NCBI GenBank assembly: GCA_017484125.1
Contig: JAFUTV010000008.1
Span: 1 to 55,918 of the forward strand
DNA: 55,918 nt
Reading direction: 5' to 3'
From: Bacilli bacterium
Lineage (GTDB): Bacteria > Bacillota_I > Bacilli_A > RF39 > UBA660
Part shown: positions 1-55,918 of the stretch, one piece after another
How positions within the stretch are numbered: position 1 is the stretch's first letter
How the letters are laid out: each line of letters begins with the position of its first letter
Translations under genes and position numbers: made by a program
Notes under the pieces: model-generated
The model's database searches: none
Told to the model about the DNA's origin: nothing
The model's input: the letters and a program-made list of their open reading frames with translations, nothing else

Positions 1-673
1 TACTGCTGGATACTTCCAAGCTGAAGTTACAAGAGTTGATGATGAAGTATTAGCAAATTCTGATAAAGTATCAAGTGGTACAGTTGAAATTGCTAATGGT
101 GAAATTAATTCAGGAACTGTTAGATTGTCAGTTGATGATGTTGAGTTAACATCAGACAAAATAAAAGATTTTGATGAAGCAGCTGGAAGTGATTTGAAAA
201 TAAATTCTTATTTAGATATTAATTTAAATAAAGTATTATATAAAGGTAGTGCTGATGATGTTTGGTCTGAACAAATACATCATTTAAATAATAAAGCATT
301 AATTTCATTAAAACTTGAAGATGGTGTAGATGCTAATAATTTAGTTATTGTCCATAATATTGATGATGGTGAAGAATTTGAGATTATTGAAATAGAAAGC
401 TATGATCCAGAAACAAATATTATTACATTCTATACAGATAGTTTTTCAAATTATGCTTTGGCAACAAGAACAAAAGCAACTAATACAGATGACAATTCAA
501 AAGCTTCAAATGAATCAACTTCAAAAACTTCAAATGAATCAAATTCAAAAACTTCAAATGAATCAAATCCAAAAACTGGAGATAATGTATTATTCTATGT
601 TTCAATGTTAGGATTAAGTATTATTGGACTTATAGGTGCTGGATTATATACTAAAAAGAAAATATTAAAATAA
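1..673 (+). CDS. 3' end of NPxTG-anchored surface protein (5' partial)
   Basis: The reading frame is open from base 2, so the true start lies upstream of the window; the first internal ATG-like start near 125 is not the real one. The visible part is an acidic, beta-rich extracellular region. It is followed by a low-complexity linker of about three SKTSNESN-type repeats (24-bp units, roughly 493-567). It ends with a sorting signal: NPKTGD, one hydrophobic helix, and a KKKILK tail. This is the arrangement covalently attached to peptidoglycan by a sortase. The motif matches that of the surface protein at 20639-21268 (NPETGD), so both are probably substrates of the sortase at 18912-20501. The function of the exported part is not recognisable. 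Confidence 0.85.
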   Translation, partial: TAGYFQAEVTRVDDEVLANSDKVSSGTVEIANGEINSGTVRLSVDDVELTSDKIKDFDEAAGSDLKINSYLDINLNKVLYKGSADDVWSEQIHHLNNKALISLKLEDGVDANNLVIVHNIDDGEEFEIIEIESYDPETNIITFYTDSFSNYALATRTKATNTDDNSKASNESTSKTSNESNSKTSNESNPKTGDNVLFYVSMLGLSIIGLIGAGLYTKKKILK

Positions 674-679
674 TTATAA

Positions 680-702
680 AGCTCAGAGAAATCTGGGTTT
701 TA
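680..702 (+). terminator. Rho-independent terminator of the surface-protein gene
   Basis: CTCAGA-GAAA-TCTGGG (682-697) forms a 6-bp stem with one G-U pair, followed by TTTT. It starts 9 bases after the stop. Confidence 0.6.
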
Positions 703-837
703 AAATGATTGAAAGTTTAAGATATTCTTATTATTTTATAAAAAAACATAATCCATAAGTCTTTGTAAAAGATACAACTTATAGATTTTTGAGTGGATAA
801 ATTTTGTATTATAAAATCAGTGGTTATTGTGTATTTA

Positions 838-943
838 TGGACTAAAAATATATATTTTATGGATTATTTTGCAAGTGCAAAATGTGAAATGATATCACAT
901 TTTTCTTTTTAAAATATAGTGAAAATTAATACTTTTTAGTCCA
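838..943. repeat. 106-bp palindromic element with 11-bp terminal inverted repeats
   Basis: TGGACTAAAAA at 838-848 is repeated as its exact reverse complement at 933-943. Between them lie two further nested palindromes: TTTTGCA-AG-TGCAAAA and AAATGTGA..TCACATTT followed by a T-rich run. The 674-1176 gap has no gene; this element is its main feature. It could be a MITE-like sequence, a small structured RNA or a pair of terminators. No second copy was seen in the window. Confidence 0.4.
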
Positions 944-1006
944 CAAATCTATTTAAAACACTACGTTTATTTCTAACATAACCATCACAACCTTTCTTTA
1001 AATGCA

Positions 1007-1036
1007 ACAAAAAAATCAATCATTTAAGATTGATTT
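1007..1036 (-). terminator. Terminator downstream of the TIR gene
   Basis: AAATCAATC (1013-1021) and GATTGATTT (1028-1036) pair, followed on the minus strand by a run of T (A run at 1007-1014). It lies about 140 bases past the TIR stop. Confidence 0.5.
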
Positions 1037-1176
1037 AATTATTAATATCGCAATTGGTGCGACGATTTTCTAATCTGGGGCACTAATTTAATTCATTAAG
1101 CACCGGTAAGTAAATAAAAAATTCATACATATTTGATGGTTTAATTATAACTCTTTATTTGTTGTTGATCAAGTTT

Positions 1177-1944
1177 TTAGCATGTTTCAATAATGTTTGT
1201 TAAATACTTATAATTATTCTTACTTATTTGTTGTAATATTAATAGATCTCCCATCTTAAATCCACTTTTACTTTTTAATGTTATTTCATATGGGAATCCT
1301 TTTGTTAAAACTCTATTAATTCTACATAAAACAAAATTTTTACCATTGTCTAGTGTTCCATCTGAATTAATACTAACTATGTCGGATTTTAATTCATATG
1401 ATATATCATCTATTGGATTACTGAATGCAAATGCAAATGCAGGATTAGGTTCTATTAGCTTTAATGCATCTATGGTTATATTTAATTCATATATATCATT
1501 TCTTTTGATAGTACATTTTAAATTTTCAAATTCTTTTTTATATTCATTTGAATCCGTTTCATCTATAATGTCGAATATATCTCTTAGTGCGTTATCAAAA
1601 CCATGATTATACATATCAATATACAATGTGCTAATTAGTATCTGAGGTGGATAACAATCATCTATTTTTACAGGAATGAATTTTATGCCATCCTTAGTAG
1701 CTTTATATAATGCACTTTGCCATTCCAAATCAACCATATTACTATTTAATGAATTTTTACTAATAAAGAAGAAAAACCATTTACATTTTGTTATTCCTTC
1801 ATTCATTTTTCCAATTATGTTTTCTCCTGGTTTAATAGACCAAGAATCGTAAAAGATATTTTCTTGTCCATATATTTCTTTTAATTTTAATGCTATTGGC
1901 TCTACAATATCTTTATCTTTGTAATTATGACTTAAAAAAATCAT
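1177..1944 (-). CDS. TIR-domain protein, candidate NAD-cleaving defence or signalling effector
   Basis: Residues 1-110 read as a bacterial TIR domain: the FLSHNYKDKDIV start, a helix, FYDSW, then a hydrophobic FFFFIS strand and the helix VDLEWQSAL with Glu74. Glu74 is the position expected for the catalytic glutamate of TIR NADases. Residues about 111-255 form a separate beta-rich domain that I do not recognise; it could sense a trigger or bind a partner. In bacteria, TIR proteins of this kind act in phage defence (Thoeris-like and stand-alone TIR systems) by degrading NAD or making signal nucleotides. No ThsA-like partner is visible next to it. The ATG is preceded by AGAAGGAACGAAC. It is transcribed away from the AlbA-type regulator at 2463, with 518 bases of structured DNA between. 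Confidence 0.75.
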   Translation of the reverse strand: MIFLSHNYKDKDIVEPIALKLKEIYGQENIFYDSWSIKPGENIIGKMNEGITKCKWFFFFISKNSLNSNMVDLEWQSALYKATKDGIKFIPVKIDDCYPPQILISTLYIDMYNHGFDNALRDIFDIIDETDSNEYKKEFENLKCTIKRNDIYELNITIDALKLIEPNPAFAFAFSNPIDDISYELKSDIVSINSDGTLDNGKNFVLCRINRVLTKGFPYEITLKSKSGFKMGDLLILQQISKNNYKYLTNIIETC

Positions 1945-2169
1945 GTTCGTTCCTTCTTTCTATTTGTTTTTGTAGAGAAACTAATTGCTATAATAATAAA
2001 AAATTCACCTCCTTTTTTACAAATCAATTTGACATTATTTGTGACAAGAAGTGAAAAATACATATTACATATTGCTTTATAATAAATATTTTGATATTAT
2101 TAAGTAGAACATGATCAATGTATTTTTCTATTTGTCTTGTTCATTTTGCCTATTTTGTCTGTAGGTTAT

Positions 2170-2265
2170 TTATGCAATGTAGTTGCATCTACATTGTGTA
2201 ACACTAAAACATTTGTTCTTCTGCAAATGTTTTTCTTTTGTTTTAACAAGCTGTTGCAGTGTTAC
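2170..2265 (+). ncRNA. Candidate structured RNA between TIR and AlbA genes
   Basis: The gap 1945-2462 has no gene but is dense in inverted repeats. CAATGTAG (2175-2182) pairs with CTACATTG (2189-2196). AAAACATTTG (2206-2215) pairs with CAAATGTTTT (2224-2233), followed by a T-rich tract, so it looks like a plus-strand terminator. TGTAACACT (2197-2205) is complementary to AGTGTTACA (2239-2247), which overlaps a third hairpin, AAGCTGT/ACAGCTT. The last two foldings exclude each other. Expression and class are unknown. Confidence 0.3.
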
Positions 2266-2370
2266 AGCTTAATAGTATCATAGTTTTTAGCATTCGACAA
2301 CTCTATATGCCAAAATAATAAAAAAAATTTCAATGGTTTACATTGTGAGGATATTTAAAAATTATCTTTA

Positions 2371-2410
2371 CCGAACGGAGCCGAACGAAGCCGAACGGAA
2401 CCGAACGAAA
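2371..2410. promoter_or_regulatory. Four tandem 10-bp CCGAACG repeats, probable operator of the AlbA-type regulator
   Basis: CCGAACGGAG, CCGAACGAAG, CCGAACGGAA and CCGAACGAAA follow each other without a gap, 53 bases before the start of the 2463 gene. They are strikingly GC-rich in otherwise AT-rich DNA. A 10-bp period places each unit on the same face of the helix. Autoregulation by the downstream winged-helix protein is an inference. Confidence 0.55.
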
Positions 2411-2462
2411 TTAATTGAATAATATTAATAAAAGATTTATAATTATATCAAGGAGGGTTGAC

Positions 2463-3767
2463 ATGTATAAAGAAGATGAAATAACTGAATTAAAAAGAGA
2501 ATTAACAAAAGATATAAAAAAAGAAATAGTTGCTTTTGCTAATACTAAAGGCGGAACTATTTATGTTGGAATAGATGATAATGGCAAGGTAGTTGGAGTA
2601 AAAGATTTTAAAAAAGATATTGAATCAATTACTAATATGATTAATCGTGGAATCAAATCAGATTTAACACTATTTACTAATGTTTATACTAAGGGTGTTG
2701 ATGGAAAAGAAGTAGTTATAATTGAAGTTCAATCAGCTCCAGATAAACCATATTATTTATCTGATAAAGGGTTAAAATCAAGTGGAGTATTTATAAGACA
2801 TGGTTCATCTTCAATTCCTGCCAGTGATGAAGCAATAAGAATGTTATTTCAACAAAATACTAATATTAATTTTGAAAGTGAAGAATCAAAAAAACAAGAA
2901 TTGCATTTCGATTATTTAATAAATAGTTTTAAAAATCATGGTATTGATTTAAATAAAGCTAATATGAAATCTTTAAATATTATTAATACTAAAAATAGGT
3001 ATACTAATTTAGGATTATTATTATCAGAAGAAAATCCGTTTACTATTAAATGTGCTATTTTTGATGGTATAAATAATATGAACTTTAGAGATAGAAAAGA
3101 ATTTACTGGATCTATATTAAATCAAGTTGATGAAGTGTTTAAATATTTAGATTTGTTTAATAGAGTAAAAGGAACAATTAAAGGATTAGTTAGAATAGAT
3201 CAAAAGGACTATCCAGACTATGCAGTAAGAGAAAGCTTACTAAATGCAGTTATTCATCGAAATTATAATTATAATGGAAGTATTATTGTTTCAATGTTTG
3301 ATAATAGAATAGAAATAGTATCACTTGGTGGACTTGTAAATGGATTATCATTAGATGAAATATATGATGGAGTTTCGCAATTAAGAAATCCAAATTTGGT
3401 TAATATTTTTCATAGATTAGAATATATTGAAAGTTTTGGAACAGGAATAGTAAGAATATTGGAATCATATGAACAATATGATGAAAAGCCAATTTTTAAA
3501 GATACACAAAATACATTTAGAGTAATACTATCAAATACTAACTATAATGAAATAACCAAAGAAAACAAAGTTGTTAATGATAACTTATCACAAGAAGAAA
3601 AAATAATTCAATTCATAAAAGCACATATCGCTATAACTAGAAAAGAAGCAGAAGAGTTACTTGGATTGTCTAAAACAAGAACATATGAAATATTAAATAA
3701 GTTAGTTGCTAGTGATGTACTTAAAAAAAATGGCGAGTCACATGCAACATTTTATACTTTAAGATAA
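2463..3767 (+). CDS. AlbA/Schlafen-type ATP-binding transcriptional regulator
   Basis: The start at 2463 (MYKEDEITELKREL) is preferred over an upstream in-frame codon because AAGGAGG sits 5 bases before it; this gives 434 residues. N-terminal residues about 5-120 form an AlbA_2 (divergent AAA/Schlafen-like) domain with the typical ELKREL, FANTKGG and VGIDD pattern. The middle part (about 250-345) has the HATPase_c_4 pattern: RESLLNAVIHRNY, NRIEIVSLGG, then ESFGTGI. The last 60 residues are a winged helix (ITRKEAEELLGLSKTRTYEIL). Proteins with this architecture are usually annotated as transcriptional regulators, and some occur in defence islands. The tandem CCGAACG repeats directly upstream are its likely binding site. 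The zinc-ribbon genes follow 30 bases downstream. Confidence 0.8.
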   Translation: MYKEDEITELKRELTKDIKKEIVAFANTKGGTIYVGIDDNGKVVGVKDFKKDIESITNMINRGIKSDLTLFTNVYTKGVDGKEVVIIEVQSAPDKPYYLSDKGLKSSGVFIRHGSSSIPASDEAIRMLFQQNTNINFESEESKKQELHFDYLINSFKNHGIDLNKANMKSLNIINTKNRYTNLGLLLSEENPFTIKCAIFDGINNMNFRDRKEFTGSILNQVDEVFKYLDLFNRVKGTIKGLVRIDQKDYPDYAVRESLLNAVIHRNYNYNGSIIVSMFDNRIEIVSLGGLVNGLSLDEIYDGVSQLRNPNLVNIFHRLEYIESFGTGIVRILESYEQYDEKPIFKDTQNTFRVILSNTNYNEITKENKVVNDNLSQEEKIIQFIKAHIAITRKEAEELLGLSKTRTYEILNKLVASDVLKKNGESHATFYTLR

Positions 3768-3797
3768 TGTTAGTAATATAGAATTTGGGTGATTTAT

Positions 3798-4517
3798 GTG
3801 AGTAAAAAGAAAAAAAATTGTATTCATTGTAATGAAGAAATTAGTAGTAATTTAATGCTATGTCCTTATTGTGGACATAGAACAACGAATAATAAATCTA
3901 ATAATAAATTATTTCCTATTATTTTAGTTATAACAATTATTTCTATTTTTTTAGTAGCAATAATTGCGGTTGCATTTAATAATAGTTTACAAAACAATTT
4001 AGATATTAACAATGTTTATAATAATGATAAATTAAATAAGAATAATACTAATTCAAATAGTAATAAATCCAATTCAAGTGATAACATAACCATAAAGAAG
4101 GAAGATGGGTTTATAAATACTAAATCAAAGGTAGTTAATAGTTTTGTAAATAATATTTTTAGTGATTTAAATGATAATTTGATTTTAGCTAATTTAGTGC
4201 AAAATGATATATATATGGTTACTTACATGGGAAAGAATGAAATTGATGGAGAGTTTATAACTTTTATTTTTAAAGAAGATGGCTCCTTTTATGAAATGAA
4301 TTTTACTTATTATAAAAATAATTCGAAAATTATGGAAGATGTATATAAAGTATTAACATATTCAAAATTTGCTTTTTCTTCATCTGATATTGAAGAAATC
4401 AAATTATATTTAAAAAATGAATCGTCTGGTGGTAAAAGTATTAAATATGGTAATTATTATATAAAAGTAACAAAATATAATAATTCAACATTATATATTA
4501 GATCAACTGAATGGTAA
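3798..4517 (+). CDS. Zinc-ribbon single-pass membrane protein
   Basis: The start is taken as GTG at 3798, because GGGTGA lies 5 bases upstream, the same signal type as in the next two genes. The protein begins with a zinc ribbon (CIHC ... CPYC, residues about 8-26). One transmembrane helix follows near residues 38-63, then an Asn/Ser/Lys-rich linker. The extracellular domain has about 140 residues and is of unknown function. It overlaps nothing upstream and its stop lies 20 bases before the next start. The neighbouring gene has the same layout, so the two proteins may form a pair. I cannot assign a function. Confidence 0.7.
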   Translation: MSKKKKNCIHCNEEISSNLMLCPYCGHRTTNNKSNNKLFPIILVITIISIFLVAIIAVAFNNSLQNNLDINNVYNNDKLNKNNTNSNSNKSNSSDNITIKKEDGFINTKSKVVNSFVNNIFSDLNDNLILANLVQNDIYMVTYMGKNEIDGEFITFIFKEDGSFYEMNFTYYKNNSKIMEDVYKVLTYSKFAFSSSDIEEIKLYLKNESSGGKSIKYGNYYIKVTKYNNSTLYIRSTEW

Positions 4518-4537
4518 TTTTGTGTGGAGTGAGTTAT

Positions 4538-5296
4538 ATGGAAAAAGAAAAAAGAAACTGTGGGCATTGTGGTGAAGAAGTAAATATAAATTTAAAAATA
4601 TGTCCATATTGTGGTTATACAGTGAAAGATGATAAATATGATTATGACAATAGGGGTACTAAAGAAAAGAATATTTTAAGTAACAGTATTTCTAATAATA
4701 GCAATAAAAAGTTAACAACTAAAGATAAGGTGGGAATTGCACTTATAATTTTAGGATTTATTTCGATTCCAAATCAACATACATTCAGTGGTATTGCTAC
4801 TAGTATATTATTTATATTGTTAGGTATTAGTTTATTATCATTTTTATATAATAGAGTACTAAGTAATATTAAGATAAAGAATTTGAATATAATACTTCCA
4901 ATTTTCTTAGTTATTTTGTACGGAATATCTAATGGCATATATAATAATTTATCATCAAATAACTATCGTTATGATTCAAATCAAAGAATAGAAGAAATTA
5001 AGAAAAAACTAACTAATTATAAATGGCCATCAAGTGATATGGCATCATTAATATCTAAGCCTAATTCTAATATAGGGATCATTGAATGGGAAACGTCAAA
5101 GGGATTTGTGGCATATATAGGTGAAATTTCAAAAGAAGAATTTGATGATTATGTAGAGAATTGTTCACTAAAAGGATTTAGTGTTGATTATCGAAAAGGC
5201 TCAGATTATTATTATGCTAGTAATAAAGATGGTTATAAATTATCGTTGAATTATGAAGGTGATAATGTCATCTTCATTAGACTAGAAAAAGAATAA
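4538..5296 (+). CDS. Second zinc-ribbon membrane protein
   Basis: The start ATG at 4538 follows GGAGTGAG. Residues 6-27 hold the zinc ribbon CGHC ... CPYC, closely related to that of the preceding protein. Two or three hydrophobic segments follow around residues 68-135. The C-terminal soluble part (about 150-252) begins with a predicted helix RIEEIKKKL and continues as a compact alpha/beta region containing ISKEEFDDYV. Such zinc-ribbon membrane proteins are common and poorly characterised in Firmicutes. It probably shares a transcript with the genes on either side (32 bases to the Mrr-type nuclease start). Confidence 0.7.
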   Translation: MEKEKRNCGHCGEEVNINLKICPYCGYTVKDDKYDYDNRGTKEKNILSNSISNNSNKKLTTKDKVGIALIILGFISIPNQHTFSGIATSILFILLGISLLSFLYNRVLSNIKIKNLNIILPIFLVILYGISNGIYNNLSSNNYRYDSNQRIEEIKKKLTNYKWPSSDMASLISKPNSNIGIIEWETSKGFVAYIGEISKEEFDDYVENCSLKGFSVDYRKGSDYYYASNKDGYKLSLNYEGDNVIFIRLEKE

Positions 5297-5328
5297 TAAT
5301 TGTAGAATATTTTATGGATGGTGATAAA

Positions 5329-6993
5329 ATGAATAATAATCATAATAGTTATACAAGATTAATGGAAATTATAAAGAATAATAGAACTTATGTTTTTCAA
5401 ACAATGGATCAAATTAATTATGCTATTGAACGTGCAAATGAAGATATTGATAAATGGCTCAATGCTTTGAATAATATTTCCAAAAATGTTGTTTTGGATA
5501 GTTTTAATAGTGAAGAATATTATAATAAAATGATGACAAAACTTGAAATAGATTTATATAAACCAATTGAAAAACCTAATGAAAGGAAAATAAGAAAAGA
5601 AGTTGGATGCATAAAAGAAAATAAATTTTTAGAAAAAATATTTAAAGATAGAAGAGAAGATAGGTTAAAAAAGGGTAAAGAATTTGAAAAAGTATGGAAT
5701 GAATTATATTCAAAATATGAAATTGAAGAAAAGAATAATTACGAAGAATACGAAAAATATAAAAAAAATATATTAAAAGAGCATAAAAAAGAAAATAAAA
5801 AAATATACGAAAAAAAGGAATTATTTTTAAAAAATAATGCTACTGAAATTAATGAAATCCTTGAAAAATATATACAAAAAATTGATGTAACTCAAAAATA
5901 TGGTGTAGAAGTTCATATTAGTTATAATAATGAAGAATGTAATATTAATCTTAGATTTCCTAAATATGATGACGAAGACTATTTCTTACTAATTAAAAGA
6001 TTTTTCGTTGTTAAAAGTCAGTCACAATTAAAGGGAACTGGTTTTTCTGATAGAGAATTGGAAGAAAACTATGAAACCTACGTTTTTAATGTAATGTTGT
6101 TGGTAGGTTCAAAAATTATGTATTATTTAAAAAATAATATTAAAAAAGTAACAATCAATTGTTATTCAAATGTATTGAATAATGTTAATGGAGAAATAGA
6201 AGATACTTTCTTTATTTCAACATACTTTTTAATAAATGATATTAATTTTTCGAAATTAAATTTTATAGATGCAAAAAGTTTTTTTAACAATCAAAATATG
6301 AGAGTTAAATATCCTTTAATTAATTATAATAAAATAATGCCATTTTCTACAAAAAATAAAACTGCAATTGATGTTATTAATAATGATATAGATGGTTTTG
6401 CTTTTGAAAAATTATCAAAACAACTATTAGAAAAAAATGGTTTTGATAATGTAGAGGTAACAAAAGCAAGTGGTGATTATGGTGCAGATGTAATTGCTTT
6501 TAAAGACGGAGTTAAGTATGCTATTCAATGTAAAAAATTTTCTTCTTCTGTAGGTGTTAAAGCAATTCAAGAAGTTATTGCAAGTAAGTCAATGTATCAT
6601 TGTCATGTTGGTGTTGTTCTTACAAATAACTTTTTTACACCAAATGCTATAAAACTTGCGGAGAGTAATGGAGTTCTTTTGTGGAACAAAACTAAATTGG
6701 AAGAAATGATTGGTAATTCTGATTATAGTAATACAATAAAAAAAAGTGCTTTTAATAAAGATGTTAGTAGTAGTATTAAAAAAAATAGTAGTTCTGGCAG
6801 TTATTTTCATGCTAATAATGTAGTTACTAAGAAAGTGTCTAAAGATAATGATTTAAAATTAGAAAATGAAATGAATGACCTTGATTTGGAAGATTGGCAG
6901 AAAGACTTAGTGCGTAAAGGAAATTATGATCCTGAAAACTTTGAAGAAGAAGATTTGGAAGAAGACGATTACTATTATGATGATATAGAATAG
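5329..6993 (+). CDS. Coiled-coil protein with C-terminal Mrr-type restriction endonuclease domain
   Basis: ATG 5329 with GGTGAT upstream is preferred to the in-frame ATG at 5314, which has no ribosome binding site; this gives 554 residues. Residues about 1-190 are charged helices likely to form coiled coil; 190-340 is a separate alpha/beta region. Residues about 353-465 are an Mrr_cat PD-(D/E)xK nuclease: FAFEKLSKQLL with Glu360, GADVIAF with Asp387, and QCKK with Gln400 and Lys402. The tail is very acidic (EEEDLEEDDYYYDD). Mrr-family enzymes cleave DNA, often modified or foreign DNA. The setting (TIR gene, AlbA gene, membrane zinc ribbons) suggests a defence role, but the specificity cannot be read from the sequence. 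Confidence 0.8.
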   Translation: MNNNHNSYTRLMEIIKNNRTYVFQTMDQINYAIERANEDIDKWLNALNNISKNVVLDSFNSEEYYNKMMTKLEIDLYKPIEKPNERKIRKEVGCIKENKFLEKIFKDRREDRLKKGKEFEKVWNELYSKYEIEEKNNYEEYEKYKKNILKEHKKENKKIYEKKELFLKNNATEINEILEKYIQKIDVTQKYGVEVHISYNNEECNINLRFPKYDDEDYFLLIKRFFVVKSQSQLKGTGFSDRELEENYETYVFNVMLLVGSKIMYYLKNNIKKVTINCYSNVLNNVNGEIEDTFFISTYFLINDINFSKLNFIDAKSFFNNQNMRVKYPLINYNKIMPFSTKNKTAIDVINNDIDGFAFEKLSKQLLEKNGFDNVEVTKASGDYGADVIAFKDGVKYAIQCKKFSSSVGVKAIQEVIASKSMYHCHVGVVLTNNFFTPNAIKLAESNGVLLWNKTKLEEMIGNSDYSNTIKKSAFNKDVSSSIKKNSSSGSYFHANNVVTKKVSKDNDLKLENEMNDLDLEDWQKDLVRKGNYDPENFEEEDLEEDDYYYDDIE

Positions 6994-7019
6994 GGTACAA
7001 AAATATGTACCTTATTTTC
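6993..7019 (+). terminator. Terminator of the zinc-ribbon/Mrr operon
   Basis: GGTAC (6994-6998) pairs with GTACC (7007-7011), followed by TTATTTTCTTTT. Confidence 0.6.
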
Positions 7020-7039
7020 TTTTAAAAATATTGATTATT

Positions 7040-7064
7040 GGTACACACTCGTGTATCATTTTTT
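7040..7064 (+). terminator. Second terminator hairpin at the island edge
   Basis: GGTACAC-ACTC-GTGTATC is followed by ATTTTTTA. A related but diverged hairpin lies at 13246-13272. Confidence 0.5.
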
Positions 7065-7072
7065 ATCAGGAT
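7040..7072 (+). repeat. Direct repeat, left copy (candidate att half-site)
   Basis: TTTTTTATCAGGAT at 7059-7072 is identical to 13267-13280. The 20 bases before each copy also align (GTAC..ACA..TC.GTGTAT). The copies bracket the ECF/ABC cassette and are near the serine recombinase gene, so they may be element ends. Confidence 0.4.
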
Positions 7073-7134
7073 TTAAGTTTTATATTATTTTTCAAAAAAC
7101 TTGGGAATTCTAAATTTTCTATGGTTATTTTCAA
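7066..7134 (-). pseudogene. Truncated copy of gene X (15522-15812)
   Basis: Minus-strand codons from a TTG at 7134 encode about 22 residues that match the first 22 of gene X almost exactly (KITIENL.FP..LKNNIKLKS), then stop with TGA at 7066-7068. The copy has TTG where gene X has ATG, with GGAGGTG upstream in both. Homology ends at the direct repeat, so the rest of the gene was lost or replaced by other DNA. Confidence 0.65.
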
Positions 7135-7250
7135 GATTATTCACCTCCAAACAATGAAAAAAGCCCATAATATCAAATATTATGAACTTTTATATTTAAA
7201 TCACACTAAAAGGTGCGAGCTAAAACACATATGGGGCAATCATAAGTAAG
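7073..7250. repeat. Partial duplicate of the gene X leader and tRNA-His flank
   Basis: This stretch aligns with 15752-16010: the start of gene X, the CACCTCCAAACAATGAAAAAAGCCC block, ACACATATGGGGC, and CATAAGTAA. In this copy ATGGGGC joins almost directly to CATAAGTAA, so the whole tRNA-His body and its TATAAT promoter are absent. The rest of 7135-7436 has no gene. Confidence 0.65.
7157..7187 (-). terminator. Attenuator-like hairpin, left copy
   Basis: On the minus strand GTTCATAATAT-TTG-ATATTATGGGC folds with two G-U pairs and runs into TTTTTT, 8 bases before GGAGG. The G-U pairs work only in the minus-strand RNA. Compared with the right copy (15835-15861), the stem is longer by complementary changes. 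Confidence 0.55.
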
Positions 7251-7371
7251 GTTACAAACACTAAAACAAATAAAAACTTCATATTGATAAATAAATTATA
7301 ACTCTGAATTTAAAGAATTACAAACCTTTATACAACCCAATACATAAAATAAATAAATTTTTATTAAAAAG

Positions 7372-7408
7372 TGTAACCTTTATCTTTTTTTATACACTAT
7401 ATAAGTGT
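7372..7408 (+). promoter_or_regulatory. Candidate ECF-type promoter and ACACT/AGTGT inverted repeat
   Basis: TGTAACC at 7372-7378 resembles ECF -35 elements. ACACT-ATATA-AGTGT (7394-7408) is a perfect inverted repeat about 30 bases before the sigma start. Autoregulation by the sigma factor is inferred. Confidence 0.35.
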
Positions 7409-7436
7409 AAGATATCTTATATGAGGAGTTGTTGAA

Positions 7437-7976
7437 GTGAAACATGAAAGTATTAATAAATACATAGTTAATAATGAATTAGATTTAGATTCTATAATTG
7501 ATAACTATACTCATTATATTAATAAAGTTATTAATAATATGTTTGGAAATAATTTAACCATTCAAGATAAGGAAGAAATACTAATTGATACTTTCTTTGT
7601 TCTATGGAAGAATTATACGGATAATAAGGAAATAAAAATACTTGATTCTTATCTTGCAGGAATATCTAAAAACTTAACTAAAAATAAATTAAAATCAATT
7701 AAGATACAAGTTAATTTTGATGATATCGAAATGTTAGAAAAATACTCTATATATGATAATTATGATGATGATAATTATATGATAAATTTATTATATCAGA
7801 GTGTTAATAAATTAAGTCAAAAAGATCAAGATATTGTTAATCTTTATTACTACTCATCTAAATCAATTAAAGAAATAGCAAATATTTTAAATATGAGTGA
7901 AACAAACATTAAAATAAAGTTATTTAGAATTAGAAAAAAATTAAATAAAGAGATAAGGAGTGAATTAAAATTATGA
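7437..7976 (+). CDS. ECF-subfamily RNA polymerase sigma factor
   Basis: The start is GTG at 7437 after GAGGAG. The protein has 179 residues, normal for this family. Region 2 lies near residues 20-90 (KEEILIDTFFVLWKN). Region 4 lies near 115-175, with SQKDQDIVNLYYYSSKSIKEIANILNMS and a helix-turn-helix ending in IKIKLFRIRKKL. It recruits RNA polymerase to special promoters. The stop overlaps the start of the membrane protein at 7973 by four bases, the usual arrangement of an ECF sigma factor and its regulator. Targets probably include its own promoter and perhaps the secreted-protein/ABC cassette downstream. Confidence 0.85.
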   Translation: MKHESINKYIVNNELDLDSIIDNYTHYINKVINNMFGNNLTIQDKEEILIDTFFVLWKNYTDNKEIKILDSYLAGISKNLTKNKLKSIKIQVNFDDIEMLEKYSIYDNYDDDNYMINLLYQSVNKLSQKDQDIVNLYYYSSKSIKEIANILNMSETNIKIKLFRIRKKLNKEIRSELKL

Positions 7977-8929
7977 ATAATAATTTAAAAAACAAAGTTA
8001 AATATAAAATAAGTATGTATAAGTTTAATGAAGAAAATAAAAATATTAAAGAAAAATTCAAATATAAAAAGTTAGCATATATTTGTGGTGCATTACTTTT
8101 AACTTTTACTACAATAGTTAGTGCAAAATCTATAATTAGATTATTTGGATTTAATGCACCAAATGGAGTTAATGTTGCAGTTGAAAACGGATATTTAGAG
8201 GTAGTTAATACTGATTATAAAAAACTAAATGATGATATTAAAATTAAAGTAAATAGTTTTTTAGTTGATAAGTATAATATGGATATCAATTTTGAAGTTG
8301 ATAGTTCTAAATATAATATAAATGATGGAATAATCTTTAATGATTTAGTTATAGGCGATGAAAATAATAATATTATATTTGATTCTAGTAAGCATAATTT
8401 ATCTTATGCTAACAGCATTGAAAACAATAATATTCATTTAACTATTTATGCCGATGATATTCCAAGTATTAAAGTATTAATTATTAGTTTAAGTGATATA
8501 ACTATAAATGATAATACTATTAAAGGTAATGATGTTTCATTTTCTTTAAATGTACCTGAAGTTATGCAATCTAGAGATACCACAAAATACAATGTTGTAT
8601 CAAGTAATATTTCAAATGCTAATTTTGAAGTGGCTACAATGAGTAATACAGCTCTAAAAATTAAGTTTAGTAATGGTAATAGTGATTATAAATTATTAGA
8701 AAATAGCAAAGATATTTGGAATATTCCTAAGGATAATAATGTTTATATTGAATTAAATGATGGAACAAGAGTTGATTTAGCAAGAAGAAGTGATGGCGAT
8801 GGTGTTTCAATAACAAAAGATATAATTGAATTTGTATATACTTTTAATTTAACTAATTTTGAAAAATGTGATAATTTTAAATTACATATTGATGATATGA
8901 TAATTAATTATACTAGAGTTGGCAGATAA
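7973..8929 (+). CDS. Membrane-anchored sigma-factor partner (DUF4179-like, putative anti-sigma)
   Basis: It overlaps the ECF sigma gene (ATGA) and is therefore co-translated. Residues 1-38 are a basic cytosolic segment rich in Lys/Asn. Residues about 39-58 form one transmembrane helix ending in SAKS. The remaining 260 residues are an extracellular, beta-rich domain with alternating polar and hydrophobic strands. This matches the DUF4179-type proteins that pair with ECF sigma factors in Firmicutes. The cytosolic part likely holds the sigma factor and the outside domain likely senses an envelope signal. No zinc-binding anti-sigma motif (HxxxCxxC) is present, so the anti-sigma role is inferred from context. 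Confidence 0.7.
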   Translation: MNNNLKNKVKYKISMYKFNEENKNIKEKFKYKKLAYICGALLLTFTTIVSAKSIIRLFGFNAPNGVNVAVENGYLEVVNTDYKKLNDDIKIKVNSFLVDKYNMDINFEVDSSKYNINDGIIFNDLVIGDENNNIIFDSSKHNLSYANSIENNNIHLTIYADDIPSIKVLIISLSDITINDNTIKGNDVSFSLNVPEVMQSRDTTKYNVVSSNISNANFEVATMSNTALKIKFSNGNSDYKLLENSKDIWNIPKDNNVYIELNDGTRVDLARRSDGDGVSITKDIIEFVYTFNLTNFEKCDNFKLHIDDMIINYTRVGR

Positions 8930-8943
8930 GTCAGCTCTTTTTT
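8915..8943 (+). terminator. Terminator of the sigma operon
   Basis: AGAGTTGGC (8915-8923) pairs with GTCAGCTCT (8930-8938), followed by TTTTTT. The stop codon lies in the loop region. Confidence 0.7.
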
Positions 8944-9013
8944 ATAACGGATAAAAATATTTATATTTAAAATATTAATAACAAATTTTATACTATTTTT
9001 ATACAAAAAATGT

Positions 9014-9019
9014 TATAAT
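9014..9019 (+). promoter_or_regulatory. -10 element (TATAAT) of the secreted-protein gene
   Basis: TATAAT in TTATAATATATATG, with no good -35. It predicts a leader of about 135 bases before 9163. Confidence 0.4.
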
Positions 9020-9077
9020 ATATATGTAATAATTAATATATTTTTCATCTTAAAATATTTAGAAATATTAATAGCAA

Positions 9078-9146
9078 TCCATACTTGCGTTACAATTAGT
9101 ATTATTTATGATAAGGTTTATTCGTATGGAGGAAAAATACTAATTG
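9078..9146 (+). promoter_or_regulatory. Interleaved inverted repeats in the leader (pseudoknot or switch candidate)
   Basis: TCCATAC (9078-9084) is complementary to GTATGGA (9124-9130), and CAATTAGTATT (9093-9103) to AATACTAATTG (9136-9146). The order A-B-A'-B' allows a pseudoknot or two exclusive hairpins. The A' arm runs into GGAGG. CCTCCATACG after the gene (9588-9597) is the exact complement of CGTATGGAGG at 9123-9132. Confidence 0.5.
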
Positions 9147-9162
9147 AAAGGGTGAAAATATA

Positions 9163-9561
9163 ATGAAGAAAAAATTTTTTATTTTTGCAGCAATGTTATT
9201 TCTATTTGGTGGCGTAAAAGCTAATGCAGCTACTTTTTATGCTGAAGATCCTGTTTATTATGATCATTCCATATTAACAGGACAATGGGTAACTAAAACT
9301 ACTTGGAATACTCAACAAATTCATGTTGTTAAAGCTCAAACTGCTTTAACAAATCCATGTACTAACTGTCAATTTATTGTTCGTACATATGACTATTATG
9401 GTAATGAAGGAGCACTTGGAAGTACAATTAAACTTTATGAAACAAAATCTTTTATTGGACATGATGGAAGTAGTCAACCTGGACAATATAAATTAAAAAT
9501 TAAACGTGCTGATTTTACTTTATTAACTACTACTTTTGGTGCAGATTGGATTTACGATTAA
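9163..9561 (+). CDS. Small secreted protein of unknown function (bacteriocin or effector candidate)
   Basis: The start at 9163 follows AAAGGGTG. The first 23 residues are a clear signal peptide (KKKFFIF ... KANAA). The mature part is about 110 residues, beta-rich and aromatic, with one close cysteine pair (PCTNC) that could form a disulfide and several Trp (GQW, TTW, ADW). It has no membrane anchor or sorting signal, so it is released or held by partners. It lies between an ECF sigma unit and an ABC-transporter cassette, a setting typical of exported peptides with dedicated transport or self-protection. I do not recognise the family. Confidence 0.6.
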   Translation: MKKKFFIFAAMLFLFGGVKANAATFYAEDPVYYDHSILTGQWVTKTTWNTQQIHVVKAQTALTNPCTNCQFIVRTYDYYGNEGALGSTIKLYETKSFIGHDGSSQPGQYKLKIKRADFTLLTTTFGADWIYD

Positions 9562-9619
9562 TTTAAAATAATTATATAAGTATTTTCCCTCCATACGCTA
9601 TTATTAAGGCGGTGCTAAA

Positions 9620-10531
9620 ATGAAAAGATTTTTTTCAATAAAAAATGTTATACTTACGATTTTTTTGTTATTATTTACTATTTTTTCTATAATCAAAAGT
9701 ATTGAATATAATAATTCATTTAGAATAGAGCATACAAATTTACAACAAGAAATTGAAAAATGTAATGATAACACTTATACTATCAATGATCCAAGCTACA
9801 GTGAATATTGCTCTAGAATCAAAAATTTACCTAATTATAAAGAAGATTTTTTTTCAACTCTCTCTAATATGATAGTATTTGATTTCGGTTTCCTAAACCC
9901 ATTTGCATTTCTTATATTGATTATACCTTCATTAATATATATATGTGATGTGTTGAGATACAAATATATAATTAATTCAACAACTAGAACAAGCTATCAT
10001 TCATTTTTAAAACATTTTTATATTAATTCATTTAAATATATTTGGATACTTCCTGTTATTGCATTAATAATAATGATACCTATTTGTTTTTACACTACTT
10101 TTGATCCTTCGTTTGCAAATTTCTATGAAACCAGTATTTGGAATTCAAATATAATAAAATATCCTTTTATATTTATATTATTATATTTAGTTAATATTAT
10201 TTTATACTCTATTTCGTTTATAAATATTTCTTTAATTATTGCAAGAAAACAACATAATTATATCAAAGCAATTATTTTATCTTATATTACATATATTGGA
10301 ATCGAGTTGTTTTTTGAATTAATAGTTAATGAATTGATATTGAAAATAGTTTTTAATGTCCAATTTGGATATTTATTAAATATAATGAATCTTTTTACAT
10401 TTAATACACAATATGGGGTAATTAATTTATTATTATTTTCTTTTATATTTTGTATATCAACGTTTATAATATTAATATTGAAGTACAAAAATAAGGAAAA
10501 ATTGATTATAGATTGTGAAAAAAATAATTAG
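9620..10531 (+). CDS. Multi-pass membrane protein, probable ABC permease
   Basis: ATG 9620 follows GGCGGTG. The 303 residues contain an N-terminal helix (NVILTIFLLLFTIFSII), an outside loop with two cysteines, and about five further hydrophobic helices spread to residue 292. This resembles ABC-2 type permeases in size and spacing, but no diagnostic motif is visible. The stop lies 10 bases before the ATPase start, and the next gene supplies the ATPase, so it is probably the main membrane subunit of that transporter. Substrate unknown; export of, or immunity to, the secreted protein at 9163 are the options. Confidence 0.6.
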   Translation: MKRFFSIKNVILTIFLLLFTIFSIIKSIEYNNSFRIEHTNLQQEIEKCNDNTYTINDPSYSEYCSRIKNLPNYKEDFFSTLSNMIVFDFGFLNPFAFLILIIPSLIYICDVLRYKYIINSTTRTSYHSFLKHFYINSFKYIWILPVIALIIMIPICFYTTFDPSFANFYETSIWNSNIIKYPFIFILLYLVNIILYSISFINISLIIARKQHNYIKAIILSYITYIGIELFFELIVNELILKIVFNVQFGYLLNIMNLFTFNTQYGVINLLLFSFIFCISTFIILILKYKNKEKLIIDCEKNN

Positions 10532-10541
10532 GAGGTTAATT

Positions 10542-11204
10542 ATGGAATTATTAGTTAATAATATATCAAAGTCTTTTAAAAATATCATTATATTAAAAGA
10601 TGTTAATCTATGTTTTAAAAGTGGAAAAATATATTGCTTTTATGGTAAAAACGGTAGTGGTAAAAGTGTATTATTAAAAATTATATGTGGATTATATAAA
10701 CCAGATAATGGAGAAATATTATTTGATAATAAGAATTATAATTTAAATAATATGTTTGCTCCAAATCTTAGAGCACTTATTGAAAAGCCATCTTTTTTTC
10801 CTAACCTATCTGGGTTTGAAAACTTAAAACTTCTTGCAAATATTCAGAATAAGATAACTGATGATGAAATACTTGATGCTTTAAAAAAAGTGAATCTTTT
10901 TGATGATAAAGATAAAAAGTATTCTAAATATAGTTTAGGAATGAAACAAAAATTAGGGATTGCTCAAGTAATTATGGAAGATCCTAGTATTATTATATTG
11001 GACGAACCATTTAATGGAATAGATGTAGAAAGTACTGAAAAAATTATAAATATTATAAAAGAATTAAAAAGAAAAAATAAATTAATTATTATTACTACAC
11101 ATGACAAGGATGAGTTAAATATGTTGTCTGATGAAACAATTTATTTTAACAATGGACATGTAGAAACAAAACTGAAAGAAAGAATTGTTAAAAATGAAGT
11201 ATAA
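10542..11204 (+). CDS. ABC transporter ATP-binding protein
   Basis: The start at 10542 follows TAGGAGG; an upstream in-frame codon at 10515 lies inside the previous gene. The protein has 220 residues. Walker A is GKNGSGKS (residues about 34-41), the signature is YSLGMKQK, and Walker B is IIILDEP followed by an H-loop TTHD. The sequence is closest in style to CcmA/BcrA-type exporter ATPases used for antibiotic or lantibiotic resistance. It probably powers the membrane proteins at 9620 and 11194. It overlaps the next gene by 11 bases, supporting one operon. Confidence 0.9.
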   Translation: MELLVNNISKSFKNIIILKDVNLCFKSGKIYCFYGKNGSGKSVLLKIICGLYKPDNGEILFDNKNYNLNNMFAPNLRALIEKPSFFPNLSGFENLKLLANIQNKITDDEILDALKKVNLFDDKDKKYSKYSLGMKQKLGIAQVIMEDPSIIILDEPFNGIDVESTEKIINIIKELKRKNKLIIITTHDKDELNMLSDETIYFNNGHVETKLKERIVKNEV

Positions 11205-11703
11205 TGTTAACGTATTATCAAAAATAATAAGAAAATCATTTTTTAAAATAATTATTTTAAGCATTATTATGTTTATTTCACTATTGTTAGTAATATACTT
11301 TAATTTTGGTCTTTTTAGTGAAAAAAATCTTGTAAGGGTTCTAGGAATAAGCATTTTTAGTGAAAAAAATCTTCTATTTTTAATTTGGGAAATATATCAG
11401 ATAGCTACTACTTTTTATTTTTCTTATTTATTTTACTCGTATGAAATAAATAACTCTCCTGAATTTGTTTTGTTAAGAAAATCATTAAAAAAACTGTTCC
11501 TAGGCAAATTTGCTTTTGTAACACTATTCATTATACTATTTAGAACGATTTTATTTTTGATTCTATTTATGTTTGTAGACAATGCTCAGTTTTTCAACGT
11601 TTCTCTGTTTTTAAAAAATATAATTATTTATATTTGCTATTCTTTAATTCCATTATTTATAATTTTATTTTATAATTATGATATAATTAATAAGATGAAA
11701 TGA
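11194..11703 (+). CDS. Small multi-pass membrane protein of the ABC cassette
   Basis: ATG 11194 is chosen over TTG 11185; it overlaps the ATPase gene by 11 bases. The 169 residues hold about four hydrophobic helices: 14-37, 60-80, 98-120 and 135-155. No conserved motif is seen. Its position suggests a second permease or accessory subunit for the ATPase. Within the first helix region a short sequence is repeated (FSEKNL at two places about 17 residues apart), from an internal duplication of FSEKNL. Confidence 0.55.
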   Translation: MKYNVNVLSKIIRKSFFKIIILSIIMFISLLLVIYFNFGLFSEKNLVRVLGISIFSEKNLLFLIWEIYQIATTFYFSYLFYSYEINNSPEFVLLRKSLKKLFLGKFAFVTLFIILFRTILFLILFMFVDNAQFFNVSLFLKNIIIYICYSLIPLFIILFYNYDIINKMK

Positions 11704-11712
11704 GTTGTGATT

Positions 11713-12255
11713 ATGAACAGGGAATTAGTTAAACCTTTTAAAGTATATGGAATTATAGTAATGTCCACTTTGGCAATTATGGTATTGTTTTTTGTTAACT
11801 TCCAAGCACATTATGATAGAAATTACTTTGAAATAACGATTAATAATCAAAAAATGCATTATGTTGTTGATGAAACATTTACAAGTAGTTTAGTTTTACA
11901 TTCGCATGTATCTGAAGACTATATATATGAATTGGATAATATTGAAAAAAACATTTCTTATATATTAAATATTAAAGAGTATGAAGTTTATAATGGAATT
12001 TTAAGAAAACAGGCAAATAACTTTGATATAGATGCTGGTGATGAATTAAAAGAAATTAATGCAAATCCTTATAAATTAGTAATAAAGAATAAAGATAATG
12101 TATTATATGATGGATCATTTATTAATGATATAACTAAATATCTTAATAATGATGGATTATACTATATTCATATTTATAATAAAAGAAAAGATAACTTCTT
12201 TTCTAGTGTTAAAACTCATTTTAGTTTTATTGTGAATGTAGGTGAGAATATATGA
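11713..12255 (+). CDS. Membrane-anchored extracellular protein of the ABC cassette
   Basis: ATG 11713, two codons inside the longest frame, is the likely start; the ribosome site is weak (GAGTTGTGATT). One transmembrane helix at residues about 11-30 is followed by about 150 extracellular residues without cysteines. The stop overlaps the next start by four bases (ATGA). This could be an accessory or immunity protein; I cannot assign a family. It lies 9 bases after the preceding gene. Confidence 0.55.
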   Translation: MNRELVKPFKVYGIIVMSTLAIMVLFFVNFQAHYDRNYFEITINNQKMHYVVDETFTSSLVLHSHVSEDYIYELDNIEKNISYILNIKEYEVYNGILRKQANNFDIDAGDELKEINANPYKLVIKNKDNVLYDGSFINDITKYLNNDGLYYIHIYNKRKDNFFSSVKTHFSFIVNVGENI

Positions 12256-12971
12256 TAGGTATGATATTTGATGATATAAAAGAAAATATAAAAAATAAAC
12301 CTTACAAACTTTTTATTTACTTATTAATTATATTTATAATTATATATTTAATAATTATAGGAATTAAAATAATTAAAAATAGATACAAATATACTGATGT
12401 CTATGATGGTAAAATTCATGCAATTTATGTTCAAAGACCTGATTATTTTAAATTCGATGAGAATAATCAAGCAGTAGTAAGTATTATAGATTTGGTTAAT
12501 GACGAAAGTTTGAATAAGATTACTGCACTTGGAATAACACATGATGATAATTGGGATTTGTGTTTAGGTAATTTAACATTAACTAAAATAGATGAACAAA
12601 ATATTAAAGTTGATACATCGCATATTTGTGATAAAGTTGAAGCTAAAGTCACAAAAAATGATGATAGAAATTTGTACCTAATTTCAAAGTCAAGATCAAT
12701 TTATTCCGACACGAAAGATCCTAAAATGATTTTAAATGATAAAGTTGTGTCAGTAAGTGAAATTGATCAAACTAATTGTACAGCATCATGTATACATAAT
12801 TATAGTGAACCAATTGCTACTCTTTATGATGGTGGTTCTAAAATATATGAATATGAAGTAGAAAATGAAAAATATTATGTTATTATGTGTAATAAAATGG
12901 ACTCTAAGTACCATAATGGTAAGGATGTAATAATAAGTAAAGATATGAATAAATTAGCAAATTTATGTTAA
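12252..12971 (+). CDS. Cys-containing membrane-anchored protein, last gene of the ABC cassette
   Basis: ATG 12252 follows GTAGGTGAG and overlaps the previous stop. A transmembrane helix lies at residues about 18-40. The extracellular domain of about 195 residues contains six to seven cysteines (CLG, ICDK, NCTASC, MCNK, final LC), suggesting disulfides. Unknown family. It ends a run of five co-directional genes from 9620 and is followed by a strong terminator, so the cassette ends here. Confidence 0.6.
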   Translation: MIGMIFDDIKENIKNKPYKLFIYLLIIFIIIYLIIIGIKIIKNRYKYTDVYDGKIHAIYVQRPDYFKFDENNQAVVSIIDLVNDESLNKITALGITHDDNWDLCLGNLTLTKIDEQNIKVDTSHICDKVEAKVTKNDDRNLYLISKSRSIYSDTKDPKMILNDKVVSVSEIDQTNCTASCIHNYSEPIATLYDGGSKIYEYEVENEKYYVIMCNKMDSKYHNGKDVIISKDMNKLANLC

Positions 12972-12990
12972 ATATTTTAAATAAAATCTA

Positions 12991-13021
12991 TTCGCAATAA
13001 GTTGCTATTGTGAACTCTTTT
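12991..13021 (+). terminator. Terminator of the ABC cassette
   Basis: TTCGCAATA (12991-12999) and TATTGTGAA (13006-13014) form a 9-bp stem with one G-U pair, followed by CTCTTTTTTT. Confidence 0.75.
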
Positions 13022-13032
13022 TTTGTTATAAA

Positions 13033-13203
13033 TTATTTATATACCTTAAAGATATTGTCTATCACATATTTAGTAATCTCGTCATTTATAAATTTCTGTA
13101 TTGTAATATGATTCTCTTTACATATTCTTTTAAGGACTTGATATCTTCCTTTATGTACTCTTACTTTAATAAATATAGTATCTTCTTTATTTATAGAAAT
13201 CAT
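13033..13203 (-). CDS. Small basic protein, ribbon-helix-helix-like
   Basis: This 56-residue minus-strand frame is too short for many gene finders. It starts at ATG 13203 and reads MISINKEDTIFIKVRVH, then two helices (GRYQVLKRICKENH and TIQKFINDEITKYVID). A short beta strand followed by two helices is the ribbon-helix-helix plan of small DNA-binding regulators. GGAG touches the ATG directly, so the real start may be a nearby non-ATG codon a few residues in. A tiny upstream frame (ATG TAC CTA GAA AGG AGA TGA) overlaps it. It could regulate the recombinase or the cassette. Confidence 0.5.
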   Translation of the reverse strand: MISINKEDTIFIKVRVHKGRYQVLKRICKENHITIQKFINDEITKYVIDNIFKVYK

Positions 13204-13245
13204 CTCCTTTCTAGGTACATTAAAATATTAAATAATTAATATTTT

Positions 13246-13280
13246 AGTACCACAATCTGTGTATGTTTTTTTATCAGGAT
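13246..13280 (+). repeat. Direct repeat, right copy (candidate att half-site)
   Basis: It ends in the same 14 bases as 7059-7072, and the preceding hairpin-forming part is related. See the left copy. Confidence 0.4.
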
Positions 13281-13286
13281 AAGTGT

Positions 13287-13379
13287 GTCATACAAACAAC
13301 TACCCAGTGGGTAGTTTAGCCCTATAAATAGGGCATCTTTTTAAATTAATATTGTCATACAATTTTGTTGATGTCATAC
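13287..13379. promoter_or_regulatory. Structured non-coding block with three GTCATAC motifs
   Basis: GTCATAC occurs at 13287-13293, 13354-13360 and 13373-13379. Between them lie a perfect 8-bp hairpin AACTACCC-AGT-GGGTAGTT (13298-13316) and GCCCTAT-AA-ATAGGGC (13319-13334) followed by ATCTTTTT. Possible binding sites for the recombinase or the small regulator, or a short RNA. The rest of 13204-13642 shows no gene. Confidence 0.4.
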
Positions 13380-13539
13380 GATTTGTCTAACAAAAAAATC
13401 TTGAAAAATGCTAAAAATAGGCCAAAAGTATAACAAATGTTATAACAAAATTCGGTGAAAAGGTTACCTTTTAGTTTAATATTTATGACCATTATTTTGG
13501 ACAATATTTAATTTTTATTTATACAATTCTTAATCAATT

Positions 13540-13574
13540 CATAAAAAATAGTTGGGAAAAATTTCTCAACTATT
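13540..13574 (-). terminator. Terminator of the serine recombinase gene
   Basis: On the minus strand AATAGTTG and CAACTATT (13567-13574 and 13547-13554) pair and run into TTTTTT. Confidence 0.65.
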
Positions 13575-13642
13575 TTCATGTCATTATTAAAATAATTTAA
13601 TAATTCTGGTACTAAATATTTGAAAAAATCATTATTCAGTTA

Positions 13643-15370
13643 TCATTCCTCCTTATTTTCAATTTGTAAAATAGTAAATATTTCTTTATTAAACTTTGAA
13701 CTCTTTTCTTGTGGAATAATTTCAATAATATCATCTCTATAATTATTAATATCAAATAACAAAGAATCAATTTTTGTTTCCTTAATATTATAATAATCTC
13801 TTAAGTTAGAAATATATTTTTGGGTATCTTCTTCATCCTTATATGATGATAGTAAAACATCTTTTTTTTCTAAATTGATGACCATATCAAAGCAATCATT
13901 TCTAAACATATAACCTATATTTTCTATTTCATTTTTATTAAATGATATATTTAAAATATTAACACTATAATCATGATTGATACTTATTTCTATTTCATTA
14001 ATGTACTTATTTATGATAAATTGTTTTTGATCTTTTGATAATTCTAACCATAAATTATGTGTTTTAACATAATTAGATTTATACTTCATTTTTTCTATTT
14101 CTTTGGCATTAAACAACAATTTATAATCTTGATTATTAATCATATTTTCTTTTAAATTTTCAAGTTCAATTAATTTTTTTTGAGTTCTTTCTATATCAAG
14201 TTTTATTTGATCTAATTCATTTTTTAAATCATTAGCTTCTAATATTCCATCAATAAATGCTTTTTTTATTCTATTTTCTTTATCTAATAATTCTTGTTTT
14301 AGTTTTTTATATTTTTTTAAATCATTTTCAGTATCTATACTAACTTGTGGTTTAAATGAATTATCAATAATTAAGAAAAAATCTAGCATATCATTTAAGA
14401 ATTTAATTAAAGATTTTTCAATTCTTTTTTCATTTATCCTTATATTACAATTAGGACAATAGTAATAGCAATGTTTTTCACCTGATTTACTATTACCTGA
14501 ATTACCACCCATAATTCTTTTACATTTAGGACATTTAATCTTTTGCATAAACATATATATTTGTTTTCTCATATAATTCTTTATATTTTTTTCTTTTCTT
14601 TTTTGTACCATATCAAACGTTGTTTTATCAATAATGGCTGGAACAACATTTTCATATATATTTGTTTTATTAGAAACAATATTACCGATGTATATTTGAT
14701 TTGATAATAATTTATCAACACTAGTAGTAGACCACTTTTTGTTATAAACATTCCTTTGATTAAAGTCTTTACAAATAGAATTAACTGATTTACCTTCCAA
14801 ATAAAGTTTATAAATATCTTTTACTATTTCAGCTTCAATATTATTAATAATTAAATCTTTGCTTTCAAGATTCTTTGAATAACCAAATGGCACTTTACCT
14901 GATATATGTCCTTTTTTATATGCACCAACAAGTCCAAAGATAGTTCTTTCAGATGTCCTTTCTATTTCAAGTTGTGCAAGAATAGTAAGCATCCTTATGA
15001 AAAACTTACCATTAGCATTACTAGTATTAATTTCTTCGGCAACACTTTCTAAATCACAATGATATTCTTCCAAAGTAGTGCAAATTGTTTCCAAATCCTT
15101 AATAGAACGAGTTAGTCTATCAAGCTTATAAACAATTATTTTGTTAATTTTCCCATCTTTCATGTCTTGAATCATTTCTTTAAATTTTGGCCTTTCCATA
15201 TTTTTGGCTGAAACTCCTTCTTCACGATAGATTTTATAAATATTATATCCTTTAAATTCGCATAATTGTTTTAATTTATCTTCCTGCTCATCTAAACTAT
15301 GCCCAAATCTAGATTGATCTTCAGTTGATACTCTAGGATAAAGGGCAGCATTTACACTTTTTTCTTCCAT
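13643..15370 (-). CDS. Large serine recombinase (site-specific integrase)
   Basis: ATG 15370 follows AAAGGTG. The 575 residues match the large serine integrase plan. The catalytic domain is at 1-150 with YPRVSTEDQ (Ser15 nucleophile, Arg13), the conserved QLEIERTSERT helix and the VPFGY link. A Recombinase domain covers about 165-270, and a zinc ribbon with CPKC ... YYCPNC covers about 285-320. A long coiled coil (about 355-410) precedes the C-terminal part. Such enzymes insert or excise mobile elements between short att sites without needing a helper, except for excision factors. The usual Cys in YxRVS is Pro here, which is not a catalytic position. It is likely the mover of part or all of the 7-15.8 kb block. 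Confidence 0.93.
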   Translation of the reverse strand: MEEKSVNAALYPRVSTEDQSRFGHSLDEQEDKLKQLCEFKGYNIYKIYREEGVSAKNMERPKFKEMIQDMKDGKINKIIVYKLDRLTRSIKDLETICTTLEEYHCDLESVAEEINTSNANGKFFIRMLTILAQLEIERTSERTIFGLVGAYKKGHISGKVPFGYSKNLESKDLIINNIEAEIVKDIYKLYLEGKSVNSICKDFNQRNVYNKKWSTTSVDKLLSNQIYIGNIVSNKTNIYENVVPAIIDKTTFDMVQKRKEKNIKNYMRKQIYMFMQKIKCPKCKRIMGGNSGNSKSGEKHCYYYCPNCNIRINEKRIEKSLIKFLNDMLDFFLIIDNSFKPQVSIDTENDLKKYKKLKQELLDKENRIKKAFIDGILEANDLKNELDQIKLDIERTQKKLIELENLKENMINNQDYKLLFNAKEIEKMKYKSNYVKTHNLWLELSKDQKQFIINKYINEIEISINHDYSVNILNISFNKNEIENIGYMFRNDCFDMVINLEKKDVLLSSYKDEEDTQKYISNLRDYYNIKETKIDSLLFDINNYRDDIIEIIPQEKSSKFNKEIFTILQIENKEE

Positions 15371-15394
15371 ACATCACACACCTTTCTTTTAATG

Positions 15395-15420
15395 AAAAAA
15401 ACAAGGAAATAATTCCTTGT
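15395..15420 (-). terminator. Terminator or attenuator just before the recombinase
   Basis: On the minus strand ACAAGGAA-TTAT-TTCCTTGT runs into TTTTTTTCATT, then the recombinase ribosome site. It ends gene X transcription or attenuates the recombinase; both are possible. Confidence 0.65.
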
Positions 15421-15521
15421 GAAATGTAAATTTGATAGTAAATGTCTATCTTAACATAGTCTAGCATATCAATAATATATAATCAAATAGTTTATAAGGT
15501 AAAATATAAACTCTTTATAAC

Positions 15522-15812
15522 CTAATTATTAAATAATGAATTAACAATATTTATAAATTTATTTAACGATACAAAGGCATTTACAGTAGGTAAGTATATT
15601 TTACTACTATCATCGTAAATATAAGCAATTAGGCTTGTTATATTACTATTTATAATAATTTTATGTGGTTCATTAAGAGATAAGTTAGTATTATTGATTT
15701 TAATAATATGACCAGCAATGTATTTAACATCTAGTTTAGATAAGTTACTTTTAAGTTTAATATTATTTTTCAATTCACAAGGAAAGATTAAGTTTTCTAT
15801 GGTTATTTTCAT
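15522..15812 (-). CDS. Gene X: small conserved-looking protein of unknown function
   Basis: ATG 15812 is chosen because GGAGGTG lies 7 bases upstream; longer starts lie in the leader hairpin. The 96-residue product starts MKITIENLIFP and looks like a compact mixed alpha/beta protein without signal peptide, membrane segment or cysteine pair. I do not recognise it. It sits between tRNA-His and the recombinase gene, behind a leader containing a terminator-like hairpin. Its first 22 codons and leader are duplicated at 7066-7190. The duplication and the neighbouring recombinase suggest that it belongs to, or borders, the mobile DNA. Confidence 0.6.
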   Translation of the reverse strand: MKITIENLIFPCELKNNIKLKSNLSKLDVKYIAGHIIKINNTNLSLNEPHKIIINSNITSLIAYIYDDSSKIYLPTVNAFVSLNKFINIVNSLFNN

Positions 15813-15834
15813 GCGTATTTCACCTCCAAACAAT

Positions 15835-15861
15835 GAAAAAAGCCCATATATCAATATGAAC
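15835..15861 (-). terminator. Attenuator-like hairpin in the gene X leader
   Basis: On the minus strand GTTCATAT-TGAT-ATATGGGC (two G-U pairs) runs into TTTTTTCATTG and then GGAGG. A diverged, longer version with complementary changes lies at 7157-7187, which argues for a functional RNA. Confidence 0.6.
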
Positions 15862-15880
15862 TTTTATTTGTTTGAATATA

Positions 15881-15911
15881 AAAACCAAACACCTTTAATA
15901 TTAGTGTTTGG
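15881..15911 (-). terminator. Terminator after tRNA-His
   Basis: CCAAACAC and GTGTTTGG pair (15885-15892 with 15904-15911), followed on the minus strand by TTTTT. Confidence 0.65.
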
Positions 15912-15924
15912 GTATGTACACATA

Positions 15925-16001
15925 TGGGGCGAAATGTGGGAATCGAACCCACGCATACCGGAGCCACAATCCGGCGTGTTAACCACTTCACCAATTCCGC
16001 C
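15925..16001 (-). tRNA. tRNA-His (GTG)
   Basis: The minus strand folds as a full cloverleaf: the 8-bp acceptor stem GGCGGAAT/ATTTCGCC includes the extra G-1 to C73 pair that marks tRNA-His. The anticodon loop is TTGTGGC, the T-loop TTCGATT is canonical, and CCA is encoded. It has its own promoter and terminator. The duplicated flank at 7.2 kb lacks the tRNA. Confidence 0.95.
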
Positions 16002-16008
16002 ATAAGTA

Positions 16009-16036
16009 ATTATAGAATACCAAAAAAATATGTAAA
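16009..16036 (-). promoter_or_regulatory. tRNA-His promoter
   Basis: Minus-strand TTTACA (16031-16036), 16-base spacer, TATAAT (16009-16014), 8 bases before the tRNA. Confidence 0.6.
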
Positions 16037-16051
16037 AATCAACATTTATTA

Positions 16052-16080
16052 TTGAATTTTATTCAAAAAAATAGTATATT
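16052..16080 (+). promoter_or_regulatory. Promoter of the 16110 gene
   Basis: TTGAAT (16052-16057), 17-base spacer, TATATT (16075-16080). Confidence 0.5.
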
Positions 16081-16109
16081 CTTTATAAGAATAGTAAAGG
16101 GTAATTAAG

Positions 16110-17378
16110 ATGAAAGATAACGATATTGAAATAGTTGATAATAATACTGATACAAAAACTCAAACTGAATCTAATGCTTCAGCTTCTCTTAATGTGCCTC
16201 AAAATAATACTCAAGATATGAAACCTCAAGTAATTGATACTAAAGTAGATAAGAAAAAACTTAAGGAAGAAAAAAAACTAGCTAAGAAAAACAAAAAGAA
16301 AAAAAATGAAAATGTGCAGGTTACTTCGAATGTAGCGGATAATCAAACTGTTAATATTGTAGAAACAGCAATAGTTAAGGGATCATCTGGCTCACAAACA
16401 ATTGGTAATATTAATGGTGAGGAAATTACACCAACTAATGCACCATTGCCAAGTCCAATTGATATTACAATTAAAAAGAATACTGTTACTAAAAATCCTG
16501 AAAAAAGAGTTAAAATTGTAACAAAAAGAGAAAAAATTATATCTATTGTTATAACAATATTAGTTATAGCAATACTTGGAGCTTCAGGTTATGGTATATA
16601 TTATTTTGCTTATTTAAATAATCCTGCAATATATGATGTTAAAAACATTACATTAGAACTTGGTAATGAACTTCCAAATAGTGCAACTTACTATATTACA
16701 AGTAGTAAACAAATAGATGATATGGAATATACAATTGATTTAAGTAATGTAACTCAAAATCAAGTTGGTACATATATGTATAGCGTTTCTCATAAAAATG
16801 TTACTAAATCAGGACAAATAATAGTAAGAGATACTACTCCTCCAAAGTTAGTAATAAAAAATAGCGAAGATTTAGTATTTATGAAAGATACATCCGTTAA
16901 AAAAGAAGATATAGTTGAATCTTGTGAAGATGTTTCTGAATGTACTTACAAAACTGAATTTGAAGTATATACAGAAACTGCTGGAGATAAGAGTATAAAA
17001 GTAATTGCAAGAGATAACCAAGGTAATCAAACTGAAGAAACAGTTACTATAAAAGTAATAGATATTAAAAAAACAATTACATGTACTTCTTTAGAGGTAC
17101 CATCTAGTGATGGAGCATATAACACATCGGATGTATATACATTAAACTTTGATAGTAATGACTATCTTGTTATTAAATCTGGTGCTAAAAAATATACTTA
17201 TATAGATTATTCTGCATATTTTGCAGTTTATAATAAATATAAGGAAGATTCTAATTATAAATTTGATAAATCAACGTTTAGTTATAGTGTAGAAAATAAT
17301 GATATTAATACCAATAATTTAACTAAACTAACTGATTTAATGACATATTATACTAGTATGAATTATGTATGCGAATAA
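16110..17378 (+). CDS. Single-pass membrane protein with Ig-like (DUF5011-type) domains
   Basis: ATG 16110 follows AAAGGG. Residues 1-140 are cytosolic: Gln/Asn/Thr-rich, then a strongly basic run of Lys around 50-70. A transmembrane helix lies at about 146-168. Outside, two Ig-like folds can be read; the second has the DUF5011/HYR pattern DTTPPKLVI ... GDKSIKVIARDNQGNQTEETVTIKV (residues about 238-322). The last 95 residues start TCTS, contain regularly spaced Tyr, and end YVCE. The protein at 34123 has a similar C-terminal domain. Likely an envelope protein; its role is unknown. It is alone in its transcript, with its own promoter and terminator. Confidence 0.7.
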   Translation: MKDNDIEIVDNNTDTKTQTESNASASLNVPQNNTQDMKPQVIDTKVDKKKLKEEKKLAKKNKKKKNENVQVTSNVADNQTVNIVETAIVKGSSGSQTIGNINGEEITPTNAPLPSPIDITIKKNTVTKNPEKRVKIVTKREKIISIVITILVIAILGASGYGIYYFAYLNNPAIYDVKNITLELGNELPNSATYYITSSKQIDDMEYTIDLSNVTQNQVGTYMYSVSHKNVTKSGQIIVRDTTPPKLVIKNSEDLVFMKDTSVKKEDIVESCEDVSECTYKTEFEVYTETAGDKSIKVIARDNQGNQTEETVTIKVIDIKKTITCTSLEVPSSDGAYNTSDVYTLNFDSNDYLVIKSGAKKYTYIDYSAYFAVYNKYKEDSNYKFDKSTFSYSVENNDINTNNLTKLTDLMTYYTSMNYVCE

Positions 17379-17405
17379 AAAACAAAGTATTATCTACTTT
17401 GTTTT
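17379..17405. terminator. Bidirectional terminator
   Basis: AAAACAAAGTA (17379-17389) and TACTTTGTTTT (17395-17405) form a perfect 11-bp stem; it serves the converging genes on both sides. Confidence 0.8.
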
Positions 17406-18850
17406 TTATTTACTTGTTCAGCATTTAATAAAGATTTAGTAATATTTTGATTATATGAAATTAATACAAAATTATTATATAATCTTATACCATCTATATT
17501 TTTATCAGAATCTAATATTACATAATTTATAGAATCACTTAATAGTTTATTAGCTATTTCTTTAATTACATCAGATAAATCTTCTAAATTATTATCTTTG
17601 ATATATATTATATTATTAACAAATTTTAAACTAATATAATGTATATTATTGTTATGTGTTATTTTTATTACATGGTCATTTTCTATATTTGATAATAGTT
17701 GTTCTTCATTAGTTATAGTTTCATAAGTGTATTCTTTATATATACCTTTAAAGTTTATATAATCTTTATTATTTCTATTAATTTTATTTATTCTGTTTTT
17801 AATATTACTATCATATTCATTATTAATTATATTTTTTAATGTGCTATTAGATAAATTATTAGTATCAATATTTAGTTCCTTTAATAATTCTTTTTCAATA
17901 GTATATAAATTGTCATATTGATTATATATTTCTTTATAATTATTTATTATAGTAGAAAAATCTATAATTAAACCATCATATTTATGATTTAATACATCTT
18001 TATAATATTTTTTTATAAATAATATTAAATCTTTTGTAATGCTAATTCTATTTAAATCAACATTTTTAAATAGATTTGTAATATCATTAAGACCTATATT
18101 TATATCATCTAATAATGTCATTGAAAATTTTAAGCCAAATATTTTATAAATAAATATAACTGATCTATAAGATGAAATACTATTATCTACATCTTTTATA
18201 TTATGATTAGTTTTAGTTGATAATAAATCATATAAATATATTACTTCATCTATATCATAATCTACATCATAAAATATTTTTTTAACATGAGTATTATTTA
18301 ATAAGTCATAATTAATATTCTTTTGTAAAATTCCATTTATGTATTTAATAATTTCATTTTTAGATAATTTATTAATATAATTGATATCATTTATTAAATT
18401 AATATTTTTTAAAATAGCAATATCAATAATATCATCATTTGTTAATTTATTTATAATGTATTTTGAAGATAAATAATTTATTACATAATCTCTATTACTA
18501 TTTAATAACATATTTTTAAGCATGGCATGATCTAATTTATTTACAATATCATTTAAAGAAAGACAATCGTTAATAAATAAATTTTCTTTTGGCGTAAGTC
18601 TTATACATATATTATTTACTTTATTTAAAATTATTTCGTTTTGTAACATATTAAAAGCAGATGTAAAACTTATATTATTTATAATTAATTCTAAATAATA
18701 AGATGGTATTTTATTAATAAATTCTTTATCTCTAAGAAGATTAATAATCTCTTCTTCTGAGTAAAAGTTTAATATTATTGTAATTATTTCATCATAATCA
18801 TAATCTTTAATATTATTATAATTATGTAATAATTTTTTATCTTTTATCAA
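17390..18850 (-). CDS. Uncharacterised 486-residue cytosolic protein
   Basis: The start codon is TTG at 18850, supported by AAGGAGGTG seven bases upstream. The product is extremely rich in Asn, Ile, Lys, Leu and Tyr and has no signal peptide or membrane helix. The first 350 residues look all-helical, with a loosely repeated pattern of short helices (NKLTNDDIIDIA, NKLSKNEIIKYI) such as helical-repeat proteins show. The last 100 residues look alpha/beta. I do not recognise a family. It is downstream of and co-oriented with the sortase gene, but a strong terminator separates them. Confidence 0.6.
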   Translation of the reverse strand: MIKDKKLLHNYNNIKDYDYDEIITIILNFYSEEEIINLLRDKEFINKIPSYYLELIINNISFTSAFNMLQNEIILNKVNNICIRLTPKENLFINDCLSLNDIVNKLDHAMLKNMLLNSNRDYVINYLSSKYIINKLTNDDIIDIAILKNINLINDINYINKLSKNEIIKYINGILQKNINYDLLNNTHVKKIFYDVDYDIDEVIYLYDLLSTKTNHNIKDVDNSISSYRSVIFIYKIFGLKFSMTLLDDINIGLNDITNLFKNVDLNRISITKDLILFIKKYYKDVLNHKYDGLIIDFSTIINNYKEIYNQYDNLYTIEKELLKELNIDTNNLSNSTLKNIINNEYDSNIKNRINKINRNNKDYINFKGIYKEYTYETITNEEQLLSNIENDHVIKITHNNNIHYISLKFVNNIIYIKDNNLEDLSDVIKEIANKLLSDSINYVILDSDKNIDGIRLYNNFVLISYNQNITKSLLNAEQVNKKQSR

Positions 18851-18895
18851 AACTTACACCTCCTTATTATATATAAGTATATCATAGGATTTAAT

Positions 18896-18929
18896 AAAAA
18901 AAAAGGCTGCCTTATTTTCTTAAGACAGC
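18896..18929 (-). terminator. Terminator of the sortase gene
   Basis: On the minus strand GCTGTCTTA-AGAAAA-TAAGGCAGC, 9 bp with one G-U pair, followed by nine T. The sortase stop codon lies in the stem. Confidence 0.8.
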
Positions 18930-20501
18930 ATGAACAACAAGTCTTTTATCATTTTCTACACAAGTTGATAATGTTAATATTTTATCTTCACTAGTAATTG
19001 GTGTATCACTTTGAAATATACTTCTTTCTTTTAACATTGATACAAATTCTAAAAATTCATTATCATTACTAAAACTTGTTTGTAAGTAATCGTCTGTTAC
19101 TTTTATACGGTATATAGAGAAGACTTCCCATTCCATTTCTTCATACATTGTATTGTAATAAATAGAAATATTTTTAGCTTCACTATACCAATTTTCTTTT
19201 GCAACGTTAGATAGTGTTCCAAACATAACACCACTATAATATCTATTATGAGCAAACAAAATTGTATTTTTATCCAAATCTTTTGAATTATTAAGATAAT
19301 TCATATATACCCAACCATTATAATCTTTTTTCTTATCATAATTATGATCTAAATAATAATCATTGTTATTTGTTTTAACAATTGGATAATCTATATTAGT
19401 TCCTGGTACTTTTAACCAACCAACAGTTTCATCATTAAGATCTAATAAACTTCTCATTTTAGGTATCATTTGGTTTTCTAGAGGAACTGCAGGTATATAA
19501 TTATTATCTTCAATTACTTCTGGTATTTCCATTTTCTTTTCTTCCTCAGCATTATCTGCAGCAATTTTTTCTTCTATTCTTTGACTTATTTCTTGAACAT
19601 TTTTTTCTGATTCTTTATTGTTTAATATAACATATATAGTAGAACCTGATGCAATAACTAAAACCATAAAGGCACATAATATTAGTGTAGAAGATATTAA
19701 TTGTTTAAAAAAGTTTTTACTTACATATTCTTTAGTATAACTAAGTATTAAATCAATATGTTCTTTTTTATACATTTTCTTTTTCTTTTTTAATTCTTCT
19801 ATAATTTCTTTACTAGTTATATTATCTTGTATTATTATACGTATTCCTTTTATTCTGTTTTCAATTAAAATACGAGCCATATCTTCAACTGCGCTTAAAG
19901 AGCATGCATCAAAAGTAATAGTTTTTAAATATCTATTTATCTTAATAAATGCCTCAAAGTCTTTTGTATCTTGTGCATTCATTGGTGGTGATACTTTCAA
20001 GGCTGATTTATAATATATCTTTGAATATGATATTAAATTATTAAGTTCCATAAAATTACTTGTATATAAAATTTCTGCACGAGATTCTATTTTTATATTA
20101 GATTTATCAAATAAATCAATCATATATGTTGGTATAGAATAGCAACTTATTGTTTTAAATTTCTTTAAATTAGATAATATTTCATAAGCTTCATAGGTGA
20201 AGTTACTTTCATCACTAATAAATAAAGTATCAACATTATCTATTACCTCAAATGATGATTTTAATATTTTTAAAATTTCTAAGTTAGTTATTACTACTCT
20301 TGATATTGTTTTATTGATAATTAATTCTTTAATAAATAGTCCAACTATTTTAGAGTTTTCTATAATATAATCATCAGAAAATATCAATTTGTTATCTGAT
20401 ATAATATTTGTGTTCATTAAGTCTTTAACATCTTCAATTAATTGATAATTAAATGTAAAAATTAAGGAATTATTTTTAATAGCAATTAATACTTTTTTCA
20501 T
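18912..20501 (-). CDS. srtB: Class B-type sortase with a large N-terminal domain
   Basis: The C-terminal 190 residues are a sortase: NIDYPIVKTNNNDYYLDHN, FAHNR with His418, TLSTC with Cys514, and DKRLVVHAV with Arg520. The long insertion before TLSTC and the DYPIV/YYLDHN segments fit class B. The enzyme cleaves sorting signals and links surface proteins to peptidoglycan. A transmembrane helix at about 269-293 places the active site outside. Unusually, about 265 residues precede the helix, with alternating strands and helices, presumably cytosolic; typical SrtB proteins have only a short tail there. ATG 20501 follows GGTGG. Its probable substrates carry NPxTGD, one of them encoded divergently at 20639. 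Confidence 0.88.
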   Translation of the reverse strand: MKKVLIAIKNNSLIFTFNYQLIEDVKDLMNTNIISDNKLIFSDDYIIENSKIVGLFIKELIINKTISRVVITNLEILKILKSSFEVIDNVDTLFISDESNFTYEAYEILSNLKKFKTISCYSIPTYMIDLFDKSNIKIESRAEILYTSNFMELNNLISYSKIYYKSALKVSPPMNAQDTKDFEAFIKINRYLKTITFDACSLSAVEDMARILIENRIKGIRIIIQDNITSKEIIEELKKKKKMYKKEHIDLILSYTKEYVSKNFFKQLISSTLILCAFMVLVIASGSTIYVILNNKESEKNVQEISQRIEEKIAADNAEEEKKMEIPEVIEDNNYIPAVPLENQMIPKMRSLLDLNDETVGWLKVPGTNIDYPIVKTNNNDYYLDHNYDKKKDYNGWVYMNYLNNSKDLDKNTILFAHNRYYSGVMFGTLSNVAKENWYSEAKNISIYYNTMYEEMEWEVFSIYRIKVTDDYLQTSFSNDNEFLEFVSMLKERSIFQSDTPITSEDKILTLSTCVENDKRLVVHAVLRK

Positions 20502-20567
20502 TTAATAACCACCTATATTCTCTCTTAGTATATAATAACATAAATTTACAAAAATTAACAAAAAATA

Positions 20568-20595
20568 TTGCTTTATTTTAAATTTTTGTTATAAT
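20568..20595 (+). promoter_or_regulatory. Promoter of the NPETG surface protein
   Basis: TTGCTT (20568-20573), 16-base spacer, TATAAT (20590-20595). Confidence 0.6.
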
Positions 20596-20638
20596 TTATA
20601 TAGAATAGAGAAAAATAGGTAAGGGAGAGTTATTATTT

Positions 20639-21268
20639 ATGAAAAAAATGAATTTATTAATTATTGGAATTGTTGCTTTATTTGGGTTTGCTATAAATGT
20701 TAAAGCTGCAAATGGAGTTAATTTATCATGTGAAAAATCCACAATTCAAATTGGTGAATCTACTACATGTACAGTATCAATCACATCTGATGCTACAATT
20801 AATGCTACTGCTATTACATTAAGTACAAGTGAATATTTAGATGTGTCTGGAATTATTGCAAACACTGCTGCCGGATGGACTGCTTCAGCTACTGGAACAT
20901 CTGCTGCTAATGGATTATATGCTTTTAATTCTACAACTGGTTCAGTTGGACTTTCTGAAGTATTTTCATTTAATGTAACTTTAAACCAAAGTGCATCAAA
21001 TTTAAGTGAAGGTGATTCTTGTGGTCAACTTTGTATATCTGCTGCAACATTTGATGGAACAGCTTTACAAGGAATAATTGAAGGAACAGGTACATGTTTT
21101 GCACCAGTAATAGTAGTTCCTACTTGTCAAGGATCTGAATGTGATCCTAAAACACCAAATCCAGAAACTGGTGACTTTATGAATTATGTAATTATTATTG
21201 GAACAGCTGTAATTGCTATTGTTGCTGTAGTTATTGCTAGACGTTCATCAAAATTTTATAGAGTATAA
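20639..21268 (+). CDS. Sortase-anchored surface protein with cohesin-like domain
   Basis: ATG 20639 follows AAGGGAGAG. Residues 1-23 are a signal peptide. Residues about 25-150 resemble a cohesin/Ig-type beta sandwich: VNLSCEKSTIQIGESTTCTVSI, then a GLYAFNSTTGSVGLSEVFSFNVTL segment. A Cys-rich spacer (CQGSEC) leads to NPETGD, a 20-residue hydrophobic helix and RRSSKFYRV. Four or more Cys may form disulfides. It is likely attached to the wall by the sortase encoded divergently 137 bases away. Cohesin-like folds often mediate protein binding, but the partner is unknown. Confidence 0.8.
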   Translation: MKKMNLLIIGIVALFGFAINVKAANGVNLSCEKSTIQIGESTTCTVSITSDATINATAITLSTSEYLDVSGIIANTAAGWTASATGTSAANGLYAFNSTTGSVGLSEVFSFNVTLNQSASNLSEGDSCGQLCISAATFDGTALQGIIEGTGTCFAPVIVVPTCQGSECDPKTPNPETGDFMNYVIIIGTAVIAIVAVVIARRSSKFYRV

Positions 21269-21270
21269 TA

Positions 21271-21292
21271 AAAAAGCCTTACGGCTTTTTTT
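21271..21292. terminator. Bidirectional terminator
   Basis: AAAAAGCC-TTAC-GGCTTTTT, shared by converging genes. Confidence 0.85.
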
Positions 21293-22490
21293 ATTTTCTT
21301 AATTTTCTATATATTTTTAATAGAATTGGTAAAATTTTATACCAAAACTTTTTATTAACTAAGTCAAAGTCTCCCATCCATTCAATATATGTTCCACCTA
21401 GTTTTCTTTTATATTCATATATTCCTGCTAAGTTTTTATATTTAGTGTGTGGATCTCCAACTGTTCCAAATAAGTCACTAAATTCTTTTTTATTAATATA
21501 AGAATCCTTCATAAATTCATAATATAATCGATTTACAGTGCCACAATATTCAGCTATATCATCATTTCCAATATATAAAGACCATGCACCATTTTCTGTA
21601 TAAACACAAATAAGACATGCTATTATTATTTCTTCATTAGTTGCATTTTTAGATTTAAAAAATTCAATATCTTTATTTAATTTATTGATTCTATCCTGAT
21701 TCTTTTCATTTTTAATTTGTTCTTCAAATTTTTTTATTACGTTATTTATATTTATTTTAGCTATAAAATTCTTTATATATTTTTCTTTATTGAACTGTTT
21801 AAATACATCTTGATAAAAATCTTTAGAATAAACATTAAAATTATCTTTATTAGATACTTTTTGAACTAATTCAAAGAAGTTTTCAATAGAATTAGTAACT
21901 TCTATTTTTAAATCATAATTATAACTTCTTTTTATACTTCTCATAAAAGTTTTAGATATAGTTTTTTCAATATCTTCAAAGCTACTATAATTATTATTAA
22001 ATGTTCTAAAAGTATATCTTGGTTGATTACCATTATATAATTTATAAAATCCTTTATGATTATATCCTAAATCTTTTAGTTTATTAAATAACTTATAATT
22101 ATTTTTACCACCTTCAATTGGGTTTGCTTCCATATCAATTTCTTGATACATAATTGCAGGATCTATTCTTAAATAAATTGCATTAATTCTTTTCATATAT
22201 TCTTTTAAAGAAGATGTAAAAAACTCTACTAATTTTTCATTATTCCAATCAATTACAAACCCACGTGGTGCATATATATAACACATATTTAGTGGCGTTT
22301 TTTTAATAAGTAATAAGCTTTCGCATAATATATTATTGTCTTTATCTCTTATTCCTACATATTTAGACGTTACACCTCTATTATTTTGACTAATAACTCC
22401 CCACCAATATGAATTTAAAAAATGTTGATTAGAATTCTTTTTCCAAAAAGCAATATATTCTTCTTTACCTATATTTTCATCAAAATGCAT
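21291..22490 (-). CDS. FemAB-family peptidyltransferase (peptidoglycan cross-bridge)
   Basis: ATG 22490 is chosen because GTAGGTGAT precedes it. The 399 residues follow the FemX/FemA plan: two GNAT-like halves (Trp-rich start, YIYAPRGFVIDW, RIDPA, FRTF) and a coiled-coil arm (about 245-285, KKFEEQIKNEKNQDRINKLNKD). A conserved second half follows with WSLYIGN and LFGTVGDPHTKYKNLAGIYEYKRKLGG. These enzymes transfer amino acids from aminoacyl-tRNA to the peptidoglycan precursor to build the interpeptide bridge. The amino acid used cannot be read. The odd tRNA-Thr at 40842 could in principle be a donor, but that is speculation. Confidence 0.88.
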   Translation of the reverse strand: MHFDENIGKEEYIAFWKKNSNQHFLNSYWWGVISQNNRGVTSKYVGIRDKDNNILCESLLLIKKTPLNMCYIYAPRGFVIDWNNEKLVEFFTSSLKEYMKRINAIYLRIDPAIMYQEIDMEANPIEGGKNNYKLFNKLKDLGYNHKGFYKLYNGNQPRYTFRTFNNNYSSFEDIEKTISKTFMRSIKRSYNYDLKIEVTNSIENFFELVQKVSNKDNFNVYSKDFYQDVFKQFNKEKYIKNFIAKININNVIKKFEEQIKNEKNQDRINKLNKDIEFFKSKNATNEEIIIACLICVYTENGAWSLYIGNDDIAEYCGTVNRLYYEFMKDSYINKKEFSDLFGTVGDPHTKYKNLAGIYEYKRKLGGTYIEWMGDFDLVNKKFWYKILPILLKIYRKLRK

Positions 22491-22558
22491 TGATATCACC
22501 TACATTTATTTTAACATATATTTATTAATAAGTTGTCATTTTATGTATTTATTTACAT

Positions 22559-22586
22559 AAAAAACATATCAATTGATATGTTTTTT
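22559..22586. terminator. Perfect 28-bp palindromic terminator
   Basis: AAAAAACATATCAA and its exact reverse complement; T tracts on both strands. It ends the cyclophilin gene on the minus strand. Confidence 0.75.
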
Positions 22587-23247
22587 AGTTCTTTTCTGGT
22601 TCAGGGTAATCAATATTCTTAGTATTAACTAAAGCTTTTTCTAAAACAAGATTTGTAGCTAGTTTACCAGATTCTTTATCGGCTATTTTTTCTTTCTTTT
22701 CTATTTTTTCAATAATATTCATTCCGTCAATTACTTTTCCAAATGCTGCATATTGTCCGTCTAAGTGTGTTGCACTTCCAAGCATTATGAAAAATTGAGA
22801 TCCAGCAGAATTTGGTAATGTTGCTCTTGCCATTGATACAATACCCTTAGTGTGTTTTAAATCATTTTTAAAATTATTTGATGTAAACTCTCCTTGAATA
22901 TGATATCCCGGTCCACCAGCACCAGTTCCTTCCTTATCTCCACCTTGAAGTACAAATCCTGGCATTAATCTATGAAATGTATTATTATCATAAAAACCTG
23001 TTTTAACTAAATATATAAAATTATTTACAGTATTAGGAGCAATATTAGGATATAATTCTATAACAATAGCGCCATATCCTTTTATTTTCATAGCAACTGT
23101 TGGATTATCAGTATCATAGTTAAATTCATCTGAAGTATTGCCTTCAACATCAAAATTAATACCTAATAATTCTTCTGTTTTTGTTTGACAACCTGTTAAT
23201 AAAATGATACTTATTAACATTAATATTATAGTTTTAATTTTTTTCAT
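22585..23247 (-). CDS. Lipoprotein peptidyl-prolyl cis-trans isomerase (cyclophilin)
   Basis: ATG 23247 follows AAAGGTG; 220 residues. A signal peptide ends in the lipobox LLTGC, so the protein is lipid-anchored outside the membrane. The cyclophilin core starts near residue 50: IVIELYPNIAPNTVNNFIYLV, then FHRLMPGFVLQGGD with the catalytic Arg, GPGYHIQGEF, and SQFFIMLGSATHLDGQYAAFGKV. It speeds folding of exported proteins at proline bonds. It is monocistronic between two terminator/promoter regions; the divergent thioredoxin gene lies 87 bases away. Confidence 0.92.
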   Translation of the reverse strand: MKKIKTIILMLISIILLTGCQTKTEELLGINFDVEGNTSDEFNYDTDNPTVAMKIKGYGAIVIELYPNIAPNTVNNFIYLVKTGFYDNNTFHRLMPGFVLQGGDKEGTGAGGPGYHIQGEFTSNNFKNDLKHTKGIVSMARATLPNSAGSQFFIMLGSATHLDGQYAAFGKVIDGMNIIEKIEKKEKIADKESGKLATNLVLEKALVNTKNIDYPEPEKN

Positions 23248-23334
23248 TATTATCACCTTTAAAATTATATCAAAATATATTGTATTTTTTAATATTTTTT
23301 ATTAAAATTATAATAATGTTAGGAGGAAGAAAAT

Positions 23335-23631
23335 ATGTCTAAGAAAATTAATGGTGAAGAATTTAAAAGTGATGTATTAGAATCTCGTGGGTTTGTTTTT
23401 GTTGATTTTTATGCTGATTGGTGTGGACCATGTAAAATGTTAGGACCTATAATGGATGAAATAGCAAATGATAATGTTGTTTACAAAATAAATGTTGATG
23501 AAGAGAGTGAAATTGCATCAGATTATGGCATTATGTCTATACCATGTGTTATCTTATTTAAAGATGGAAAAGAATATAAAAGATCAATAGGCTTAAAAAA
23601 TAAAGAAGAAATATTAGAATTAATGAACTAA
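23335..23631 (+). CDS. trxA: Thioredoxin
   Basis: ATG 23335 follows TTAGGAGGA; TATAAT at 23309-23314. The 98-residue protein has the thioredoxin fold with VDFYADWCGPCKM (Cys30, Cys33), the cis-Pro segment SIPCV and the final strand with KDGKEYKRSIG. It reduces disulfides in the cytosol. An extra Cys follows the cis-Pro (IPCVI), where most thioredoxins have Thr; this is seen in some relatives. It is slightly shorter than the usual 105 residues. Confidence 0.93.
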   Translation: MSKKINGEEFKSDVLESRGFVFVDFYADWCGPCKMLGPIMDEIANDNVVYKINVDEESEIASDYGIMSIPCVILFKDGKEYKRSIGLKNKEEILELMN

Positions 23632-23650
23632 ACGATAGTTTAGTTTTTTA
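23626..23650 (+). terminator. Thioredoxin terminator
   Basis: AACTAAAC-GATA-GTTTAGTT then TTTTT; the stop codon is in the stem. Confidence 0.8.
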
Positions 23651-23729
23651 AATGCACTTATTTAAATAAACTTTATTTTTAATATTAATTGGGTTATAAT
23701 AATAATGAAATTAGTAAAGGATGACAAAA

Positions 23730-24791
23730 ATGAATTTAGAAGTTAATGGGCATAATGTATTTATAATTTTATTAGTAACTTTTCTTACAAGTTTAATATT
23801 AACACCAATAGTAAAAAAGATTGCAATTCATATTAATGCTATAGATGTACCAAATGAAAGAAAAGTACATACTAAACCTATTCCAAGATTAGGTGGTTTA
23901 GCTATATTTTTAGCTTTTATGCTTGGATATATGCTTTATGCGAGAGAATCTACAATGATGTTGTCTGTTTTGATGGGAAGTTTTTTAATTATACTATGTG
24001 GTATTATAGACGATATAAAATCAGTAAAAGCTAAATATAAATTTATAGTTCAAATAGTTGCAGCTGCAACAGTTTGTATTTATGGTAATTTAATATTAGA
24101 TGAAATAACTATTTTTGGTTTAAATTTATATTTTACTGCTCCTTGGTCTTATATAATTACAATTTTATTTATAGTAGCAGTAATGAATATAATGAATTTA
24201 ATAGATGGTGTTGATGGACTTGCTTCAGGAATTTCTTCGATTTACTTTTTGACTATTGCTATTATCGCATTTATATTAAATCAAAAAGGCGGATTAGATA
24301 TTATTTTATCATTAATAATGGCTGGTTCTACGCTTGGATTTTTGGCTCACAACTTTCCACCTGCTTCAATATTTTTGGGAGATACAGGATCATATTTTTT
24401 AGGATATATTATAAGTGTTATTGGATTACTTGGATATAAAGCTGCAACTTTAACATCAATAATTATTCCTTTAGCAATTTTAGCTATACCTATTTTTGAT
24501 ACTGCTTCTGCAATTATAAGAAGATTGTTAAAACATCAAAATCCATTTACTAATCCAGATAAAGAACATTTACATCATCAATTTTTAAAAATGAAATTTT
24601 CTCCAAGAACAACTATATTAATAATATATTTCATTACTATTTTATTTAGTGTTATTTCAATATTATTTGCTGTTCATGAAAAGAAACAAGCAATGATTAT
24701 ATATGTAATATTAACTATTTTCTTGTTAATAATAGTTATGAAAACAGATATTTTATTTAAACATAAAAAAGATAAGAAAAATAAAGAGTAG
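23730..24791 (+). CDS. tagO: Polyprenyl-phosphate GlcNAc-1-phosphate transferase (TagO/WecA type)
   Basis: ATG 23730 follows AAAGGATG; TATAAT lies at 23695-23700. About ten membrane helices and the MraY-family motifs are visible: KVHTKPIPRLGG, GIIDDIKSVKAKYKF, MNLIDGVDGLASG, LGDTGSYFLGY and HLHHQFLK. The last motif, with paired His, points to the WecA/TagO/RgpG branch rather than MraY. It transfers GlcNAc-1-P from UDP-GlcNAc to undecaprenyl phosphate, the first step of wall teichoic acid or wall polysaccharide synthesis. The LCP protein at 28244 would attach such a polymer to peptidoglycan. Confidence 0.9.
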   Translation: MNLEVNGHNVFIILLVTFLTSLILTPIVKKIAIHINAIDVPNERKVHTKPIPRLGGLAIFLAFMLGYMLYARESTMMLSVLMGSFLIILCGIIDDIKSVKAKYKFIVQIVAAATVCIYGNLILDEITIFGLNLYFTAPWSYIITILFIVAVMNIMNLIDGVDGLASGISSIYFLTIAIIAFILNQKGGLDIILSLIMAGSTLGFLAHNFPPASIFLGDTGSYFLGYIISVIGLLGYKAATLTSIIIPLAILAIPIFDTASAIIRRLLKHQNPFTNPDKEHLHHQFLKMKFSPRTTILIIYFITILFSVISILFAVHEKKQAMIIYVILTIFLLIIVMKTDILFKHKKDKKNKE

Positions 24792-24810
24792 ATCTTGTTA
24801 CTCTTTTAAA
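24783..24810 (+). terminator. Terminator of the TagO-type gene
   Basis: AAAGAGTA (24783-24790) and TACTCTTT (24799-24806), then TT. Confidence 0.6.
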
Positions 24811-24848
24811 ATAGTTTTATAATATTATCATAAGAAAGTAGGTATTAT

Positions 24849-27800
24849 ATGAAAAAAATAGTTGATGGAAATAACGCATGTGCTAATGTTGCATATATTT
24901 TTAGTGAGATTGCTTCAATTTATCCAATTACTCCATCATCACCAATGGCTAGTGAAATAGATAATTTAGCAAATAGTAGTGATAAGAAGAATTTATTTAA
25001 TGAAAAAGTAAGTGTAGTTGAGATGCAAAGTGAGGCAGGTGCTGCTGGAACATTGCATGGTGCACTAATAAGTGGTAGTTTAGCAACAACTTTTACTGCT
25101 TCTCAAGGATTACTTTTAATGATACCAAATATGTATAAAATAGCTGGGGAAGGTTTGCCAGGAGTAATTCATGTTGCTGCCAGAACTATTGCAACCCATG
25201 CTTTATCAATATTTGGAGATCATAGTGATGTATATTCTACAAGAGGAACTGGTTTTGCAATATTAGCATCAACAAATGTATTTGATGCACAAAATTTAGC
25301 AGCTGTTGCTCATTTATCTGCAATTAAAGCAAGTGTTCCGTTTTTACATTTTTTTGATGGATTTAGAACATCTCATGAAATAAATACAATTGAAAGTATT
25401 GATGAAAACAAGTTATTAAAACTAATAGATTATGATGCTATAAATGAGTTTAAGCAAAGAGCACTAAATGTTAACTGCAAATATCAAAGAGGAATGGCAG
25501 AAAACGAAGATATCTATTTTCAAAGTGTTGAAGCAAGAAATAAAGACTATGACAATACTATAGAAATTGTTAATAATTATATGCAAGAAATAAATAAAAT
25601 AATGAAAACTAATTATAAACCATTTAATTACTATGGTGATAAAAAAGCAGAGCATATAATTGTTGCAATGGGTTCTGTTTGTGACACAATAAAATTAGTT
25701 ATAGATAAATTAAATGATAGTGGAAAAAAATATGGATTAATTGAAGTACACTTATATAGACCATTTAGTAGTAAATATTTACTAGATGTTTTACCTAAAA
25801 CAGTTAAAAATATTGCAGTGCTTGATAGAGTTAAGGAATCAGGAAGTGTAGGAGAACCACTTTATTTAGATATTCTATCAGCTTTAAAAGATAAAAATAT
25901 TAATATAGTTGGTGGAAGATATGGATTATCTTCTAAAAATACTACACCTCAAGATATTTTTTCAGTATATAATATGTTAGAAACAGAACTCAAAAATAAT
26001 TTTACTATATCTATTGATGATGATATTACTAATTTAAGTTTAGATAAAGTAGATTTTGAATATGATAGTGATGATAAAGAAGTGTTAATATATGGTTTTG
26101 GAAGTGATGGTATGGTTTCTACTTCTAAAGATATATTAAAATTAGTAGGTAATAATACTAGTAATTATGTTCAAGGATATTTTGAATATGACAGTAAAAA
26201 ATCTGGTGGTATAACTTTATCTCATTTAAGAATAGGTACAAATCCAATAAATAAACCATTTTATGTAACATCTTTAGATTTATTAGTAATTACTAAAGAT
26301 AGTTATTTAAAAGAATTTGATATGTTTGATAAAATAAAAGAAAATGCTACAGTTTTAATTAATACAAGTAAGGAATCTAAAGCTTTTATTAATCTAATTC
26401 CAGATAATGTTAAGAAAATAATAAATGATAAAAAATTACGAGTATTATTAATTGATGCTGATAAAATAGCACTAGATAATAATATTAAGGGTAAAATTAG
26501 TAAAATAATGGAAGTTATTATACTTAAATTACTAGAATATGAAAACGCCTTGGAAGATGTTTCAAATAGTATTAAAAAGCAATTTAAAAATAAGGGGCAA
26601 GAAATAATAGATTCAAATCTAAATGCAATAAATAATTCTCTTGATAGTATTAAATTATTAAGCAGTAATTTACCTTCAACTAATCAAGAAATGGAAGATG
26701 ATAATAATATTTATGATGTTATTAAACATAGAAGGGGATATAATTTAAAAGTTAGCGATTTAATAGATTTTAAAAATGGAGTATTTCCAGGTGGTTTAAC
26801 AAAAAATGAAAAAAGAGCTACTGCATCAAGTGTAGCAAAATGGAATAGTGAAAACTGTATTGAATGTGGAATGTGTTCAATTGTATGTCCACATGCTGCA
26901 ATAAGACCATTTGTTGTAGATAAAAATACACCTAACTCTATTGAAATGATTGGCAATAAAGAATATAACTATCAAGTATTAGTTAGTGAAGCTGATTGCT
27001 TATCATGTGGTTTATGTATTAATGTTTGCCCAGGTAAAAAAGGCAATAAAGCATTAAGCTTTGGACAAATCACAATGGATAATAATGAATATGTAAAAGA
27101 TATGTTCGAAAATTATCAAAATCCTAAAGTATTAGATAAATATACACTAAAAGGAAGTCAATTAGAAAAACCTAAATTTGAATTTTCTGGTGCATGTGCT
27201 GGATGTGGTGAAACACCATACCTTAAATTATTGACTCAATTATTTGGAGATAAAGTGGTAATTGCTAATGCTACTGGTTGTTCATCAATTTATGGTGGCT
27301 CAGTACCATCAACTCCTTATAGTGTTGCATGGGCTAATTCATTATTTGAAGATAATGCTGAATTTGGTTATGGAATTAAATTAACATATAATAAAATGCA
27401 TAATAGAATTGTTGATATTATTAATAATTCTATAGATGCTGTAGATAAAGATATTAAAAAATTATATAAAGAATACTTAGATAATCAAAATGATTTTGAT
27501 ATTACTTTAAAAATATCTAATGAACTAAAAGATAAAGATATTCCTAAAGACTTAAAAGATTTACTACCTTATATGCCTGCAAGATCTGTATTTATTGTAG
27601 GTGGTGATGGATGGGCTTATGATATTGGCTTTGGAGGAATTGATCATGTTTTGTCTAGTGGCGAAAATGTTAATATTATAGTATTAGATACTGAAGTTTA
27701 TTCAAATACTGGTGGTCAAATGTCTAAGTCGTCACATTATGGTCAAGTAGCTGAATTTGCTAATATGGGTAAAAGAAGTCCTAAAAAAGATTTATTTAAG

Positions 27801-28217
27801 ATTGCAATGAATTATCCTAATTGTTATGTAGGAAGTGTTTCTTTAGGATCTAATTTCATGCAAACAATTAAAACGTTTAAAGAAGCTGAAAACCATGATG
27901 GACCAAGTATTGTTATCTGTTATAGTCCATGTGTTGAACAGGGAATAAAAGGTGGTATGTGTAATGCAACTAATGAACAAAAGTTAGCTGTCGATTGTGG
28001 TTATGTAACACTAATGCACTATAACCCAATTGAAGAAAAATTATATATTGATTCTAGAGAACCAGATTTTAGTAAATATAAAGATTTTTTAATGAATGAA
28101 GTAAGATATCGTTCACTAGTTACTAAAAATCCTGAACTTGCCAAAGAATTATTAGCTCAAAATATTAAGTATGCAAAAAAAAGATATGATGACTATATTA
28201 ATATAGCAAATAAATAA
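24849..28217 (+). CDS. nifJ: Pyruvate:ferredoxin (flavodoxin) oxidoreductase
   Basis: A single-chain enzyme of 1122 residues, slightly shorter than the usual 1170 or so. The N-terminal domain has SIYPITPSSPMA, EMQSEAGAAGTLHGAL and TFTASQGLL. Two 4Fe-4S motifs follow, starting at Cys670 (CIECGMCSIVCP) and Cys717 (CLSCGLCINVCP). The C-terminal domain has CAGCGE (Cys783), the thiamine-pyrophosphate site GGDGWAYDIGFGG (about residue 918), and the conserved EVYSNTGGQMSKSS. It converts pyruvate and CoA to acetyl-CoA, CO2 and reduced ferredoxin, the hallmark of anaerobic metabolism. TATAAT is at 24818-24823 and AAGTAGG precedes the start. PduL at 44311 can turn the acetyl-CoA into acetyl phosphate. 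Confidence 0.96.
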   Translation: MKKIVDGNNACANVAYIFSEIASIYPITPSSPMASEIDNLANSSDKKNLFNEKVSVVEMQSEAGAAGTLHGALISGSLATTFTASQGLLLMIPNMYKIAGEGLPGVIHVAARTIATHALSIFGDHSDVYSTRGTGFAILASTNVFDAQNLAAVAHLSAIKASVPFLHFFDGFRTSHEINTIESIDENKLLKLIDYDAINEFKQRALNVNCKYQRGMAENEDIYFQSVEARNKDYDNTIEIVNNYMQEINKIMKTNYKPFNYYGDKKAEHIIVAMGSVCDTIKLVIDKLNDSGKKYGLIEVHLYRPFSSKYLLDVLPKTVKNIAVLDRVKESGSVGEPLYLDILSALKDKNINIVGGRYGLSSKNTTPQDIFSVYNMLETELKNNFTISIDDDITNLSLDKVDFEYDSDDKEVLIYGFGSDGMVSTSKDILKLVGNNTSNYVQGYFEYDSKKSGGITLSHLRIGTNPINKPFYVTSLDLLVITKDSYLKEFDMFDKIKENATVLINTSKESKAFINLIPDNVKKIINDKKLRVLLIDADKIALDNNIKGKISKIMEVIILKLLEYENALEDVSNSIKKQFKNKGQEIIDSNLNAINNSLDSIKLLSSNLPSTNQEMEDDNNIYDVIKHRRGYNLKVSDLIDFKNGVFPGGLTKNEKRATASSVAKWNSENCIECGMCSIVCPHAAIRPFVVDKNTPNSIEMIGNKEYNYQVLVSEADCLSCGLCINVCPGKKGNKALSFGQITMDNNEYVKDMFENYQNPKVLDKYTLKGSQLEKPKFEFSGACAGCGETPYLKLLTQLFGDKVVIANATGCSSIYGGSVPSTPYSVAWANSLFEDNAEFGYGIKLTYNKMHNRIVDIINNSIDAVDKDIKKLYKEYLDNQNDFDITLKISNELKDKDIPKDLKDLLPYMPARSVFIVGGDGWAYDIGFGGIDHVLSSGENVNIIVLDTEVYSNTGGQMSKSSHYGQVAEFANMGKRSPKKDLFKIAMNYPNCYVGSVSLGSNFMQTIKTFKEAENHDGPSIVICYSPCVEQGIKGGMCNATNEQKLAVDCGYVTLMHYNPIEEKLYIDSREPDFSKYKDFLMNEVRYRSLVTKNPELAKELLAQNIKYAKKRYDDYINIANK

Positions 28218-28245
28218 AAAAGAAATGTTTTACATTTCTTTTTTT
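28216..28245. terminator. Bidirectional terminator
   Basis: AAAAAGAAATG-TTTTA-CATTTCTTTTT between converging genes. Confidence 0.8.
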
Positions 28246-30220
28246 ATTCATCTTCACTAAGATTTGAATCATTTGTAGTTGGCGTTTGATTTTCATTTTC
28301 ATTTTCATCTTGTACTTCTTCATCAGTAGTACTTTGATTATTTTCAACAGTTGGTTCTTGATATCTTGTTGGTGAAGTATTATTTATATATAATGTAACT
28401 TCTGAAATATTATTAATAAGTGATTTTTCTCTAACACTTTGAGCGGCTACATATCCAGCATTAACATTATTATTAAAGTAAGTATCACCTTCATCAACAT
28501 ATTTAATACTATAAGATAAATTATTTTCCTTACACCATTCAATTGCTGCTTCTTTTGTTTTTCCTTCTAGATTTGCCATTAAATATTGTACTCTAGTAGT
28601 TCTTAATTTTTCACCATATAATCTTGAAGTATAATTTTCATTGTAATCTATATCATAATTTTTATTTAAAGTTGCACTTTCTACCTCTAAATTAACTTTC
28701 ATCATTTTAACTATTTCATCAAGTGAATCTTTATAATATCCTAGTGCTGAAGTCATAGCTCTACCTGTCCAAACTGGTAGGGAATATGTTTCTAATACAG
28801 TTCTATTGATTGATACCGGTTCACCAGAACCACTTAATGAATTCATTACTATTTTTTTAGCAACATCATATATTGAAAGTATTTGATCACTTTTCATATT
28901 AGTATCCATGTTCTTTTGAATTGCGTTTAGTATCGATTCAAATTGCTCAAAAGATGTAATACTTTTTACTTCATTTGCAATTGCTGCAACTACTTGTTGT
29001 TGATGTTTTACTCTATCTAAGTCTGAGCCAATATATTGATGCCTATTTCTTGAATATGCTAAAGCTTGTTCACCATTTAATTTTTGTTTTCCAGGATCAA
29101 GACATACCATGTTTTTTCCAAATTTACGATCAGAGTTTTGTTCACAAACTTGTCCGTGATAATCAACACCATTATTAAAATTAAAGTATGGTTTTTCGAC
29201 ATCAACAGTAACACCACCTAAGGCGTTAACCAAATCAACTACACCCTTAAAATTAATCTTAACATAGAAATCTACTGTTATACCAGTTAAACTACTTATT
29301 GTTTGTATTACACAATTAGTTCCAGAAGCGGCAGATGAGTTTATTTTTGCCCAAGCATTGTTTCTACAAGCTATTGGAACATACGTATCTCTTGGAACAC
29401 TAAATACAGATGCTGTTAAAGTTTTAGGATTAAATGTTATAAGCATAAGTGTATCACCATTAAATGCTTGATTAGCATTAAGTCCATCTTTGTTTGAATC
29501 AACACCCATTAATAATATAGAGAAAGGTTCAGTAAGTTTTTTGTTAGTATATGAAACATTATCAACATTATTCATTTCTTCAGAATATTCATATATTACT
29601 TTAGTTTCTTTTCCTATTTTTTCAAATTGTTCTTCTGAAGAAAAGCGAAGTGCATAATTTCCTGAAACAACTACAGCTCCAATTTGTTTACTATATAAAT
29701 CACTTAACATTTGATAATAATCATCATAACGTTCAATCTCATTTGATAGAGAATGTTGCTTAATTAATTTATTACCAAGAATATAACCTTCAACATCATT
29801 ACTATCATTTATCATTCCTATTTTACTTGATGAATTAAATTCGCTATTTTTTAAAGTTACTAAATTAGATGTATATACTAATTTATCTTTACTAATACTA
29901 CTTATACCACTATAAATAGTTCCAATATAATAACTAGCAAAATCAAATATAGTTGCAAATAAACAAGTAAATACAATTAATATAATCATGGATTTATATT
30001 TTTTAGTAAATAAATTTACTAAACCTTTTAAAAACCAAAAAATTAACCATATACCAAATATTATTAATACAACTATTCTTATTGGAGTTTCAATCGAACT
30101 TAAATGTAATATATTAATAGTAAATATTATATAAGATATTAAATAAAATAATAAAGAAACTAGATATAATGCTAGAAATACTTTATTAGATTTTTTTAGT
30201 TTGTTAAAAAATACTTTCAT
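28244..30220 (-). CDS. LytR-CpsA-Psr (LCP) family wall-polymer ligase with PASTA-like domain
   Basis: The 658-residue protein begins with three or four membrane helices (residues about 12-125). The LCP catalytic domain lies near 225-440: SILLMGVDS, GDTLMLITFNPKT, FSVPRDTYVPI, ALGGVTVDVE, LNGEQALAYSRNRH, and DLDRVKHQQQVV. The Arg and Asp residues that bind polyprenyl-pyrophosphate substrates are present. A PASTA-like domain follows (GKTKEAAIEWCKENN ... AGYVAAQSVREKSL), then an acidic Asn/Glu/Thr tail. LCP proteins attach teichoic acids or capsule-type glycans to peptidoglycan at the outer membrane face. PASTA may bind peptidoglycan. The fusion to a PASTA unit is not universal in the family. 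Confidence 0.9.
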   Translation of the reverse strand: MKVFFNKLKKSNKVFLALYLVSLLFYLISYIIFTINILHLSSIETPIRIVVLIIFGIWLIFWFLKGLVNLFTKKYKSMIILIVFTCLFATIFDFASYYIGTIYSGISSISKDKLVYTSNLVTLKNSEFNSSSKIGMINDSNDVEGYILGNKLIKQHSLSNEIERYDDYYQMLSDLYSKQIGAVVVSGNYALRFSSEEQFEKIGKETKVIYEYSEEMNNVDNVSYTNKKLTEPFSILLMGVDSNKDGLNANQAFNGDTLMLITFNPKTLTASVFSVPRDTYVPIACRNNAWAKINSSAASGTNCVIQTISSLTGITVDFYVKINFKGVVDLVNALGGVTVDVEKPYFNFNNGVDYHGQVCEQNSDRKFGKNMVCLDPGKQKLNGEQALAYSRNRHQYIGSDLDRVKHQQQVVAAIANEVKSITSFEQFESILNAIQKNMDTNMKSDQILSIYDVAKKIVMNSLSGSGEPVSINRTVLETYSLPVWTGRAMTSALGYYKDSLDEIVKMMKVNLEVESATLNKNYDIDYNENYTSRLYGEKLRTTRVQYLMANLEGKTKEAAIEWCKENNLSYSIKYVDEGDTYFNNNVNAGYVAAQSVREKSLINNISEVTLYINNTSPTRYQEPTVENNQSTTDEEVQDENENENQTPTTNDSNLSEDE

Positions 30221-30387
30221 ACTTCGAACCTCACATTATCTTACATAATTATATTATAATAATGCAAATTTAACAAGTAATTTTATTATTTTAATAAACG
30301 TAGTTAACATAAATTATATTATGGATAAATTATGATGTAAAAATTATAAAAATGTTATATAATTTTATTAGAGAAGAGGAAGTAATT

Positions 30388-30849
30388 ATGTATATAAAAG
30401 AAGAATTAGAAAAGTATAAAGATAAAAATATTAGATTATATTTAGATATGGATGGTACAATAGCTCATTATGAATTAGGTAATGCCAATAACTATGACTT
30501 AAAAAGACCTTTATTAGATAGAATTAATAAAATTAAAGAAATAAATAGTTTGTTTCCTAATATTACACTTTATGTTCTTACAATATGCCATGAAGAAAAA
30601 AATATATTAGAAAAAAATGAATGGTTAGACAAATATTTACCTGAAGTAATAAAAGATAATAGAGTAATAATAATTAGAAATCCAAAGGGCAATGTTACTT
30701 CTGCAGAAAAGAAAAGAGATTATTTAAATAGTTTAGAAACAACTGATACTATAATACTAATTGATGATGATCCAAGAATATTAAATGCAATAAGAAAAGA
30801 TAATAAAAATAACGTAATTTTATATAAAGATAGTATATTATCTGATTAA
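30388..30849 (+). CDS. HAD-like hydrolase/phosphatase
   Basis: ATG 30388 is chosen because GAGGAAG precedes it; 153 residues. The HAD motif I is LDMDGT (Asp20, Asp22), motif II probably TICHEE (Thr), motif III a Lys in PKGNVTSAEKKRDYL, and motif IV IDDDPRIL. The size and pattern are like 5'-nucleotidase-type or small cap-less HAD phosphatases. Substrate unknown. It is a single gene between the LCP promoter region and a terminator. Confidence 0.75.
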   Translation: MYIKEELEKYKDKNIRLYLDMDGTIAHYELGNANNYDLKRPLLDRINKIKEINSLFPNITLYVLTICHEEKNILEKNEWLDKYLPEVIKDNRVIIIRNPKGNVTSAEKKRDYLNSLETTDTIILIDDDPRILNAIRKDNKNNVILYKDSILSD

Positions 30850-30877
30850 AAAAATGAACTAATATTTTCATTTTTTT
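30848..30877 (+). terminator. HAD gene terminator
   Basis: AAAAAAATGAA (30848-30858) with TTCATTTTTTT (30867-30877). Confidence 0.7.
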
Positions 30878-30930
30878 AATTAAAGACATATACTTGATTG
30901 ATTAACTTTTTGAAAGTTATCTATTAAAAG

Positions 30931-30955
30931 AAAAAATATTGCAATTGCAATATTT
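30931..30955 (-). terminator. Terminator of the 30954 gene
   Basis: Perfect 22-bp palindrome AAATATTGCAA/TTGCAATATTT with a minus-strand T run. Confidence 0.6.
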
Positions 30956-31328
30956 AATTAATTTCTTGTTCTATTTTTGATAATAATTTATTATTTGCTT
31001 CTTTTGTTAAATGTATTTTATCTTGAACAAAATCATCATCATTTAGTTCTATATTAACTACTTTAATATTATTATAATTTAATTCTAAATTATCTAGAGA
31101 AAAAATATATATATTACTTTCATCACATACTTTACTAATGGTTTCAAAGTTTTTACTATCAATTTCCATTTGTTTATCAAAAAGAAATACAATTTTTTTA
31201 TTTAATAATTTATCTTCTTTTTCTTTTTTTTGCTTTTGAATATATTCTAACTGTTTTTGTTTTATTTCTTCTTCTTTAATTTCTAGACTTTCTTTTAATT
31301 CTTGCATTTCTTTTGTAGGATCTTTCAT
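30954..31328 (-). CDS. Small protein, possibly the C-terminal piece of an SGNH-type hydrolase
   Basis: The 124-residue frame starts with a charged helical stretch (residues 1-45, mostly Lys and Glu). It then has an alpha/beta part ending DKIHLTKEANNKLL. The DxxHLT pattern is what SGNH hydrolases and OatA-type acetyltransferases show at their catalytic Asp-His end, but the N-terminal GDS block and oxyanion residues are missing. It may be a degenerate fragment or an unrelated small protein. The start has no clear ribosome binding site, which also favours a relic. Confidence 0.45.
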   Translation of the reverse strand: MKDPTKEMQELKESLEIKEEEIKQKQLEYIQKQKKEKEDKLLNKKIVFLFDKQMEIDSKNFETISKVCDESNIYIFSLDNLELNYNNIKVVNIELNDDDFVQDKIHLTKEANNKLLSKIEQEIN

Positions 31329-31374
31329 TACAATAAATTGAAATAACCCATAAATAATATTTATTTTAAATAAA

Positions 31375-31402
31375 AAACTCGAAACAATTTCGAGTTTATT
31401 TT
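31375..31402 (-). terminator. Terminator after tRNA-Gly
   Basis: AAACTCGAAA-CAA-TTTCGAGTTT, a perfect 10-bp stem, T run on the minus strand. Confidence 0.8.
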
Positions 31403-31406
31403 TTTA

Positions 31407-31480
31407 TGGAGCGGATGATGGGAGCCGAACCCACGTTATCAGCTTGGAAGGCTGAAGTTCTACCGTTGAACTACATCCGC
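31407..31480 (-). tRNA. tRNA-Gly (TCC)
   Basis: Acceptor GCGGATG/CATCCGC, discriminator T, encoded CCA. The anticodon stem TCAGC/GCTGA encloses CTTCCAA, giving anticodon TCC. The T-loop is TTCGGCT. Confidence 0.95.
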
Positions 31481-31501
31481 ATTTCTTTAATTACATGAAA
31501 T

Positions 31502-31529
31502 ATTATAACATAAATTTATAAAAATACAA
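31502..31529 (-). promoter_or_regulatory. tRNA-Gly promoter
   Basis: Minus-strand TTGTAT (31524-31529), 16-base spacer, TATAAT (31502-31507). Confidence 0.6.
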
Positions 31530-31645
31530 ACATTTTTTTAAAATATTTAACTTTACATTAATATTAGGATATTTTTAAGTATTTTGTCGAAGCTATTTAT
31601 ACTAATTTAATTATTATATATATTGTTTTTGAAAGGAAAGATTAT

Positions 31646-32284
31646 ATGAATAAAGAAATGTTAGAAAGTTTTGAACCTTTAATTAGAGCAATAGCCAGTA
31701 AATTTTATAATATAGAATATGATGATTTGCTCCAAGCAGGAAGAATAGGTCTAATAAATGCTTATCAACATTATGATAAAAATAGTAATACTAAATTTTC
31801 TTCTTTTGCTTACACATACATATTTGGTGAAATGTATAATTTGGCATTAACTTCAAAGAGTATTAAAACTAATAAGGATACTTTAAAACTATCAAAATTA
31901 ATAGAAAAAACTAAAATCTATTTAACACAATTATTAGGAAAAAGTCCTTCTATTGAAGAAATATCTTCATATTTAGAAATAGATGAATCAACTATTTATA
32001 ATACTATTAATGCATCTTTAAATATATTAAGTTTAGATAGAGATAGTGAAGAAGAAAATAACTTATATGATATATTATCTAAAGAAGAAGATAATGATAC
32101 TAAATTAGATATAGAAAGTTCCTTACAAGAATTAACAGATAAAGAACAAAATATAATTATGTATCGCTATTATAATGATTTAACTCAACAGGAAACTGCT
32201 AAAATAATGGGAATATCTCAAGTTAGTGTTTCAAGATATGAACAAAAATCTTTAAAAAAGTTAAAAAATGTAATGTCTTCGTGA
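31646..32284 (+). CDS. Sigma-70 family factor of sporulation type (SigF/SigG-like)
   Basis: ATG 31646 follows GAAAGGAAAG; 212 residues. Region 2 is at about 8-70 (PLIRAIASKFY, DDLLQAGRIGLINAYQHYD, FSSFAYTYIFGEM), region 3 at about 85-135 (LGKSPSIEEISSYLEID), and region 4 at 155-210 (LTDKEQNIIMYRYYNDLTQQETAKIMGISQVSVSRYEQKSL). The next three genes encode SpoVAC, SpoVAD and SpoVAE. In Bacillus sigF directly precedes the spoVA operon, so this is probably a forespore sigma factor. The anti-sigma pair spoIIAA-spoIIAB that normally comes before sigF is absent here. Confidence 0.75.
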   Translation: MNKEMLESFEPLIRAIASKFYNIEYDDLLQAGRIGLINAYQHYDKNSNTKFSSFAYTYIFGEMYNLALTSKSIKTNKDTLKLSKLIEKTKIYLTQLLGKSPSIEEISSYLEIDESTIYNTINASLNILSLDRDSEEENNLYDILSKEEDNDTKLDIESSLQELTDKEQNIIMYRYYNDLTQQETAKIMGISQVSVSRYEQKSLKKLKNVMSS

Positions 32285-32329
32285 ATAAATTAAAAAATAA
32301 TTCTTCATAATAATTATGGAGGATTTTTT

Positions 32330-32764
32330 ATGAATAAAAAAGAATATGAAAAGTTAGTAAAAAAATATAGTCCTAGTGAAGATAAATTAAAAAATGCTTT
32401 AATGGCTTTTGTATCTGGAGGAATTATTGGACTTATAAGTACAATTATTTATGTTATATTTTTAAAATTTGATATGGATAGTGTTACTTCAACAGCATAC
32501 ACTATTGTAATATTAATATTAGCTTCTTCAATACTTACTGGAATAGGATTCTTTGATAATCTTGTTGAGAAATTTAAATGTGGAATTATTATTCCAATTA
32601 CTGGTTTTTCTCATTCAATGACTTCTTGTGCAATAGATAATAAAAAGGATGGTTTTATTACAGGTTTAGGTAGCAACTTGTTTAAACTAGCAGGTAGTGT
32701 ATTATTATATGGTACTTTTTCTGCTTTTATTTTAGTTGTTATAAAGGTGATATTTAATGGCTAG
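32330..32764 (+). CDS. spoVAC: Stage V sporulation protein AC
   Basis: ATG 32330 follows TGGAGGA; 144 residues. After a short polar start (YEKLVKKYSPSEDKLKN) the protein has four hydrophobic helices with the SpoVAC hallmarks: FVSGGIIGLI, GIGFFDNLVEKFKCGIIIPITGFSHSMTSCAIDNKKDGFITGLGSNLFKLAG. SpoVAC is a membrane protein of the dipicolinic-acid channel that loads calcium-dipicolinate into spores and releases it at germination. It overlaps spoVAD by 8 bases. Confidence 0.93.
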   Translation: MNKKEYEKLVKKYSPSEDKLKNALMAFVSGGIIGLISTIIYVIFLKFDMDSVTSTAYTIVILILASSILTGIGFFDNLVEKFKCGIIIPITGFSHSMTSCAIDNKKDGFITGLGSNLFKLAGSVLLYGTFSAFILVVIKVIFNG

Positions 32765-33722
32765 TATGAAATTTAATAATGTTTATTTAGGTGATTCTTA
32801 TAGTGTTGCCAGTTCTTTAGAAGCTAAAGGAAATTTAAAAAATCTTGATTTAGTAATAAATGATTATTATTTTGGATTAAAAACATTTGAAGGTGCTGAA
32901 ATAAAAATGCAAAAAATAGTAGTAGATTATCTTTTACAAAATAATAATAATATTAAACTAATTGTTGGTGGCGATTTATCAAATCAACTTGCTATTACAG
33001 CTTTTATGGCTTCTCATTATAATATTTCATATCTTGGAATGTATTCTGCATGTGCAACATTTAATTCGGCAATAATTTCTTTAGCCTCACTTATAGATTT
33101 AAAAAAGATAAATAAAGGTATAGCAATTACTTCTTCACATAATAAAGTAGCAGAACGTCAATTTAGATATCCAATAGAATATGGCGCACCTAAACCTAAA
33201 AGAACAACATATACTGCTACTGGATCAGTTGGAGTTATTGTAACAAAAGAAAAAACTAATATAAGAGTTGAAAGTGCAACAATTGGTCAATCTATTAATT
33301 CTTCAATTAAAGATGCGTTAAATATGGGTGCTGTAATGGCTCCTGCTGCAGCCAATACTTTATACAATCACTTAAAAGAATTAAATATTGACATTAAATA
33401 TTATGATTTAATACTCACAGGTGACTTAGGTATTTATGGATCAAAAATATTTAAGGAATTATTAAATACTAAATATAATATTAAATTAAATAAACATATA
33501 GATGCAGGAAGTATTTTATATAAAAAAGAACAAAATCTATATGCTGGATCATCTGGCCCTGTTACACTTCCTTTAGTATTATTTAATAAAATATTAAAAG
33601 AAAAAAAATATAAGAAAATACTCTTAATTGCAACAGGATCTCTTCATTCTCCAACATTAGTTAATCAAAAAAATCCTATATGTGCAACAGCCCATGCAAT
33701 AGGATTGGAGGTAATAAAATGA
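32757..33722 (+). CDS. spoVAD: Stage V sporulation protein AD
   Basis: ATG 32757 follows AAAGGTG; 321 residues, close to the usual 335. The protein has the thiolase-like fold of SpoVAD (GDLSNQLAITAFMASHYNISYLGMYSACATFNSAI, ITSSHNKVAERQFRYPIEYG, and a final SLHSPTLVNQKNPICATAHAIGLEV). SpoVAD binds dipicolinic acid and assists the SpoVA channel. The order AC-AD-AE is that of other spore formers; spoVAA and spoVAB are not present. Confidence 0.93.
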   Translation: MASMKFNNVYLGDSYSVASSLEAKGNLKNLDLVINDYYFGLKTFEGAEIKMQKIVVDYLLQNNNNIKLIVGGDLSNQLAITAFMASHYNISYLGMYSACATFNSAIISLASLIDLKKINKGIAITSSHNKVAERQFRYPIEYGAPKPKRTTYTATGSVGVIVTKEKTNIRVESATIGQSINSSIKDALNMGAVMAPAAANTLYNHLKELNIDIKYYDLILTGDLGIYGSKIFKELLNTKYNIKLNKHIDAGSILYKKEQNLYAGSSGPVTLPLVLFNKILKEKKYKKILLIATGSLHSPTLVNQKNPICATAHAIGLEVIK

Positions 33723-34069
33723 TATATATTAATGCTTTTATATTAGTTGGATTAATATCTATGATAGGACAAATTATTTTGGATAATTCTAAACTTACAC
33801 CAGGACATATTACATCTATGTTTGTTAGTATTGGAGCATTACTTTCCTTTTTAGGATTATATGATAAGCTAATAGAATTTTCAAAAATAGGTTCTTCTAT
33901 TCCAATAACTTCTTTTGGTAATTTGCTTTATAAAGCAGCATTAGAGGGATATTATTCTAAGGGAATTATTGGAATATTTTCTAATATGCTTACTACAACA
34001 AGTGCTGGAATAAGTGCATCTATTATATTTGCATTTATAATATCAATGTTTTTTAATTCAAAAGACTAG
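33719..34069 (+). CDS. spoVAE: Stage V sporulation protein AE (AEb type)
   Basis: ATG 33719 follows TTGGAGG and overlaps the spoVAD stop; 116 residues. Four hydrophobic helices are visible, with LTPGHITSMFVSIGALLSFLGLYDKL and SSIPITSFGNLLYKAALEGYYSKGIIGIF, characteristic of SpoVAE. It is a membrane part of the dipicolinate channel with SpoVAC. A longer upstream start lies inside spoVAD and lacks support. Confidence 0.92.
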   Translation: MIYINAFILVGLISMIGQIILDNSKLTPGHITSMFVSIGALLSFLGLYDKLIEFSKIGSSIPITSFGNLLYKAALEGYYSKGIIGIFSNMLTTTSAGISASIIFAFIISMFFNSKD

Positions 34070-34085
34070 AAATAGTCTTTTTTTC
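34061..34085 (+). terminator. spoVA operon terminator
   Basis: AAAGACTA-GAAA-TAGTCTTT then TTTTT. Confidence 0.8.
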
Positions 34086-34122
34086 TTGATATAATTATTT
34101 CAAAAGAATAGAGGAGATTATA

Positions 34123-35313
34123 ATGGATAAAGATAATAAACCACTATCAGAATTAGAACAAATTGCTGCTAGTTCAAATGAAACTAGTGTTGAAATGCCA
34201 AAGAAAGTTGATGATACTGCTAATGCACCAAGTCAAAGTTCTTCACCAGCACCAGTTCAAAATCAACCAACTAATGCACCAGCACCAGCTCAAAGTGCGC
34301 CAAAATCGGCACCAGCGCCTTCAACACCAAATGTTGCACCAACTCAAAGCACTCAATCACAGCCAACAACTTCCACACCAAGTGTAAAACCTGTTCAAAG
34401 TGTTGCGACAACTATTGGAACTATTAAACCAGATAAACAAAAAAGTCCTTTATCAATGGTATTCTTATTTGGATTATTAGTAATATTTGTTTTATTTATG
34501 CCACAAATATTAACATTTGTAAATGAACAATTTAATTTAAAGTTAGAAACTCATACAGGAGCAGAATTTAATGATAATACTTCAACTAAAACTCCTACAC
34601 AAGAAGAAGATAAATCAGTAAATGATAATAAAATGTATGATTTACTAAGCACAACTTCAATAGATATAGATAAAATATCTTTTGGTGGATTTAATAAGGG
34701 TTTAGTAGCACCATATCAGTTATCTTTTTATGTAAAAAATAATGGTAGTGTACCATACAAATTTGAAAAAAAAGTATATTTTGATTATTATGATGATTCA
34801 AATACTTTAGTTGGAAGTTCTTATTTAGAATCTATAAAAGAAATATCTGGTGGGGTTCAAACAACATTCCTTGTTGATATAAATGATAATATTTATTTAA
34901 AAGCAACAAAATTAAAGATAGTTGAAAGAACAGAAGATGACTATCCAACTATTAATTTAAAAGCAAATTCTTTAACATGTACAAGAAGTAATAGGGTTTA
35001 TGATTATACTTTTGATAATAATCAAAAACTATTAACTATAAAAGATTCATACACATATACAAAGACAGAAGATGATTTAAAATATAATACAGATTTAGTA
35101 TCATATAAAGCTAGTATGTCAAATTTAGATGCTATAGATGGCGTTACCGCAGTATTAACAGAAACAGATACAGGATTTATTACTACAGTATTAATAGATT
35201 ATTCTGTTGCAGATTATCAAAAAATATCATCAAATAATAATTATTATATTAAAGATACTTTAGCAAAAACTATTAAATATGAAATTAGTGCTAAAGGATA
35301 TATATGTGAATAA
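34123..35313 (+). CDS. Membrane protein with Pro/Ala-rich cytosolic part and extracellular lipoprotein-like domain
   Basis: ATG 34123 follows GAGGAG; 396 residues. Residues 1-105 are a disordered Pro/Ala/Ser/Thr/Gln-rich cytosolic region (short PAPxQ and SAPxPS units). A transmembrane helix lies at about 112-131. The outside part has an Ig-like or LEA-like beta domain (about 165-275; SFYVKNNGSVPYKFEKKVYFDYYDD). The C-terminal domain begins TCTRSNRVYDYTFDNNQKL and ends YICE. That last domain resembles the C-terminal domain of the protein at 16110 (TCT start, Tyr spacing, YVCE end). Unknown envelope function. It precedes scpA by 23 bases. Confidence 0.65.
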   Translation: MDKDNKPLSELEQIAASSNETSVEMPKKVDDTANAPSQSSSPAPVQNQPTNAPAPAQSAPKSAPAPSTPNVAPTQSTQSQPTTSTPSVKPVQSVATTIGTIKPDKQKSPLSMVFLFGLLVIFVLFMPQILTFVNEQFNLKLETHTGAEFNDNTSTKTPTQEEDKSVNDNKMYDLLSTTSIDIDKISFGGFNKGLVAPYQLSFYVKNNGSVPYKFEKKVYFDYYDDSNTLVGSSYLESIKEISGGVQTTFLVDINDNIYLKATKLKIVERTEDDYPTINLKANSLTCTRSNRVYDYTFDNNQKLLTIKDSYTYTKTEDDLKYNTDLVSYKASMSNLDAIDGVTAVLTETDTGFITTVLIDYSVADYQKISSNNNYYIKDTLAKTIKYEISAKGYICE

Positions 35314-35336
35314 AAACGGGTAGATAAGGAGTAAAG

Positions 35337-36056
35337 ATGACATATACATTTACAATTAATGATTTTGAAGGTCCACTTGATCTTCTTCTTTCTTTAGTTA
35401 AACAATCAAAAATGGATATCTATGAGATTCCTATTAAGACCCTAATAGATGAATATATATCTTTCATTAAAAGCCAGGAACAATTAAATATAGAAATAGC
35501 ATCAGAATACTTAGTAATGGCTTCTGAACTTCTTCATTTAAAATCAAGAATGCTAATTAATCAAACTATTGAAGAAGATAGTGATGATGAAATGCAAATA
35601 AACAGTGAAGAAGAATTAAGAAATAAATTAATAGAATATGAAAAAATAAAAAATATTAAAGAGGCATTTAAAGATTTAGAAAATAAAAGACAAGAAATAT
35701 ATGAAAAAGCCCCAGAAAGTTATGAGAATTTTGTCGAAAATACAATGTATGAAAGTAATGTTGCAACAATAGATGATTTATATAAAGCAATATTAGATTT
35801 TCAAAAAAAATTTAAATATCAAAAACCTCTTAATACAAAAATAACTACAAGAGAATTAAGTGTTGAAGATAGAGTAAGAGATATAAGAAATATTTTAAAT
35901 AAAAAAAATAAAATTAATTTCTTAGATTTATTTGAAGAGTTTTCTAAAGAATATGTTATTGTTACTTTTTTATCTGTCCTTGACATGAGTAAAAATAAAG
36001 AAATAAACATAATTCAAGAAGATAATTTTAAACCAATAATGATAGAAAAAAGGTGA
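35337..36056 (+). CDS. scpA: Segregation and condensation protein A
   Basis: ATG 35337 follows AAGGAG; 239 residues. The N-terminus FEGPLDLLLSLVKQSKMDIYEIPIKTL is diagnostic for ScpA (kleisin), followed by ASEYLVMASELLHLKSRMLI. The C-terminal winged helix is near 170-235. It bridges the SMC dimer in the condensin complex that compacts and segregates chromosomes. scpB follows 4 bases downstream. Confidence 0.95.
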   Translation: MTYTFTINDFEGPLDLLLSLVKQSKMDIYEIPIKTLIDEYISFIKSQEQLNIEIASEYLVMASELLHLKSRMLINQTIEEDSDDEMQINSEEELRNKLIEYEKIKNIKEAFKDLENKRQEIYEKAPESYENFVENTMYESNVATIDDLYKAILDFQKKFKYQKPLNTKITTRELSVEDRVRDIRNILNKKNKINFLDLFEEFSKEYVIVTFLSVLDMSKNKEINIIQEDNFKPIMIEKR

Positions 36057-36060
36057 AATA

Positions 36061-36627
36061 ATGGATTTACAAGGTGTTTTGGAAGGATTATTATTTGTAG
36101 TTGGTGATGAAGGACTAACTCTTAATCAAATATGTGATAGTTTAAGTATTGATGAAGAAAAAGCTAAAGAACTATTATTAAATTTAAAGTCATCTTATGA
36201 AGATAATTCTAGAGGTATTAGAATTAGTTTTTTAGGCAATGCTTTTAAACTAACTACTAAAAGCGAACATAAAGAGTTTTATCAAAAATTATTATTAAAT
36301 GAAGAAACTAATACTTTATCAGATGCTGCAATGGAAACAGTTGCTATTATTGCATATCATCAACCTATTACTAGAGTTGAAATAGATAATTTAAGGGGAG
36401 TTGCAACGTCTCATATTATAAGAAAATTACTTGCAAAAGGATTAATTAAAGAAGTAGGCAAATCAACCATGCCAGGACGTCCAAATCTTTATGGTACTAC
36501 CCATGAATTTTTAGATTATTTTGGAATATCATCTTTAAATGAATTACCTGATCTTCCAAAAGATGAAGAAACTACAGATGACACTGAATTATATCAATCA
36601 ATATATAAAGAAAATATTGAAAATTAA
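36061..36627 (+). CDS. scpB: Segregation and condensation protein B
   Basis: ATG 36061 follows AAAGGTG; 188 residues. Two winged helices are present; the second has the strongly conserved LSDAAMETVAIIAYHQPITRVEIDNLRGV and GRPNLYGTT. It binds ScpA in the SMC-ScpAB condensin. A short acidic tail follows. Confidence 0.95.
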   Translation: MDLQGVLEGLLFVVGDEGLTLNQICDSLSIDEEKAKELLLNLKSSYEDNSRGIRISFLGNAFKLTTKSEHKEFYQKLLLNEETNTLSDAAMETVAIIAYHQPITRVEIDNLRGVATSHIIRKLLAKGLIKEVGKSTMPGRPNLYGTTHEFLDYFGISSLNELPDLPKDEETTDDTELYQSIYKENIEN

Positions 36628-36650
36628 TTATATAAGGGGAGGTTTTAATT

Positions 36651-37265
36651 ATGGCAAAGATGTATTTTAGATATGCAGCTATGGGTGGTGGAAAAACCCT
36701 TCACTTACTTCAAGTCGTTAATAACTATGAAAGAATAGGAAAGAAATGTTTAATAACTAAGCCAGCAATTGATGACAAAGCAAATGATAGAGTTCAAACT
36801 AGACTTGGATTAGAAAAAGAATGTGATTTTTTAATTTATGATTATACAACTTTTGAAGAAGAAGAAATTATCGGCATGATAAAAAATAGTGATTGTATTT
36901 GTATTGATGAAGCACAATTTCTTTTACCAGAACAAGTAATGAAATTATATGAAATAACAAAAATATACAATGTTCCAGTAATTTGCTATGGGCTTAGATC
37001 AAGGGTAAATGCAATGCCATTTAGGGGATCTGCCCCAATACTTACGATAGCAGATGATATTGAAGAGATTAAATCAATTTGTGATTGTGGAAAAAAAGCT
37101 AACTTTCAAATTCGATACGTAAATAAAGTTTTAGATATTGGTGATGAAGAGGTTGTTATTGATAAACCTGAAAATAATGTTGAATACAAATCTTTATGTG
37201 GAGATTGTTACGTTAAACTTAGATTAGAAAATAAAAAAATACTAAAAAAAGTTAATAATAATTAA
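36651..37265 (+). CDS. tdk: Thymidine kinase
   Basis: ATG 36651 follows GGGGAGG; 204 residues. Type II thymidine kinase motifs are present: P-loop MGGGKT (residues 11-16), IDEAQF with the catalytic Glu, GLRSRVNAMPFRGSAPIL, and a zinc site CDCG ... CGDC. It phosphorylates thymidine to dTMP in nucleotide salvage. The first P-loop residues (AAMGGGKT) differ slightly from the usual GxMxxGKS but keep the Gly-Lys-Thr core. Confidence 0.95.
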   Translation: MAKMYFRYAAMGGGKTLHLLQVVNNYERIGKKCLITKPAIDDKANDRVQTRLGLEKECDFLIYDYTTFEEEEIIGMIKNSDCICIDEAQFLLPEQVMKLYEITKIYNVPVICYGLRSRVNAMPFRGSAPILTIADDIEEIKSICDCGKKANFQIRYVNKVLDIGDEEVVIDKPENNVEYKSLCGDCYVKLRLENKKILKKVNNN

Positions 37266-37273
37266 CTTTTTTT
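37246..37273 (+). terminator. tdk terminator
   Basis: AAAAGTTAAT-AATA-ATTAACTTTTTTT overlapping the stop. Confidence 0.75.
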
Positions 37274-37303
37274 AAATTTGTGTTATAATATTACAAGTAA
37301 TTT

Positions 37304-37390
37304 GCCTCTATGGCGGAATTGGTAGACGCGCCAGACTCAAAATCTGGTGGTAGCAATACCATAAGGGTTCAAGTCCCTTTGGAGGCACCA
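37304..37390 (+). tRNA. tRNA-Leu (CAA)
   Basis: An 87-base class II tRNA with long variable arm. Acceptor GCCTCTA/TGGAGGC, anticodon stem CCAGA/TCTGG around CTCAAAA (anticodon CAA), T-loop TTCAAGT, encoded CCA. TATAAT lies at 37284-37289. Confidence 0.95.
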
Positions 37391-37397
37391 TTAGAAA

Positions 37398-37425
37398 ATA
37401 ACCCCTACATATTGGTAGGGTTTTA
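37398..37425 (+). terminator. Terminator after tRNA-Leu
   Basis: CCCTAC-ATATTG-GTAGGG followed by TTTT. Confidence 0.65.
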
Positions 37426-37455
37426 TATTATAAATTATTTTATAGGAGGTTATAT

Positions 37456-39825
37456 ATGTTAGAATTAAAAAACATTAAAAAAAGCTATAAAGTTGGAGAT
37501 AACCTACATCAAGTACTAAAAGGCATAGATATTAAATTTAGAAAAAGTGAGTTTGCTTCAATTTTAGGAACAAGTGGAAGTGGAAAAACAACATTATTAA
37601 ATATTATTGGTGGACTTGATAAGTATGATGATGGAGACTTAATAATCGATGGTATATCAACAAAAAAATATAATGATAGGGATTGGGATACATATCGTAA
37701 TTATAGAGTTGGCTTTATATTTCAATCATATAATTTAATTATGCATCAAAGTGTTTTAGCAAACGTTGAAATAGCTCTAACCCTTTCTGGTGTAAGTAAA
37801 AAAGAAAGAAAAGAAAAAGCTATTGAGGCATTAAAAAAAGTTGGCTTAAAAGATCATGTTTATAAAAAGCCAAATCAATTATCAGGTGGACAAATGCAAA
37901 GAGTTGCTATTGCCAGAGCATTAGTAAATAATCCAGAAATAATATTAGCAGATGAACCAACTGGTGCGCTTGATACTAAAACTAGTATTCAAATAATGGA
38001 TTTACTTAAAGAAATAGCAACTGATAAATTAGTTATAATGGTTACACATAATCCTGATTTAGCTAAAAATTATTCAACAAGAATTATTGAATTAAAAGAT
38101 GGCTTGGTAGTAAATGATAATAATCCTTTTAAGGAAAAAGAAGAAATAAAAGTGCAAAGAAAAACAACAAAAACTTCTATGTCTTTATTATCTGCTTTAT
38201 CATTATCTTACAATAATTTATTAACTAAAAAAGGGAGAACAATACTTACGGCATTTGCAGGTTCAATTGGAATTATTGGTATAGCTTTAATATTATCATT
38301 ATCTAATGGAGTTAATCAATATGCAAAGAATTTAGAAAAAAATTCATTGTCCGATTTTCCTATTACTATTGAAAGAGTTAATTATGATTTGTTTGGTTCT
38401 TTAGCTGCCGTAATAAGTGATAGTACTAGTGAAGTAGAATGTAAAGAAGATAAGTTATGTTCAAATGATGATATTGTTAGAAATTCAATCATTAATTCTG
38501 ATAAAGGACTTGTTACAAAAAATAATTTAAAAGAATTTAAAAAATATATAGAAAATTCAGACATAAAAAGATATGCAGATAATATTAAATATGCATATGA
38601 TTTAGATTTGCAAGTTTATAACAAAGAATACAACAAAGTTAATCCAAAAACTTTAATTGAAGGTAAAGAAATAAATATTTTTAAAGAAATAAATGATGAT
38701 AATTCTAAATATGAAATAATTGCTGGAAAAATTCCAACAAATTATAATGAAATAGTATTGGTTGTTGGTAACAAAAATACTGTTAGTGATTCTATTTTAT
38801 ATTCATTAGGTATTAAGGATTCTAAACAGTTAACTGAAGATTTACAAAAAATAAGTAAAGATTCTAATTATAGAGTTAGTAGTGTAGAATATAGTTTTGA
38901 AGATATATTAAATAAATCATATAAATTGATTTTAAATACTGATTATTATAAAGAAGAAGGCGAAATATTTATTGATTATTCAAATAATAATGAATATATG
39001 AAAAAAATAATTGATAATGGCATTGATATTAAAATTGTTGGTATTGTTAAAGAAAAGGACTTATCTGAAAATTATTTAGCATATAATCACTCTTTAACTG
39101 AGCATATTATTAATGAAATTAGTAAAACAAATATTTATAAAAAGCAAATAAATAATAAGGATATTAATGTATTAACTGGAAATGAATTTGATGGAATTAC
39201 TAATTCTTTTGAATCTAATTCTAAAAAGTTAGGTATTTATGAATTAGATGATCCATCTAGTATTAGTATTTATCCAAAAGATTTTGAATCTAAACAAAAA
39301 ATAATTGATAGTATTGAAAAATATAATAGTGATAATAGTGCAAATCATCGTGAAGATTTAACGGTTAAATATCAAGATTTAATGAAGAGTTTAGTAAATA
39401 GTATTACTAATGTTACAAAAATTATTTCAATGGTTTTAATTGCTTTTGTTGCAATAAGTTTAGTTGTATCTAGTATAATGATTGCTATTATAACTTACAT
39501 TAGCGTATTAGAAAGAACAAAAGAAATAGGTATTTTAAGAGCAATTGGAGCTAGTAAGAAGGATATTAAAAGAGTGTTTAGAGCAGAAACTATTATTGAA
39601 GGTTTAATTGCTGGAATTTTTGGAATTGGAATTGCCTTTGTTTTAACATTTTTAATAAATACAATTGTTAAAGCTATTGCTAATATTGATAGTATTGCTT
39701 CAATGCCAATTATGAGTGCTATTATTTTGATATTATTAAGTGTTTTATTAAATGTAATTGCTGGAACAAAGCCATCAAGTATGGCGGCTAAGAAAGATCC
39801 AGTAGAAGCATTAAGAACAGAATAA
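37456..39825 (+). CDS. MacB-like ABC exporter: fused ATPase and FtsX-type permease
   Basis: ATG 37456 follows TAGGAGG; 789 residues. Residues 1-225 are a MacB/LolD-type ATPase: Walker A GTSGSGKT, signature LSGGQMQR, Walker B ILADEPTGALD and VTHN. The permease part has one helix near residues 265-290 (ILTAFAGSIGIIGIALIL), a long extracellular domain (about 295-640) and three FtsX helices near the end (ISLVVSSIMIAIIT, YISVLERTKEIGILRAIGASKKDIKRVF, and AGTKPSSMAAKKDPVEALRTE). In MacB-type mechanotransmitters ATP use moves the outside domain to handle peptides or lipoproteins. The substrate is unknown. It is a single gene after tRNA-Leu. Confidence 0.9.
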   Translation: MLELKNIKKSYKVGDNLHQVLKGIDIKFRKSEFASILGTSGSGKTTLLNIIGGLDKYDDGDLIIDGISTKKYNDRDWDTYRNYRVGFIFQSYNLIMHQSVLANVEIALTLSGVSKKERKEKAIEALKKVGLKDHVYKKPNQLSGGQMQRVAIARALVNNPEIILADEPTGALDTKTSIQIMDLLKEIATDKLVIMVTHNPDLAKNYSTRIIELKDGLVVNDNNPFKEKEEIKVQRKTTKTSMSLLSALSLSYNNLLTKKGRTILTAFAGSIGIIGIALILSLSNGVNQYAKNLEKNSLSDFPITIERVNYDLFGSLAAVISDSTSEVECKEDKLCSNDDIVRNSIINSDKGLVTKNNLKEFKKYIENSDIKRYADNIKYAYDLDLQVYNKEYNKVNPKTLIEGKEINIFKEINDDNSKYEIIAGKIPTNYNEIVLVVGNKNTVSDSILYSLGIKDSKQLTEDLQKISKDSNYRVSSVEYSFEDILNKSYKLILNTDYYKEEGEIFIDYSNNNEYMKKIIDNGIDIKIVGIVKEKDLSENYLAYNHSLTEHIINEISKTNIYKKQINNKDINVLTGNEFDGITNSFESNSKKLGIYELDDPSSISIYPKDFESKQKIIDSIEKYNSDNSANHREDLTVKYQDLMKSLVNSITNVTKIISMVLIAFVAISLVVSSIMIAIITYISVLERTKEIGILRAIGASKKDIKRVFRAETIIEGLIAGIFGIGIAFVLTFLINTIVKAIANIDSIASMPIMSAIILILLSVLLNVIAGTKPSSMAAKKDPVEALRTE

Positions 39826-39890
39826 ATAATTATTTTATTATAATTTTATGATATTATTATTAATAATAAATAAGAAGGAGTTTTATGTAG

Positions 39891-40289
39891 ATGACTAGTA
39901 GTAAAAAGCAATTAAAAATCTTTAGTTGGATTTATTTTGTGTTTGCTATATTAACAGCTATTTTAGCAGTTAGTGTATATTTTATACCAGAAGTTACTAA
40001 TGAAGCTATTAAAGCTCAATTAACTGGTGTAGATTTAAAAAATATAGATCCAAAGTTAGTTATAACAATATCTTTTGCAGTTGCAGCATTGTTTAATTTA
40101 TTATTCTTTACATTATTAAGAAGAGTAGCAAACGGCAAGAGTAAAGGTATAATTGTAATGTTTCTATTATTAATATCTATTGCTGGTTCTATATATAGTA
40201 TTACAAGTGGTTATAATATTAGCAAATTAATTTCTCTATTAATAGATGTATATATTTTTATATTAGTACTAACTGTAAGAAAAAAGTAA
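39891..40289 (+). CDS. Small four-helix membrane protein
   Basis: ATG 39891 has AAGGAG about 12 bases upstream, a somewhat long spacing. The 132 residues have four hydrophobic helices, near 12-30, 60-78, 87-105 and 110-128, and a basic first loop. No motif allows a functional call. It is followed immediately by a strong terminator, so its transcript ends there. Confidence 0.6.
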   Translation: MTSSKKQLKIFSWIYFVFAILTAILAVSVYFIPEVTNEAIKAQLTGVDLKNIDPKLVITISFAVAALFNLLFFTLLRRVANGKSKGIIVMFLLLISIAGSIYSITSGYNISKLISLLIDVYIFILVLTVRKK

Positions 40290-40290
40290 T

Positions 40291-40315
40291 AAAATACCGA
40301 TTATATCGGTATTTT
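40291..40315 (+). terminator. Terminator
   Basis: Perfect 11-bp stem AAAATACCGAT/ATCGGTATTTT with a 3-base loop. Confidence 0.75.
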
Positions 40316-40350
40316 ATGTTATAATTATATTATAGAAAGAGAGTAATAAT

Positions 40351-40827
40351 ATGAATGAATATATGAAAATAGCAAATGATCTATCAAAAGATAATTTAAA
40401 AACTAATAATGGTGGACCCTTCGGGGCTTGTATAGTAAAAAATGGTGAAATAATTGGAAAAGGATCAAATGAAGTAATAAAAACTAATGATCCAACAGCT
40501 CATGCTGAAATAATAGCTATAAGAGATGCATGTGCAAATATTAATTCATATGATCTAAGTGATTGTGAAATATATACTACATGTTTTCCATGTCCAATGT
40601 GTTTATCAGCAATTATTTGGGCAAATATAAAAAAAGTTTATTATGGTAATACTAAAGAAGATGCAAATAATATTGGATTTAGAGATGATATTATATATAA
40701 TTATATTAATAAAATATCAAATAATGAAATGGATAATAAAACTATAAATTTAGAATGTATTGATAGAGAAGAAACTATAAAAGTATTTAATGAATATATG
40801 AAAAAAGAAGATAAAAAAATATATTAA
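40351..40827 (+). CDS. guaD: Guanine deaminase (CMP/dCMP deaminase fold)
   Basis: ATG 40351 follows GAGAG; 158 residues. The zinc-binding core is PTAHAE (His51, catalytic Glu53) and PCPMC (Cys81, Cys84). NGGPFGACIVK, SAIIWANIKKVYYG and GFRDDIIYNYI match the guanine deaminase subgroup, where a C-terminal segment closes over the neighbouring active site. It converts guanine to xanthine and ammonia in purine salvage. The usual EPCPMC has Phe (CFPCPMC). TadA-type tRNA deaminase is less likely. Confidence 0.85.
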   Translation: MNEYMKIANDLSKDNLKTNNGGPFGACIVKNGEIIGKGSNEVIKTNDPTAHAEIIAIRDACANINSYDLSDCEIYTTCFPCPMCLSAIIWANIKKVYYGNTKEDANNIGFRDDIIYNYINKISNNEMDNKTINLECIDREETIKVFNEYMKKEDKKIY

Positions 40828-40841
40828 TAATATTTTTTTAT

Positions 40842-40915
40842 GCTGCAATAGTATAATGATATTACGAGGCCATGGTAAGGCTTTAATCTGTGTTTGATTC
40901 ACAGTTGCAGCACCA
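40842..40915 (+). tRNA. tRNA-Thr (GGT) with unusual D- and T-loops
   Basis: Acceptor GCTGCAA/TTGCAGC, discriminator A, encoded CCA. The anticodon stem AGGCC/GGCTT (one G-U) encloses ATGGTAA, anticodon GGT. The T-arm is CTGTG-TTTGATT-CACAG, so position 56 is T instead of C. The D-loop is AATGATA, so position 19 is A instead of G. A19-U56 can replace the usual G19-C56 tertiary pair. The D-stem has only three good pairs (T13-T22 mismatch). The coordinated change argues for a working tRNA rather than a random relic. No clear promoter of its own. Confidence 0.8.
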
Positions 40916-40926
40916 TTATATAAAGT

Positions 40927-40951
40927 AGTACCTAATAAAGGTACTTTTTAA
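40927..40951 (+). terminator. Terminator after tRNA-Thr
   Basis: AGTACCT-AATAA-AGGTACT followed by TTTTT. Confidence 0.75.
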
Positions 40952-41035
40952 TTGCTATTTTAATGTTTATTTGTTAAAATATTTTTCAAAAGAAAGGAAA
41001 GTAAAGTTATTATCAAAAATATGGAGGTGTAATAA

Positions 41036-41755
41036 ATGATTATAGATAATAGATATCAATTATATAAAAAAAGTTCTAATATATTAGTAAATAATACGGA
41101 AATATTATCATGTTTTCCTGATTATTATAAAACTAAAGTTTTATTAGAGGATGAAGAGTTTATTTCTAAAGAAGAAATTGATAGTTTTTTTGAATATAAT
41201 TATAAAAAAAGTGATTTATATAAAAAATTAAAAAAATTGGCAATGGCAGAAGAAGAAATATATGCAATTATGGTTCAAAATAAAGATAACAAGTACTTTG
41301 ATTTAAAAAATATATTTGAAGCATTAAAAAAATCTGCAATAACTTTATGCGAATTAATAGATTATATTGGACATTATCCAACTACATATCCCGTTGCTAA
41401 GGAAGAAGAAAAGAACAAAAGATTAGAAAAATTATTTGAAAAGTATGATATTATTGTTAGATATTATTTAGGTGATGATTTAGATTCACTTCAAATTGTA
41501 TCTGATGATTTAGTAAGAATAATTGAGAAACTAGTAACTGATTTAAGTCTTTTAGATACATTAAGAGAAAAAGAATTTGAAAAAACATGGTCACTTACAT
41601 ATAAAAAATCTAATGAGCAAAGAATAAGTGAAACGCAAGAAGCAATAAATAGAATAGAATCATTTCCTTTATCTGAATATCAAAAGAATAATAAATCTAG
41701 AAGACAAGAAGGAATTAAGTATTTAAGACTACAACATGGAAAAGATATTATATGA
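41036..41755 (+). CDS. Uncharacterised 239-residue cytosolic protein
   Basis: ATG 41036 follows TGGAGGTG. The protein is mostly helical and charged, without membrane segment or signal peptide. Helical blocks include FFEYNYKKSDLYKKLKKLA, LVRIIEKLVTDLSLLDTLREKEF and RISETQEAINRIESF. No family is recognised. It overlaps the YjbR-like gene by four bases (ATGA) and is therefore translated together with it. Confidence 0.65.
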   Translation: MIIDNRYQLYKKSSNILVNNTEILSCFPDYYKTKVLLEDEEFISKEEIDSFFEYNYKKSDLYKKLKKLAMAEEEIYAIMVQNKDNKYFDLKNIFEALKKSAITLCELIDYIGHYPTTYPVAKEEEKNKRLEKLFEKYDIIVRYYLGDDLDSLQIVSDDLVRIIEKLVTDLSLLDTLREKEFEKTWSLTYKKSNEQRISETQEAINRIESFPLSEYQKNNKSRRQEGIKYLRLQHGKDII

Positions 41756-42399
41756 GAATTATTGAAGTAAACAACACAGTTAATATTAATAAGTTAAAAG
41801 AAATTGGATTTGCATTAGATGATAATAAATATAGGTATGAAAAACCATTAAATAATGGCGATTTTAAGATTATTATTACCCTTAGTGATAAACTAGTAGT
41901 AAAAGTAATAGATATAAAAACTGACTCTGAATATTTACCACTTGATATTACTAGTTTTAATGGTGAATTCGTTGGTAAATTAAGAAAAGAAGTTGATGAT
42001 ATAGTTAATGATATTTTAAATAAGTGTTTTGATAATATTGTTTTTAAGAGTAGTCAAACTATTGAAATAATAAAATATATCACTGATAAATTTAAAGATG
42101 ATATAGAGTATTTATGGGATAAATATCCAAATAACGGAATATTTAGAAATAAAAATAATAATAAATGGTATGCTGCAATACTTACAACAGATGAAGGTAA
42201 ATTTAATGGTGATAAGAATAAAATTATAGAAATTATAGATTTAAAAAATAATGAAAATATTGTTGACAATATTAATGTTTTTGAAGGATATCATATGAAT
42301 AAAAAAAGTTGGATAACTATAAAACTAGATAATAGTGTTAATACTAATTATATAAAAGATTTGATTGATATTAGCTATGATATAGTAAATAAAAAGTAA
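41752..42399 (+). CDS. Protein with C-terminal MmcQ/YjbR-like domain
   Basis: 215 residues; translation is coupled to the previous gene. Residues about 110-215 match the MmcQ/YjbR (CyaY-like fold) pattern: YPNNGIFRNKNNNKWYAAIL, a K...IIEIIDLK strand, EGYHMNKKSWITIKLDN and LIDISYDIV. Family members are described as DNA-binding-like but functions are poorly known. Residues 1-100 are an extra alpha/beta domain that may be a partner version of the same fold. The specific role here is unknown. Confidence 0.7.
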   Translation: MRIIEVNNTVNINKLKEIGFALDDNKYRYEKPLNNGDFKIIITLSDKLVVKVIDIKTDSEYLPLDITSFNGEFVGKLRKEVDDIVNDILNKCFDNIVFKSSQTIEIIKYITDKFKDDIEYLWDKYPNNGIFRNKNNNKWYAAILTTDEGKFNGDKNKIIEIIDLKNNENIVDNINVFEGYHMNKKSWITIKLDNSVNTNYIKDLIDISYDIVNKK

Positions 42400-42427
42400 A
42401 GTAAAAATAATCTTTAATAAAAAATAT

Positions 42428-42455
42428 TTGTTTAAAAAAATATGTTTGTTATAAT
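42428..42455 (+). promoter_or_regulatory. Promoter of the 42471 gene
   Basis: TTGTTT (42428-42433), 16-base spacer, TATAAT (42450-42455); the start codon follows only 15 bases later. Confidence 0.6.
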
Positions 42456-42470
42456 GATTGTGGTGATAAT

Positions 42471-42695
42471 ATGAAATTTTATCAATATTGGTTAATAATT
42501 ATTATTGCACTATTAGTTATAATTTCTATTTATAATATTATTAAGATGATTGTTTTAATAAGTAAAAGTAAGTATCCTAAAATAGATAATGATGATGTTT
42601 TAAATAGAAATATTAGAAATTTATTAGTATCTATTGGTTTACTTAGTGTAATAGCACTAGTATATATATTTTTAGTATTTAAACAATTAACATAA
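42471..42695 (+). CDS. Small two-helix membrane protein
   Basis: ATG 42471 follows GTGGTGAT, giving 74 residues. Two hydrophobic helices (residues about 6-28 and 50-70) flank a short polar loop with KSKYPKIDNDD. No recognised family. It has its own promoter and a terminator before tRNA-Arg, which supports a real gene despite the small size. Confidence 0.6.
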   Translation: MKFYQYWLIIIIALLVIISIYNIIKMIVLISKSKYPKIDNDDVLNRNIRNLLVSIGLLSVIALVYIFLVFKQLT

Positions 42696-42722
42696 AAAGA
42701 TAGATTTTCTATTCTTTTTTTA
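42694..42722 (+). terminator. Terminator
   Basis: AAAAGATAG-ATTTT-CTATTCTTTT, a stem with one bulged base, then T run. Confidence 0.5.
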
Positions 42723-42737
42723 TTATAATAATTATAT

Positions 42738-42814
42738 GTTCTTGTAGCTCAGCTGGATAGAGCGAGTGCCTCCTAAGCACTAGGTCGCGTGTTCGAATCA
42801 CGCCAAGAACACCA
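42738..42814 (+). tRNA. tRNA-Arg (CCT)
   Basis: Acceptor GTTCTTG/CAAGAAC, anticodon stem AGTGC/GCACT around CTCCTAA (anticodon CCT), T-loop TTCGAAT, encoded CCA. All canonical positions are present. Confidence 0.96.
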
Positions 42815-42832
42815 TTATTTTAGTAAATATAT

Positions 42833-42874
42833 ATATAAAAAGAAATTAAGAATAAACTTAATTTCTTTTTATAT
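42833..42874 (+). terminator. Strong terminator after tRNA-Arg
   Basis: ATATAAAAAGAAATTAAG-AATAAA-CTTAATTTCTTTTTATAT, an 18-bp perfect stem. Confidence 0.7.
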
Positions 42875-42883
42875 AATTATAGT

Positions 42884-43612
42884 ATGAAAAAGATAATTGA
42901 TAATATTGAAATTAATTATATAGAATATGGTGAAGGTAAACCTATAGTACTACTTCATGGTTGGGGTCAAAATATACAAATGATGAAATTTTTAGGAGAC
43001 AAATTAAATGGAAAAAAAATAATTATAGATTTTCCTGGATTTGGTGAAAGTATGGAGCCATTATCACCTTTTAGTGTTGGTGATTATTCTAATCTTCTTT
43101 ATGATTTTTTATTAGAACTAGGTGTAGATAATCCTACATTAATTGGGCATTCATTTGGTGGAAGAGTATCAATTAAATATGCATCAATTCATAAGTGTGA
43201 TAGAGTAATATTATTTGGCTCTCCATGCATTAGATATCAAAAAGATCCTTCTAGAAAAGAAAAATTATATAAATTATTTAAAAATACTATATTTGGTCCA
43301 ATGATTATGGGAATAGTGGCTTCACCAGATTATAAAAATGCTTCAAAAATAATGAGAGAAACATTAGTAAAAGTAGTTAATGAAGATTTACTTGAAGATG
43401 CTAAAAAAATTGATGCTCCAACACTTTTAATATGGGGAAATAATGATAAAGCAGTACCAATAGAACTGGCTAGAAAACAAGCAGAAAACATGAAAAATGC
43501 TGCAGTAATTGAACTAAATGGAACTCATTATGCTTATATTGAAAACTTAAATCTTGTTGCTAGTATTGTGAATGAATTTGTTTATCCTAAAGCAAGAATC
43601 TTAAAAAAATAA
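42884..43612 (+). CDS. Alpha/beta hydrolase
   Basis: 242 residues with the classic fold: oxyanion region LLHGWGQN, FPGFGES, nucleophile elbow GHSFGG (Ser90), a variable cap (about 120-175), LIWGNNDKAVP with the acid Asp, and NGTHYAYIEN with His. The fold covers esterases, lipases and many others; no substrate can be named. There is no ribosome binding site: TATAAT ends 6 bases before the ATG, so the mRNA may be leaderless. The start ATG is at 42884. Confidence 0.82.
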   Translation: MKKIIDNIEINYIEYGEGKPIVLLHGWGQNIQMMKFLGDKLNGKKIIIDFPGFGESMEPLSPFSVGDYSNLLYDFLLELGVDNPTLIGHSFGGRVSIKYASIHKCDRVILFGSPCIRYQKDPSRKEKLYKLFKNTIFGPMIMGIVASPDYKNASKIMRETLVKVVNEDLLEDAKKIDAPTLLIWGNNDKAVPIELARKQAENMKNAAVIELNGTHYAYIENLNLVASIVNEFVYPKARILKK

Positions 43613-43662
43613 TTGTAATAAATTAACATTAATGATATATTATTTATCTGTAGGAGTTTAGT

Positions 43663-44265
43663 ATGCAAAAAGAATTAAATAAAAGAATATTATATCATTT
43701 TATTCCAAGTGAATACTTAGATGATAAATGGCAAAAAGGTAATGATTTTATAATAGATAATTCACATAATTCGTTTATTAAAGAGTTTGAAACAGAAAAA
43801 CCTATGCTTACTCATAATAATAAAGACCTTTATGATTTATGTGATTTAGCATTTGATAATAAACTAACAAGAGAACAATTATTTGATTTAAAAACTTTAA
43901 TTCAACAGTATTTATCTAATCAACCAATAGCTCTAAGAGAATATATATTTGAAAAAGTAAGAATAACTGAATTTCCAAATTATATTAGTAGAAAGCACTG
44001 TCTTTTTTTAACGGATGTTAATTCTGTTAAGCATTGGGATTGTTCTTTAAATACTTGTGAAAAGGTTCTTTTTAAATTAGAAGTATCTGGTATAGCTTTT
44101 ATTGGTCATGATTGCTTAATTCCAAGCAATGAATTAAGTATAGAGCAACAAGAACAACAAGCAAGATATTATTGGCAAAATAAATTATCTATGTGTTCAA
44201 ATAAAAAATATGATGATAGAGAGTATTTATTTCAAGGACATGTTAAGGTATTAAGAAAAATCTAG
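43663..44265 (+). CDS. Uncharacterised 200-residue protein
   Basis: ATG 43663 follows TAGGAG. The protein is cytosolic, rich in aromatics and His/Cys (HWDCSLNTCEK, GHDCLIP), and begins RILYHFIPSEYL. The pattern faintly recalls the DUF2441 group, but I am not sure. No membrane helix. It is flanked by a terminator downstream and follows the hydrolase by 50 bases, so it may share its transcript. Confidence 0.6.
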   Translation: MQKELNKRILYHFIPSEYLDDKWQKGNDFIIDNSHNSFIKEFETEKPMLTHNNKDLYDLCDLAFDNKLTREQLFDLKTLIQQYLSNQPIALREYIFEKVRITEFPNYISRKHCLFLTDVNSVKHWDCSLNTCEKVLFKLEVSGIAFIGHDCLIPSNELSIEQQEQQARYYWQNKLSMCSNKKYDDREYLFQGHVKVLRKI

Positions 44266-44282
44266 GTTATCTAGATTTTTTA
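44256..44282 (+). terminator. Terminator
   Basis: AAAAATCTAG-GTTAT-CTAGATTTTT; the stop codon lies in the stem. Confidence 0.75.
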
Positions 44283-44310
44283 ATGTATAATATAAATAGG
44301 ATGTGATAAT

Positions 44311-44877
44311 ATGAATATACCAGTAGGAATATCTGCAAGACATTTACACTTAACTAAAGAGGACTTTTGTAAGATTTTTGATAGTGAAAATTTAACTAAA
44401 TATAAGGATATTAATCAACCGGGATTATATGCTGCTAATGAAACAGTAACAATAAAAGGACCAAAAGGTATGATTGAAAGCGTTAGAATATTAGGCCCAT
44501 TTAGATCTTATTCTCAGGTAGAAATATCTAAAACTGATTCATATAATTTAGGGGTTAATCCTCCTATTAGAAAGAGTGGACATCTTCAAGATGCACAAAC
44601 AATAAGTGTAATAGGACCAAAAGGTAGTGTAGAAGTACCAGTTATTATTGCAAATCGTCATGTTCATATTTCTTTAGATGAAGCTAACTCTTTAGGAATA
44701 AAAGATGATGATATATTATCTGTTAAAATAAATAGTGAAAAACCAGGTGTAATACTTGCATATTTTAAAGTGAGTGAACAAGCATATAAAGAATTGCATT
44801 TAGATTTAGATGATGCAAATGCTTTTATGTTAAAACAAAATGATATTGTTGAAATATCGTTTAATAAAAATAAATAG
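44311..44877 (+). CDS. pduL: PduL-type phosphate acyltransferase
   Basis: ATG 44311 follows AGGATGTGA; 188 residues. Both copies of the zinc-binding His motifs are present: SARHLHLT near the start and NRHVHIS near residue 118. GPFRSYSQVEIS and PPIRKSGHLQDA match PduL. The enzyme interconverts acetyl-CoA (or propionyl-CoA) and the acyl phosphate. No encapsulation peptide extends the N-terminus, so it is the free, housekeeping form. Together with PFOR it links pyruvate to acetyl phosphate and ATP formation by acetate kinase, which is not in the window. The dus gene starts 17 bases later. Confidence 0.93.
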   Translation: MNIPVGISARHLHLTKEDFCKIFDSENLTKYKDINQPGLYAANETVTIKGPKGMIESVRILGPFRSYSQVEISKTDSYNLGVNPPIRKSGHLQDAQTISVIGPKGSVEVPVIIANRHVHISLDEANSLGIKDDDILSVKINSEKPGVILAYFKVSEQAYKELHLDLDDANAFMLKQNDIVEISFNKNK

Positions 44878-44893
44878 TACTTAGGGGATTGTT

Positions 44894-45889
44894 ATGGAAT
44901 TTAAAATTGGCAATGTTAAAATAAAAAATCAGGTTGTTCTTGCACCAATGGCAGGTGTTTCTAACACTTCATTTAGAAAGATTATAAAAAGTATGGGTGC
45001 AGGACTTATGTATGCTGAAATGGTATCTGACAAAGCAATAACATATGGTAGTAAAAAAACAATAGATTTACTAAATATGGATGAAAGTGAAAGGCCATTG
45101 TCTCAACAAATATTTGGAAGTGATATTAATTCTTTTGTTAGTGCCGCAAAACTAATATATGAAAGTCAACATCCGGATATTATTGACATTAATATGGGAT
45201 GTCCAGTTCCTAAAGTTGCTATTAAAAATCAAGCTGGTAGTGCTCTTTTAAAAAATCCAGAAAAAATTGGCGAAATTGTTAGTGCAGTTGTTAATGCTGT
45301 ACCAGTTCCAGTCACTGTTAAGATAAGAAGTGGATGGGATGAAAACTCAATTAATGCTACAGAAGTTGCAAAAATTTGTGAAGAGTCTGGGGCAAGTGCT
45401 ATTGCAATTCATGCAAGAACAAGATCTCAAGGTTATTCAGGCAAAGCAGACTATAATATTATAAAACAAGTAAAACAAGCAGTTTCTATACCAGTTATTG
45501 GTAATGGTGATATTACTAGTTGTTATGATGCAAAAAAAATGTTAGATGAAACAGGGTGTGATGCTATAATGATTGGACGAGGAGTACTAGGAAATCCATG
45601 GCTAATAAAAGAATGTGTAGACTATTTAGACAATAATATAGAACCAAAAAAAGTAACATATACTGAAAAAATAGATATGATGAAAAAGCATTTTGAATTA
45701 TTAAAAAATGATAAAAATGAACATACGGCACTATTAGAAATAAGAACATTTATATTATATTATTTAAAAGGTTTACCGGGTTCAAAAGAAATAAAAAATA
45801 GGATATGCCAAGCTAAAACAAAAGAAGAATTATTTAATATCATAGATGATTATAAAAATGAGTTGGATAAAACAGTTACATTAGTGTAA
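44894..45889 (+). CDS. dusB: tRNA-dihydrouridine synthase
   Basis: ATG 44894 follows TTAGGGG; 331 residues. It is an FMN-binding TIM barrel with APMAGVSNTSFR, DINMGCPVPKV (catalytic Cys), TVKIRSGWD, IAIHARTRSQGYSG, VIGNGDI and MIGRGVLGNPW. It reduces uridine to dihydrouridine in tRNA D-loops using NADPH. The DusB subgroup is the most likely because of length and the GCP motif context. Confidence 0.93.
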   Translation: MEFKIGNVKIKNQVVLAPMAGVSNTSFRKIIKSMGAGLMYAEMVSDKAITYGSKKTIDLLNMDESERPLSQQIFGSDINSFVSAAKLIYESQHPDIIDINMGCPVPKVAIKNQAGSALLKNPEKIGEIVSAVVNAVPVPVTVKIRSGWDENSINATEVAKICEESGASAIAIHARTRSQGYSGKADYNIIKQVKQAVSIPVIGNGDITSCYDAKKMLDETGCDAIMIGRGVLGNPWLIKECVDYLDNNIEPKKVTYTEKIDMMKKHFELLKNDKNEHTALLEIRTFILYYLKGLPGSKEIKNRICQAKTKEELFNIIDDYKNELDKTVTLV

Positions 45890-45898
45890 ACTGTTTTT
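45869..45898 (+). terminator. dus terminator
   Basis: AAAACAGTT (45869-45877) with AACTGTTTT (45889-45897), then TT. Confidence 0.75.
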
Positions 45899-45981
45899 TC
45901 TTTTTTAATAAAATATTTTCTAATTTTACATTATAAATAATTTTTGCTTAGACAATAAAGTGTTTATTTTAAAAAAATAAA

Positions 45982-46065
45982 ATTGTTTTTAAAAATCATT
46001 GACAATTTACATATTATTGTTTTTAAAAATACATTTTATTTACAAAGTAAAAATGTAAATAAAAT
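45982..46065. repeat. Repeats in the long region before the giant gene
   Basis: The 300-base gap has no gene. ATTGTTTTTAAAAAT occurs at 45982-45996 and again at 46016-46030. ATTTTATTTACA (46033-46044) is inverted as TGTAAATAAAAT (46054-46065). They may be regulator sites or simple AT-rich folds. Confidence 0.4.
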
Positions 46066-46121
46066 TTAAGATAAAAATCGAGAAAAAAAACCCGAAAAAT
46101 CTAGGAAAAATGGGTATATTA

Positions 46122-46130
46122 TGGTATAAT
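46122..46130 (+). promoter_or_regulatory. Extended -10 promoter of the giant surface protein
   Basis: TGGTATAAT, with TG one base before TATAAT, 59 bases before the start codon; no clear -35. Confidence 0.55.
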
Positions 46131-46189
46131 CTTTATAATAGGATAATGAAGATAGAAAAGGCCTATTAATTAGTTAGGTATTGTTGTAT

Positions 46190-49100
46190 ATGAAATTAAA
46201 TTGTTTTTATAAATACAATCTAGACTTTATTATTAAATTAGCAGTAATACTAATTTCTTTTTGTGCCTTTAATTATACTGTATTGGCTGGTAACTTATCT
46301 TCTTTAGAAGTAGTAGGCTATGAAAATGATCTAACGCCAAGTTTTGATTCAAATATAACAAATTATGAACTTTGGATGTCACCATATGATATTGATTTAA
46401 ATATTAACGCAACTGCATTTGATCCTAATGCGCAAATATCAATAGTTGGAAACAAACATATAAAAGATAGTGCAATTATTACAATTAATGTTTCTGCACC
46501 AAATGTAGATGATACATTATATGAAATAAATGTTCATAAGGCATCCCCATTAGAAAATGGGACATATTCATATACTGGCGGTGTTCAAACATTTGTTACA
46601 CCATATACTGGTGAGTATCAATTTGAAGCATGGGGTGCTTCTGGTGGAAAAGGATATGTTACTTATTCTGGACATAGTGCTAGAATAGAAAATGATTATG
46701 GTAGAGGTGCATACACTGAAGGTAAAATAAAATTAGATAAAGGAACAACGCTTTATATCTATGTTGGTGGAAAAGGTACTCAAGGAACTAGTATGAGTTC
46801 TGTTCCAGCTGGAGGATATAATGGTGGTGGAGCAAGTTCTGGTAAATCAACTGATAATAATGAAGTTGGTGGATCAGGTGGAGGTGCAACTGATGTTCGT
46901 ACTATAAATGGAACTTGGAGTGATTCACAATCACTAGCTTCACGTATTATGGTTGCCGCTGGTGGAGGCGGTGGATGTACAACAGATTTAAATTACACTA
47001 ATCAAATTCAAGGAATGATGGGTGGAGCACTTGCAGCAACTGGAACAATTTCTTGTTGGACAACTGCATGGACTCCTGTAGTTAATCAAACATCTGGAAA
47101 TGCCTTTGGTAAAGGTGCAACTGGAATAGTATCTGCTCTTTCTGGTGCCGGAGGAGGCGGTGGATACTATGGTGGTGTTAGTGTATCTGGATGTGGTAAG
47201 GCCTCTGGAGGATCATCATTTATTTCAGGACACACAGGATCTGTTGCTGTTACTTCACAAACTGATATAACACCAAGAAAAGGAACAAATGATAGTACTT
47301 GTTCTAATGGAACAACAGATGATTTATGTTCTAAACATTATAGTGGGCTTGAATTTTATGATACAAATATGATTTCTGGAAATTTATCTATGCCAAATAC
47401 TGCAGGTACTGCAACTGAAACCGGTCATACTGGAAATGGTTTCTTAAAGATTACTGAACTTCAAACAAAATCAAAAGACAATTATTTAGAAACATTAACA
47501 ATAGATAATGGAACATTATCTCCATCTTTTGATCCTACAATTGAAACATACACATTATCACTTAGTAAATATGATCAAAACTTTACCATTGATGCAACAT
47601 TGTCTGATGCTGAAAATGCAACAGTTACAGGTTTAGATTATTTTGAAATTGATGCCGGTGAAACTAAAACAGTTGAATTATTAGTAACGTCAGAATCAGG
47701 TGACGTTAGAGTATATAATATTGCAGCAACTAGAGCAAATTTAAATCCTGGTGAACATTCAACATTATTAAAAAAATTAATTATTAACAACGAGAAATCT
47801 TCATTAGATCCAATTTTTCATCCTGAGAAAACCAATTATGAAGTATCTATTTTAGAAAGTGATATTGATTTGTCAATTAGTGCTGAGCCATTTGATGAAA
47901 ATGCAACAATTAGTATTATTAACGACAAACATATCAAAGGGTATACTGGAAATGTAACCTTGAAAGTAAGTGAAGAACATTGTGAGGATACTATTTATAC
48001 ATTAACTTATGTAAAAGATAATAAAAATATTTCAGGATATACTTTTGATTACACTGGCGAATATCAAGTATTTGAAGCTCCATATTCAGCAACATATAAA
48101 GCAGAATTATGGGGAGCTTCCGGTGGAAATGTTTATGCTACTTATATATCTAGTTGGCCTGGACAAGAAAATTTACATGGAAAAGGTGGATATACTGCTG
48201 GGGAAATTCAATTAAACAAAGGCGATAAATTATATGTGTTTGTTGGTGAAGCCGGAATGAAACCATCTGGATTAAGTGCCACAGTTCATGGTGGATGGAA
48301 TGGTGGAGGAAAATCTCTTCCATCTAGTGATTCTGATGATTATGCAGGTACTGGTGGTGGAGCAACAGATATTCGTCTTTCTCCAACATCTTCAAAAACT
48401 ATTTGGAATGAATTTGATTCATTAAAAACAAGAATAATGGTAGCTGGAGGAGGCGGAGGATCTGCTGTTGCTAGATATAATAATTATTCAGCTGGAATGC
48501 ATGCTGGTGGTCTTAGTATTTCTGGAAAATTATCTAATTGGAATACTGAATGGACTCCAGTAGTTAATCAAACAAGAGGTTATAAATTTGGAATTGGTGC
48601 TGATGGTTGTCAATCATATCTATCTGCTGGAGGTGGCGGAGGTGGATACTATGGTGGCGTTCAAAAAGGAGATTCTAGTGATTCTGGTAGATCTTCTGGA
48701 GGATCATCATATATCTCAGGACATACTGGTTGTAACTCCATTTCACAAACATCAACATCTTCTAATATAATTCATACTGCCTCAAGTATTCATTATAGTG
48801 GAATAAAATTTGAAAATACAAAAATGGTTGATGGTGCTGGATATAATTGGACTACTGCTAGAACAACTCAAAGTGGAATGCCAACAATTGATGGTAATTC
48901 AACAGAAATGGGACATGATGGAAATGGATATGCAAAATTTAGTGTTGCTAAATTATATTCTAAAGATAATTATTTATCTCTAATTCAAACAAACAAGGGT
49001 GTATGGGATAAAGAATTTGATCCTTTAGTTCAAGATTATACAATAACTTTAGAAAATGAAGACTTTGATATTTTAGTTGAAGCAAGACCAAGCAATGATT

Positions 49101-52100
49101 ATGCAGAAATATCAGGAATTGGTACTCATAATATTCCTGCAGATATTAATAATGATCCACAAGGACCAACAAATATCGATATTACTGTAACTTCAGAAAA
49201 TGGTGATGTAAAAATATATACATTACATGTAACAAGACAACCTAATTCAAATAAATATCCAAAGGATATAGTTATATCAGGTCTTATTCCATCATATTGT
49301 GAAAAAGATGAAGAATATTGTCAAATAAATCCTGCTAAATTTAATCAAAATGTAACTGATTATGAATTGACAATTCCATATAAGATTAAAGAAATTTTCT
49401 TTAATGTTGAGAAAAATCATTTATATCAAGATGTAAATGGTGAAGGTTCAGTATCGGTTAAACCTAATTCAAATCTATTTACTGTTGTTATAACAAGTGA
49501 AGATAAATCAGGATTTAGTTTATATAATTATTATGTTACTAGAGATATGACTGGTGATAATGACTTATCAATATTAAATGTTTTATATCCAAATATAGAT
49601 TTAAACTTTGACCCAGATATAACAGAGTACTATTTTAATGTACCAAATAATGTTGATAAATATGTTCTTAATTCAAGTAACACATACAATAGTTCTATAG
49701 AAGATACAATGCAACTATATTATGAAACAGATGATACTAATGCTCAAAGTTTTATGTTAGGTGATGGTAATCTTAAAATAGGACAAAATGTTATTCCAAT
49801 AATGGTTGTGGCTCAAAATGGTGAAACACAAACTTATACTTTAAATGTTTATAGAGAACAAAACTCAAATATCTATCTTAATTCTTTAGAAGTTAAATCT
49901 ACTGATGATACTATTAATTATGATTTAGTACCAGAATTTAATAAAATAAATTTTGGAAAATATAAGGTAGTTGTACCAAAAGAAATAAGTGAAGTAAAAC
50001 TACTTGCTACTGCTGAAAGTGCAACAACAACGGTTGCAGGTACAGGAACAAAATCATTAGATAAAGGAGATAATATTTTTGAAATAATAACAACAAGTCA
50101 ATCTGGCGATGTTGAAACATATATTATTAATATTATTAGAGAAAAAGATAATAACACTAATATTTCATCATTAATTGTTAATATTGATGATGTAACTACA
50201 GCTTATTCTCCATCTTTTGATCCCGATACAATAGAATATAGTTTAACAACTCCAATCGGAGCAGATGAAGTTGATTTCCAATTAACTCTGGAAAGTGAAC
50301 TTTCAACATATGAATTACTTGATGATAATATTATAAGAGTAGGAACAAACTTAAAGAGAATATTAGTAAAGGCTGAAGATAATACCACTAAGACATATTA
50401 TGTATCAATATATAGACCAGCAGATACAAATAATAAATTAAGTTCTTTAAGAGTATCTAATGATGTACAAGAATTCTCTTTATATCCAGAATTTGATGCT
50501 GAAGCAAATTATGATCATTTTTCATTGATTGTTGAAAATGAAGTTAGCTGGGTAAATGTTCATGCAGAAAAATACTCAAATCAAGCAGTTATAACAGGTA
50601 ATGGTAAATATAATTTAACTGTTGGCTTAAATGAAATACTAATTAAAGTTAAATCTGAAAGTGGAGATGATAAGGTTTATCAAATAAATATAACTAGAAA
50701 GCCATCATCTAATGCTTATCTAAAACTAATAACTACAAATGTTGGCGTTTTAGTTCCAACATTTGATAAAGAAGAATTAAATTATTCAATTAATGTTGCT
50801 AATAATGTAGAAAGTATTAATGTATTTGGAACTCCTGAAGTAAAAACAACTACAGTAACTGGAAACAGAACATATAGTCTAGTTGCTGGAGAAAACAATA
50901 TAGTATTAACAACATTAGCACAGGATAATGCAACAACACTAACTTATAATATTAAAGTTATTAGGGATGAATCAAATAATACTAATCTTAGTGATCTATA
51001 CTTAAAAGAGGCTAAATTAAGTCCTGATTTTGATAAAAATATAATAGAATATACTGCAAAAGTTCCTTATGATGTAGAAAATGTAAATGTAGTATATGAA
51101 ACAGAAAATAATGATGCAACTGTTGAAATAAGTGGAAATACAAATCTTGTTGTAGGTGAAAATAATGTTTTAGTTAAAGTAACAGCACAAGATGAAAGTG
51201 AAAAAACTTATACTATTAGAGTAATAAGGCAAGAAATGAGTGAGTTTAGCACATATCTTTCTTCACTAACAATAAGTGATGGAAGTCTTGATCCAACATT
51301 TAATAAGACAAATCAATTCTATGAAGTTGAAGTTCCATATACTACCACTCAAATTACACTTAATGGTATTTCTGAAGATGAAAATGCAACTGTTGAAGGA
51401 AATGGAACACATGATTTACATACAGGAAATAATTTATTTACTATTAGAGTAACAGGACAAGATGATAAAATTAGAGATTATCAAATCCTAGTTAACAGAT
51501 TAAAAAATGATGAAGCTAGATTATCTAATGTTGCAATTAATAAAATGAGTATTAACTTTGATAAAGATATATATACTTATGATGTAATTACTAAAGATAA
51601 TAGTTTAGATTTTACTACTATTACTCCAATGGATCCAAATGCAACATATGTTATTGATGGTAATGCATGGAAAGATATGGGTAATTATGTAGTTAAAATA
51701 ATAGTAACTGCAGAAAATGGTACTTCAATTAAAGAATATATCTTCAATGTTGAGAGAATTGAAAGTGATAATGCTAATCTCATCTATTTAGATGTAGAAA
51801 ACTATTCTATAGCTCCAGAATTTAATAAAAATATATTAAACTATGATTTAGAAACTCAAGTAGATAATGAAATATCATCAGTAAATATAATTGCTACAAC
51901 TGAAGATACGCATGCTAGTATATCAGGGGATGGACTTCGTTCATTAAATGTTGGTGATAATTATCTTCATATTGATGTAACAAGTGAAGATGGAACTTTA
52001 AAAAGATATACAGTCTATGTTTATAGAAAAGGATCAGATAATAATAAAATTGATGTTTTAGAAGTATTAAATGGTGTTATGCTTCCATCATATGATGAAA

Positions 52101-55100
52101 ATACATCAATATATGAAGTAAGAGTACCGTATGAAGAAACATCGCTTAATTTAAATATTGTACTAAGTGATCCAAATGCAACTTATGCCGTGTATTCAAA
52201 TTCTAACTTTAGAGAAGAAGGAAATAATATTGTAAGAATTGTTGTAACTTCTGAATCTGGAAAAACAAGAACAATATTATTAAATGTTTATAGAAACGAA
52301 GCAATTTCAGCATTATTAACTGATATTGAAATAGAAAATTATAAGGTGCTTCCAAATTTTGATAGGTATACATTTAACTATAATGTAATAGTTGACTATG
52401 AAGTTGAACAATTATCATTTAAAAATATTAAAATGTTAGATAAACAAGGTACATATACTATAAATGGTAATGAAAACTTTAGTGTTGGAAATAATACGGT
52501 AACTATTAATACATCTTCACGTGATAATACTAAACATGAAACTTATACATTAAATGTAATAAGACAGTCATATGTTAATAATTTCTTGAGTCAATTACAA
52601 ATAAGTGAGGGAGAATTTACTCCTGAATTTGATAAATATACATTAACATATGATGTGTATGTTGGAAATGATATTGAAAATATTACACTATCAGCAATAC
52701 CAGAGGATGAAAATTCAGTAGTAACAGGACTTGGAGAAATACCACTTATTACTGGTAAAAATGAATTAGTAATTGGAGTTACAAATTCTGGGGTAAGAAG
52801 AAATTATACAATTAATGTATATAAAGAAGATGAAAATAATAACTATTTAATATCATTAATTGCCAAAGTAAATAATACTACACAAATATTATCTCCAGAG
52901 TTTGATTCAAAAACTTATGAATATGCAATTAATGTACCAGCATCTACTGATAAAATTAATTTAATTGGTACAATAAGTGATGGGGCTACAGTTACTGGAC
53001 TTGGAAATAGAGATATATCTTTAGGAAATAACACATTAGAAATAATAGTTAAATCTAAATCAAATAAAGAAAGAAAGTATACATTAAATATATATAGACC
53101 AATATCTAATAATGCAGATGTATTGTCTATCATTCCATCAAGTGGAACACTTTCACCAACATTTGATAACACAGTTAAAACTTATAACTTATATGTTAAA
53201 TCAAACGTAGATAAATTATCATTTACGGTTAATAAGAGTGATAAGTTTGCTAGTGTTGAAGGAGAGGAAGAATTAGCACTACCTGTTGGTACATCTCAAA
53301 GAAAAGTAATAGTAACTGCTGAAGATAATACTACAAAAAATGAATATACATTTATTATTACAAGAGATAGACCAGATAATGCAGATCTTTTACAATTATA
53401 TGTTAAAAACTATGATTTTGAAGAAGAATATGATCCAAATATATTTACATATCATCTTACAGTACCAAATTCAAAGACAGTTTTAACTCCAGATGATGTA
53501 GTTGCTATTTCTCAAGATTCAAATGCTAAAATAACTAAACAATCTCAAATCAATCTTTCAACAAAGACTGAAAATGAATATTTAGTTAGTGTAACATCAT
53601 GTGATAAGAGTGTAACTAATGAATATAAAATAATAATAACAAGAGAAAAATCTAACCTTACACAACTTGATACACTAACATCTGATCGAGGTAGACTTGC
53701 ACCAACATTTAATCCAGCAAATAGGGTTTATAACTTATTTGTTTATGAAGATGAGACTGAAGTAGTACTTGATGCAACAACATCAAGTGATGATATAAAA
53801 ATACTTTCTGGAATTGGTAAAGTAGTATTAACTGAAGAAAATACTGAACATAAAATAGTAATTCAAGCCGAAGATGGAACAATAGAATTTTATACAGTAA
53901 ATATTCATCGTAATATTAAAACTGATGAAGGCCTTAATGATTTAGGACTAAATTATGATGAGAATTTAGAATATTTAGATTCTGAATTTGTACTTTCACC
54001 AACGTTTGAAACTAATACATTGTCATATACTATAAATGTTCCATATGAATATAATATTCTTGATGTTTATTATGAAGAACAAAATTCTCAACAAATAGTA
54101 AAAATAATTGTAGATGATGAAGAAGTTGAAGATTATGAACTATTAGTTGGTGAAAATAATATTCAAGTTGAAGTATATGATGGATTAGGTAAACATACTA
54201 AGACATATAACTTAAAGGTAATAAGAGCAAAATCAAGAAATACATATTTAAAACAATTAAATATAGAAGGATACCAATTAGAACCTGCATTTAATAAATA
54301 TATTCAAGAATATTATATAAGAGTTCCAGCAAGTGTTACTGATTTAGATATTGAAGATATTATTGCAATACCTGAAGATCCTTTATCAAGAGTAACAATA
54401 AGTGGATATAGATATTTAGTTGAAGGCCTTAATGATTTAACAGTTGAAGTGGTAAGTGATTCTAGAACCGTTCGTGAATATATTGTTCATGTAATCCGTG
54501 GCGAAGATAAACTAAGTGATTTAAAAAACATAACAGTATCAACCGGAAAATTCTGGCAACTATCACCAAAGTTTAAATCTAATATTTATGATTATAGTGT
54601 TGCAATTCCAGGAATTTATACAAAAGCAACAGTTGAGGCGGTTGTAGATGATTCAGATCAAATTGTTATTGTTGGAACTGGTGAATATAGTTTAACAGTA
54701 GGTAATAATGTTGTTACTTTAACATCAACTTCAAATATTACTGGTCAAGTAAGTATATATACAATCAATATTATTAAAGAAGCAGATGAAGATGTTGACC
54801 TTATAAGTTTATCTGCTCTTGAAGGAACACTATCTCCAAAATTTGATAGATCAACAAATAAATACACTATGAATGTAGGTGAAGATGTAGATGAATTAAC
54901 GTTAAGTTATACTACCTCAGCTAAAACAGCAAAAGTATATGTTGTTGGTAATCAAAACTTTGTAAGTGGTGAAAATAAGGTTAATGTTGTTGTAACAAAT
55001 TATGAAGGAACAAAAACAAAAACATATCAAATAATAGCTACTAAAGCTAAAAATTCTAACGCTAATTTATCATCAATAAAAGTTTATAATATTATCGATG

Positions 55101-55918
55101 AAAATGAAGTTATTTATCCATTAGATCCAGAATTTAATACATTAGAGCATACATATAATGTTGAAGTAGATTATGATGTTGATAGAGTTATTATAGAAGC
55201 AAAAACAGTGAAAGCCACCACAACAGTAGTTGGCAGTGGAGAAACATATTTAAATTATGGTAATAATCAAATAGTATTAACATCAACTGCTGAAAATGGT
55301 AATACAGTCATATACTATGTTAATATTTATCGTAACTATGATTTGAATTTAGAAAACATAGTAGTTAGTCAAGGAAGACTTTCACCAACTTTTGATAGTG
55401 ATGAAGTTAATTACATTGTTGATGTTCCTTATGAAGTAGAACAAATAACTATTCTTGGAATTCCTTCAAGTAATGATGTTATAGTTACAGGAAACAATAC
55501 ATATAGTTTAAGTATTGATGATAATTACTTTGATTTAGTAGTAAAAGCTCCAGATAATAAAACAAAAACATATCATATTAAAGTAATAAGAGGAAGAGAA
55601 AGAAATAATTACATAAAAGAACTACAAGTAAATGGAATTATAAGTCCAACATTTGATAAACTAATAACATCTTATGATGTAGATGTCAGACCAAATGTTG
55701 ATGAGTTAGATTTAGATATTATACTTGAAAGTGTAAATGCCACATATGAAATTATTGATAATCATTTAAGTGAAGATAATAATCCAAATAGAGTAACTAT
55801 TAGAGTAACTGCTCAAAATGGAGATACAAGAGATTATAAATTAGATGTAATGGTAAGAGATTGGACATACTTCTCAAATAGACTTCGTGACTTACAAGTT
55901 AACCATGGACAATTAACA
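46190..55918 (+). CDS. Giant secreted protein: two ALK/LTK-like glycine-rich domains and about 28 cadherin-like repeats (3' partial)
   Basis: The frame from ATG 46190 stays open for 3243 codons to the last base, so the gene continues beyond the window. Residues 1-33 are a signal peptide (IIKLAVILISFCAFNYTVLAG). A first cadherin-like beta-sandwich unit (SSLEVVGYENDLTPSFD) is followed by glycine-rich domain 1 (about 122-421: TYSYTGGVQTFVTP, YEFEAWGASGG-type strand, TLYIYVGGKG, GGGATDVR, RIMVAAGGGGG, GGGGGYYGG). Two more sandwich units precede glycine-rich domain 2 (about 615-924). From there to the end 25 or more repeats of about 85 residues follow, each with LSPxFD, a YxVxVP strand, GxxxLxxGxN, V.AEDG, and YxIxVxR. 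The 5' ribosome site is weak (TTAGGT). No anchor can be seen; it lies beyond the end. Likely a cell-surface adhesin or stalk. Confidence 0.9.
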   Translation, partial: MKLNCFYKYNLDFIIKLAVILISFCAFNYTVLAGNLSSLEVVGYENDLTPSFDSNITNYELWMSPYDIDLNINATAFDPNAQISIVGNKHIKDSAIITINVSAPNVDDTLYEINVHKASPLENGTYSYTGGVQTFVTPYTGEYQFEAWGASGGKGYVTYSGHSARIENDYGRGAYTEGKIKLDKGTTLYIYVGGKGTQGTSMSSVPAGGYNGGGASSGKSTDNNEVGGSGGGATDVRTINGTWSDSQSLASRIMVAAGGGGGCTTDLNYTNQIQGMMGGALAATGTISCWTTAWTPVVNQTSGNAFGKGATGIVSALSGAGGGGGYYGGVSVSGCGKASGGSSFISGHTGSVAVTSQTDITPRKGTNDSTCSNGTTDDLCSKHYSGLEFYDTNMISGNLSMPNTAGTATETGHTGNGFLKITELQTKSKDNYLETLTIDNGTLSPSFDPTIETYTLSLSKYDQNFTIDATLSDAENATVTGLDYFEIDAGETKTVELLVTSESGDVRVYNIAATRANLNPGEHSTLLKKLIINNEKSSLDPIFHPEKTNYEVSILESDIDLSISAEPFDENATISIINDKHIKGYTGNVTLKVSEEHCEDTIYTLTYVKDNKNISGYTFDYTGEYQVFEAPYSATYKAELWGASGGNVYATYISSWPGQENLHGKGGYTAGEIQLNKGDKLYVFVGEAGMKPSGLSATVHGGWNGGGKSLPSSDSDDYAGTGGGATDIRLSPTSSKTIWNEFDSLKTRIMVAGGGGGSAVARYNNYSAGMHAGGLSISGKLSNWNTEWTPVVNQTRGYKFGIGADGCQSYLSAGGGGGGYYGGVQKGDSSDSGRSSGGSSYISGHTGCNSISQTSTSSNIIHTASSIHYSGIKFENTKMVDGAGYNWTTARTTQSGMPTIDGNSTEMGHDGNGYAKFSVAKLYSKDNYLSLIQTNKGVWDKEFDPLVQDYTITLENEDFDILVEARPSNDYAEISGIGTHNIPADINNDPQGPTNIDITVTSENGDVKIYTLHVTRQPNSNKYPKDIVISGLIPSYCEKDEEYCQINPAKFNQNVTDYELTIPYKIKEIFFNVEKNHLYQDVNGEGSVSVKPNSNLFTVVITSEDKSGFSLYNYYVTRDMTGDNDLSILNVLYPNIDLNFDPDITEYYFNVPNNVDKYVLNSSNTYNSSIEDTMQLYYETDDTNAQSFMLGDGNLKIGQNVIPIMVVAQNGETQTYTLNVYREQNSNIYLNSLEVKSTDDTINYDLVPEFNKINFGKYKVVVPKEISEVKLLATAESATTTVAGTGTKSLDKGDNIFEIITTSQSGDVETYIINIIREKDNNTNISSLIVNIDDVTTAYSPSFDPDTIEYSLTTPIGADEVDFQLTLESELSTYELLDDNIIRVGTNLKRILVKAEDNTTKTYYVSIYRPADTNNKLSSLRVSNDVQEFSLYPEFDAEANYDHFSLIVENEVSWVNVHAEKYSNQAVITGNGKYNLTVGLNEILIKVKSESGDDKVYQINITRKPSSNAYLKLITTNVGVLVPTFDKEELNYSINVANNVESINVFGTPEVKTTTVTGNRTYSLVAGENNIVLTTLAQDNATTLTYNIKVIRDESNNTNLSDLYLKEAKLSPDFDKNIIEYTAKVPYDVENVNVVYETENNDATVEISGNTNLVVGENNVLVKVTAQDESEKTYTIRVIRQEMSEFSTYLSSLTISDGSLDPTFNKTNQFYEVEVPYTTTQITLNGISEDENATVEGNGTHDLHTGNNLFTIRVTGQDDKIRDYQILVNRLKNDEARLSNVAINKMSINFDKDIYTYDVITKDNSLDFTTITPMDPNATYVIDGNAWKDMGNYVVKIIVTAENGTSIKEYIFNVERIESDNANLIYLDVENYSIAPEFNKNILNYDLETQVDNEISSVNIIATTEDTHASISGDGLRSLNVGDNYLHIDVTSEDGTLKRYTVYVYRKGSDNNKIDVLEVLNGVMLPSYDENTSIYEVRVPYEETSLNLNIVLSDPNATYAVYSNSNFREEGNNIVRIVVTSESGKTRTILLNVYRNEAISALLTDIEIENYKVLPNFDRYTFNYNVIVDYEVEQLSFKNIKMLDKQGTYTINGNENFSVGNNTVTINTSSRDNTKHETYTLNVIRQSYVNNFLSQLQISEGEFTPEFDKYTLTYDVYVGNDIENITLSAIPEDENSVVTGLGEIPLITGKNELVIGVTNSGVRRNYTINVYKEDENNNYLISLIAKVNNTTQILSPEFDSKTYEYAINVPASTDKINLIGTISDGATVTGLGNRDISLGNNTLEIIVKSKSNKERKYTLNIYRPISNNADVLSIIPSSGTLSPTFDNTVKTYNLYVKSNVDKLSFTVNKSDKFASVEGEEELALPVGTSQRKVIVTAEDNTTKNEYTFIITRDRPDNADLLQLYVKNYDFEEEYDPNIFTYHLTVPNSKTVLTPDDVVAISQDSNAKITKQSQINLSTKTENEYLVSVTSCDKSVTNEYKIIITREKSNLTQLDTLTSDRGRLAPTFNPANRVYNLFVYEDETEVVLDATTSSDDIKILSGIGKVVLTEENTEHKIVIQAEDGTIEFYTVNIHRNIKTDEGLNDLGLNYDENLEYLDSEFVLSPTFETNTLSYTINVPYEYNILDVYYEEQNSQQIVKIIVDDEEVEDYELLVGENNIQVEVYDGLGKHTKTYNLKVIRAKSRNTYLKQLNIEGYQLEPAFNKYIQEYYIRVPASVTDLDIEDIIAIPEDPLSRVTISGYRYLVEGLNDLTVEVVSDSRTVREYIVHVIRGEDKLSDLKNITVSTGKFWQLSPKFKSNIYDYSVAIPGIYTKATVEAVVDDSDQIVIVGTGEYSLTVGNNVVTLTSTSNITGQVSIYTINIIKEADEDVDLISLSALEGTLSPKFDRSTNKYTMNVGEDVDELTLSYTTSAKTAKVYVVGNQNFVSGENKVNVVVTNYEGTKTKTYQIIATKAKNSNANLSSIKVYNIIDENEVIYPLDPEFNTLEHTYNVEVDYDVDRVIIEAKTVKATTTVVGSGETYLNYGNNQIVLTSTAENGNTVIYYVNIYRNYDLNLENIVVSQGRLSPTFDSDEVNYIVDVPYEVEQITILGIPSSNDVIVTGNNTYSLSIDDNYFDLVVKAPDNKTKTYHIKVIRGRERNNYIKELQVNGIISPTFDKLITSYDVDVRPNVDELDLDIILESVNATYEIIDNHLSEDNNPNRVTIRVTAQNGDTRDYKLDVMVRDWTYFSNRLRDLQVNHGQLT

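Follow-up and report, generated by a model that had tools for sequence, protein, structure and literature searches.

The glycine-rich domain of the animal ALK and LTK receptors (PF12810; PDB 7lir, 7mzw, 7n00, 7nx0) has a described counterpart at the tips of phage tail fibres. The tail fibre gp24 of cyanophage Pam3, which has been solved, combines a TNF-like domain with a glycine-rich domain similar to that of C. elegans ALK, and its variable distal tip is proposed to bind host receptors (PMC9608196). Gram-positive adhesins such as the Rib-domain proteins and SraP are built as an N-terminal head on a long stalk of tandem beta-sandwiches and carry an LPxTG foot. Cellulosomes use cohesin-dockerin contacts for anchoring, as in the scaffoldin adaptor ScaB (PDB 3l8q, 1qzn).

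We analyzed a stretch of 55,918 nt (the window; G+C 21-31%), the whole of contig C9 in the 33-contig, 1.18-Mb assembly of an uncultured Bacilli bacterium. A giant open frame at its 3' end encodes a protein that resembles each of these systems in part. With the ALK/LTK receptors it has in common detectable sequence homology and the best PDB fold matches, but it has neither a kinase nor a transmembrane receptor, its glycine-rich domains sit in a bacterial stalk context, the global TM-scores are only 0.27-0.46 and the ligand surface is not comparable. ALKAL-type ligand binding is not expected in a bacterium. The glycine-rich phage tips (Pam3 gp24, S16 gp38; PMC9608196) offer a conserved glycine framework, variable loops and a proposed role in recognition, whereas the giant is a cellular secreted protein with a long beta-sandwich stalk and not part of a virion. 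The repeat-stalk adhesins are alike in signal peptide, N-terminal head and tandem stalk (fold matches 6s5y, 8yke, 4m03); the giant differs in its PF12733 units, its glycine-rich heads and a predicted dockerin that replaces the LPxTG foot. Like cellulosomal proteins, the giant is predicted to end in a type I dockerin, and cohesins matching ScaB occur. In contrast to the cellulosome, the giants have no recognised enzyme domain, and the arrangement points to adhesin display and not to cellulose degradation; another dockerin protein of the same genome has an SH3 domain and a region weakly resembling the glucosaminidase SagB. The giant is a new combination of known parts, probably a dockerin-footed adhesin with glycine-rich heads. 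Our literature searches, which were not exhaustive, found no published description of such a protein and no paper joining RF39 and dockerin.

Domain layout of the giant and its glycine-rich heads

The frame lies on the plus strand and runs without a stop from 46181 (TTG) or 46190 (ATG) to the last base, 55918, a length of ~9.7 kb. Counted from the ATG it encodes 3,243 aa up to the window end; a sequence-only reading had placed the start at 46190, which is right if the ATG is used. In the Pfam-A scan the giant matches the cadherin-like family PF12733 (E 3.5e-156, 508.6 bits against a cut-off of 24.2, 26 stretches) and the ALK_LTK_GRD family PF12810 (E 3.3e-93, 312.6 bits against 24.5, two stretches), with no other family above cut-off, and NCBIfam has no family for it. 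Both PF12810 copies also exceed the curated cut-off in the genome scan. A 9.7-kb frame with such matches is not a product of chance. Elsewhere in the window, a serine recombinase with resolvase and recombinase domains (13643-15370, minus strand) lies near tRNA-His (15925-16000).

The protein begins with a signal peptide (residues 1-33, 46190-46288 from the ATG; hydrophobic stretch at about 9-33). Head module A follows, consisting of cadherin-like unit 1 (46325-46540), glycine-rich domain 1 (46601-47458, E 7.6e-51) and unit 2 (47510-47734). Head module B repeats this order with unit 3 (47798-48016, 43% identical to unit 1), glycine-rich domain 2 (48089-48937, E 1.5e-46) and unit 4, which doubles as the first unit of the stalk. 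The two modules span residues 36-520 and 527-1022 and are 45% identical; their glycine-rich domains are about 47-50% identical. The stalk (units 4-28, 48998-55852) has a period of ~90 aa. A profile made from the giant's own units counts 28 of them between residues 46 and 3221, each with an i-E below 1e-3 and the weakest at ~1e-14. The sequence-only reading had claimed an open frame lacking a stop, a signal peptide, duplicated glycine-rich domains and about 28 cadherin-like repeats, arranged as a head on a long stalk. All of this stood: both families are recovered by HMM search, and the layout is supported by the domain order, the models and the unit comparison given below.

A model of glycine-rich domain 1 (pLDDT 87.7, pTM 0.90) returned ALK/LTK structures as all of its top 21 PDB fold matches, at probability 1.00 but with the low TM-scores given above, so that there is no tight global superposition. 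Against a viral fold library the best query TM-score was ~0.64, and the matches include virion structural and tail-fibre proteins. Based on the glycine-rich profile, the matches to solved structures are C. elegans ALK (7lir, 7e-8), human ALK (7mzw, 1.9e-5) and human LTK (7nx0, 7e-3). The ALK/LTK label of the sequence-only reading is a Pfam name; it is apt as a statement of homology to the ALK domain, with no sign of a kinase or of a cytokine ligand. In the glycine-rich alignment the glycine columns are more conserved than the others (mean entropy 1.04 bits, versus 1.87 elsewhere), with variable loops between them. Because of the ALK/LTK and viral tail-fibre matches, the conserved glycines with variable loops, and the Pam3 parallel, a recognition head is the best reading of these predicted domains.

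The head fold is common to phage tail-fibre and virion proteins (PMC9608196), as would be expected if the giant were phage-derived or a prophage tail protein with a glycine-rich receptor-binding tip. We consider this origin very improbable, given the signal peptide, the long beta-sandwich stalk and the dockerin tail of a homologue, and given that the upstream neighbours look like housekeeping genes and that co-linear relatives exist in another species.

Giant homologues and the open 3' end

A paralogous giant is present on contig C6 of the same genome. The stalk units of the giants are position-matched, with identities above those among units within one protein. Units 5-19 of the window giant correspond to units 4-18 of the C6 giant, and units 20-28 to 21-29 (48-94% identity), the C6 giant having two extra stalk units. 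Units 4-26 match units 6-28 of the second giant in the same-genus genome G003 (37-72% identity). Within the window giant, by comparison, units have a mean identity of 27% and a maximum of 45%. Patches of 82-94% identity between the window and C6 giants suggest gene conversion. A model of two stalk units (pLDDT 86.7) has PDB matches among Rib tandem domains, SraP and protocadherins. Their global TM-scores are low, at most 0.44, which is perhaps to be expected where tandem units are flexible.

The C6 giant reads for 3,055 aa to the break and leaves its contig on the same final residues as the window giant. The last 141 nt of the window (55778-55918) are identical to the start of C6, read on the reverse strand and broken at the same codon, and the similarity continues at 93% identity over 301 nt. 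Among the stretches compared, the only other occurrence of the window's terminal 25-mer is the start of C6. No continuation of the end of C9 was found in the assembly, nor any 3' contig that joins the window directly; the ends of contigs C19 and C26 have no terminal overlap with C9 or C6. Contigs C19 and C26 overlap each other exactly by 119 nt. Overlaps of 141 and 119 nt equal what we take to be k-mer steps of MEGAHIT, a common metagenome assembler. Because these exact overlaps match assembler k-mer steps, the missing stop is most likely an assembly break at a repeat common to two paralogous genes and not biology, and what is missing was probably collapsed into a short contig that escaped binning. 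The case is a warning for metagenome assemblies, in which giant paralogous genes can be cut at shared 3' parts.

A contig that breaks in a repeat common to a paralogue could also mean that the giant frame itself is a chimera, a false join of repeats. We judge this highly unlikely, since the unit order is co-linear with the C6 paralogue and with giants of another species, at per-unit identities above the within-protein mean. The sequence-only reading had named an assembly join past the window, combined with a lack of domain support, as grounds for giving up the giant; a join is partly real, the domain support is overwhelming, and the giant stands.

The probable tail can be traced through G003, which encodes a complete giant of 4,213 aa with a C-terminal dockerin. 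The last 871 residues of the window giant align to residues 2402-3275 of this homologue (46% identity). The window's genome also has two orphan dockerin 3' ends, each at the end of a contig with its frame open upstream: C26:65061 (427 aa) and C19:21251 (129 aa). Over 129 aa they share 96% identity, and in the alignment to the complete homologue they cover residues 3799-4213 and 4087-4213, respectively. Pfam recognises Dockerin_1 (E 1e-10) and Big_2 in the C26 tail, which by sequence also matches solved dockerins (2yik, 4e-8). From these alignments, the window giant would own one of the two candidate tails. If the parts are co-linear, the gap from the window to C26 amounts to ~520 aa, and the protein would probably have ~4,190 aa. 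Because the two contig-terminal 3' ends encode the homologue's tail, the full giant is probably about 4,200 aa long, with a dockerin foot and no NPxTG or LPxTG signal.

The sequence-only reading had suggested a sortase (NPxTG) ending. The genome has three sortase genes, one of which is in the window (18912-20501, minus strand; a 529-aa protein with a C-terminal sortase domain), as an adhesin with an LPxTG or NPxTG signal in its missing tail would need. That ending now appears quite improbable, since a dockerin closes the complete homologue as well as each of the candidate 3' ends, and the available part of the window giant has no LPxTG/NPxTG motif. Across the available parts of the giants (the C-terminus of the window giant lies beyond its contig), there is no LPxTG-like motif and no membrane helix beyond the signal peptide.

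Candidate cohesin partners and the proposed mode of anchoring

The window's genome encodes four dockerins and one Pfam cohesin. This cohesin (C3:2156-2506, PF00963, 35.4 bits versus 24.1) is on a 256-aa secreted protein with no clear transmembrane segment. In 19 of 19 genomes inspected, the window's own included, a dockerin protein directly adjoins one that combines a cadherin-like unit with a membrane helix at its C-terminus. These membrane-helix partners nearly always have a signal peptide; one frame lacks it, owing to the choice of start. Eleven N-terminal domains, of which nine belong to membrane-helix partners and the other two to small cohesin proteins, were combined in a profile that hits ScaB cohesins whose structures are known (E 4e-10). 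In G003 a Pfam cohesin is on a membrane-helix protein adjoining a dockerin giant. In the window's genome the corresponding position is taken by membrane proteins on C19 and C26, but their N-terminal domains are divergent and Pfam does not call them cohesin; the profile comparison A4/A5 (99.2%) takes in the signal peptide and the sandwich as well. Of 60 relatives, 36 have a dockerin, 19 a cohesin and 19 a glycine-rich domain. We infer that the window giant is docked at the membrane via a cohesin.

The reading that we favour, with fair confidence, is a secreted giant adhesin with glycine-rich heads on a sandwich stalk and a dockerin foot on a cell-surface cohesin. In this proposal, the recognition head would consist of the pair of glycine-rich domains close to the N-terminus, both flanked on either side by beta-sandwich units, and the long stalk of about 25 further sandwich units in the window and several beyond it. 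The C-terminal Big_2 and dockerin foot would dock, probably with calcium, onto a cohesin-bearing protein of the cell surface. Held far from the membrane, the heads could attach to a partner, for example a glycan or protein of the host, a particle of food or a different microbe. We infer both the binding of the dockerin to a cell-bound cohesin and the binding of the heads to any particular partner.

Alternatively, the giant could be released as a matrix or scaffold that cross-links cells or mucus, its dockerin recruiting it to other secreted proteins and not to the cell. Two observations fit such a role: the genome's recognisable cohesin belongs to a small secreted protein that has no clear transmembrane helix, and the giants lack a membrane helix beyond the signal peptide. 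We consider it unlikely, as cohesin or cohesin-like proteins with C-terminal membrane helices adjoin dockerin genes in every genome inspected, and in G003 the neighbour of a dockerin giant carries a cohesin that Pfam itself recognises.

Extending the cell-bound adhesin to the family, we tentatively propose that these genome-reduced Bacilli use a non-cellulosomal cohesin-dockerin system as a general surface display, although we would put this at somewhat under an even chance. Giant adhesins with ALK-type heads and a dockerin foot would be held by cohesins in the membrane, and so would a putative peptidoglycan hydrolase, an arrangement that would replace sortase anchoring for these proteins. The dockerin-footed adhesin, if borne out, would show by what means Bacilli with a very small genome assemble surface fibres of great length, anchored by a non-covalent plug as opposed to a covalent bond. 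The ligand-binding domain of the ALK receptor would also take its place in a broader group of adhesin tips from microbes and phages, making its original binding function testable.

Two further dockerin loci of the window's genome were noted. On contig C26, L112:3377-6490 (minus strand) encodes a protein with an SH3 domain, a SagB-like region (E 2.5e-17, far below the model's cut-off) and a dockerin, and adjoins a protein with a signal peptide, cadherin-like domain and membrane helix; a pair like this recurs in all relatives inspected. At G000:C19:10958-20958 (G000 being the window's genome), a 1,985-aa cadherin-like dockerin protein is followed by two cadherin-like membrane proteins. The G003 orthologue of the first of these has a different, Pfam-recognised N-terminal cohesin and is 63% identical over the remainder, an apparent domain swap judging by the alignment.

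Glycine-rich domains on other proteins

The number of heads varies among the giants, with two in the window giant, one in the C6 giant, and two and three in the giants of G003. A wider relative, a Bacilli MAG from roe deer (L113), encodes nine glycine-rich domains within the N-terminal 4,800 aa of a frame that exceeds 5,900 aa. Scanning the collection of genome contigs with the glycine-rich alignment retrieved 77 loci, and scanning it with the N-terminal 943 aa of the giant gave no matches. Giant glycine-rich proteins in L064, L065, L068, L115, L117 and L180 were set apart, as they have no cadherin-like units in the parts searched. L064 (1-13398, plus strand, contig G042:C6), the only one of them scanned with Pfam, is a frame of 4,466 aa whose start is open; its two glycine-rich domains sit on a body of List_Bact repeats and a LamG-like lectin. 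This body is different, and therefore glycine-rich heads ride on more than one type of giant stalk.

Smaller proteins of the window's genome also carry the domain. On contig C12, L041:4653-7895 (plus strand) encodes a 1,080-aa protein with the N-terminal methylation motif of type IV pilins and a C-terminal glycine-rich domain. At G000:C6:9423-30411 (L039, L040), 26 small secreted ORFs form one strand-consistent array with a common N-terminal module, which consists of a signal peptide ending in SVFA|YS followed by DVGFTPxDxxWxVxNxxEALDDL. Their C-terminal domains are swapped and include four glycine-rich, three discoidin (F5/8 type C) and one H-type lectin domain, among others. The C6 giant begins with the same N-terminal module, which has 43 matches in the window's genome and 25 in G025.
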